Source of the DNA: Planctomycetota bacterium
Lineage (GTDB): Bacteria > Planctomycetota > JAJSAM01 > JAKLKS01
DNA: 33,010 bases
Assembly: GCA_023150535.1 (NCBI GenBank)
Contig: JAKLKS010000015.1
Span: 1 to 33,010, forward strand
Direction of reading: 5' to 3'
How positions within the stretch are numbered: the stretch's first letter is position 1; each line of letters opens with the position of its first letter. The notes below the pieces were generated by a model, which had not been told where the DNA came from, did no database searches, and worked only from the letters and a program-made list of their open reading frames with translations. Below are positions 1 to 33,010 of the stretch, one piece after another. Made by a program: the position numbers and the translations under genes.

Positions 1-2607
1 GACACCCGCTTCTTCCCCAAGGACCTCTCCGACGCGCTGACCGCCCTCGACGACCCCGCCGGCGACGAGGACTCCCGCTTCGACGCCCTCTTCGCCATCG
101 CCCGCATGCGCGGCCTCGAGGGCGCCGCCGACCCCCTCAAGGCCACCGCCTTCGACCCCGTCCTCCGCCGCGCCCTCGAACCCGCCCCCGACGCCTTCGC
201 CGACGTCGCCGGCGCCTTCCTCGCCGCGCTGGACCCCGACCGCCTCGCGATGGAGGTCCGCAGGGCCGCCGAGGAGGACCGCGACCCCGCGCGCCTCCGC
301 GCCCTCACCTTCCTCGCCGAGGCCCTCGGCCCGGAGAAGGGCGCCCCCCTCCTCGCCGGCCCCCTCGCCACCGCCCCCGCGAAGGAGGTCCGCGTCCGCG
401 TCCTCGAGGCCCTGGGCATGATCCGCGCGAAGGAGGGCGTCTCCATCGCGCTGGCCCAGATGAAGGACGCCGAGCCCGCCATCCGCAACGCCGCCGCCGT
501 CGCCCTCGGCCGCATCGGCGACCCCGCCGCCGTCCCCGCCCTCCTCGGGGGCCTCGCCGACGGGAAGGGATTCCACGGCTGGTTCTGCGCCGAGGCCCTC
601 GGGCTCGTCGAGGAGGAGGGCCTCTTCGCCGCCGCCGTCGCCCGCGCCTCGGGGTCCGGGTCCCTCGGCCCCCGCGCCCGCGCCATCGAGAACTGCGCCC
701 GGTTGACCCACGTCCCCGACCTCCTCGGCCTCCTCCTCCGCTCCCCCTCGGCCGAGGTGCGCTGCGCCGCGGCCAACGCGCTCGGGTTCCTCTCCGGCGG
801 GAACCCCGCGGAGCGGTTCGGGAAGGAGAACCACGAGGCCGTCGCCGACGCCCTCCTCGAGAGGATGTGCTCCGACGGGGACGGCTCCGTGCGCTCCGCC
901 TGCCTCTCGGCGCTGCTCCGCTGCGCCACCGAGTCCACGGGCCCGAAGGCCCTCAAGCGCCTCTCCACCGTGAGCGGCGAGAACAAGCACATCCTCCTCG
1001 TCACCGTGGTGGGGGAGCGGAAGGTGAAGGAGGCGGGGCCGATCCTGCTCCGCACCGGCATCCTCGGCGCCAAGGACAAGGTCCTCGCGCGGGCCTCCGG
1101 CGTCGCCTTCTGGCAGGTCAACGACCCCGACTCCGTGAAGGAGTTCAGGGAGCGCCTGCTGGCCGCCAAGGAGTACGACAACGTGCAACGCCTCTGCGAG
1201 GCGCTGGGCTCCTGGCGCTCGAAGGAGGGCTTCGACCTCGCCCTCCAGATGCTCCGGTCCACCCGGGAGGGGAGCCGGGAGCAGTTCGAGGTGATGCTCG
1301 CGCTGGAGAAGATGACCGGCCACTACTTCGGCCCCTTCCCCGGCATCTGGAACAAGTGGTTCGAGGGGAGCCCCCACTTCTTCTCCCCGAAGCAGGAGCG
1401 CATCGAGCGGGAGAAGTGGAGGGCCGACTTCGACAAGGAGAACAAGGGGTTCCGCCAGACGAAGGATACCGAGAAGTCGGTCCAGATGGGGCTCTCCTGG
1501 CTCGCCCGCCACCAGGGGCTCGACGGGATCTGGGACGCCTCGGGGTTCCTCGACCGGTGCGACCCGAAGGCCCCCTGCTCCCGCAACGGCGGGGCCCGCG
1601 TCCAGTTCGCCCCCGCGGGCATGACCGGGGTCTCCTGCCTCGCCTTCCTCGGGGCCGGCTACTCCCCCGCGGCGGGGAAGTACCGCCACGCCCTCTCCCG
1701 CGGCATCGAGTCCCTGCTCGCCACCATGACGGTGCAGGGGGACTACGACCAGGGGGACTGGCTGCGGAACCGCTCCTACGCGCGGCCGGTCGCCCTGCAG
1801 GCCCTGGCCGAGGCCTACGCCGCCACGGGCGACGAGCGCTGCCGCCGCGGCGCGGAGCGGATCCTCTCGCGGCAGGTGGAGCTCATGAACATCCGGGGCG
1901 GCTGGCGCTACGCCATGGTGCGGGAGAACGGGGACCTCGATTCCTCGGTCACCGCCTGGGTGGTGCTCGCCTGCAAGGCCGCGGAGAAGGCCGGCATCCC
2001 GGTGCCGAAGCTCCTCTGGGAGGGCTCCTACCTCGCCTTCAACCAGCTCTCCCAGCGGGTCCCCCAGGCGGGCCCCTACGAGGAGCTGGTGAAGGACGCC
2101 GGGGACTACGGGACCGAGGTGGGGAAGGGGGCGACCTACGTCTTCCAGACCGGCTACCAGGACCCCTCGGGGGGACCGGGCCGGGCGACGACGCCGCTCG
2201 GGCTCATGTCGCGGATCTTCCTCGGGTGGCGGCGGACCCATCCCTTCTGCATCGGGAGCGCCAACTACATCCGGAAGGTCTACCTGCCGGAGTTCGACGT
2301 CTTCGGCGAGCCGGGCAAGGAGGACTGGGGCCGCGGCGGCCGCTTCGCGCCCCAGGGGCTCTGGCCCATGTACAACTACTACTACTGCACGCTGGCCATG
2401 CACCAGATGGGGGGGAAGTACTTCTACGACTGGAACCGGCGGGTGAGCCGGGTGCTCCCGTACTTCCAGAAGAAGAGCGGCTGCGAGCGGGGCTCCTGGC
2501 CCTCGACCTGGAACCAGGACACGGTGGAGGGGTGGGTCTACACGACCTGCATGGGGACGCTCACCATGGAGACCTACTACCGCTACCTCCCCCTGCTGTC
2601 GGACTGA
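1..2607 (+). CDS. HEAT-repeat protein with C-terminal terpenoid-cyclase-like toroid (5' truncated)
   Basis: The reading frame is already open at base 1 (DTRFFPKDLSDALTALDD...), so the true start lies outside the window. The first half is a run of alanine/leucine-rich helical pairs typical of HEAT repeats, for example the stretch around bases 400-560 with IRNAAAVALGRIGDPAAVPA. From about base 1470 the protein changes to repeats such as SVQMGLSWLARHQGLDGIWD, GGWRYAM and the C-terminal GSWPSTWNQDTVEGWVYTT, the alpha/alpha-toroid pattern of squalene cyclase/prenyltransferase-like domains. No DxDD-type catalytic acid motif of squalene-hopene cyclase was recognised, so I read it as a binding or structural toroid, not a cyclase. 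Such HEAT plus toroid proteins are frequent in Planctomycetota, but their role is not established. The next gene starts 9 bases after the stop. Confidence 0.8.
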   Translation, partial: DTRFFPKDLSDALTALDDPAGDEDSRFDALFAIARMRGLEGAADPLKATAFDPVLRRALEPAPDAFADVAGAFLAALDPDRLAMEVRRAAEEDRDPARLRALTFLAEALGPEKGAPLLAGPLATAPAKEVRVRVLEALGMIRAKEGVSIALAQMKDAEPAIRNAAAVALGRIGDPAAVPALLGGLADGKGFHGWFCAEALGLVEEEGLFAAAVARASGSGSLGPRARAIENCARLTHVPDLLGLLLRSPSAEVRCAAANALGFLSGGNPAERFGKENHEAVADALLERMCSDGDGSVRSACLSALLRCATESTGPKALKRLSTVSGENKHILLVTVVGERKVKEAGPILLRTGILGAKDKVLARASGVAFWQVNDPDSVKEFRERLLAAKEYDNVQRLCEALGSWRSKEGFDLALQMLRSTREGSREQFEVMLALEKMTGHYFGPFPGIWNKWFEGSPHFFSPKQERIEREKWRADFDKENKGFRQTKDTEKSVQMGLSWLARHQGLDGIWDASGFLDRCDPKAPCSRNGGARVQFAPAGMTGVSCLAFLGAGYSPAAGKYRHALSRGIESLLATMTVQGDYDQGDWLRNRSYARPVALQALAEAYAATGDERCRRGAERILSRQVELMNIRGGWRYAMVRENGDLDSSVTAWVVLACKAAEKAGIPVPKLLWEGSYLAFNQLSQRVPQAGPYEELVKDAGDYGTEVGKGATYVFQTGYQDPSGGPGRATTPLGLMSRIFLGWRRTHPFCIGSANYIRKVYLPEFDVFGEPGKEDWGRGGRFAPQGLWPMYNYYYCTLAMHQMGGKYFYDWNRRVSRVLPYFQKKSGCERGSWPSTWNQDTVEGWVYTTCMGTLTMETYYRYLPLLSD

Positions 2608-2616
2608 GGCCGGACC

Positions 2617-3489
2617 GTGCGCTACGAGGGGGACGTCTACCGGCCGCCCAGCGAGGCGGATTCCTGGATCCTCCAGGCCACCGTCGGCTGCTCCTGGAAC
2701 TCCTGCACCTACTGCGACATGTACCGGGCGAAGAGGTTCCGGGTCCGCCCCCTCGCGGAGCTGCTGGAGGAGGTGGCCCTGGCCCGCCGCGCGCTCGGGC
2801 CCTCCGTGGACAAGGTCTTCGTCGCCGACGGGGACGCGCTGGTCATGGACATGGGGACCTGGGAGCCGCTGCTCGCGGCGCTCCGGGACGCCTTCCCGCG
2901 CCTCAGGCGGGTCTCCTGCTACGCCATGGCGCGGAACCTGCTCGCGAAGAGCCCGGAGGAGCTGGCGCGGCTGCGGGCCCTGGGGCTGGCGCAGGTCTAC
3001 GTGGGGCCCGAGAGCGGGGACCCGGCGACGCTCAAGCGCATCGCCAAGGGGGGGACCTTCGAGGAGCACGCGGAGGCGGCGCGCCGGGCGCGGGAGGCGG
3101 GGATGAAGGTGTCGGCCATCTTCCTCCTGGGGGCGGGGGGGGTGGAGCGGAGCGAGGAGCACGCGCTCGGGTCGGCGCGCCTCGCCACCGCCATGGACCC
3201 GCGCTTCCTCTCCCTCCTCACGCTCACGGTGATCCCGGGGACCCCGCAGGCCCTCCTCGAGGAGCGGGGGCGGTTCGTCCTGCCCGGGGTGGAGGGGCTG
3301 CTGCGGGAGCTGCGGACCTTCGTGGCGGAGGCGGCGCCGACGGACGCCGTCTTCCGCACGAACCACGCGAGCAACTACCTCCCCCTCGGGGGCCGCCTCC
3401 CGAGGGACCGGGATCGCATCCTCGGCGTCGTGGACGCGGCCCTGTCGGGCGAGGTACCCCTGCGCCCCGAGTGGACGCGCGGACTCTAG
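2617..3489 (+). CDS. Radical SAM protein
   Basis: This 290-residue protein starts at GTG, 9 bases after the preceding stop, so the two genes are probably cotranscribed. Residues 25-33 read CSWNSCTYC, a C-x4-C-x2-C cluster for the 4Fe-4S centre that cleaves S-adenosylmethionine. It is followed by DMYRAKRFR, a motif I associate with a family of uncharacterised radical SAM proteins with GC.xN.CtfC.mY signatures. Later segments are consistent with a partial TIM barrel: YVGPESGDPATLKRIAKGG (glycine-rich, SAM contacts) and VSAIFLLGAGG. No second Fe-S cluster or B12 domain is visible, and the length is that of a radical SAM core alone. Substrate and reaction are unknown. The 3' end carries the probable promoter of the next gene. 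Confidence 0.85.
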   Translation: MRYEGDVYRPPSEADSWILQATVGCSWNSCTYCDMYRAKRFRVRPLAELLEEVALARRALGPSVDKVFVADGDALVMDMGTWEPLLAALRDAFPRLRRVSCYAMARNLLAKSPEELARLRALGLAQVYVGPESGDPATLKRIAKGGTFEEHAEAARRAREAGMKVSAIFLLGAGGVERSEEHALGSARLATAMDPRFLSLLTLTVIPGTPQALLEERGRFVLPGVEGLLRELRTFVAEAAPTDAVFRTNHASNYLPLGGRLPRDRDRILGVVDAALSGEVPLRPEWTRGL

Positions 3490-3500
3490 GCCGATAGGAT
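3472..3500 (+). promoter_or_regulatory. Sigma70-like promoter for the TPR gene
   Basis: TGGACG at 3472-3477, a 17-base spacer, and TAGGAT at 3495-3500. Transcription would begin near 3507, only about three bases before the ATG at 3510, so the mRNA would be almost leaderless. The -35 lies inside the end of the radical SAM gene. Prediction from sequence only. Confidence 0.5.
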
Positions 3501-3509
3501 CGGGGGGCC

Positions 3510-4760
3510 ATGGACCTCCGGCGCCGGATCCCGATCGCCCTCCTCCTCGCCGCCCTCGGGGCCGCGGCGGCGGCGTCTCCCGCCTGCACCGCCCGCGCCG
3601 AGGAGCCCGCCCCCTCCGCCGAGGACTCGAAGGAGAAGTCCTTCCGCTTCCACCTCGCCCGGGCCCGGGGGCTCGCGGCCGACGCGGCCCGCACGGGGGA
3701 CGGATCCGCCGCCTCCGAATCGGTGGACGCCTACCTCGCCGCCTCCCGCTTCCGGCCGAAGGACCCGGTGCCGCTGGCGGAGGCGGCGCTCCTGGCGCTG
3801 GACTTCGGCGACGGCGCCACGACCGCGCGCCTGCTGGCGGCGATCCACGAGGTCGCCCCGGGGAGCGGGGCCTTCCGGTTCGTGAAGGGGGCCCTCAACA
3901 TCAGCCGGGGGGAGTGGCGGGACGCCATGGCGGAGTTCGAGGCGGCCAAGGGGATGGACTTCAAGACCGAGCAGGCGGCCGACCGCCACTACGAGGCCAT
4001 GGTCGGCTACGGCTTCGAGCTCGTGGACTTCAACCGGTACGACGAGGCCGTCGAGGTGCTGGACCGGGTGATCGCCATGCGGCCCACCCACAACATGGTG
4101 CCCCGGGCCTTCTACCACATCGCCCTCGCCCACCGCCGCCTGCAGCAGACCGGCGAGGCGGAGAAGGCGCTCCGGCTCTGCATGGAGCGCTTCCCCTCCT
4201 TCGCCGTCGCCTACGGGGAGCTGGCCGACCTCCTCACCGAGCTCTCCCGCTTCGACGAGGCGCTGGCGATCCTCGACCGCGCGGTCCGCATGGACCCCTC
4301 CTACGCCCAGGGCTACCTCCTGCGGGCGGTCGCCTACACCGGGAAGCAGATGTGGAAGGAGGCGGACGCGGCCTTCGCGGAGTTCGAGAAGCGCTTCCCC
4401 CCCACGGGGAACTCGGAGCTGCAGCGGGGGATCTTCTACCAGGCCTCGGGACAGCCGGAGAAGGGCATCGAGCGGCTGCGGAAGTGCCTGGCCCTCGACC
4501 CGACCCAGATCCGGGGCCACCTCCTCCTGTCCATGTGCTTCCACGACCTCGGCATGGACGAGGAGGCCGCGGCGGCCAAGGCGCGGTGGAAGGCGGCCGA
4601 CGAGGAGCTGAAGAGCCGGTCCCACGAGAAGCGGCAGGAGGCGAAGCGGCGCTTCGGCCCCGAGAAGGGGGCCGAGGGGGCCGGCGGCGAGGGGGAGGGG
4701 GCGGAGGAGGACGGCGCCCCTCCCGCGGGTGACGGCGGTCACGGGGAGGGCGCGCGGTAG
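3510..4760 (+). CDS. Exported tetratricopeptide-repeat protein
   Basis: 416 residues starting at ATG. The N-terminus MDLRRRIPIALLLAALGAAA is a clear Sec signal peptide (basic n-region, then an Ala/Leu core). ARA-EEP offers a signal peptidase I site near residue 30. A Cys occurs just before it, but SPAC is a poor lipobox. The mature protein contains successive TPR-like helix pairs: DAYLAASRFRPKDPVPLAEA, FNRYDEAVEVLDRVIAMRPT, RRLQQTGEAEKALRLCMERF, LSRFDEALAILDRAVRMDPS and QPEKGIERLRKCLALDPTQ. These match the 34-residue TPR spacing with the usual small residues at 8 and 20. The last 50 residues are Glu/Lys/Gly-rich and probably disordered. TPR arrays hold protein partners together; which partners is unknown. 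It may have its own promoter and be periplasmic or surface associated. Confidence 0.85.
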   Translation: MDLRRRIPIALLLAALGAAAAASPACTARAEEPAPSAEDSKEKSFRFHLARARGLAADAARTGDGSAASESVDAYLAASRFRPKDPVPLAEAALLALDFGDGATTARLLAAIHEVAPGSGAFRFVKGALNISRGEWRDAMAEFEAAKGMDFKTEQAADRHYEAMVGYGFELVDFNRYDEAVEVLDRVIAMRPTHNMVPRAFYHIALAHRRLQQTGEAEKALRLCMERFPSFAVAYGELADLLTELSRFDEALAILDRAVRMDPSYAQGYLLRAVAYTGKQMWKEADAAFAEFEKRFPPTGNSELQRGIFYQASGQPEKGIERLRKCLALDPTQIRGHLLLSMCFHDLGMDEEAAAAKARWKAADEELKSRSHEKRQEAKRRFGPEKGAEGAGGEGEGAEEDGAPPAGDGGHGEGAR

Positions 4761-4872
4761 TCGCCCGCCGCGGGGAGCGCGCGGGGCAGAATGGCGGGAA
4801 CGAGGCAGGACCCCCGGCGAGGGGTGCGGCCGTCCCGCGGGTGGACGACCCTGGATTCCAGCGTTGGGCGCG

Positions 4873-4890
4873 GGCGCCGCCAGCGGCGCC
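4873..4890 (+). other. Hairpin in the mdh leader
   Basis: GGCGCCG (4873-4879) and CGGCGCC (4884-4890) form a perfect 7-bp stem around a CCAG loop, ten bases before the mdh ribosome binding site AAGGAAGAGG (4901-4910). The rest of the 155-base gap after the TPR gene shows no clear promoter. A weak -10-like CAGAAT lies at 4787-4792. The stem could be a leader structure or simply a GC-rich chance palindrome. Confidence 0.35.
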
Positions 4891-4915
4891 GCCGTCCGGA
4901 AAGGAAGAGGCAGCC

Positions 4916-5854
4916 ATGGCGAAGGTCGCGGTGATCGGGGCGGGGAACGTGGGGGCCACCTGCGCCCACGTGCTGGCGCAGAAGGACATCGCGTCCACGG
5001 TCGCGCTCGTGGACATCGTGGAGGGGATGCCCCAGGGCAAGGCCCTCGACATGCGGCAGGCGGGGCCGCTCCAGGACTACGACAGCTCGGTCGTCGGCTA
5101 CAACGACGTGGCCGAGGGGGTGGCGGGGGCGGACGTGGTCGTCATGACCGCGGGCCTCGCGCGCAAGCCGGGCATGGACCGGATGGACCTCCTCAAGAAG
5201 AACCTCGAGATCGTCGCGGGCGCCATGAAGGCCGTGAAGGCGAAGGCCCCCGGCGCGGTCGTCGTCATGGTGACGAACCCGCTCGACGTGATGACCTGGG
5301 TGGCCCTCAAGGTGACCGGCTTCCCGCGGGAGCGGGTGCTGGGGATGGCGGGGGTGCTCGACTCCACCCGCCTGCGCACCTTCATCGCCATGGAGCTCGG
5401 CGTCTCCGTGGTGGACGTGTCGGCCATGGTGCTGGGCGGCCACGGGGACACGATGGTGCCGCTCCCCCGCTACTCCACGGTGAACGGCGTCCCCATCACC
5501 GAGCTGCTGGCCGCCGACGTCATCGAGAAGCTCTCCGACCGCACCCGCAAGGGGGGCGGCGAGATCGTCGCCCTGCTCAAGACCGGGTCGGCCTACTACG
5601 CCCCGGCCACCTCCGCCGTCCAGATGGTCGAGGCGGTCCTCAAGGACCGCGGCCACCTGCTCCCCGCCTGCGTGGCGCTGGAGGGGGAGTACGGCGAGAA
5701 GGGGATCTGCCTCGGCGTCCCCGTCATCATCGGCGCCCGGGGGCTCCGCAGGGTCGTCGAACTGCGCCTGACCGAGGCGGAGAAGGCGATGCTCAAGAAG
5801 TCGGCCGACTCCGTCCGCAAGGGCATCGACGAGGTCGCCGGCCTCATCGGGTAG
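4916..5854 (+). CDS. mdh: Malate dehydrogenase (LDH-like type)
   Basis: 312 residues. Oxidises malate to oxaloacetate with NAD+, a TCA-cycle step in the cytoplasm. The start at 4916 is chosen because it follows a strong ribosome binding site (AAGGAAGAGG, 4901-4910) and gives the standard N-terminus MAKVAVIGAGNVGATCAHVL with the NAD-binding GxGxxG. An upstream in-frame ATG at 4841 would add 25 low-complexity residues. LARKPGMDR holds the substrate-specificity arginine that marks malate rather than lactate dehydrogenases. VTNPLDVMTWVALKVTGFP, the active-loop region VLDSTRLRTF and the catalytic-His motif GGHGDTMVPL are all intact. The length is normal for the family. It is a single-gene unit, with a very strong hairpin just after the stop. 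Confidence 0.97.
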   Translation: MAKVAVIGAGNVGATCAHVLAQKDIASTVALVDIVEGMPQGKALDMRQAGPLQDYDSSVVGYNDVAEGVAGADVVVMTAGLARKPGMDRMDLLKKNLEIVAGAMKAVKAKAPGAVVVMVTNPLDVMTWVALKVTGFPRERVLGMAGVLDSTRLRTFIAMELGVSVVDVSAMVLGGHGDTMVPLPRYSTVNGVPITELLAADVIEKLSDRTRKGGGEIVALLKTGSAYYAPATSAVQMVEAVLKDRGHLLPACVALEGEYGEKGICLGVPVIIGARGLRRVVELRLTEAEKAMLKKSADSVRKGIDEVAGLIG

Positions 5855-5879
5855 GGGACGGGCTCCGGTTCCTCGGTTT

Positions 5880-5915
5880 CCGCCCCGCCGGGCCCGCGAG
5901 GGCCCGGCGGGGCGG
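5880..5915 (+). terminator. Hairpin after mdh
   Basis: A perfect 16-bp stem (5880-5895 with 5900-5915) closed by the tetraloop GCGA, a GNRA-type loop, 26 bases after the mdh stop codon. All but a few pairs are G-C. There is no T-run after it, so it is either a terminator of the U-less kind seen in high-GC bacteria or a 3'-end stabiliser. Confidence 0.75.
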
Positions 5916-6448
5916 CTCGATTCCCGGGGGGGCGGTCGCGCCCATCCCCGCCTTCATGACCTACTCGCATGGCGGAACAGCGCCTCCTTCGTCGGCGCGG
6001 GGCTCCCGTCTCGCGTCGGCCCGAGCGTCGGGAGTCGACGGAGGGGGTGGGGGCCCTTCAGGGGACCGGCGGAGGGGAGAGACCCTCGGGGGGAGGGGGG
6101 AATCTCCCGGCGGGGGGGTGGGATCCGGGAGTGGGCGAATCCCCGGGGTGGGAGCCCCGTCGGCTTCCCATGGGAAGGGAGAACGTGGCCCACTTCCCCC
6201 TATCAGGGGGAGGGCGTGGCCCCTGGGGGATCCCGTATCGGGAAGATCGTTCGCTCCGGATCCTCCCCCTCCCGGGACCCCGAAAGGGGTTCCACATCCC
6301 CGGCCTCTGGAAAGCTCCCGGCAGGGGATCGTCCCGGCCGTTCGGGACGATCCCCTGGCGGGAGCCACGCGCCGGTAGACGCGTCACTCCATCGGGGCAG
6401 CCCCACGACCCCTCGGGCAGTCATGGAGGCTCGATCCACCCCCTCCGG
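5916..6448. repeat. Palindrome-rich spacer without a convincing gene
   Basis: About 530 bases between the mdh hairpin and the next promoter. Open frames here are low-complexity Gly/Pro/Arg translations without family resemblance. Instead the DNA is studded with inverted repeats: CTTCCCATGGGAAG (6164-6177, perfect palindrome), CCCCCT/AGGGGG around ATC (6196-6210), TCCCG/CGGGA around TAT (near 6232-6244), ACCCC-GAAA-GGGGT (near 6278-6291) and the large hairpin at 6314-6365. GATC, TCCCG and CGGGA words recur throughout. It may be a cluster of REP-like elements, a structured non-coding RNA, or decayed sequence; I cannot tell which. Confidence 0.5.
6314..6365. repeat. Large near-perfect hairpin (REP-like or RNA element)
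   Basis: Bases 6314-6336 pair with 6343-6365 to give a 23-bp stem with one G-G mismatch (6321/6358) and a six-base loop GCCGTT. The inner 15 pairs (6322-6336 with 6343-6357) are perfect. It lies about 85 bases upstream of the promoter of the kelch gene and cannot be that gene's terminator. This is much stronger than expected by chance, even at this GC content. Confidence 0.65.
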
Positions 6449-6477
6449 TTGGCAGCGGGGGCGAGGAGAGGTAGGAT
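6449..6477 (+). promoter_or_regulatory. Sigma70-like promoter of the kelch gene
   Basis: TTGGCA (6449-6454), exactly 17 bases, then TAGGAT (6472-6477). Transcription would begin near 6484, which argues against the upstream GTG at 6481 as the start codon and for the TTG at 6526. Confidence 0.6.
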
Positions 6478-6508
6478 CGGGTGCGAGCGGACGCAGCAGG
6501 AGCACGGC

Positions 6509-6529
6509 ATGGAGGCTTCCCGCCCTTGA
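6509..6529 (+). CDS. Possible six-codon leader peptide (MEASRP)
   Basis: ATG at 6509 is preceded by AGGAG (6498-6502, six-base gap) and runs six codons to a TGA at 6527-6529. That stop overlaps the TTG start of the kelch gene as TTGA, the overlap style used elsewhere in this window. If translated it would couple ribosomes onto the weak TTG start. It is too short to judge by coding statistics, so this is inferred from signal placement only. Confidence 0.4.
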   Translation: MEASRP

Positions 6530-8442
6530 GGCTCCCCCCCCTCCCGTCGGCCCTCCTCCTCGGGACCCTCCTCGCGCTCCCCGCGGGCCCCCTCCCCGGC
6601 GCCGAGGACCCCGACGCCGGGCCCCCCTTCAAGGTCACCGGCACCTACCCGGGCGACGGGCGGGAGGGCGTCCTCACCGACCCCGTGGCGGTGCGGTTCA
6701 ACAGGCCCCTCGACCTCTCCTCCGCCACCGCGACGTCCCTCGTCCTGCGCAACGGGGCCCAGAAGCTGGCCGGCGCCTTCTCGACGGGCGCGGGGAAGGG
6801 GGGGGAGCCCGACCCCCGGATCCTCGTCTGGACCCCCGCCGCCCCCCTCCCCCCGGGCGCGCGGATCTCCCTGGAGGGCACCCTCGACCTCCGCAGCGAC
6901 CTCGGGCGGGGGCTCGACGACGTCCTCGAGATCTCCTTCACCGTCGACCCGGCGAAGCCCGCCTTCACCCAGACCCCCCTCCCGGGGAAGGTGAAGTTCG
7001 CCCGCCGCCCGAAGGTCGGGCCCCCTCCCGTGGTGCGGTGGACCGACCCCCTGGCCGGCTTCGGCTCCGTCTTCTCCGACCGCATCCGCATCCGGTTCAA
7101 CCGGCCCATGAACGGGGGCACCCTCAACCCCTCCACGGTGCGCATCCTCACGGGGGGGGCCGACGTCCCCGGCATCCTCCACTACCCCTCCTCCGGGGAC
7201 CCGCGCGAGGTGGAGTTCCTGCCCGAGTCCCCCCTCTTCCCCGGCACCTCCTACCAGATGCTCGTCACCCGGGAGGTCCGCACCGAGCGGGGCGCCAACC
7301 TCCGCGAGGAGTACCGCGCGGGGTTCAGCACCTCCCCCTTCAAGGAGGGGGTGCGGCCGGTCCGGCCCGAGGACTTCACGCCGGGCCCGGACCTCGCCCT
7401 CGGCCGGGCCTTCCACACCGCCAGCCCCCTCTCCGGGGGGGACGTGCTGGTCGCCGGCGGGGAGGGGGTGCCCGGCGCCCCCACGGCCGTCTGCGAGGTC
7501 TTCCGCCGGGGATCCGCCACCTTCGAGAGGGCGGGGGACCTCGGGGACTCCCGGCGCAAGCACGCGGCGGTGACCCTCAAGAGCGGCAAGGTCCTCGTCT
7601 GCGGGGGCTTCGGCGCCGCGGGGCAGACCCTGGCCTCGGCGGAGCTCTTCGATCCCCTCTCCGGGACCTGGTCGCCGGCCTCCTCCATGGCCTCCTCGCG
7701 GGCCCACCACACCGCCACCCTCCTCCAGGACGGGCGCGTGCTGGTGGCGGGGGGCTTCACCACCGCCGGAGGGACCTTCGACTACGAGGGGACGGCGGAG
7801 GTCTACCACCCCACCACCGACGCCTGGGTCCCGGCGGGCCCCCTCGCCTGGAGGCGGGGCGGGCACACCGCGACCCTGCTCAACGACGGGAAGGTCCTCC
7901 TCGCCGGGGGGGCCCGCTCCCAGGCCGCCGTGGCGGAGCTCTACGACCCCGCCGTGAACGCCTGCCGGCGGACCGCGGGCGACCCGGCGGAGCACCGGAT
8001 CTTCCACGCCGCGGCGTTGGTGCGCCTCGGCTCCGTCCTCCTCGCGGGCGGAGGCCCCGCCCAGGCGGAGCGGTACGAGCCGGAGACCGAGACCTTCTAC
8101 CCCTCCGGCTCCTGCCCCCCCTTCGGCCTGCCGGTGTCGGAATCCCCCTGGTACCCCACGCTCACCCCCATCCCCGGGGGGAGGGCGGCCTTCCTCGGCG
8201 GGCTCTCCCTCGGCGGGGGGGGCGGGGGGAGCGACCTCGTGCTCGCCCAGATCCAGCTCTGGGACACCCGGGGCGGGAACGGCACGGGGGCCTTCTTCCC
8301 CATGCTCTTCTTCCTGCCCGTGCCGAGGGCGGCCCACACGGTCACCCCGCTGGGGGACGGAAGATTCCTCGTCGTCGGGGGCCTCGGGACCGAGACCTCC
8401 TTCAACGAGCGGCGGACGACCCTCTTCTTCCCCTCGAACTGA
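6526..8442 (+). CDS. Secreted protein with two SbsA/Big_5 Ig-like domains and kelch propeller
   Basis: 638 residues from TTG, with GGAGG at 6511-6515; the in-frame GTG at 6481 is the alternative start. The N-terminus LRLPPLPSALLLGTLLALPA is a Sec signal peptide. Two domains of the bacterial Ig-like SbsA type follow: one with TYPGDGREGVLTDPVAVRFN and ending in LEISFTVD, the second with RIRIRFNRPMNGGTLNPSTV. The rest is a beta-propeller of galactose-oxidase/kelch repeats, recognised by the repeating H(T/A)A.L..G.VLV.GG pattern: GRVLVAGGFTTAGG, GKVLLAGGARSQA, GSVLLAGGGPAQAE and GRFLVVGGLGTET. Galactose oxidase copper ligands are not evident, so a binding role is likelier than catalysis. The 3' end overlaps argH tail to tail by 41 bases. 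Confidence 0.85.
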   Translation: MRLPPLPSALLLGTLLALPAGPLPGAEDPDAGPPFKVTGTYPGDGREGVLTDPVAVRFNRPLDLSSATATSLVLRNGAQKLAGAFSTGAGKGGEPDPRILVWTPAAPLPPGARISLEGTLDLRSDLGRGLDDVLEISFTVDPAKPAFTQTPLPGKVKFARRPKVGPPPVVRWTDPLAGFGSVFSDRIRIRFNRPMNGGTLNPSTVRILTGGADVPGILHYPSSGDPREVEFLPESPLFPGTSYQMLVTREVRTERGANLREEYRAGFSTSPFKEGVRPVRPEDFTPGPDLALGRAFHTASPLSGGDVLVAGGEGVPGAPTAVCEVFRRGSATFERAGDLGDSRRKHAAVTLKSGKVLVCGGFGAAGQTLASAELFDPLSGTWSPASSMASSRAHHTATLLQDGRVLVAGGFTTAGGTFDYEGTAEVYHPTTDAWVPAGPLAWRRGGHTATLLNDGKVLLAGGARSQAAVAELYDPAVNACRRTAGDPAEHRIFHAAALVRLGSVLLAGGGPAQAERYEPETETFYPSGSCPPFGLPVSESPWYPTLTPIPGGRAAFLGGLSLGGGGGGSDLVLAQIQLWDTRGGNGTGAFFPMLFFLPVPRAAHTVTPLGDGRFLVVGGLGTETSFNERRTTLFFPSN

Positions 8443-9892
8443 GGCCGGACCCGGCCCCCCGGCCCCGGGCGAAGCGCCGGATCCGGGCGATCTCCCGCCG
8501 GACGCGCCCGGGCGCCGTCCCCCCGACGTGGTCGCGGCGGGCGACGGCGGTCCGCGGCTCCAGCAGGGGGAGGAGGTCCGGCCCGAAGGCGGCGTGGAGC
8601 CCGCGCCAGTCGGAGGGCGCGAGGTCGGGGAGCCGGCAGCCCCGCTCCTCGGCCAGGAGCACGGCCCGCCCCGCCGCCTCGTGGGCGTCCCGGAAGGGCA
8701 CCCCCCTGACCACGAGGTAGTCGGCCGCCTCCGTGGCCTCCGGGAACCCGGCCAGCAGCGCCCGGGCGCAGGCCCCGCGGTCGAAGGAGAGCCCCCGGAC
8801 CAGGGCCGCCGCCGCCCGCAGGGAGGCCCCCCAGGTGTCCAGGGCGTCGAAGACCGCCTCCTTGTCCTCCTGCAGGTCCCGGTTGTAGGCGAGGGGCAGC
8901 CCCTTGAGGATCACCAGGAGCGCCACCAGGTGGCCCGCCACGCGCCCGGTCTTCCCGCGGAGGAGCTCCGCCGGGTCGGGGTTGCGCTTCTGGGGCATGA
9001 TGCTCGATCCCGTGGAGACGGAATCGTCGAGGCGGGCGAAGCCGAACTCGGCCGTGGTCCACAGGACGGCGTCCTCGGCGAGGCGGGAGAGGTGGACCAT
9101 GCCGAGGGCGGCGGCGGCGAGGACCTCCACGGCGAAGTCGCGGTCGGAGACGGCGTCCACGCTGTTGCGGCAGGGGGAGGCGAAGCCGAGGTCGCGGGCG
9201 GTCCCCGCGCGGTCCACGGGGAAGGTGGTACCCGTGGCGGCGCCGCTGCCGAGGGGGCACTCGTCCATGCGCCGCAGCGCGTCGGCGAGCCGGCCGTCGT
9301 CCCGCGTCAGGGGCTCCGCGTGGGCGAGGAGCACGTGGGAGAGGAGGACCGGCTGGCCGCGCTGGAGGTGGGTGTAGGCCGGCGCCAGGACCCCGAGGTG
9401 GCGCGCCGCGAGGTCGGCCAGGGCGCCGGCGAGCGCGCGCAGCCCCCCCCGGATCCCCTCGGCCTCGCCCCGGATCCAGAGCCGGAGATCGGTGGCGACC
9501 TGGTCGTTGCGGCTCCGGGCGGTGTGGAGGCGGCGGCCCGCGGGGCCGATCCGCTCCGTGAGGACCCGCTCGACGAAGGAGTGGACGTCCTCGTCGGGGG
9601 CGCCGGCGGCGGAGAGCCGGCCGGCGTCGATGTCGCGGAGCATCCCGCGGAGGCCGCGGAGGATCCGGTCGGCCTCGCGGCGGGGGAGGATCCCGGTGCG
9701 CCCGAGCATCCGGGCGTGGGCGGCGGAGGCCTCGACGTCCACGCGCAGGAGCCGCCCGTCGAAGCGGAGCGAATCCCCGATCTCCCGCAGCTCCGGCCCC
9801 GGGCCCCCGCGGAACCGCCCCCCCCAGAGGGCGGCGCCCCGCGGCCCCCCCTCCGGCCTCCCCGCCCCCTTCGGCCTCCCCCCGCGGCTCAT
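8402..9892 (-). CDS. argH: Argininosuccinate lyase
   Basis: 496 residues. Last step of arginine synthesis: splits argininosuccinate into arginine and fumarate. Start ATG at 9892 forms an ATGA overlap with the argE' stop. The fumarase/aspartase superfamily signature GSSIMPQKRNPD lies at residues 295-306. HTARSRNDQV (123-132) and YTHLQRGQPV (173-182, catalytic-His region) are intact. The N-terminus carries about 20 extra Gly/Arg/Pro residues before the usual LWGGRF motif. The C-terminus is a basic, Gly/Ser-rich tail, which makes the protein somewhat longer than the roughly 460-residue norm. That tail is where the gene overlaps the convergent kelch gene. It is the last gene of the eight-gene operon. 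Confidence 0.96.
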   Translation of the reverse strand: MSRGGRPKGAGRPEGGPRGAALWGGRFRGGPGPELREIGDSLRFDGRLLRVDVEASAAHARMLGRTGILPRREADRILRGLRGMLRDIDAGRLSAAGAPDEDVHSFVERVLTERIGPAGRRLHTARSRNDQVATDLRLWIRGEAEGIRGGLRALAGALADLAARHLGVLAPAYTHLQRGQPVLLSHVLLAHAEPLTRDDGRLADALRRMDECPLGSGAATGTTFPVDRAGTARDLGFASPCRNSVDAVSDRDFAVEVLAAAALGMVHLSRLAEDAVLWTTAEFGFARLDDSVSTGSSIMPQKRNPDPAELLRGKTGRVAGHLVALLVILKGLPLAYNRDLQEDKEAVFDALDTWGASLRAAAALVRGLSFDRGACARALLAGFPEATEAADYLVVRGVPFRDAHEAAGRAVLLAEERGCRLPDLAPSDWRGLHAAFGPDLLPLLEPRTAVARRDHVGGTAPGRVRREIARIRRFARGRGAGSGLSSRGRRGSSAAR

Positions 9893-10953
9893 GGACCGCC
9901 TCCCTTCGCGGCGAACCAGCGGAGCGCGAGGTCCCTGTAGACCTCCGCCGCCCGAAGGACCTGGTCCAGCGGCACGGACTCGTCGGCCTGGTGGCTCTGC
10001 TCCGGGTCCCCGGGGCCGAGCACGATCCCGGGGACGTCCCTCACGTGGAAGAGGTCGGAGACCCCGCCGAACCCCACGGGGTCGGCGGTGCCCGTGGCCG
10101 CCAGCGCCGCCGCCACGAGCGGGTCCGACCGGGGGGTCTCCACCGGCGTCATGCGGTCGCGGAGCGTCGCGATGCGGCTGCGGATGAGGCCGCGCAGCCG
10201 CGGCACGAGGACGTCGTTGCCGTGGTCCGGCGTGGGCCGCGCGTCCACGGTGAAGACGCACTCCGCCGGCACGACGTTGCGGGCGGCGCCGCCCCGGATC
10301 GTGGTGACCGTCACCGTGGGGTGGCCGAGGAGCGGGTGGGGGGGGCCGTCGAACCTCAGGGACCGGAGGCGCTCCACGTCCTCCAGGGCGAGGAGGATCG
10401 CGTTCACCCCCTGGTGGGGGCGGGCGGCGTGGGCGGCGCGCCCCTCGGCGACGGCCTCGATGCGGACGAGGCCGCGCTGGGCGGTGGCCACCCGCAGCCC
10501 CGTGGGCTCGCCCACCACCGCCGCGTCGGGGGCTGGGAACTCCCCCCGGCAGACCTCCAGGCCCTGGCCCCCGGTCTCCTCGTCGCAGGTGAAGGCCGCC
10601 ACGAGGCGGCCGGGGATCCCCTCCCGCGCCATCCGGGCGAAGGCCGCGGCCATGGCGGCGACCGACGCCTTGTCGTCCCCGGCGCCGAGCCCGTGGAGCC
10701 GCCCTCCCTCGACGGAGGGGGCGAAGGGGTCCCGCGTCCACCGCTCCGTGGGCGGCACGGTGTCGAGGTGGGCGTTGAGGAGGAGGACCGGGCCGCCGGA
10801 GCCCGCGGCGCACCAGACGTTCCGCCCCGAGACGACGGGGGAGAGTCCCTCCCCGCGCAGGGCCTCCGCCGCGCGGGCCGCCGCCGCGGCCTCGTTCCCC
10901 GAGACCGAGGGGATGGCGACGAGGTCCCGCAGCAGGGCGACGGGGTCGATCAC
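9889..10953 (-). CDS. argE: M20 family N-acyl-citrulline/ornithine deacylase (ArgE-like)
   Basis: 354 residues from GTG at 10953; the argB stop TAG shares its last base. Metallopeptidase M20 features are present: LLNAHLDTVP (first zinc ligand), GAGDDKASVAAM (bridging Asp), CDEETGGQGLEV (catalytic Glu pair) and EQSHQADESV near the C-terminus (zinc His). The family includes ArgE, DapE and LysK. Because the operon's carbamoyltransferase acts on acylated ornithine, the natural substrate here should be N-acylcitrulline (ArgE'), giving citrulline for ArgG. That assignment is by context; acetyl- versus succinylcitrulline cannot be read from the sequence. The stop overlaps the argH start (ATGA). Confidence 0.85.
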   Translation of the reverse strand: MIDPVALLRDLVAIPSVSGNEAAAAARAAEALRGEGLSPVVSGRNVWCAAGSGGPVLLLNAHLDTVPPTERWTRDPFAPSVEGGRLHGLGAGDDKASVAAMAAAFARMAREGIPGRLVAAFTCDEETGGQGLEVCRGEFPAPDAAVVGEPTGLRVATAQRGLVRIEAVAEGRAAHAARPHQGVNAILLALEDVERLRSLRFDGPPHPLLGHPTVTVTTIRGGAARNVVPAECVFTVDARPTPDHGNDVLVPRLRGLIRSRIATLRDRMTPVETPRSDPLVAAALAATGTADPVGFGGVSDLFHVRDVPGIVLGPGDPEQSHQADESVPLDQVLRAAEVYRDLALRWFAAKGGGP

Positions 10954-11906
10954 TAGTACTGGTCCTCGCCCTGGGGGACCCGCTCCAGCGAGATCATGGT
11001 CCCGGTCCCCTTCACCGTGAACAGCTCGAGCAGGATGGAGTGGGGCTCGAGCCCGTTGAGGATGTGGGCCCTGGGGATCCCGCGCCGCACCGCCGACACG
11101 CAGGTCCGGACCTTGGGGATCATCCCGCCGCGCACCACCCCCTCCGCCATGAGCCGGTCCGCCTCGTCGGCGGTGAGGTCGGTCAGGAGGGAATCCTCGT
11201 CCCCGAGGTCCCTCATGACGCCGGGGACCTGGGTCAGGTTGAGGAACTTGTCCGCCTTGAGGTCCACGGCCATCTCCAGGGAGACGTTGTCGGCGTTGAT
11301 GTTGAGGACGTTCCCCTTCCCGTCCGCCCCGAGGGAGGCGACCACGGGGACGTAGCCGGCGTCCATGAGGGTCCGGAGCACGCGGGAGTCCACGTTCTCG
11401 ATGTCCCCCACGTGCCCGAAGTCCACGGAGCGGACCTCCCCCGTGGCCGGGTCGGTCATGGGGAGGGCCTCGCGCCGCCGGGCCGTGATGAGGCCGCCGG
11501 AGAGCCCGTTGAGGCCGACCGCGTGGAGCCCCTCGGCGCGGAGCGCCGACAGCATCTCGATGTTGATCTTCCCGGCGAAGACCATCTTGGCGACCTCCAG
11601 CGTCGCGTCGTCGGTGATGCGCCGCCCCTCGACGAACTGGGGCTCGACCCCGAGGCGCTCCTGGAGCTCCGTCGCCTGGGGGCCGCCGCCGTGCACGACG
11701 CAGATGCGCATCCCCACGTGGTGGAGGAGCGCGATGTCGCTGGAGAGGTTCTCCAGGGCGTCGCGGTCCTTCACGAGGTGCCCGCCCAGCTTCACCACCA
11801 GGGTCTTCCCCCGGTGCTGGCGCATGTAGGGGAGGGCCTGGCGGAGGAGCTTCACGTCGAAGTCCTCGGCGCCGCCGTCGCCGGCGGCCGGAAGCGGTTC
11901 GCTCAT
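10953..11906 (-). CDS. argB: N-acylglutamate kinase (acetylglutamate kinase family)
   Basis: 317 residues from ATG, in ATGA overlap with the argF' stop. Phosphorylates N-acylglutamate, the second step of the pathway. Amino-acid-kinase motifs are present: KTLVVKLGGHLVKD (ATP/substrate lysine region), ICVVHGGGPQATEL, and ADNVSLEMAVDLKADKFLNL, followed by GGMIPKVRTCVSAVRRG. The usual GLSGKDG motif reads GLNGLSGGLITARRR, and an insert (ALPMTDPATGEVRSVDFGHV) follows it. A 20-residue Ser/Gly/Asp-rich lead precedes the domain. Whether the substrate is acetyl- or succinylglutamate depends on the first, unidentified step. Confidence 0.94.
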   Translation of the reverse strand: MSEPLPAAGDGGAEDFDVKLLRQALPYMRQHRGKTLVVKLGGHLVKDRDALENLSSDIALLHHVGMRICVVHGGGPQATELQERLGVEPQFVEGRRITDDATLEVAKMVFAGKINIEMLSALRAEGLHAVGLNGLSGGLITARRREALPMTDPATGEVRSVDFGHVGDIENVDSRVLRTLMDAGYVPVVASLGADGKGNVLNINADNVSLEMAVDLKADKFLNLTQVPGVMRDLGDEDSLLTDLTADEADRLMAEGVVRGGMIPKVRTCVSAVRRGIPRAHILNGLEPHSILLELFTVKGTGTMISLERVPQGEDQY

Positions 11907-12967
11907 GGACGGAGGGTCTCCAGGAAGACGGCCTTCTGGACGAGGAGGCGGTTGCGGGCCTGGTTCAGGACGAGGGAGCCCGGCCCCTCGACGACGTCGT
12001 CGGCGGCGACCACGTTGCGCCGCACCGGGAGGCAGTGGAGGAACCGCGCCCTCGGCGCGGCGGCGGCCATCCGCTCCCGGGTGACGGTCCACCCGGCGGC
12101 GGCGGCGCGCGGCGTCCTCTCCTCCTCCCAGCGGCCGTAGAAGGAGGGGGCGCCCCAGGACTTGGCGTAGACCGCGGCCGCCCCGGAGAGCCCCTCGGCC
12201 TGGTCGTGGTGGACGGAGACCGACCCGCCCCGCTCCTCCGCCGCCCTGCGGACGGAACCGAGGAACGCGCCGTCGGGCTCGAACCCCTCGGGGCAGCAGA
12301 CCCGCACCGCCATGCCGGCCCGGGAGGCCATGCGGAGGACCGCGTGGGGCACCGCCATGGGCAGGGGCTTCGGGTGGGGGGCCCAGGTGAGGGCGAGCGG
12401 CTTCCCCCGCAGGTCGGCGCCGAGGGCGTCGCGCAGCGCCAGGAGGTCGGCCAGGGACTGGAGGGGGTGGTCCTGGGCGCTCTCGAGGTTGTAGACCGGG
12501 CAGCGGGCCGCCTCGGCCACGGCGCGGAGCACCGGCTCGGCGGCGTCCTCCTTCCAGGACCTCATCCCCGCGAAGCAGCGGAGCCCGAGGCCCCGCACCA
12601 TGGTGGAGAGGGTGCCGATGGCGTCCCGCACGTGCTCCACGGCGTCGCCGTCCATGACCGCGCCGCGGCGGAACTCCCACTTCCAGGCGTCGTTGCCGGG
12701 GGAGAGGACCGCCGCGTGGCCGCCGAGGTCGGCCATGGCCACCTCCGCCGCCACCCGCGTGCGCAGGGAGGGGTTGAGGAAGACCAGGGCCACGGAGACC
12801 CCGCGGAGGGGGCCGCTGGAGATCGGCTCCTGGAGGGCGCGGGCGGTGGCGAGGAGGTGGTCGACCTCGGCGTCGGAGAGGTCGTCGAGGGAGAGCAGCG
12901 ACCGCCCGCGGAGGTCGACGGGGCGGGCGGGGGCGGGGGGCGGGGAGGCGGGGGCGGACTGGGTCAT
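11903..12967 (-). CDS. argF': N-acylornithine carbamoyltransferase, predicted succinylornithine type
   Basis: 354 residues from ATG, with ATGA overlaps at both ends. Transfers carbamoyl from carbamoyl phosphate to an N-acylated ornithine. SLRTR (67-71) binds the phosphate, HPLQ lies at 167-170 and HCLP at 311-314. It is not an ordinary ornithine carbamoyltransferase. DAWKWEF with W95, LTWAPHPKPLPMAVP, VYAKSWGA and HCLPVRRNVVAADDVV match the Xanthomonas N-acetyl- and Bacteroides N-succinylornithine enzymes. The discriminating residue (Glu92 in the Xanthomonas acetyl enzyme, Pro90 in the B. fragilis succinyl enzyme) falls in MDGDAVEH and is V110. The acetyl enzyme's carboxylated lysine position is V320. 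From known mutant work (Glu92 to Pro, Ser, Ala or Val gives succinylornithine activity) I infer succinylornithine, untested here. Residues 1-18 are a disordered Pro/Ala lead. Confidence 0.9.
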   Translation of the reverse strand: MTQSAPASPPPAPARPVDLRGRSLLSLDDLSDAEVDHLLATARALQEPISSGPLRGVSVALVFLNPSLRTRVAAEVAMADLGGHAAVLSPGNDAWKWEFRRGAVMDGDAVEHVRDAIGTLSTMVRGLGLRCFAGMRSWKEDAAEPVLRAVAEAARCPVYNLESAQDHPLQSLADLLALRDALGADLRGKPLALTWAPHPKPLPMAVPHAVLRMASRAGMAVRVCCPEGFEPDGAFLGSVRRAAEERGGSVSVHHDQAEGLSGAAAVYAKSWGAPSFYGRWEEERTPRAAAAGWTVTRERMAAAAPRARFLHCLPVRRNVVAADDVVEGPGSLVLNQARNRLLVQKAVFLETLRP

Positions 12968-14151
12968 GGCTGGTCGGGCCTCGCGGCGGCGAGCGCTTCC
13001 AGGAACTCCTCCACCTCCGCGGGACCGGCGGTCAGCGGGGGGAGGAGGCGGACGGCGGAGGGATCGGAGGAGACGGAGGAGGCGAGCACGCGCCGCTCCC
13101 GGAGGCGGGCCAGCACCGCCTTCGCGGGGGCCTCGCAGGAGATCGCGAGCAGGAGGCCGAGGCCGCGGACCTCGCGGACGCCGGGGAGGGCGAGGGCCCC
13201 CTCGCGGATCGCCGCGCCGGAGGCGGCGGCCCTCGCGACCAGGCCCTCCTCCCGGATCACGGCCAGCGTCGCCTCCAGCGCGGCGCAGGCGAGCGGGCCG
13301 CCGCCGAAGGTGGAGCCGTGGTCCCCCTCCTTCACCCCCGCGGCGATCCGCTCCGAGAAGAGGACCGCGCCGCAGGGGACGCCGGAGGCCACCCCCTTGG
13401 CCATGGTGTGCATGTCGGGGCGCACGCCCCAGTGATCCCCCGCCCAGGCGCGCCCCGTGCGGCCGAGCCCCGTCTGGACCTCGTCGAAGAGGAGCAGCGC
13501 GCCCCGCTCGTCGCAGAGGCGGCGGAGGCCGCGGTAGTACTCCGGGGAGGCGACCCGCACGCCCCCCAGGGAGGGGACGGGCTCCAGCAGGACCGCCGCC
13601 GTGTCCGGCCCCACGGCCGCCTCCGCCGCCGCGAGGTCCCCGAAGGGCACGAAGGCCGAGCCGGGGACGAGGGGTCCGCCGTAGTCGCGGTACTTCCCGA
13701 GCCCCGTGGCGGAGAGGGCCCCCAGGGTCCTCCCGTGGAACCCGTCGGACATGGCGACGACCCCGGGCCGGCCCGTCGCCGTGCGGGCGGTCTTGAGCGC
13801 GGCCTCGTTGGCCTCCGCGCCGGAGTTGCAGAGGAAGACCTTCCCCGCCCCCCCGGGGCCGAACTCCACGAGCGCCTTCGCGGCCCGGGCGCGGGCGTCG
13901 TTGTAGACGATGTTGGAGTAGAAGAGGAGGCGCCCCGCCTGCTCGCGGACGGCCGCCACCACCCGCGGGTGGGAGTGGCCCGTCAGCGCCACGGCGTGGC
14001 CGCCGTAGAAGTCGAGCCAGGGGTTCCCCTCGCTGTCGAACACGCGGCAGCCCTCGCCCCGCACCACGGCGAGCGGGAGGTGGGCGTAGGTCGGCACCTG
14101 GAAGCGGTCCTCCATCTCCCGGATCGCGTCGAAGGAGGAGGGGCCGGTCAC
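12964..14151 (-). CDS. argD: N-acylornithine aminotransferase
   Basis: 395 residues from GTG at 14151, which overlaps the argC stop as GTGA. Class III PLP transaminase that converts N-acylglutamate semialdehyde to N-acylornithine using glutamate. Motifs: VFLCNSGAEANEAALKTAR (phosphate and cofactor contacts), DGFHGRTLGALSATG, LLLFDEVQTGLGRTG (cofactor Asp and Gln), and HTMAKGVASGVPCG with the Schiff-base lysine. The normally conserved EPIQGEGG loop reads EPVPSLGGV, a deviation at the substrate side of the active site. It fits an enzyme adapted to a different acyl group but could be neutral drift. Gene order argC-argD-argF'-argB-argE'-argH resembles what I recall of Bacteroidetes arginine clusters. 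Confidence 0.93.
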   Translation of the reverse strand: MTGPSSFDAIREMEDRFQVPTYAHLPLAVVRGEGCRVFDSEGNPWLDFYGGHAVALTGHSHPRVVAAVREQAGRLLFYSNIVYNDARARAAKALVEFGPGGAGKVFLCNSGAEANEAALKTARTATGRPGVVAMSDGFHGRTLGALSATGLGKYRDYGGPLVPGSAFVPFGDLAAAEAAVGPDTAAVLLEPVPSLGGVRVASPEYYRGLRRLCDERGALLLFDEVQTGLGRTGRAWAGDHWGVRPDMHTMAKGVASGVPCGAVLFSERIAAGVKEGDHGSTFGGGPLACAALEATLAVIREEGLVARAAASGAAIREGALALPGVREVRGLGLLLAISCEAPAKAVLARLRERRVLASSVSSDPSAVRLLPPLTAGPAEVEEFLEALAAARPDQP

Positions 14152-15194
14152 GGCCGGGTCCCCGGGTGGAGGAGGCCCGCGGTCTCGGGGAGCCCGAAGA
14201 GGAGGTTCAGGTTCTGGACGGCCTGGGAGGCCATGCCCTTGCCGAGGTTGTCGATGGCGCAGAGGACCACGGCGCGGCGGCCCTTCGCGTGGACGGCGAC
14301 GTCCGCGAAGTTCGTCCCCGCCACGACCCCGACCCGCGGGGTCCCCCGGCGGATCCGCACGAAGGGCTCCCCCCCGTAGACATCCCGGAAGATCCCCTCC
14401 AGCGCCTGCGGGTCGGCGGGCGCGTCGAGCAGGACCGCGGCGGTGGCGAAGATGCCGCGCACGAAGGGGCCGGAGTGGGGGACGAGGGAGACGGAGGCGG
14501 ATTCCGCCCCCGATTCCCGGAGCTGCCTCTCGATCTCCGGGACGTGCTGGTGCTCGAGCACCTTGTAGGCGCGGAGGTCGGCCGCCCTCTCGGGATGGTG
14601 GGTCCCGGCCCCGGGCTCGACGCCCGAGCCGGAGGACCCGGTGACGGCGAAGACCACGGATTCCCCGCGGAGCATCCCGCGGCAGGCCAGGGGGTGGAGG
14701 GCCGCGACGACGGCCGTGGCGAAGCAGCCGGGGTTGGCCACGCACCGCGCGGCCCGGACGGCCGCCCGGTTCGCCTCCGGGAAGCCGTAGACGAACCGCG
14801 ACGCGAGCCCCGGCGCGGGGTGGGGCATGCCGTAGGCCCGCTCCCACTCCCCGGCGTCGTCGAGGCGGAAGTCCCCGGAGAGGTCCACGATGCGCAGGCC
14901 GGGGTTCGCCCCGAGCGCCGCGGGGACGAGGCGGGCCGCCTCGCCGTGGGGGAGCGCGAAGACCAGCGCCTCCACCCGCCTCGCCAGGGACTCCGGGACC
15001 TCGTCGGTGACGACGAGCTCGGTCGTCCCCTCGAGGAACTCGTGGACCTCGGCGAGGCGCTTCCCGGCGGCCCGGCGGGCGGTCGCGGCGACGAGTTCGA
15101 AGCCGGGGTGCCCGAGGAGCAGGCGGGCGGTCTCGGCGCCTCCGTACCCGCTCGCGCCGACGATGCCGACGGGGATCCGGGCCGGGCCGGTCAA
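14148..15194 (-). CDS. argC: N-acyl-gamma-glutamyl-phosphate reductase
   Basis: 348 residues. NADPH-dependent reduction of N-acylglutamyl phosphate to the semialdehyde. Start TTG at 15194 is chosen because it makes a TTGA overlap with the preceding stop and lies just before the Rossmann motif IPVGIVGASGYGGAETARLL; no in-frame ATG lies nearby. The catalytic cysteine is in VANPGCFATAVV. SGSGVEPGAGTHHPERAADL, PHSGPFVRGIFATA and the late VLCAIDNLGKGMASQAVQNL are typical of the long ArgC class. The length is normal. The context leaves the acyl group undecided. Confidence 0.95.
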   Translation of the reverse strand: MTGPARIPVGIVGASGYGGAETARLLLGHPGFELVAATARRAAGKRLAEVHEFLEGTTELVVTDEVPESLARRVEALVFALPHGEAARLVPAALGANPGLRIVDLSGDFRLDDAGEWERAYGMPHPAPGLASRFVYGFPEANRAAVRAARCVANPGCFATAVVAALHPLACRGMLRGESVVFAVTGSSGSGVEPGAGTHHPERAADLRAYKVLEHQHVPEIERQLRESGAESASVSLVPHSGPFVRGIFATAAVLLDAPADPQALEGIFRDVYGGEPFVRIRRGTPRVGVVAGTNFADVAVHAKGRRAVVLCAIDNLGKGMASQAVQNLNLLFGLPETAGLLHPGTRP

Positions 15195-16216
15195 CCGAGG
15201 AGCCCCTCGACGATGTCGGCCAGGCGGTGGCCGTCGGTCCGGGCGTTGGCGGCGGGGACCTTGAGCTCCCGCTGGATGTAGCCGGAGCCCACGGTGTTGT
15301 CCGTGGCCGGCCCCGCGAAGACGTCGATGCGGAGGTCCATCTCCTTCATCACCGCCACGGCCCCCCAGGCGGCCACGAGGTCGTTGGCGCACATGACGTG
15401 GGCCCGCGCGGCGGCGCGGATCTCGGGGTCCTTCAGGATCCCGGCCACGCCGTAGCCGCCGATGATCCCGTCCCCGAGCTCCACGACGATGACGTCGGGC
15501 TTCCTCGCCGCCAGCGCCGCCAGGAGCCCCTTCATCACCGAGGGGAGGTCCGGCGTGTCCACGGTGGAGGGGAGCCCCGCGTCCTGGAAGGAGAGCCCGT
15601 CCCGCGCGCCGTGGTCGATCATGTTCAGGAGGTCGCGCATGCAGGCGACCCCCGTGGCCTTGAGGGCCGCGCAGCGCCAGCCCCTCTGGGCGAGCTTCTG
15701 GATGATCTCGCAGGCGGCCTGGGTCTTGCCCGCCGCCATGCAGGTCCCCTCGACGATGACGAGGGGGGGGAAGTCGGGGATGCCGGCCAGGGAGGCGCGG
15801 GGCGGGATCGCCCCCTCCTCGATGTTGAGCGGCCTCCCATCCCTGACCGCCATGCCCAGCACCTCGACCTGGAGCGGCGTGCCGAGGTCCTTGTTCCCGG
15901 AGACGCAGACGCCGATGACGCCGCCGAGGTTGAGGATCTGGAGGCGGTCCCCGACCGCGATGGTCTCGGGGAGGTCGCCCACGAACCCCTTGAGGGCCCT
16001 CCGCTTCCCGAGCACCCCGGCGATGACGTCCTCGCGCCCGATGTGGGCCATGCGGCCGGTGTCGAGCTCCAGCTTGTCGTAGACGGACTTCTCCTGGAGC
16101 GCCTTCACGACGATCACGTTCCCCGCCCGGACCTCGATGCGGTCGGAGATCTCGATCTCCTTCCCGAGCTTCAGCGTGGCCGTGGACGACGCGACCTTGT
16201 CGACGCGGACGATCAC
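15191..16216 (-). CDS. P-loop protein related to DUF1611/BioD-like family in the arginine operon; candidate N-acylglutamate synthase
   Basis: 341 residues from GTG at 16216, overlapping argG (GTGA) and argC (TTGA). Residues 1-145 form a beta-rich domain I do not recognise (VRVDKVASSTATLKLGKEIE ... GDRLQILNLGGVIGVCVSG). Residues 152-341 are a P-loop domain with GTCMAAGKT at 157-165. The five-residue spacing before GK is that of DUF1611 (GTDCxxGK), and ALKATG follows as in that family. VIVVELGDGIIGGYGV and HVMCANDLVAAWGAV complete the fold. A DUF1611 protein, DgcN, has been reported as a D-glutamate N-acetyltransferase. Since no ArgA, ArgJ or GNAT gene is present in this otherwise complete operon, I infer it may acylate L-glutamate. 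It could instead be a regulator or ATPase. Confidence 0.6.
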   Translation of the reverse strand: MIVRVDKVASSTATLKLGKEIEISDRIEVRAGNVIVVKALQEKSVYDKLELDTGRMAHIGREDVIAGVLGKRRALKGFVGDLPETIAVGDRLQILNLGGVIGVCVSGNKDLGTPLQVEVLGMAVRDGRPLNIEEGAIPPRASLAGIPDFPPLVIVEGTCMAAGKTQAACEIIQKLAQRGWRCAALKATGVACMRDLLNMIDHGARDGLSFQDAGLPSTVDTPDLPSVMKGLLAALAARKPDVIVVELGDGIIGGYGVAGILKDPEIRAAARAHVMCANDLVAAWGAVAVMKEMDLRIDVFAGPATDNTVGSGYIQRELKVPAANARTDGHRLADIVEGLLG

Positions 16217-17454
16217 CGGACCTGTCCCTCCCCGGCCTCCCGGGCGCGACGCGCCCGGAGCCGCTCGGCCAGCACCCCCTGGAACCCGTGGAGCCGGGAG
16301 AAGCCCGCGGCCTCCGCACCGGTCCAGGCCTTCGCGCCCTCGCCGTAGGTCGCGCCCGCGGAGGCGAGCAGCGAATCGGGGCTCCGCACGCCGACGACCT
16401 GCGAGGAGCCGCGGTGCAACCGCACCCGCACCTCGCCGTTCACCCGCTCCTGGGAGGAATCGAGGAAGGCCTCGCAGTCCCGCAGGACGGGGTCGAACCA
16501 GAGGCCCTCGTGGAGGGCCCCGCCGTAGTACTCCCCGACGGCCCCCTTCCACTCCTGCTGGGCCTTCGTGAGGACGAGCTTCTCGAGCTCCCGGTGGGCG
16601 CCGATGATCACGATCGGGGCGGGGGCCTCGAAGGCGATGCGGCCCTTGATGCCGAGGATGGTGTCGCCGAGGTGGATCCCGCGGCCGACGCCGTGGGCCC
16701 CCGCCCTCCTCCCGAGCTCCGCGAGGAGGTCGAGGGGGTCCAGCGCCCTCCCGTCCAGCGAGACGGGGAGGCCCTTCGCGAACCCGAGGACGATCTCCTC
16801 CGCCTCCGCGGGGGCCTTCTCCGGGTCGACGGTGGTCGGCCATGCCTCGGGGGGGAGCGTCCTCCAGGGGTCGTGGGTCTCGCCGCCTCCGATGGTGACG
16901 CCCCAGAGGCCGGCGTTCACGGAGTACCTCCGGGTGGAGCGGTCCACGGCCTGGCCCCGCTTCTCGAGCCAGTCGGCCTCCTGGTCCCTCGACCAGCCGA
17001 GGTCCCGGATGGGGGTGAGGACCCGCACGCCGGGGGGCAGGAGGGCCAGGAGCGCGGTGTCGAACCGGACCTGGTCGTTGCCGGCCCCGGTGGACCCGTG
17101 GCAGACGGCGGCGGCCCCCTCCTCGACGGCGACGCGGGCGACCTCCTCCGCCTGGACGATGCGCTCCGCCCCGACCGACAGGGGGTAGACGCCGCCGCGG
17201 AGGCAGTTGCCCTTGACGATGTAGGTGCAGAAGCGGTCCCAGACGCGGCGGCGGCCGTCGACGAACTCGTGGCGGACGGCGCCGACGGCCGCCGCGCGGG
17301 CGGCGATGCGCTCCCTCTCGGCGGGGGTGAAGCCGCCGGTGTCCACCGTCACGGTGATCACGTCGGCGCCCTCGGTCTCGCGGAGCCAGAGGGCGCAGAA
17401 GGTGGTGTCGAGCCCGCCGGAGAAGGCGAGGACGATGCGTGGGCGCTGGTTCAA
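16213..17454 (-). CDS. argG: Argininosuccinate synthase
   Basis: 413 residues. Joins citrulline and aspartate with ATP. The TTG at 17454 gives MNQRPRIVLAFSGGLDT, placing the PP-loop (SGGLDT, residues 12-17) at the normal distance from the N-terminus. No ribosome binding site is obvious. Further family motifs are HGSTGAGNDQVRFD (citrulline/aspartate contacts), VNAGLWGVTIGGGETHDPWR and GRGIHLGDTILGIKGRIAFE. Length is normal. First gene of the operon, with a predicted promoter at 17575-17603 and a roughly 110-base leader. Confidence 0.95.
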   Translation of the reverse strand: MNQRPRIVLAFSGGLDTTFCALWLRETEGADVITVTVDTGGFTPAERERIAARAAAVGAVRHEFVDGRRRVWDRFCTYIVKGNCLRGGVYPLSVGAERIVQAEEVARVAVEEGAAAVCHGSTGAGNDQVRFDTALLALLPPGVRVLTPIRDLGWSRDQEADWLEKRGQAVDRSTRRYSVNAGLWGVTIGGGETHDPWRTLPPEAWPTTVDPEKAPAEAEEIVLGFAKGLPVSLDGRALDPLDLLAELGRRAGAHGVGRGIHLGDTILGIKGRIAFEAPAPIVIIGAHRELEKLVLTKAQQEWKGAVGEYYGGALHEGLWFDPVLRDCEAFLDSSQERVNGEVRVRLHRGSSQVVGVRSPDSLLASAGATYGEGAKAWTGAEAAGFSRLHGFQGVLAERLRARRAREAGEGQVR

Positions 17455-17470
17455 CTTCGGAATCCCCGGC

Positions 17471-17534
17471 GGCGGTGGCCGCCCTGCGGGTCCGGGCCCG
17501 CGTTCCGACGGGCGCGGCCCGGAAGCCCGCGCCC
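17471..17534 (-). promoter_or_regulatory. Three tandem hairpins in the arginine operon leader
   Basis: Between the predicted transcription start (about 17568) and argG lie three perfect stems: GGGCGCGG at 17510-17517 with 17527-17534; GCGGG/CCCGC at 17486-17490 and 17497-17501; GGCGG/CCGCC at 17471-17475 and 17479-17483. A stack of this kind could act as an attenuator or a 5' stabiliser. No T-run follows, and I do not recognise a riboswitch class. Confidence 0.4.
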
Positions 17535-17574
17535 TTCCCCCCCTCCCGTGCGCCGCGATTCGGGGAAAGGATCC

Positions 17575-17603
17575 AGAATGCGATTCGCCGGAGTCGGGCG
17601 CAA
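17575..17603 (-). promoter_or_regulatory. Promoter and possible operator of the arginine operon
   Basis: On the minus strand TTGCGC (17603-17598), 17 bases, CATTCT (17580-17575). The -10 is flanked by two direct copies of GCGATTCG (17555-17562 and 17580-17587), and GAAT-GCG-ATTC (17576-17586) is an inverted repeat vaguely like an ArgR half-site pair, with the wrong spacing. A repressor site here would fit arginine control. This is inference. Confidence 0.4.
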
Positions 17604-17679
17604 GGATTCCTCCGGGGATCGGGGGGCGGAGGCGCCGGGGGGCGGCGGAGGGGGCGCGGGGTCCCGCCCGGGCAACCCG

Positions 17680-17708
17680 TTGACCCGCCGGGGGGCCCGG
17701 GGTAGCGT
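17680..17708 (+). promoter_or_regulatory. Sigma70-like promoter of the PP2C gene
   Basis: TTGACC (17680-17685), 17-base spacer, TAGCGT (17703-17708). The start would fall near 17715, leaving a leader of about 24 bases that contains GGAGG at 17726-17730. Confidence 0.55.
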
Positions 17709-17738
17709 GAAGGGGTTCCGCCCCTGGAGGGCTCCGCC

Positions 17739-18593
17739 ATCCGCATCGTCTGCGCCGGGAAGACGGACGTCGGCCGGAAGCGCCAGCTGAACGAGGACTC
17801 CTTCTACCACTCGGAGAAGGACGGGTTCTGCGTCCTCGCCGACGGGATGGGGGGGCGGGACTTCGGGGAGGTGGCGTCCTCGCTCTGCGTCTCCTCCTTC
17901 AACACCCACTTCAAGAAGCACTTCCCCGAGACCTTCCGCGGGCGGAAGCGGGGGGCCGACGGGCTCCTCGAGGACCTCCTCCGGGTGCTCTTCGACGGCT
18001 GGGTGCGGGAGGTCAACAACCAGGTCTACCACTTCGGGATGGTGGACGCCCGCTACCGGGAGATGGGGACGACGCTCGCCTTCCTCTACCACCAGGAGGA
18101 CCTGGCGGCGACGGTGCACGTGGGGGACTCGCGCATCTACCGCTGGCGGCGCGGGGAGATGCGGCAGATCACCGAGGACCACTCCTTCATCAACAGCCAG
18201 CTCAAGGCGAAGCTCATCACGCCCGAGGAGGCGGCCCGCTCGTCGCACAAGAACATCATCACGCGGGCCATCGGGACCCGGCAGGCGGTGAAGCCGGAGG
18301 TGCGGTTCCACGAGGCGCAGGCGGGGGACGTCTACCTCCTCTGCTCCGACGGGCTGTCCGACCTCGTCTCCTCCGACGACATGGGGCAGGCGGTGGCCCG
18401 CAACGGGGGGGACCTCGCGAGGACGGTCGAGGAGCTCATCGACCTCGCCAACGAGCGCGGCGGGAAGGACAACATCACCGTCGTGCTCGCGCGGGTGGAG
18501 GCCGGCGAGCCGCCGCGGAACGGCTCCCCGTCGAACGGGAACGGCCACGGGAACGGCCACATCGGCGACGCCCCCGCCCCCGGCGCGAAGTAG
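17739..18593 (+). CDS. PP2C-type Ser/Thr protein phosphatase with apparent ATC start
   Basis: 284 residues if started at ATC 17739. Dephosphorylates Ser/Thr phosphoproteins with two metal ions, usually opposing Hanks-type kinases. Metal-site motifs: KTDVGRKRQLNEDSF, VLADGMGG, GDSRIYRWRRGEMRQITEDH, LLCSDGLSDLV and GGKDNITVVLAR. The first ATG in frame (17847) lies inside DGMGG and would delete two metal ligands. An in-frame TAG at 17703 limits how far upstream the start can be, and no ATG, GTG or TTG lies between. ATC at 17739 sits eight bases after GGAGG and yields (M)RIVCAGKTDVG, the usual N-terminus. CTG at 17724 is the alternative. The tail is Asn/Gly/His-rich (NGNGHGNGH). Confidence 0.88.
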   Translation: MRIVCAGKTDVGRKRQLNEDSFYHSEKDGFCVLADGMGGRDFGEVASSLCVSSFNTHFKKHFPETFRGRKRGADGLLEDLLRVLFDGWVREVNNQVYHFGMVDARYREMGTTLAFLYHQEDLAATVHVGDSRIYRWRRGEMRQITEDHSFINSQLKAKLITPEEAARSSHKNIITRAIGTRQAVKPEVRFHEAQAGDVYLLCSDGLSDLVSSDDMGQAVARNGGDLARTVEELIDLANERGGKDNITVVLARVEAGEPPRNGSPSNGNGHGNGHIGDAPAPGAK

Positions 18594-18639
18594 GGGAGGG
18601 GCTCCGGCTCCGCGGTCCCCGCCGCGCGGCCACCCGCCC

Positions 18640-20307
18640 CTAGTCGTCCACGGCCCCCCCGGCGAACCGCCTCCCGGCCGCCTCCGGATCGCGGAGGTCG
18701 CGCGCGACGGCGACGAGGGCGAGGAGGAAGGCCGCCGCCCCCCCGAGTAGGAGCGCGAGGGGCGCGTCGAGGAACCAGAGCACGACCCAGGCCGCGGAGA
18801 ATCCCAGGGTGGCCTTTCCGCCGGCGGTGGAGGAGTCCTTGTTGAGCCAGGGGACGGCGGGTCCCTGGCGGCAGGCGAGGAAGGCGGTGAGTGCGAGCAG
18901 TCCTCCGGTCCGTGCCTCCAGGGGGACCCCCTCCCAGGGAAGGAGAAGGAGGACGGAGCCGCCGAGGGCCGCTGGGAGAACGGCCAGGAACAGTCCCCAG
19001 CGGAGGTTGTATCGGGCGAGGTCCGCGTAGTCGGCACCGAGCAGGTGCAGCCGGCGGCTCGCCGGGAGGGCGAGGGGGGAGGGGACGACCATGGCGAAGA
19101 CCCCGGCCATCCAGAGGGCGGGCAGTCCGTAGTACCACTCCATCCCGCCGGCCGCCGAGGCCGCCCCGACCGCGATGAAACCGCAGGCGACGCCGCGGAA
19201 CTCCCAGAGGAGTTTCGGGAGGAAGACGAGCCGGGGGTGCTGGAGGAGCCGCCAGCGGCCCCGGTAGAGGGACCACGCGGTGCGGAGGAGGCCGCCGCCG
19301 GGGTAGACGGGAAGGAGGGGGGACCGTTTCGCTCCGCCGGAGGAGGCTGCGCGGGCGGGGGTTTCCGCGAGGGTGGGCTCCGCCCCGAGATCGATCGAGG
19401 GAAGGAGATGGAGCGTGTGCAGGGCGGCGACCACCGTCCCGGACACGAGGAGGATGAGGGGGCCGACCTCGAACACCCAATGGCGGGGGGTCTCGCCGCG
19501 AAGGACCACGAATCGCGCGCCCATGATGAGGGCCGCCTGCGCGGCCACGGCGGCGATAGGGAGGAGGCCGACGAGGAGGGAGCCGAGGCGCCCGAGCCTC
19601 CGGCGCAGGGTGGACTTTCCCCCGGGGAGGTGGAGGAGGCGGCGGAGGGAGGGGAGTCCCAGGAGGAGAATGACCGATCCGAACGCGGCGAGAAGGCCGG
19701 AGGCGAGGAGCGCCTCGGAGGTGCGTCTGTAGAGGAGGAGGGCCCCGGCGCCCGCGAAGAACGCCGCCGCCACGGAGAGTGCGATCAGGGGGACCAGGGG
19801 GCTCACCCCCCCGAAGGCGCGGGAGGCGACCGAGATCCACCCCACGAGCGCTGTCAGCAGGAAGGGGGAGAGAAGGAAGGAGAGAGCCACGGGCCAACAG
19901 AGCGACTCTGGCCGCGGGGTCTCGCGAAGGCCGAGCAGGAGGGCGTAGAGGACCGTGCAGATCCCGAGCCAGAGGAGGGCGGGGAACCGCAGGGACCAGC
20001 GCCCCACCATCCAGGATCTTCGTGAGGGGAGGAGAAGTGCTTCCCACTCCGTGGGGATCCCCGGGGCGAAGAGTCTTCCTCCGGTCATGAGCCACCACCA
20101 TGGGAGGAGGGCCGCCCAGATCTCCAGGGAGTCCCTGAACTCCGTGGCCAGCGCGATACCCGCGTAGAGCGGCAACAGCAGGGGGAGGACCACCTCCCAC
20201 CACCCCGGCAGCGCCGCCTCCGCCCGGGTCTGCGGCGAGCCCGCGTCGAGCCGCCGGATCCACGCCCGGCACTCCGCGACCTCCGACCGGAAGACGGCGA
20301 GGCTCAC
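18640..20307 (-). CDS. Polytopic membrane protein of an ABC operon
   Basis: 555 residues from GTG at 20307, in GTGA overlap with the ATPase gene. After a short N-terminal soluble stretch come roughly 12-14 hydrophobic segments, for example VVLPLLLPLYAGIALATEF, ALLWLGICTVLYALLLGL, LIALSVAAAFFAGAGALLLY and FLDAPLALLLGGAAAFLLAL. There is a soluble Ala/Ser/Lys-rich loop near the middle (GAEPTLAETPARAASSGGAK). I do not recognise a specific family. By position it is the membrane partner of the ATPase encoded before it, as in the GntR/YtrA-type ABC operons of Gram-positives. Substrate unknown; cell-envelope stress or antibiotic export is plausible. It converges on the PP2C gene with 46 bases between the stops. 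Confidence 0.7.
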   Translation of the reverse strand: MSLAVFRSEVAECRAWIRRLDAGSPQTRAEAALPGWWEVVLPLLLPLYAGIALATEFRDSLEIWAALLPWWWLMTGGRLFAPGIPTEWEALLLPSRRSWMVGRWSLRFPALLWLGICTVLYALLLGLRETPRPESLCWPVALSFLLSPFLLTALVGWISVASRAFGGVSPLVPLIALSVAAAFFAGAGALLLYRRTSEALLASGLLAAFGSVILLLGLPSLRRLLHLPGGKSTLRRRLGRLGSLLVGLLPIAAVAAQAALIMGARFVVLRGETPRHWVFEVGPLILLVSGTVVAALHTLHLLPSIDLGAEPTLAETPARAASSGGAKRSPLLPVYPGGGLLRTAWSLYRGRWRLLQHPRLVFLPKLLWEFRGVACGFIAVGAASAAGGMEWYYGLPALWMAGVFAMVVPSPLALPASRRLHLLGADYADLARYNLRWGLFLAVLPAALGGSVLLLLPWEGVPLEARTGGLLALTAFLACRQGPAVPWLNKDSSTAGGKATLGFSAAWVVLWFLDAPLALLLGGAAAFLLALVAVARDLRDPEAAGRRFAGGAVDD

Positions 20308-21242
20308 GACGCCCCGCCCCCCGCCGCCGCCGCGTCCGCCGCCTCCTCCTCGCCCGTCTCCCCCGTCAACTCCACGAAGGCCGCCTCCAGGTTCATCGCC
20401 TCCGCCTCCACCCGCCCGCACCGCGCCGCCAGCGCCTCCTCGAGCCCCGCCGACCAGGCCTGCGTCACCACCGTCACCGTCCGCCCCTCCACCGTCCGCG
20501 ACACCTCCCCCGGCACCACCACCGCCCCCGGATCCACCCCCGGCCGCAGTTCCACCGCCACCCGCCGCATCCGCCCCTTCAGCGCGTCGATGTCGTCCAT
20601 CACCCGGGCCTCCCCCCGCACCAGGATCGCCACCCGGTCCGCCACCCGCTCCACGTCCGTCAGGATGTGGCTCGTGAAGAGCACCGTCCGCCCCCGCTCC
20701 CGCGCCTCCTCGAGGAGCGCCAGCAGGAACTCCCGCCGCACCCGCGCGTCCACCCCGAGCCAGGGGTCGTCCAGCACCAGCACCTCCGGGTCGGGCGCCA
20801 GCACCAGGAACAGCTCCGCCCGCCGCCGCTCCCCGAAGGACATCCCGTCGAGCGGCCGGTCGAGCGCCACCTTCATCCGCCGCGCCAGCGCCTCCACCCG
20901 CGGACCGTCCCACCGCTCGTGGAGCGACGCGATCATCCGCAGGAGGTCCGGCACCGCGAGGTCCCCCCAGGGGAAGGGGGCCTCGGAGAGGTAGCCGATG
21001 CGCCGCCGGACCTCCCGCGGGAGCGAGCGGGAATCCCCGCCCAGCACCCGGCACTCCCCCTCGTCGGGGACGAGGAGCCCGAGCAGGCACTTGAGCGTCG
21101 TCGTCTTCCCCGACCCGTTGGGCCCCACGAGCCCGAGCACCGAGCCCCTCTCCAGGGAGAAGGAGAGCCCGCGCACCGCCTCCGTCCCCCCGAGGGACTT
21201 CCGGAGCCCCCGCACCTCCACCACCGGTTCCCCGCCGCTCAA
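20304..21242 (-). CDS. ABC transporter ATPase with degenerate signature
   Basis: 312 residues from TTG 21242, which makes a TTGA overlap with the GntR stop. ATG at 21278 (12 residues longer) is the alternative. The Walker A GPNGSGKTTT and Q-loop-region segment YLSEAPFPWGDL are present. The signature is MSFGERRR instead of LSGGQ. Walker B reads VLVLDDPWLGVD, with Asp where the catalytic Glu normally sits. The H-loop FTSHIL is intact. The last 80 residues are an accessory regulatory region. It may hydrolyse slowly or act as a conformational switch. It is the middle gene of a GntR-ATPase-membrane operon. Confidence 0.88.
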   Translation of the reverse strand: MSGGEPVVEVRGLRKSLGGTEAVRGLSFSLERGSVLGLVGPNGSGKTTTLKCLLGLLVPDEGECRVLGGDSRSLPREVRRRIGYLSEAPFPWGDLAVPDLLRMIASLHERWDGPRVEALARRMKVALDRPLDGMSFGERRRAELFLVLAPDPEVLVLDDPWLGVDARVRREFLLALLEEARERGRTVLFTSHILTDVERVADRVAILVRGEARVMDDIDALKGRMRRVAVELRPGVDPGAVVVPGEVSRTVEGRTVTVVTQAWSAGLEEALAARCGRVEAEAMNLEAAFVELTGETGEEEAADAAAAGGGAS

Positions 21243-21637
21243 GGTCGCACCCTCCGGGCGCCGAGCGCCCTCCGCCACTCCTCGAGGAGCACCGCCTCCG
21301 CCCGCTCCGCGTCCACCCCCGAGCCCGCCAGGTCCTCGGCCAGCCGCTCGAGGTGGGCCCGCACCAGGGCCCGGAACTCCGCGGGGGAGAGCAGGCGGAC
21401 CCGCTCCGTCACGAAGGTCCCGACCCCGTGGCGCGTCTCCAGGATCCCCGCCGCCTCCAGCTCCGCCAGCGCCCGCCGCACCGTGTGGAAGTTCACCCCG
21501 AGGGAGGCCGCCAGCTCGCGGGAGCCGGGGAGCCGCTCGCCGGGGGAGAGCCTCCCGGAGGAGACGGCGAGCCGGAGCCCGCGGGCGATCTGGACCGCCA
21601 GGGGGACGCCGCTGTTGGGGTCGATGCGCAGGTGCAC
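21239..21637 (-). CDS. GntR-family regulator, YtrA type
   Basis: 132 residues from GTG 21637. Residues 1-70 are the GntR winged helix: GVPLAVQIARGLRLAVSSGR, then GERLPGSRELAASLGVNFHT (recognition helix) and ILETRHGVGTFVTE (wing). A short helical C-terminal tail of about 60 residues, with no ligand domain, is the hallmark of the YtrA subfamily, whose members repress adjacent ABC operons. It is the first gene of the operon, so autoregulation is likely through the AT-rich palindrome at 21645-21660. Confidence 0.9.
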   Translation of the reverse strand: MHLRIDPNSGVPLAVQIARGLRLAVSSGRLSPGERLPGSRELAASLGVNFHTVRRALAELEAAGILETRHGVGTFVTERVRLLSPAEFRALVRAHLERLAEDLAGSGVDAERAEAVLLEEWRRALGARRVRP

Positions 21638-21644
21638 GGGGGTA

Positions 21645-21660
21645 GTGTTATAGAACAGTA
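21645..21660 (-). promoter_or_regulatory. AT-rich operator/promoter of the GntR-ABC operon
   Basis: TGTT-ATAG-AACA (21646-21657) is a perfect inverted repeat within a 16-base near-palindrome. A minus-strand -10, TATAAC (21652-21647), lies inside it, only nine bases from the GTG, so the transcript would be nearly leaderless and a bound repressor would block the promoter. Only 12 of the 30 bases at 21641-21670 are G or C, in a genome region otherwise far richer. A second half-site pair, GAACAG/CTGTCC, overlaps it. The rest of the 140-base gap to the next gene holds a -10-like TACACT at 21765-21770. Confidence 0.55.
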
Positions 21661-21777
21661 GAACTCTGTCCAGGGAATCCCGGGGGCCGATCCCCCGCGC
21701 CTCCCGCGCCTCCCCCGCGCCCCCCTCCGCCCGGCCCTTTCGGGGCCGCGATCCCGGCCGGGGCTACACTCCCGCCC

Positions 21778-22524
21778 ATGGTCCGCGTCGAGGGGCTGAC
21801 GAAGATCTACAGGGAAGGCCGGCCGGGCGAGGTCCGGGCGGTGGACGGCGTCTCCTTCGAGGCCCGCCCCGGGGAGGTCTTCGGCCTGCTCGGCCCCAAC
21901 GGGGCCGGCAAGACCACCACCCTCCGCATGCTCTCCACGGTGCTCCGCCCCTCGGGCGGGACCATCCTCGTGGACGGCGTGGACGCCGCCGCCCGACCCG
22001 ACGAGGTGCGCCGCCGCATCGGCTTCCTCTCCGGCGCCACCGGCGTCTACGACCGCCTCACCCCCCGCGAGCAGGCCCGCTACTACGCGGAGCTCCACGG
22101 CCTCGCCGGGGAGGAGCTGGAGAGGCGGGTCGCGGAGACCCTGAGGGTCCTGAGGGCGGAGGAGTTCGCCGACCGCCCCTGCGGCACCCTCTCCAGCGGC
22201 CAGAAGCAGAAGGCGTCGCTGGCCCGCACCGTCGTCCACGACCCCCCGGTCCTCGTGCTGGACGAGCCCACCGCCAACCTCGACGTGCTCGTCGCCCGCT
22301 CCGTCACCGAGTTCATCCGCCAGGCGAAGGGGGCCGGCCGCACCGTGCTCCTCTCCACCCACGACATGGGCGAGGCGGAGCGCCTCTGCGACCGGCTGGC
22401 CGTCGTCCACCGGGGGCGCGTGCGGGCCATGGGGACCGTCCCCGAGGTGCTCGCCGCCGCGGGCGGCGCCCCCGACCTCGAGGCCGCCTTCTTCGCGCTC
22501 GTGGGGGAGGAGGGGGGGGCGTGA
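21778..22524 (+). CDS. NatA-like ABC transporter ATPase
   Basis: 248 residues from ATG. All ATPase motifs are canonical: GPNGAGKTTTLRML (Walker A), LSSGQKQKASLAR (signature), VLVLDEPTANLDV (Walker B with catalytic Glu) and LSTHDMGEAERLCDR (H-loop). The sequence resembles NatA-type importers/exporters paired with NatB permeases. TACACT at 21765-21770 ends seven bases before the ATG, so the mRNA is probably leaderless, although no good -35 is seen. The stop overlaps the next start as GTGA, so it is the energy subunit for the fusion permease that follows. Natural substrate unknown; Na+ extrusion is the precedent from Bacillus NatAB. Confidence 0.92.
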   Translation: MVRVEGLTKIYREGRPGEVRAVDGVSFEARPGEVFGLLGPNGAGKTTTLRMLSTVLRPSGGTILVDGVDAAARPDEVRRRIGFLSGATGVYDRLTPREQARYYAELHGLAGEELERRVAETLRVLRAEEFADRPCGTLSSGQKQKASLARTVVHDPPVLVLDEPTANLDVLVARSVTEFIRQAKGAGRTVLLSTHDMGEAERLCDRLAVVHRGRVRAMGTVPEVLAAAGGAPDLEAAFFALVGEEGGA

Positions 22525-24596
22525 ACGGGCGGCGGGTCCTGCTCGTCCTCCAGAAGGAGGTGCGCGAGGCGCTCCGCGACCGGCGGACGCTCTTCGTCAC
22601 CCTCGTGCTCCCGATCCTCCTCTACCCCGCCCTCATGATCGGCCTCGGCACCGTCACCGCCCGCCAGCAGGGGAAGCTCCGGGACGCGATGCAGACGCTC
22701 GCCCTGGAGGGCCCGGTGCCGGCGGCGCTCCGCGAGGCGCTGGAGAAGACGAAGGGGCTCCGCCTCTCCGCCGAGAAGGACCCCGCCGCGGCCCTCAAGG
22801 CGGGGCGCATCCACCTCGTCGTGCGGGCGGCGCCGGACTTCCCCGAGGTCCTGGCCGCCGGCGGCACCGCGCGCCTGGAGCTCCTCCACGACTCCGCCAA
22901 CGAGCCCTCGGCCGAGGCGCGCCGGAAGGCGCTGGAGGTGGTGGCGGCCTGGAGGGACGGGATCCTGAAGGAGCGCCTGGCGGGGCGGGGGATCGACCCG
23001 GCCTTCATCCTCCCCGTGGACGTCCCCCCGGCCTCGGCCACGGACGTGGCCAGCGCCACCCGCCGCGGCGCCCACGTCTTCGGGCGGCTCCTCTCCTTCA
23101 TGCTCGTGGTGATGGTCGTGACCGGCGCCTTCACGCCGGCGGTGGACGCGGTGGCGGGGGAGAAGGAGCGGGGGACCATGGAGACCCTGCTCATCAGCCC
23201 CGCGACGCGCCTGGAGATCGTCCTCGGGAAGTTCCTCTCCGTCTTCGCCGTGTCCGTGGCCACGGCGCTCGGGAACCTCGCCTCCATGGGGGTCACCTTC
23301 GGGCAGTTCGCCTCCTCGCTCGGGGTGCGGGGGAAGGTGGACTTCACGCTCGACGCGGGGACGGCGGCGACCATCTTCGTGATCCTCCTCCCGCTGGCGG
23401 CGCTGTTCTCGGCCCTGGCGCTCGCCCTCTCGACGCTCGCCCGCTCCACGAAGGAGGCGCAGACCTACCTCACCCCGCTCATGCTCCTCGCCATGCCGCT
23501 CTCCATGGTGGCCGTCGTCCCCAACATCGACCTCGGCTTCGGCCTCGCCGCGGTCCCGGTGGCCGGTGCGGTGCTCCTCTTCCGCGACCTGATGCTCGCC
23601 CAGGGGGAGCCGGCGCTGCTGGCGAAGGTGATCCCCATGGTCCCGGTGGTGCTCGGGGCCACGGCGCTGGCGGCGGGGCTCGCGGTGCGCTGGGCGGTCT
23701 GGATGTTCGGCCGGGAGGAGGTCCTCTTCCGCGACGCCGGCGAGGCCTTCTCCTGGAAGGACCTGCGTGCGTCGCGGCGGGAGGGCTCCGTGCCCGGGCC
23801 CGGCGGCGCCTTCCTCCTCCCCGCGGCGGCGCTGGCGGCGACCTTCCTCGTCGGGCAGGCGGTGCTGAGGCCGGAGTGGGCCCTCTCCCCCTGGACGCTC
23901 GTGGGGCAGCAGGCGCTGCTGCTCGCGGCGGTCGCGGCCGGGATCTCGCTCGCGGGTCTCGATCCGGGGGCGACGCTCGGGCTGCGCTCCTTCCCGCCGG
24001 CCGCCCTCGCCGGGGCGGTGCTCCTCGGGTGCGGGAGCGCCGTCGCCACGCCCTGGCTCGTCCGCGTGACGGGGCTCGAGCCGGACGCGGGGGGGCCCAT
24101 GGCCGGGTTCCTCGAGAGCCTCCTCCGGGGGCACTCCCTGCCGGTCCTCCTCCTCCTGACGGCGGCGCTCCCGGCCCTGGCCGAGGAGACGCTCTTCCGC
24201 GGCTGGGTGCTCCGGGGGCTCCGCTCCGAGATGAGCGGCGTCGCGGCCATCCTCCTCTCCTCGGTGATCTTCGGGGTCTTCCACATGGAGCCGGAGCGCA
24301 TCGCCTTCACGGCGGCGCTGGGGGCGGGCCTCGGCTTCCTCGCCCTGCGGACCGGGTCCCTCTGGCCCGGCGTGGTGGCCCACGCGCTCCACAACGGGGT
24401 GACGGTGGGGGCGGCGAAGGTCTGGATGGAGGCGCCCGAGACGGCGACCGCGGTCCGGGTCTTCGGGGGGCAGGCGCCGATCGCGGGGATCGCGGGGCTC
24501 GCGGCGGCGGGGGCGGGGCTCCTGCTGGTGCACCTCTCCACGCGATCGGCCCCGGGCGCGCGGGATTCCTTGGGAGCGCCGCCGCCCTCCGGCTAA
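22521..24596 (+). CDS. NatB-like ABC permease fused to CPBP (CAAX-like) membrane protease
   Basis: 691 residues from GTG 22521. Residues 1-400 form an ABC-2/NatB permease: first membrane span LFVTLVLPILLYPALMIGL, a large extracytoplasmic domain, then AVAGEKERGTMETLLISPAT, the conserved cytoplasmic motif of this permease class, and further spans. Residues about 440-691 are a CPBP intramembrane metalloprotease with EETLFR (E555, E556, R560), FHMEPER (H588) and HALHN (H621, N625), all ligands present. This fusion is known in bacterial databases and seems common in Planctomycetota; what it cuts is not known. The protease could process a peptide handled by the same transporter. It ends 22 bases before the tRNA gene. 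Confidence 0.92.
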   Translation: MNGRRVLLVLQKEVREALRDRRTLFVTLVLPILLYPALMIGLGTVTARQQGKLRDAMQTLALEGPVPAALREALEKTKGLRLSAEKDPAAALKAGRIHLVVRAAPDFPEVLAAGGTARLELLHDSANEPSAEARRKALEVVAAWRDGILKERLAGRGIDPAFILPVDVPPASATDVASATRRGAHVFGRLLSFMLVVMVVTGAFTPAVDAVAGEKERGTMETLLISPATRLEIVLGKFLSVFAVSVATALGNLASMGVTFGQFASSLGVRGKVDFTLDAGTAATIFVILLPLAALFSALALALSTLARSTKEAQTYLTPLMLLAMPLSMVAVVPNIDLGFGLAAVPVAGAVLLFRDLMLAQGEPALLAKVIPMVPVVLGATALAAGLAVRWAVWMFGREEVLFRDAGEAFSWKDLRASRREGSVPGPGGAFLLPAAALAATFLVGQAVLRPEWALSPWTLVGQQALLLAAVAAGISLAGLDPGATLGLRSFPPAALAGAVLLGCGSAVATPWLVRVTGLEPDAGGPMAGFLESLLRGHSLPVLLLLTAALPALAEETLFRGWVLRGLRSEMSGVAAILLSSVIFGVFHMEPERIAFTAALGAGLGFLALRTGSLWPGVVAHALHNGVTVGAAKVWMEAPETATAVRVFGGQAPIAGIAGLAAAGAGLLLVHLSTRSAPGARDSLGAPPPSG

Positions 24597-24618
24597 CTAG
24601 GTCGTTTCGCCGCGCCGC

Positions 24619-24695
24619 GCGCCCGTAGCTCAATTGGATAGAGCATCAGACTACGGATCTGAGGGTTGGGGGTTCGACTCCTCCCGGGCGCGCCA
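24619..24695 (+). tRNA. tRNA-Arg (anticodon ACG)
   Basis: Acceptor GCGCCCG (24619-24625) pairs with CGGGCGC (24685-24691); discriminator G and encoded CCA at 24693-24695. D-arm GCTC...GAGC. Anticodon stem TCAGA/TCTGA with loop CTACGGA, so anticodon ACG (24653-24655) reads CGN arginine codons after A34-to-inosine editing. The T-arm has GTTCGACTC with one G-T pair in the stem. 77 nt including CCA, cloverleaf intact. Confidence 0.97.
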
Positions 24696-25556
24696 CCCGG
24701 ACTCCGCCGCCTCGAGGACCGATTCCGGCGTCCTCCCCCGGGCCCGGCCGCGGCCCGGGTCCCTCCAGGACCAGCCCTCCCCCCGCCGCCGCGACTGGAC
24801 GCTCCTCCAGATCCGCCGCCCCCTCCGGTCGAGGCGCTCCGCCCCGAGGTAGGCGAGGAGGAACCGCAGCCGGTCGGTCCGGGACCACAGGGGGGCGGAG
24901 CGCTCCAGGACGCCGAGGTCCTTGGTGCGGGCGTAGCCGGGAAAGAGCGTCCGCTTCGCCCGCTCGAGGTCGAGGAGGCGGAGCTCCGGGACGCCCTCCC
25001 CCTCCCGGACCATCAGGTGCCACGCCGTGAAGGCGTTCATCTTCCAGCGGCGGTCGTGGAGGCGCCGCAGGAGGGAGGCGGCGGCGCGCAGGAGCGCCGT
25101 CCGCCGGGAGGGGGGAGGCCACCCGCGGTCCCGCCACTCCCGCCCGAGGGCCGTGACGGAGCGGAAGCCGTCCAATTCCCGGGTGGCCAGGAGGGCGCGG
25201 TGCTCCCCCTCCACCCGGCGCTCCGCGTAGAGGACCGGGCGGGTCACCGGGAACCCCTCCTCCACCAGGCGGAGGAGGGTCCCGTGCTCCCGCCGGAGGG
25301 TGGGGGCGCCGAGGAGGAGGGAGCCGAGACCGCGGGAGACGCGGCCCCGGTGGACCTTCAGGTACCAGGCACTCGCCTCGCCGTCGGCATCGATCCACTC
25401 GTGGCGCGCGACCCCGGCCCAGCCGCCGTGGCGCTCGTTGGGGGCCTGGACCCAGCGGTGGTCGAGGTTCCAGACGCACTCGAACCCGTGGATCCCGTTG
25501 CGGGCGAGGATCCGGGCGAAGTCTTCGTCCAGGAGGTCGGGGGCGCGCCAGGCCAC
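24651..25556 (-). CDS. LPS core kinase-like protein (InaA/WaaP family), 3' end antisense to tRNA-Arg
   Basis: 301 residues from GTG 25556, with AGGA just upstream and an in-frame stop four codons before. The fold is that of the lipopolysaccharide kinases (Kdo/heptose kinases, InaA): WYLKVHRG (nucleotide lysine), REHGTLLRLVEEGFPVTRPV, LLRRLHDRRWKMNAFTAWHL (catalytic loop region) and ELRLLDLERAKRTLF (metal-binding Asp as in InaA DLE motifs). It probably phosphorylates a glycolipid or sugar in the envelope. The last 15 codons (REESNPQPSDP) are simply the antisense of the tRNA, and the stop codon falls in the tRNA anticodon loop. The domain is complete before that, so the tail is probably an accidental extension. 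Confidence 0.75.
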   Translation of the reverse strand: MAWRAPDLLDEDFARILARNGIHGFECVWNLDHRWVQAPNERHGGWAGVARHEWIDADGEASAWYLKVHRGRVSRGLGSLLLGAPTLRREHGTLLRLVEEGFPVTRPVLYAERRVEGEHRALLATRELDGFRSVTALGREWRDRGWPPPSRRTALLRAAASLLRRLHDRRWKMNAFTAWHLMVREGEGVPELRLLDLERAKRTLFPGYARTKDLGVLERSAPLWSRTDRLRFLLAYLGAERLDRRGRRIWRSVQSRRRGEGWSWRDPGRGRARGRTPESVLEAAESGWRAREESNPQPSDP

Positions 25557-25646
25557 GCGGGATTCCTAGCGGGGAGTCCACGGGCACGCAAGACCCGATT
25601 CAGGAATCCCCGGCGGCTCCGCCCCGGCAAGGTCGCGCGAGGGGCG

Positions 25647-25838
25647 TCACCCGGCCAGGCGGCGGCCTTTTCCCTCCCGGCGCTCGCGCAGGGTCCGGGT
25701 GGTCAGGGTCGTCTCGCACAGCACGCAGGTGACGAGGTAGAGCCTCCAGTCCCTGCGGGGGGACTTCTGGATCCCGATCCGGCGTACGCGGTCGTGGGGG
25801 CAGCTCCCCGGGTCCTTCAGCATCCTGGGGTCCGTCAT
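25647..25838 (-). CDS. Small zinc-ribbon-like protein
   Basis: 63 residues, MTDPRMLKDPGSCPHDRVRR..., starting at ATG with AAGGA upstream. CPH near residue 13 and CVLC near residue 38 could bind one metal as a small zinc ribbon. The segment YLVTCVLCETTLTTRTLRER resembles short uncharacterised proteins I have seen with the same C-x-H ... T-C-x-x-C-G-T-T pattern. The C-terminus is basic. No function is assigned. The 86-base gap to the kinase gene contains an inverted repeat GATTCCT/AGGAATC (25561-25567, 25602-25608). Confidence 0.6.
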   Translation of the reverse strand: MTDPRMLKDPGSCPHDRVRRIGIQKSPRRDWRLYLVTCVLCETTLTTRTLRERREGKGRRLAG

Positions 25839-26062
25839 GGTGCAGCCGTCCTTTCTTCCCGGGCCTCAGGGAGGAGCCTATCACAGGGGTGCATGTAGGG
25901 TCGGCCTTGGGCTCTACTCCCTTTGGAATCAACGAGTTATGGCGAGAGGATGATCGAAGGATGATGCTTTCTTCAGATTCCCTCGCCGGGGGAACCCTGG
26001 GCCCCCCCTGGGGGGGGGAGAGGGGCCTGTCCCCCCCCTCCGGCGCAGCCCCGGCTCCGCCC
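25839..26062. other. Intergenic region with a low-GC island
   Basis: 224 bases between two leftward genes. Bases 25921-25980 hold only 26 G or C out of 60, against roughly three quarters in the surroundings, and contain the direct repeat GGATGAT-CGAA-GGATGAT. The part at 26000-26045 is runs of G and C that can fold on themselves. No convincing gene or RNA family is recognised. The promoter of the small zinc-ribbon gene must lie here, but I cannot place it. Confidence 0.4.
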
Positions 26063-27217
26063 TCAGCGCCCCCGCAACTCCGTCCTCCGGATCCGGATCC
26101 CCCTCCGCCGGAGGTCCGCGAGGTGGGCCTTCCCGTAGCCCAGCCGCTCCGGCGTCCGGGCCCCCGGGGGGAGCCTCCCGAAGGCGAGGTCCGACGCCGT
26201 CACCGCCGCCGGGTAGCCGGTCGTCCGCTCCATGGCGGAGAACCCCGTCCGCGGGTCGAACCGCTCCAGCATCTCGTAGCGCACGCCCCGCCCCCGCGCG
26301 TCGGTCCCCTCCACCCGGAGGATGGCGAGATCCTCCACCGTCCCCCGGTCGAGGCGGGGCCCCGCGGCGGCGTGGAAGACCGCACGCGGCGCCACCTCCA
26401 CGCCCCCCGCCCGCACCGGGTCGAGGGAGAGGAGCCCGAGGTCGATCATGGCCCGCACCTTCTCGAAGTGCCCGGGGTAGCGGATCGTCTTGTAGTCGTA
26501 GGTCCGGAGCCTGCCGGCGAAGGTCGCCGCCGCCGTGCTCGTCCCCCCGGAGGTGAAGAAGCACTCCAGCGTCCCCAGGCGCCCCGGCCCCTCGAAGGGC
26601 TCCACCTCCGTGAAGGCCTCGAAGCGCCGCAGGCGCCCGCCCCGGATCACCTCGGCCTCGCCGGTGTACTCGTTCGTCAGCCCCTCGATGGAGAAGAGGA
26701 GCGCGTACCCCAGCGGCCCCGAGGGGCGGCGGGGGAGGCCGCCGCAGCGGATGCGGACGTCGCGGATCCCAGGGACCTCCGCCGCGGCCATGGCCGCCAG
26801 CACGTTCCCGAGCCCCGGGGCCAGGCCGCAGTCCGGCACGAGGCCGATGCCGGCCCTCCGGGCGGCCCGGTCGAGGCGGAGCGCCTCCCGCACGAGCCCG
26901 GTGTTCCCCCCGAGGTCGCAGAAGGGGACCCGCGCCTCCACCGCCGCCCGGGCGAGGCCGGGGTTGAACCGGTAGGGGAGCGCGCTCACGGCCACCGCGT
27001 GGCCGGAGAGGAGGGCGGGGGCGTCCTCCTCCTCCAGGTGCCGGTGGAGGGCGCGGATCGGCGTCCGCGGGAGGAGGCGGCGGAGCCGCGACTTCCCGCG
27101 GCGGAGGGCCTCCGGGTCGGACTCGAGGAGCGTGAGCGCGGTCGCCCCGCCGCGGCGGGCGAGGTCGTAGGCGATGGCGAGGCCCTGGCGGCCGGCGCCG
27201 AGGACGATGGCCTTCAT
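26063..27217 (-). CDS. Saccharopine dehydrogenase-family enzyme, lysine 6-dehydrogenase-like
   Basis: 384 residues from ATG. The N-terminal Rossmann motif is MKAIVLGAGRQGLAIAYDLA. Typical of lysine 6-dehydrogenases in this family are VPDCGLAPGLGNVLAAMAA, FSIEGLTNEYTGEAEVIRGG, FFTSGGTSTAAATFAGRLRT and DYKTIRYPGHFEKVRAM. The known enzyme oxidatively deaminates the epsilon-amino group of lysine with NAD+, giving piperideine-6-carboxylate. Substrate here is inferred from similarity only; other amino-acid dehydrogenases in the family are possible. No other lysine genes lie nearby. The gene is 58 bases after an AAA ATPase gene, across a G-quadruplex-forming tract. Confidence 0.8.
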   Translation of the reverse strand: MKAIVLGAGRQGLAIAYDLARRGGATALTLLESDPEALRRGKSRLRRLLPRTPIRALHRHLEEEDAPALLSGHAVAVSALPYRFNPGLARAAVEARVPFCDLGGNTGLVREALRLDRAARRAGIGLVPDCGLAPGLGNVLAAMAAAEVPGIRDVRIRCGGLPRRPSGPLGYALLFSIEGLTNEYTGEAEVIRGGRLRRFEAFTEVEPFEGPGRLGTLECFFTSGGTSTAAATFAGRLRTYDYKTIRYPGHFEKVRAMIDLGLLSLDPVRAGGVEVAPRAVFHAAAGPRLDRGTVEDLAILRVEGTDARGRGVRYEMLERFDPRTGFSAMERTTGYPAAVTASDLAFGRLPPGARTPERLGYGKAHLADLRRRGIRIRRTELRGR

Positions 27218-27238
27218 GGGAGGGGCTCCGGTGGCGGC

Positions 27239-27275
27239 GGGGAAGGGGGGGAGTGGGTGGGGTGGGGGGAAGGGG
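27239..27275 (+). other. G-quadruplex-forming tract
   Basis: Six runs of G (4, 7, 3, 4, 6 and 4 bases) separated by loops of 1-3 bases, on the plus strand. It fills the gap between the stop of the AAA/DUF4143 gene (27276) and the start of the dehydrogenase gene (27217). Both genes read leftward, so the G-rich strand is their template. Confidence 0.7.
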
Positions 27276-28778
27276 TCAGCGCAGGAGCATCAGGGTCGAG
27301 AGCGGCAGGCAGTGGATCCGCGGATCGGGGACGGAGACTCCGTCCGCCTGGGTGACCAGGAGCCCGAAGGGGGCGTTGTTCGGCTTCTTCTCCAGGAAGG
27401 TGCGGAGCCCCTCCGTCGCCGCGAGGGGGTCGACGCGTCGCTGGTACTTGACCTCGACGGGGATCCTCCGGGTGCCGATGGTCAGGACGAAGTCCACCTC
27501 CGGCTCCCCGTCCCGCTCCGGGAGGTGGGACAACTCCACCTGGGGGAGGGAGAGGAGGGTGGCCCCGCAGACACTCTCCGCGATGTGTCCGGCGAGCGTG
27601 GTCAGGTGGACGTCCCTGGACAGCTGCTCCGGGTCCAGGGGGACCGCCTCCTGGAGCCATGAGGCCCGGAGCCCGTGGTCCGCGAGGCAGATCTTCGCGT
27701 GCCCGCGGCGGCGCTTGAGGCGGATCTCCAGGGGCTCCACCAGGCGGAGGAGTAGGGTGTCGCCGAGGAAGCGGAGGTAGTTCCTCACTCGCTGCTGGCC
27801 GACGTTCGCGGCCAGAGACCTCTGGACCTCTCGTGCGAAGGCGAGCGGCCCGGGGGACTGACCCACGTACCGGCAGGCGAGCCGGAAGATCTCCTCGAGG
27901 AGCGGGGCATCCCGTTTCCGCCCCCTTTCTCCGACCCGGAGGTCGTGCTGGATGACCCTCCGGATCACCGTCTCGTTCAACTGGCCGGCGAGCAGCCCCC
28001 AGTCGGTGTCCGCCTGCTGGTGGACGAGCGGGTATCCCCCCCGGGCGGAGAAGTGACGGAAGGCCTCGTCCCGCATGGCGGAGGAGCTCCTTCCGTGGGC
28101 CTCGAGGTCGCGCCAGAACTCCGGGTCGAGGAGGACCTCGATTCCGTTGTCCGGCAGGAAGGGGCCGAGGGGGCCGGAGCCCCGGAACGCGGCGATCTCC
28201 GTCAGGGAAAGCACCCCCGCCTCGATGGTGTGGATGCGGCCCGCGAGGCTGTCCCTCCCCTGCTCGATGCGGAGCGCCGAACTCCCGGTGACCAGCAGGC
28301 TGGTGGTGGAGGCGTCCACGAGGAACTTCAGCTGGGGCGCCCAATCCCTGAGATTCTGGACCTCGTCGAGGAAGAGGAAGGTCGGCCGGCCGGCCTGGGC
28401 GGCCCGGTTGAGGGTGCAGCCGAGAACGGACTCCTCGAACCACTCCACAATCCGGAGGAGCGGCTCCTGGAGTCCGGAGAGGGCGGGGATCTCGTCCGCC
28501 TGAACCCTGAGGATGCACTCCGGCGGGACTCCCCCTTCGAGCAGGTCCTGGAGCAGCTGGAGTTGCGCCGTCGTCTTCCCGATCTGTCGGGGGCCCCGGA
28601 CGACGAGGATGGGGGCGAGGCGGAGGTCGAGCCTGCGGCGAAGGAGCCTCACGAGATGGCGCCGGGTCGGGGGAAGGACGGGCATCGCGCCGCCCTCCCA
28701 CCAGGGATTGAGGCGGCGGAGGTCCCGGACGAGGACTTCCGGCAGGGTCATCCGGCGGAACAGGACCGGGTCCTTCAT
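27276..28778 (-). CDS. AAA ATPase with C-terminal DUF4143
   Basis: 500 residues from ATG. Residues about 55-210 are an AAA_14 domain: [20 protein letters not shown] (Walker A), [15 protein letters not shown] (Walker B) and [11 protein letters not shown] (sensor 1, typical GSS). Residues about 290-470 match DUF4143, ending with the nuclease-like [20 protein letters not shown], an E/D-x...E-x-K arrangement of restriction-endonuclease-like folds. These proteins are widespread, often horizontally spread, and of unknown function; a toxin or defence role has been suggested but is not shown. GC content is slightly lower and it uses more varied codons than its neighbours. A weak promoter, TTGGGA-N17-GTTATC, may lie at 28790-28818. 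Confidence 0.88.
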
Positions 28779-28804
28779 GGAGGGTTCAGGATAACCCCGC
28801 GGAG

Positions 28805-28831
28805 GCGGCCGCTCCCAAGGAGCCCGGCCGC
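28805..28831 (-). terminator. Hairpin after the REC-HisKA gene
   Basis: GCGGCCG-CTCC (28805-28815) pairs with GGAG and CGGCCGC (28819-28822, 28825-28831) with a CC bulge and a CAA loop: 11 pairs. Lies 14 bases beyond the stop of the REC gene in its reading direction and upstream of the next leftward gene. No T-run. Confidence 0.45.
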
Positions 28832-28844
28832 CGGCCCCCGCCGG

Positions 28845-29543
28845 TCAGGGGTCCTGGTGGATGTCCCCGGTCTTCCCGAGGTCGATCATCGGGGTCCCCG
28901 GGACGTACTCCTTGAACCGGGGGACCTCCTGGGCGAGGAAGCGGGAGACGACCCGCCGGATGCGCTCGGCGCTCTCCTCCATCCTCGCCAGCGTCTCCAG
29001 CGCGCGCTCGGCCTCGCCGGCCAGGATCTGCCCCCGGAGGATGTCCACGAACCCGAGCACCCCGGTGAGGGGGTTGTTCACCTCGTGGCCGAGGGTGACG
29101 GCGGTGGCCAGCAGCATGTGCTGGCGCTCGAGGCGGCGGATGCGGACCCCGACGCGGATGCGGGCGAGGAGCTCCATCTCCGAGACCGGCTTGGTGAGGT
29201 AGTCGTCGGCGCCGACCAGGAGCCCCGCGACCTTCCTCCCGCGGGCGTCGTGGGCCGTCACGAGGACGCAGTAGGTCCCCTGCAGGGAGGCCGAGGCCCG
29301 GACCTCGCGCAGGAGATCGGGCCCGTCCATGCCGGGCATGAGCCAGTCCGCCACGAGCACGTCGGGGGGCCGCCGGACCATCTCCCGCAGTGCCTCCACG
29401 GGGTCCCGGTAGGAGCGGACCGCGTGGCCGTCGGAGCGGAGGATCGACTCCAGGATGCGCAGCGCCGTGGGGTCGTCGTCCACGAGGACGACATCCACGG
29501 GATTGCCCCCGGGCGCTGCCCCGGCGCCGACCGTGGTGTCCAT
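28845..29543 (-). CDS. Response-regulator receiver domain fused to a HisKA-like helix, no ATPase domain
   Basis: 232 residues from ATG 29543; another ATG nine bases upstream (29552) falls within the -10 TAGGAT (29556-29551), so the later start is preferred and the mRNA is nearly leaderless. Residues 16-130 are a receiver: DDD at 22-24, phospho-acceptor D66 in [12 protein letters not shown]96 and K118 in DYLTKPVSE. Residues 142-210 resemble the dimerisation/phosphoacceptor domain of histidine kinases, with H153 in [20 protein letters not shown]. There is no catalytic ATP-binding domain, and the downstream 66 bases contain none, so this is not a frameshifted kinase. It may act as a phosphorelay intermediate or a dimeric scaffold. 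Confidence 0.85.
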
Positions 29544-29629
29544 GCGGACCATCCTATCCCGGGCGCCTCCCCCGCGCGGAGGAGCGGCGCCCCCCCCTCC
29601 TCCGCCGGAACCCCCGCCCCCTCGCAAAG

Positions 29630-29657
29630 TTGGGGCGCCCCGGAGGGGCCCTATTGT
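29630..29657 (+). promoter_or_regulatory. Promoter of the nuo operon
   Basis: TTGGGG (29630-29635), a 16-base spacer, TATTGT (29652-29657). Start expected near 29664, giving a 31-base leader to the nuoA ATG at 29695. The AT-rich step TATTGTAGAA stands out in a GC-rich gap. Confidence 0.5.
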
Positions 29658-29694
29658 AGAACGGCGCGCCGGAAGCGCCCCCGGATCCCGCGTC

Positions 29695-30117
29695 ATGCCC
29701 GAGAGCCCCGTCCCCCCGCCCGACGTCTACGTCCCGCTCCTCCTGGTGGTCCTCATCGCCGGGGGGCTGGCGGCGGTCCTGCTCTCGGTCTCCACGGTCG
29801 TCACGAAGCTGACCATGCGGCGGCGCCTGCGGAGCCCGACCCGCAACACCCCCTACGAGTGCGGCCTCCCCATCCTCACCGACGCCCGCACGCGGTTCTC
29901 GGTGAAGTTCTACATCGTGGCCATGCTCTTCATCCTGTTCGACATCGAGGTGGTCTTCCTCTACCCCTGGGCCGTGATCTACGGCAGGGGGGATTCCGCC
30001 CGGGGGGGCCTCGGACTGGGGTTCCTCTTCCTCGAACTCCTGGTCTTCCTCGGCATCCTGTTCCTCGGCTGGCTCTACGTCGTCCGGAAGGGGGTGCTCG
30101 AATGGCAGGCGGAATAG
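29695..30117 (+). CDS. nuoA: NADH-quinone oxidoreductase subunit A
   Basis: 140 residues from ATG 29695, with a weak ribosome binding site. Small membrane subunit of respiratory complex I, which couples quinone reduction to proton pumping. Three transmembrane helices: [40 protein letters not shown] and [20 protein letters not shown]. The conserved loop [15 protein letters not shown] (YECG) and [12 protein letters not shown] identify the family without doubt. Overlaps nuoB by 16 bases. Confidence 0.97.
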
Positions 30118-30683
30118 CGGGCGGGGGGACGGGGAGCCGGATCACCCCGGTGCACGTCGGGGAGTTCCAGGAGGAGGGGGGGTTCGTCCTCACCTCCGTG
30201 GACTCCATCATCAACTGGGCGCGGAAGAACTCCATCTGGCCGCTCCCCCTCGGGCTCTCCTGCTGCGCCATCGAGTTCATGGCGACCGCGGCCTCCCGAT
30301 TCGACATGGCCCGCTTCGGAGCGGAGGTCGCCCGCTTCAGCCCGCGCCAGGCCGACCTCATGCTGGTGGCGGGGACCCTCACCTACAAGATGGGGGAGGC
30401 CTGCCGGCGGCTCTACGACCAGATGGCGGAGCCCCGCTGGGTCATCGCCATGGGGGCCTGCGCCGCCTCGGGGGGGATGTTCCGCTCCTACCCGGTCATG
30501 CAGGGCATCGACCACATCGTCCCCGTGGACTTCTACATCCCCGGCTGCCCCCCGAGGCCGGAGATGGTCATCAACGCCCTCATCCAGCTCCAGGGGAAGA
30601 TCGAGAAGGAGAGCCCGGTGCGCCAGATCCTGCGGCGGCCGGCGCCGGTCGCGGCGGCGGGAGCGGGAGCGGGAGCGGAGTAG
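30102..30683 (+). CDS. nuoB: NADH-quinone oxidoreductase subunit B
   Basis: 193 residues from ATG 30102, inside the end of nuoA. Carries the N2 iron-sulphur cluster that hands electrons to quinone. Its four ligands are visible: C54 and C55 in [11 protein letters not shown]120 in [11 protein letters not shown], and C149 in IPGCPPRPE. The C-terminus ends in an Ala/Pro/Gly tail ([14 protein letters not shown]). A 93-base gap with no visible feature separates it from nuoC. Confidence 0.97.
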
Positions 30684-30776
30684 CGGCGCGGCGGCGGCTC
30701 GGGTCGGACCCGGCGGGCGGGCCGGGCGGCGGACGGGCATCCAGGGCATCCGGGAAGGAAGGCGGCGGAGCGGGTC

Positions 30777-31349
30777 TTGACGGAGACGACAACCCCGGTC
30801 GCGGTGCGGCGGCTCCTCGACGCCTTCCCCGGTGAGGGGAAGGCGGCGGAGTTCCGCGGCCAGTGGCGCGTGGACCTCCCCCGGGAGAGGGTCCTCGACG
30901 CCCTGCGCCTCCTCCGGGACGACCCCGACCTCGCCTTCGACTTCCTCAACGACGTCACCTGCACCGACCACCCCGACGAGGAGCCCCGCTTCCGGGTCGT
31001 CTGGACGCTCACCTCCCTCTCCCGCGGCGATCGCATCCGGCTCGCCGCCCGCTGCCCCGAGGAGGACCCCGTCGTCCCCTCCGCGGTGCCGCTCTGGGCG
31101 GGGGCCAACTGGCTCGAGCGCGAGGCCTACGACATGTTCGGCGTCCGGTTCGCGGGCCACCCCGACCTCAGGCGGATCCTCATGCCCGGGGACTTCCCCT
31201 CCTTCCCGCTCCGCAAGGAGTTCCCCATGGAGGGGGAGCGCAGCGACCGGGAGTGGGCCCGCTGGGTCATCGAGCGGGCGCGGCGGCCCGAGGAGGCGGC
31301 GGGCCCCGCCTCCGCCCCCGCCCCCGCCCCCGGGGAGCGTGCGCCGTGA
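30777..31349 (+). CDS. nuoC: NADH-quinone oxidoreductase subunit C
   Basis: 190 residues from TTG 30777, with GGAG six bases before it. Peripheral-arm subunit of complex I, 30-kDa type. LNDVTCTDHPDEEPRFRVVW and ANWLEREAYDMFGVRFAGHP (the family signature E-R-E-x-x-D-M-F-G) followed by DLRRILMPGDFPSFPLRKEF place it securely. NuoC and NuoD are separate genes here, not fused. The last 25 residues are a Pro/Ala tail. The stop overlaps the nuoD start (GTGA). Confidence 0.96.
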   Translation: MTETTTPVAVRRLLDAFPGEGKAAEFRGQWRVDLPRERVLDALRLLRDDPDLAFDFLNDVTCTDHPDEEPRFRVVWTLTSLSRGDRIRLAARCPEEDPVVPSAVPLWAGANWLEREAYDMFGVRFAGHPDLRRILMPGDFPSFPLRKEFPMEGERSDREWARWVIERARRPEEAAGPASAPAPAPGERAP

Positions 31350-32575
31350 GCGCGGGAACCCCCCTCTCCACCCCCCTGGCCGTCCGGACCGAGCGCTCCG
31401 TCGAGGAGGGGGGGCGCGTCTTCCTCAACATGGGCCCCTCCCACCCCTCGACCCACGGGGTGCTGCGCATCGTCCTGGAGATGGACGGCGAGGTGGTGGT
31501 GCGGGCCGACCCCGACATCGGCTACCTCCACCGGGGCATGGAGAAGATCGCGGAGACCTACGGCTTCACGAAGTTCATCCCCTACACCGACCGGATGGAC
31601 TACCTGGCGCCGGTGGCCAACAACATCGCGGTCTGCACCGCCGCCGAGGTCCTCATGGGCCTCGAGATCCCGGAGCGGGCGAAGGCCATCCGCGTGGTCT
31701 GCGCCGAGCTCGGCCGGATCTCGAGCCACCTGCTCGGCCTCGGCGCCTTCGCCATGGACATCGGGGCGCTCACGGTCTTCCTCTACACCTTCCGCGAGAG
31801 GGAGGCCATCTACAACCACATGGAGCACCTCACGGGGGCGCGGTTCACCGTCTCCTACCCCCGGGTCGGCGGCCTGTCGCGGGACCTGCCGGAGGGCTGG
31901 AGGGAGGCGGTGCTCGGCTTCGCCCGGGAGCTCCCCGGGCGCATCGAGCGGGACGTGGAGAAGCTCCTCACCCGGAACCGGATCTGGATGGGGCGCCTCG
32001 AGGGGGTGGCCGTCATCCCGAGGGAGGTCGCCGTCTCCTACGGCCTCACGGGGCCGAACCTCCGCGGCTCCGGGGTGAAGTGGGACCTCCGCAAGGAGAT
32101 GCCCTACTTCGGCTACGAGAACTACGACTTCGACGTCCCCGTGGGCTCGAGGGGGGACGCCTACGACCGCTACCTCTGCCGGGTGGAGGAGATCAAGCAG
32201 TCGGCCCGGATCATCACCCAGGCCCTGGAGCGGCTCCCCGGGGGACCCGTGGCCGTCGAGGACGGGAAGCACTTCCTGCCGCCCAAGGCCGGGGTCATGA
32301 CGCGCATGGAGGAGCTCATCCACCAGTTCATGATCGTCACCGAGGGGCCGAAGGCCCCGGTCGGGGAGATCTACTGGGCCCACGAGAACCCCAAGGGGGA
32401 GCTCGGCTTCTACATCGTGGGGGACGGGACCTCGCGGCCCTACAGGCTGCGGATGCGGGCCCCCTCCTTCGTGAACCTGTCCATCCTCCCCTGGCTGCTC
32501 CCGGGGAACATGCTGAGCGACGTCGTGGCGACGCTCGCCTCGCTCGACTTCGTGATGGGGGAGTGCGACCGGTGA
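31346..32575 (+). CDS. nuoD: NADH-quinone oxidoreductase subunit D
   Basis: 409 residues from GTG 31346. Forms, with NuoB, the quinone-reduction site. NMGPSHPSTHGVLRIVLEMD, IGYLHRGMEKIAE and YTDRMDYLAPVANN (quinone-site region), RISSHLLGLGAFAMDIGALT and the C-terminal SFVNLSILPWLLPGNMLSDV with FVMGECDR are all classic. Length is standard. The stop overlaps the nuoE GTG. Confidence 0.97.
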   Translation: MSAGTPLSTPLAVRTERSVEEGGRVFLNMGPSHPSTHGVLRIVLEMDGEVVVRADPDIGYLHRGMEKIAETYGFTKFIPYTDRMDYLAPVANNIAVCTAAEVLMGLEIPERAKAIRVVCAELGRISSHLLGLGAFAMDIGALTVFLYTFREREAIYNHMEHLTGARFTVSYPRVGGLSRDLPEGWREAVLGFARELPGRIERDVEKLLTRNRIWMGRLEGVAVIPREVAVSYGLTGPNLRGSGVKWDLRKEMPYFGYENYDFDVPVGSRGDAYDRYLCRVEEIKQSARIITQALERLPGGPVAVEDGKHFLPPKAGVMTRMEELIHQFMIVTEGPKAPVGEIYWAHENPKGELGFYIVGDGTSRPYRLRMRAPSFVNLSILPWLLPGNMLSDVVATLASLDFVMGECDR

Positions 32576-33010
32576 GCGACCCCGCGGCCCCCCCTCCGCC
32601 GCCGGACCCCTCCTCGCCCCCGAACCCCTTCCCGGCCCCCCTCGGCCCGGAGCTGGATCGCATCGTGGCCCGCTACCCGAAGCGGGCGGCGGCCATGCTC
32701 CCCGTGCTGACCCGCCTCCAGGCCGCCCGCGGCTTCCTCTCGGAGGAGACCGTGGAGCAGGTGGCGGGCTACCTCGACGTCACCCCGGCCCACGTGCACG
32801 GCGTCGTCTCCTTCTACTCCATGTACGACCGGGGGCCCGTGGGGCGGCACAAGCTCTACGTCTGCAGGACCCTCTCCTGCCGCCTGCGCGGGGCCGAGGA
32901 GGTGATCCGGTCCCTGGAATCGGAGCTCGGCGTGGCGCGGGGGGGGACCTCCGCCGACGGCCGCGTGACGCTCGTCCCCTTCGAGTGCCTGGGGCTCTGC
33001 GACATGGCCC
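32572..33010 (+). CDS. nuoE: NADH-quinone oxidoreductase subunit E (3' truncated by window)
   Basis: Starts at GTG 32572 in GTGA overlap with nuoD and stays open to the last base, giving 146 codons. A 24-residue Pro-rich N-terminal lead (MSDPAAPPPPPDPSSP) precedes the domain. AAMLPVLTRLQAARGFLSEE and VHGVVSFYSMYDRGPVG are standard NuoE. The 2Fe-2S cluster ligands are in VCRTLSC and ECLGLCDMA, all four cysteines visible. Only about 15-25 residues should be missing. NuoF is expected next. Confidence 0.95.
   Translation, partial: MSDPAAPPPPPDPSSPPNPFPAPLGPELDRIVARYPKRAAAMLPVLTRLQAARGFLSEETVEQVAGYLDVTPAHVHGVVSFYSMYDRGPVGRHKLYVCRTLSCRLRGAEEVIRSLESELGVARGGTSADGRVTLVPFECLGLCDMA

Follow-up and report, generated by a model that had tools for sequence, protein, structure and literature searches.

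In many bacteria, the annotation of arginine synthesis has long had a gap at the first step; pathways that use ArgJ recycle the acyl group. Among the described systems, Caldithrix carries the gene for a GNAT synthase beside argG-argC, in the locus argAGCBEH (PMC5317091; PMC7311316), and the arginine pathway of Bacteroides, which runs through succinylated intermediates, is a known parallel to the pathway considered below (PMC7311316). Acetyl- and succinylornithine carbamoyltransferases can be told apart by three positions, Glu92, Asn185 and Lys302 of the Xanthomonas enzyme, which in the succinylornithine type are occupied by A/S/P/V/Q, P and V/I/E, respectively (PMC4581275).

The window, i.e. 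the whole stretch of 33,010 nucleotides analysed here (Planctomycetota bacterium, contig JAKLKS010000015.1), contains an arginine operon with the gene order argG-X-argC-argD-argF'-argB-M20 deacylase-argH, as assigned with Pfam and NCBIfam. X denotes a gene whose family is real, conserved and unnamed and which occupies the slot of the missing enzyme; its function in that slot is strongly suggested. From the gene context and the phyletic pattern, we infer that X is probably the first enzyme of the pathway, which would make N-acyl-L-glutamate (most likely the N-succinyl form) as an unrelated replacement of ArgA and ArgJ.

Gene content of the arginine operon

The features of the locus, all on the minus strand, are as follows.

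8402–9892, minus strand: argH, argininosuccinate lyase (TIGR00838, 545 bits)
9889–10953, minus strand: M20 ArgE/DapE-like hydrolase, candidate N-acylcitrulline deacylase (Pfam and NCBIfam)
10953–11906, minus strand: argB, acylglutamate kinase (TIGR00761, 236 bits; start inferred)
11903–12967, minus strand: argF', acylornithine carbamoyltransferase, succinylornithine-type V/P/V (NF003384, 381 bits)
12964–14151, minus strand: argD, acylornithine aminotransferase (Pfam and NCBIfam; start inferred from a GTGA overlap)
14148–15194, minus strand: argC, N-acyl-gamma-glutamyl-phosphate reductase (TIGR01850, 346 bits; TTGA overlap with X)
15191–16216, minus strand: gene X, 341 amino acids, candidate N-acyl-L-glutamate synthase (N-domain about 1–147, C-domain about 150–341)
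15722–15748, minus strand: Walker A motif of X, GTCMAAGKT, residues 157–165 (conserved columns)
16213–17454, minus strand: argG, argininosuccinate synthase (TIGR00032, 309.9 bits; GTGA overlap with X)

Gene X starts with GTG at 16216 and stops with a TGA ending at 15191, and its third-position GC content in frame is 0.99, as in the adjoining arg genes. The initial annotation placed a 341-residue protein between argG and argC, to which we add that it is encoded on the minus strand; the four-base overlaps described on both of its sides are GTGA, common to argG and X, and TTGA, common to X and argC. The operon covers all later steps to arginine. The claim that it is complete after acylglutamate, and devoid of ArgA, ArgJ or a GNAT, was borne out by Pfam and NCBIfam searches of its eight proteins; no GNAT or ArgJ was found among these or among 10 further window proteins scanned, and X itself, considered as a GNAT N-acetylglutamate synthase, has no GNAT match in either collection. 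A separate ArgJ or ArgA was also looked for in the window's own genome, which is 88% complete: ArgJ (PF01960) gave no match there, and for the GNAT half of ArgA there was only a 19-bit hit, leaving the genome without a convincing ArgA. Elsewhere in the window, a PP2C-family phosphatase gene (17847–18593) is divergent from the arg operon, and a saccharopine dehydrogenase-like gene (26063–27217) adjoins an AAA/DUF4143 ATPase gene (27276–28778).

Domain structure and family relations of X

No Pfam or NCBIfam family matched X above cut-off. Sequence comparison with the PDB yielded nothing beyond P-loop matches at E 0.2 or worse, those of the profile search being to BioD P-loops; a PHROGs search returned nothing informative, and no paper in the limited open-access literature searched describes the family. 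The AlphaFold model of X, built from 56 homologues, has a pLDDT of 95.8. Structural matches of its C-domain in Foldseek were BioD, HypB, SRP/FtsY, MeaB, CTP synthase and DgcN, that with BioD having an E of 7.8e-6 and a probability of 1.00; as modelled, the C-domain is a SIMIBI-class P-loop NTPase domain. Its best similarities at the family level, below cut-off, are to MobB, CobQ and BioD. The N-domain had been described as unrecognised and beta-rich, and so it proved: folded alone it adopts a beta fold with a pLDDT of 94.7, and since Foldseek found no match in the PDB better than E 0.75, it may represent a new fold.

In the homologue alignment, G157, M160, G163, K164 and T165 are nearly or fully invariant, GxxxxGKT as a whole being invariant or nearly so; K186 is invariant, D201 and E246 are conserved, and the PDB profile search aligns K186 with the active-site lysine region of BioD. 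The strict conservation of charged residues across the family suggests that X is an enzyme.

The initial annotation had filed X with DUF1611 and DgcN on account of the motif GTCMAAGKT. The P-loop is present and its key residues are near-invariant, but the DUF1611 assignment did not hold: the match to PF07755 reached 15.3 bits, with the cut-off at 25, and was confined to the P-loop, and homology was not seen beyond it. At a threshold of 0.001, PF07755 had no match in the genome of the window, and when profiles were compared (hhalign) with nine genuine DUF1611 proteins from Planctomycetota, 49 columns around the P-loop were aligned (probability 33%, E 0.0005). Structure prediction likewise upheld a P-loop domain, of the SIMIBI class, but the C-domain lies equally near to BioD, HypB, CTP synthase and DgcN (7xrj), the last of which ranked 28th among the structural matches, after BioD, HypB and SRP GTPases, with a TM-score of 0.38. 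Both families have a TG pair following the second strand, together with an E-x-G-x-G-like motif, and the common TG pair makes a weak kinship between them possible.

These shared motifs, the aligned P-loop region and the presence of DgcN, deposited as an N-acetyltransferase, among the structural matches would fit a DgcN-like X, an acyl-CoA-dependent L-glutamate N-acyltransferase with the same role and another mechanism, in which the P-loop would bind CoA by its phosphates instead of ATP. We consider this rather unlikely given the low rank of DgcN, the N-domain without a structural match, and the sequence of the P-loop region, where X has GKT and DUF1611 mostly GKM, GKK or GKR, and where DUF1611 lacks a lysine equivalent to K186.

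Distribution and gene neighbourhood

A scan of species genomes returned at least 588 stretches, at least 567 of them relatives of X, mostly from Planctomycetota and Acidobacteriota; the best 80 came from Planctomycetota, Acidobacteriota, Wallbacteria, Gemmatimonadota, Sumerlaeota, Spirochaetes, Myxococcales, Elusimicrobia and others. X was found in arg clusters almost everywhere examined, and a single unnamed family holds the slot across several phyla. In a set of 59 relative genomes, 27 carry it, nearly always in the arrangement argG-X-argC. Across 107 X loci, many of which are short and some of which were drawn twice from one genome by two routes, argG was close to X in 83, argC in 81, argD in 67 and argB in 61, and the M20 deacylase gene lay alongside in 44. 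The hosts are mostly uncultured bacteria, and no arginine prototroph in culture came to light as a carrier of X; for the cultured Chloracidobacterium thermophilum, the reported essential amino acids exclude arginine (PMC4376005).

Three further observations concern the surroundings of the family. (i) A diverged subfamily occurs in L055 (8566–9636, minus strand), G064, G098, G182, G226 and G274, with 29% identity in G011; in L055 it adjoins an ABC transporter gene, has no arg neighbours and shows an altered form of the conserved TD motif. Its role differs, since ArgJ is present in four of the six genomes that have it. (ii) In a Gemmatimonadota locus (L115), an ArgR-like repressor gene (9439–9888; recognised by eye from the N-terminus) directly precedes X, which is followed by argC, argD, argB, argG and argH in a cluster with no argF'. 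(iii) A contig labelled Woesearchaeota (L177), which could be mis-binned, carries a complete arg operon of bacterial type, X included.

Alternation of X with ArgJ and ArgA

Among 294 Planctomycetota genomes, X (matches at E 1e-87 or better) was present in 92 and ArgJ in 123, with both in only one (Fisher p 1.7e-26); to judge from named relatives that share contigs, the genome of the window is one of the Planctomycetota sampled. When the 202 genomes with a strong ArgB were considered, 87 carried X alone and 106 ArgJ alone, while one had both and eight had neither; counted by family, X occurs in 36, ArgJ in 34 and both in three. Outside Planctomycetota, ArgJ was found in one of the 39 X-carrying genomes picked. 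Among the 59 relatives, the GNAT half of ArgA scored above 30 bits in ArgJ genomes only, X genomes remaining below 28 bits; in X genomes outside Planctomycetota the best such match was 38.7 bits and the rest were below 29. ArgA-type GNATs track ArgJ and not X, a result that refers to the ArgA type used in the search. The idea, proposed from the window alone, that X takes the place of the absent N-acylglutamate synthase is in this way matched by a near-complementarity to ArgJ and GNAT-ArgA in Planctomycetota.

The expected association with argF' was likewise found: argF' scored above cut-off in 28 relatives, X being present in 25 of the 28, and such an argF' occurs in 25 of the 27 X genomes. 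The other two are G026, a fragmentary genome with an argF'-bearing family member (G150), and G051, which also has ArgJ. In families f21 and f32, which include both types, the whole cluster differs and not one gene. Because X travels mostly as part of an argF'-type module, its complementarity to ArgJ is partly a complementarity of two pathways, and the pattern alone therefore cannot separate a replacement of ArgA/ArgJ by X from simple membership of X in the argF' module. What separates them is the logic of the pathway: the first step is the one step of that module without a gene, and X its one gene without a function.

Several genomes have argF' and no X. Genus g106 (G120, G149 and G280) carries argB-argH-argG-argC-argD-argF', the gene order of the X-bearing clusters of G070 and G135, but X is missing between argG and argC, and neither ArgJ nor an ArgA match was found; G029 and G053 have argF' and argB and lack X. 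These genomes may use another synthase; no GNAT was recognised by eye in the ORFs of the clusters of G029, G053, G036 and G120. In loci L258 (9271–16221), L259 and L260, one genus has a complete argF'-type cluster with a succinyl-type argF' and no match to X, ArgJ or ArgA, and possibly employs yet another acylglutamate synthase.

The g106 clusters, otherwise identical and lacking X, are also what one would see if X, as a MobB/HypB-like P-loop protein, had an accessory or regulatory part in the argF' pathway and the true synthase were a GNAT encoded elsewhere. The family-level similarities of the C-domain to MobB, CobQ and BioD agree with such a role, and GNATs are abundant and generic. A steady alternation with ArgJ would not be expected of an accessory protein, and the weakness of ArgA-type matches in X genomes speaks against a GNAT of that type, so that we regard this explanation as unlikely. 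That X supplies carbamoyl phosphate, which the argF' step needs, by a BioD-like chemistry acting on carbamates, or performs the deacylation, has next to no likelihood, because CarB occurs both in the genome of the window and in the majority of X genomes, and because X is accompanied by an M20 deacylase gene in the window as well as in 44 of the 107 loci.

Acyl group of the pathway

At the three diagnostic positions, located by sequence motif and not by structure, argF' of the window has V, P and V and is of the succinyl type. Nearly all X-linked argF' proteins have succinyl-type residues; many from Acidobacteriota have T at the first position, which is absent from the published list (PMC4581275), and a few have K at the third (L050 and L083). 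The Glu92 of the acetyl type was found only in argF' of G036, a genome without X. Judged by these residues, the X-linked transcarbamylase points to succinyl and not acetyl intermediates.

Proposed role and mechanism

The computations establish the slot that X occupies, its pattern of co-occurrence and the class of its fold. Taking X as the probable entry enzyme, we infer the reaction, the acyl group and the use of ATP as follows. The SIMIBI P-loop domain would bind Mg-ATP through G157–T165, D201 and E246, with K186 at the place of the substrate lysine of BioD. X would activate the acyl carboxylate as an acyl-phosphate, to be attacked by the alpha-amino group of L-glutamate, while the conserved N-domain residues Y46, E50, R55 and R72 may hold the carboxylates of glutamate and of the acyl donor. 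The product, N-acyl-L-glutamate, would then be phosphorylated by ArgB. If X is indeed the synthase, the residues, the fold and general knowledge of BioD tip the choice slightly towards an ATP-using ligase of the BioD/CTP synthase type over transfer from CoA, because X keeps the BioD-like Lys/Asp/Glu set together with GKT. Our most specific proposal, put forward tentatively, is that X is an ATP-dependent N-succinyl-L-glutamate synthetase which needs no acyl-CoA, joins a SIMIBI domain to an N-domain of new fold, and serves as the standard entry enzyme in several phyla of mostly uncultured bacteria.

A genome that carries X would be counted as arginine auxotrophic. If the assignment is true, X would be the third unrelated protein solution to acylglutamate synthesis, after GNAT and ArgJ, and metabolic reconstructions of Planctomycetota and Acidobacteriota would change.

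Comparison with known systems

DUF1611/DgcN (PF07755; 7xrj, 2obn and 2g0t) shares with X the broad P-loop class and a proposed glutamate N-acylation chemistry, and differs in its N-domain, in its mostly GKM/GKK/GKR P-loops and in lacking the additional K186. The SIMIBI branch of BioD, CbiA/CobQ and CTP synthase provides the best structural matches of the C-domain and has the same GxxxxGKT with a following lysine; sequence similarity over the whole domain is, however, not significant, and X has an extra N-domain and an arginine context. With the GNAT synthases (ArgA, S-NAGS, C-NAGS and the BT3761/Cabys_1732 type), X has the predicted reaction in common but not the fold, which is unrelated. ArgJ fills the same functional niche in related genomes with an unrelated sequence and fold. 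The operon itself resembles the succinyl pathway of Bacteroides in its succinylornithine-type argF' and M20 deacylase (PMC7311316), with the difference that the first step is carried out there by a GNAT and here, as predicted, by X.
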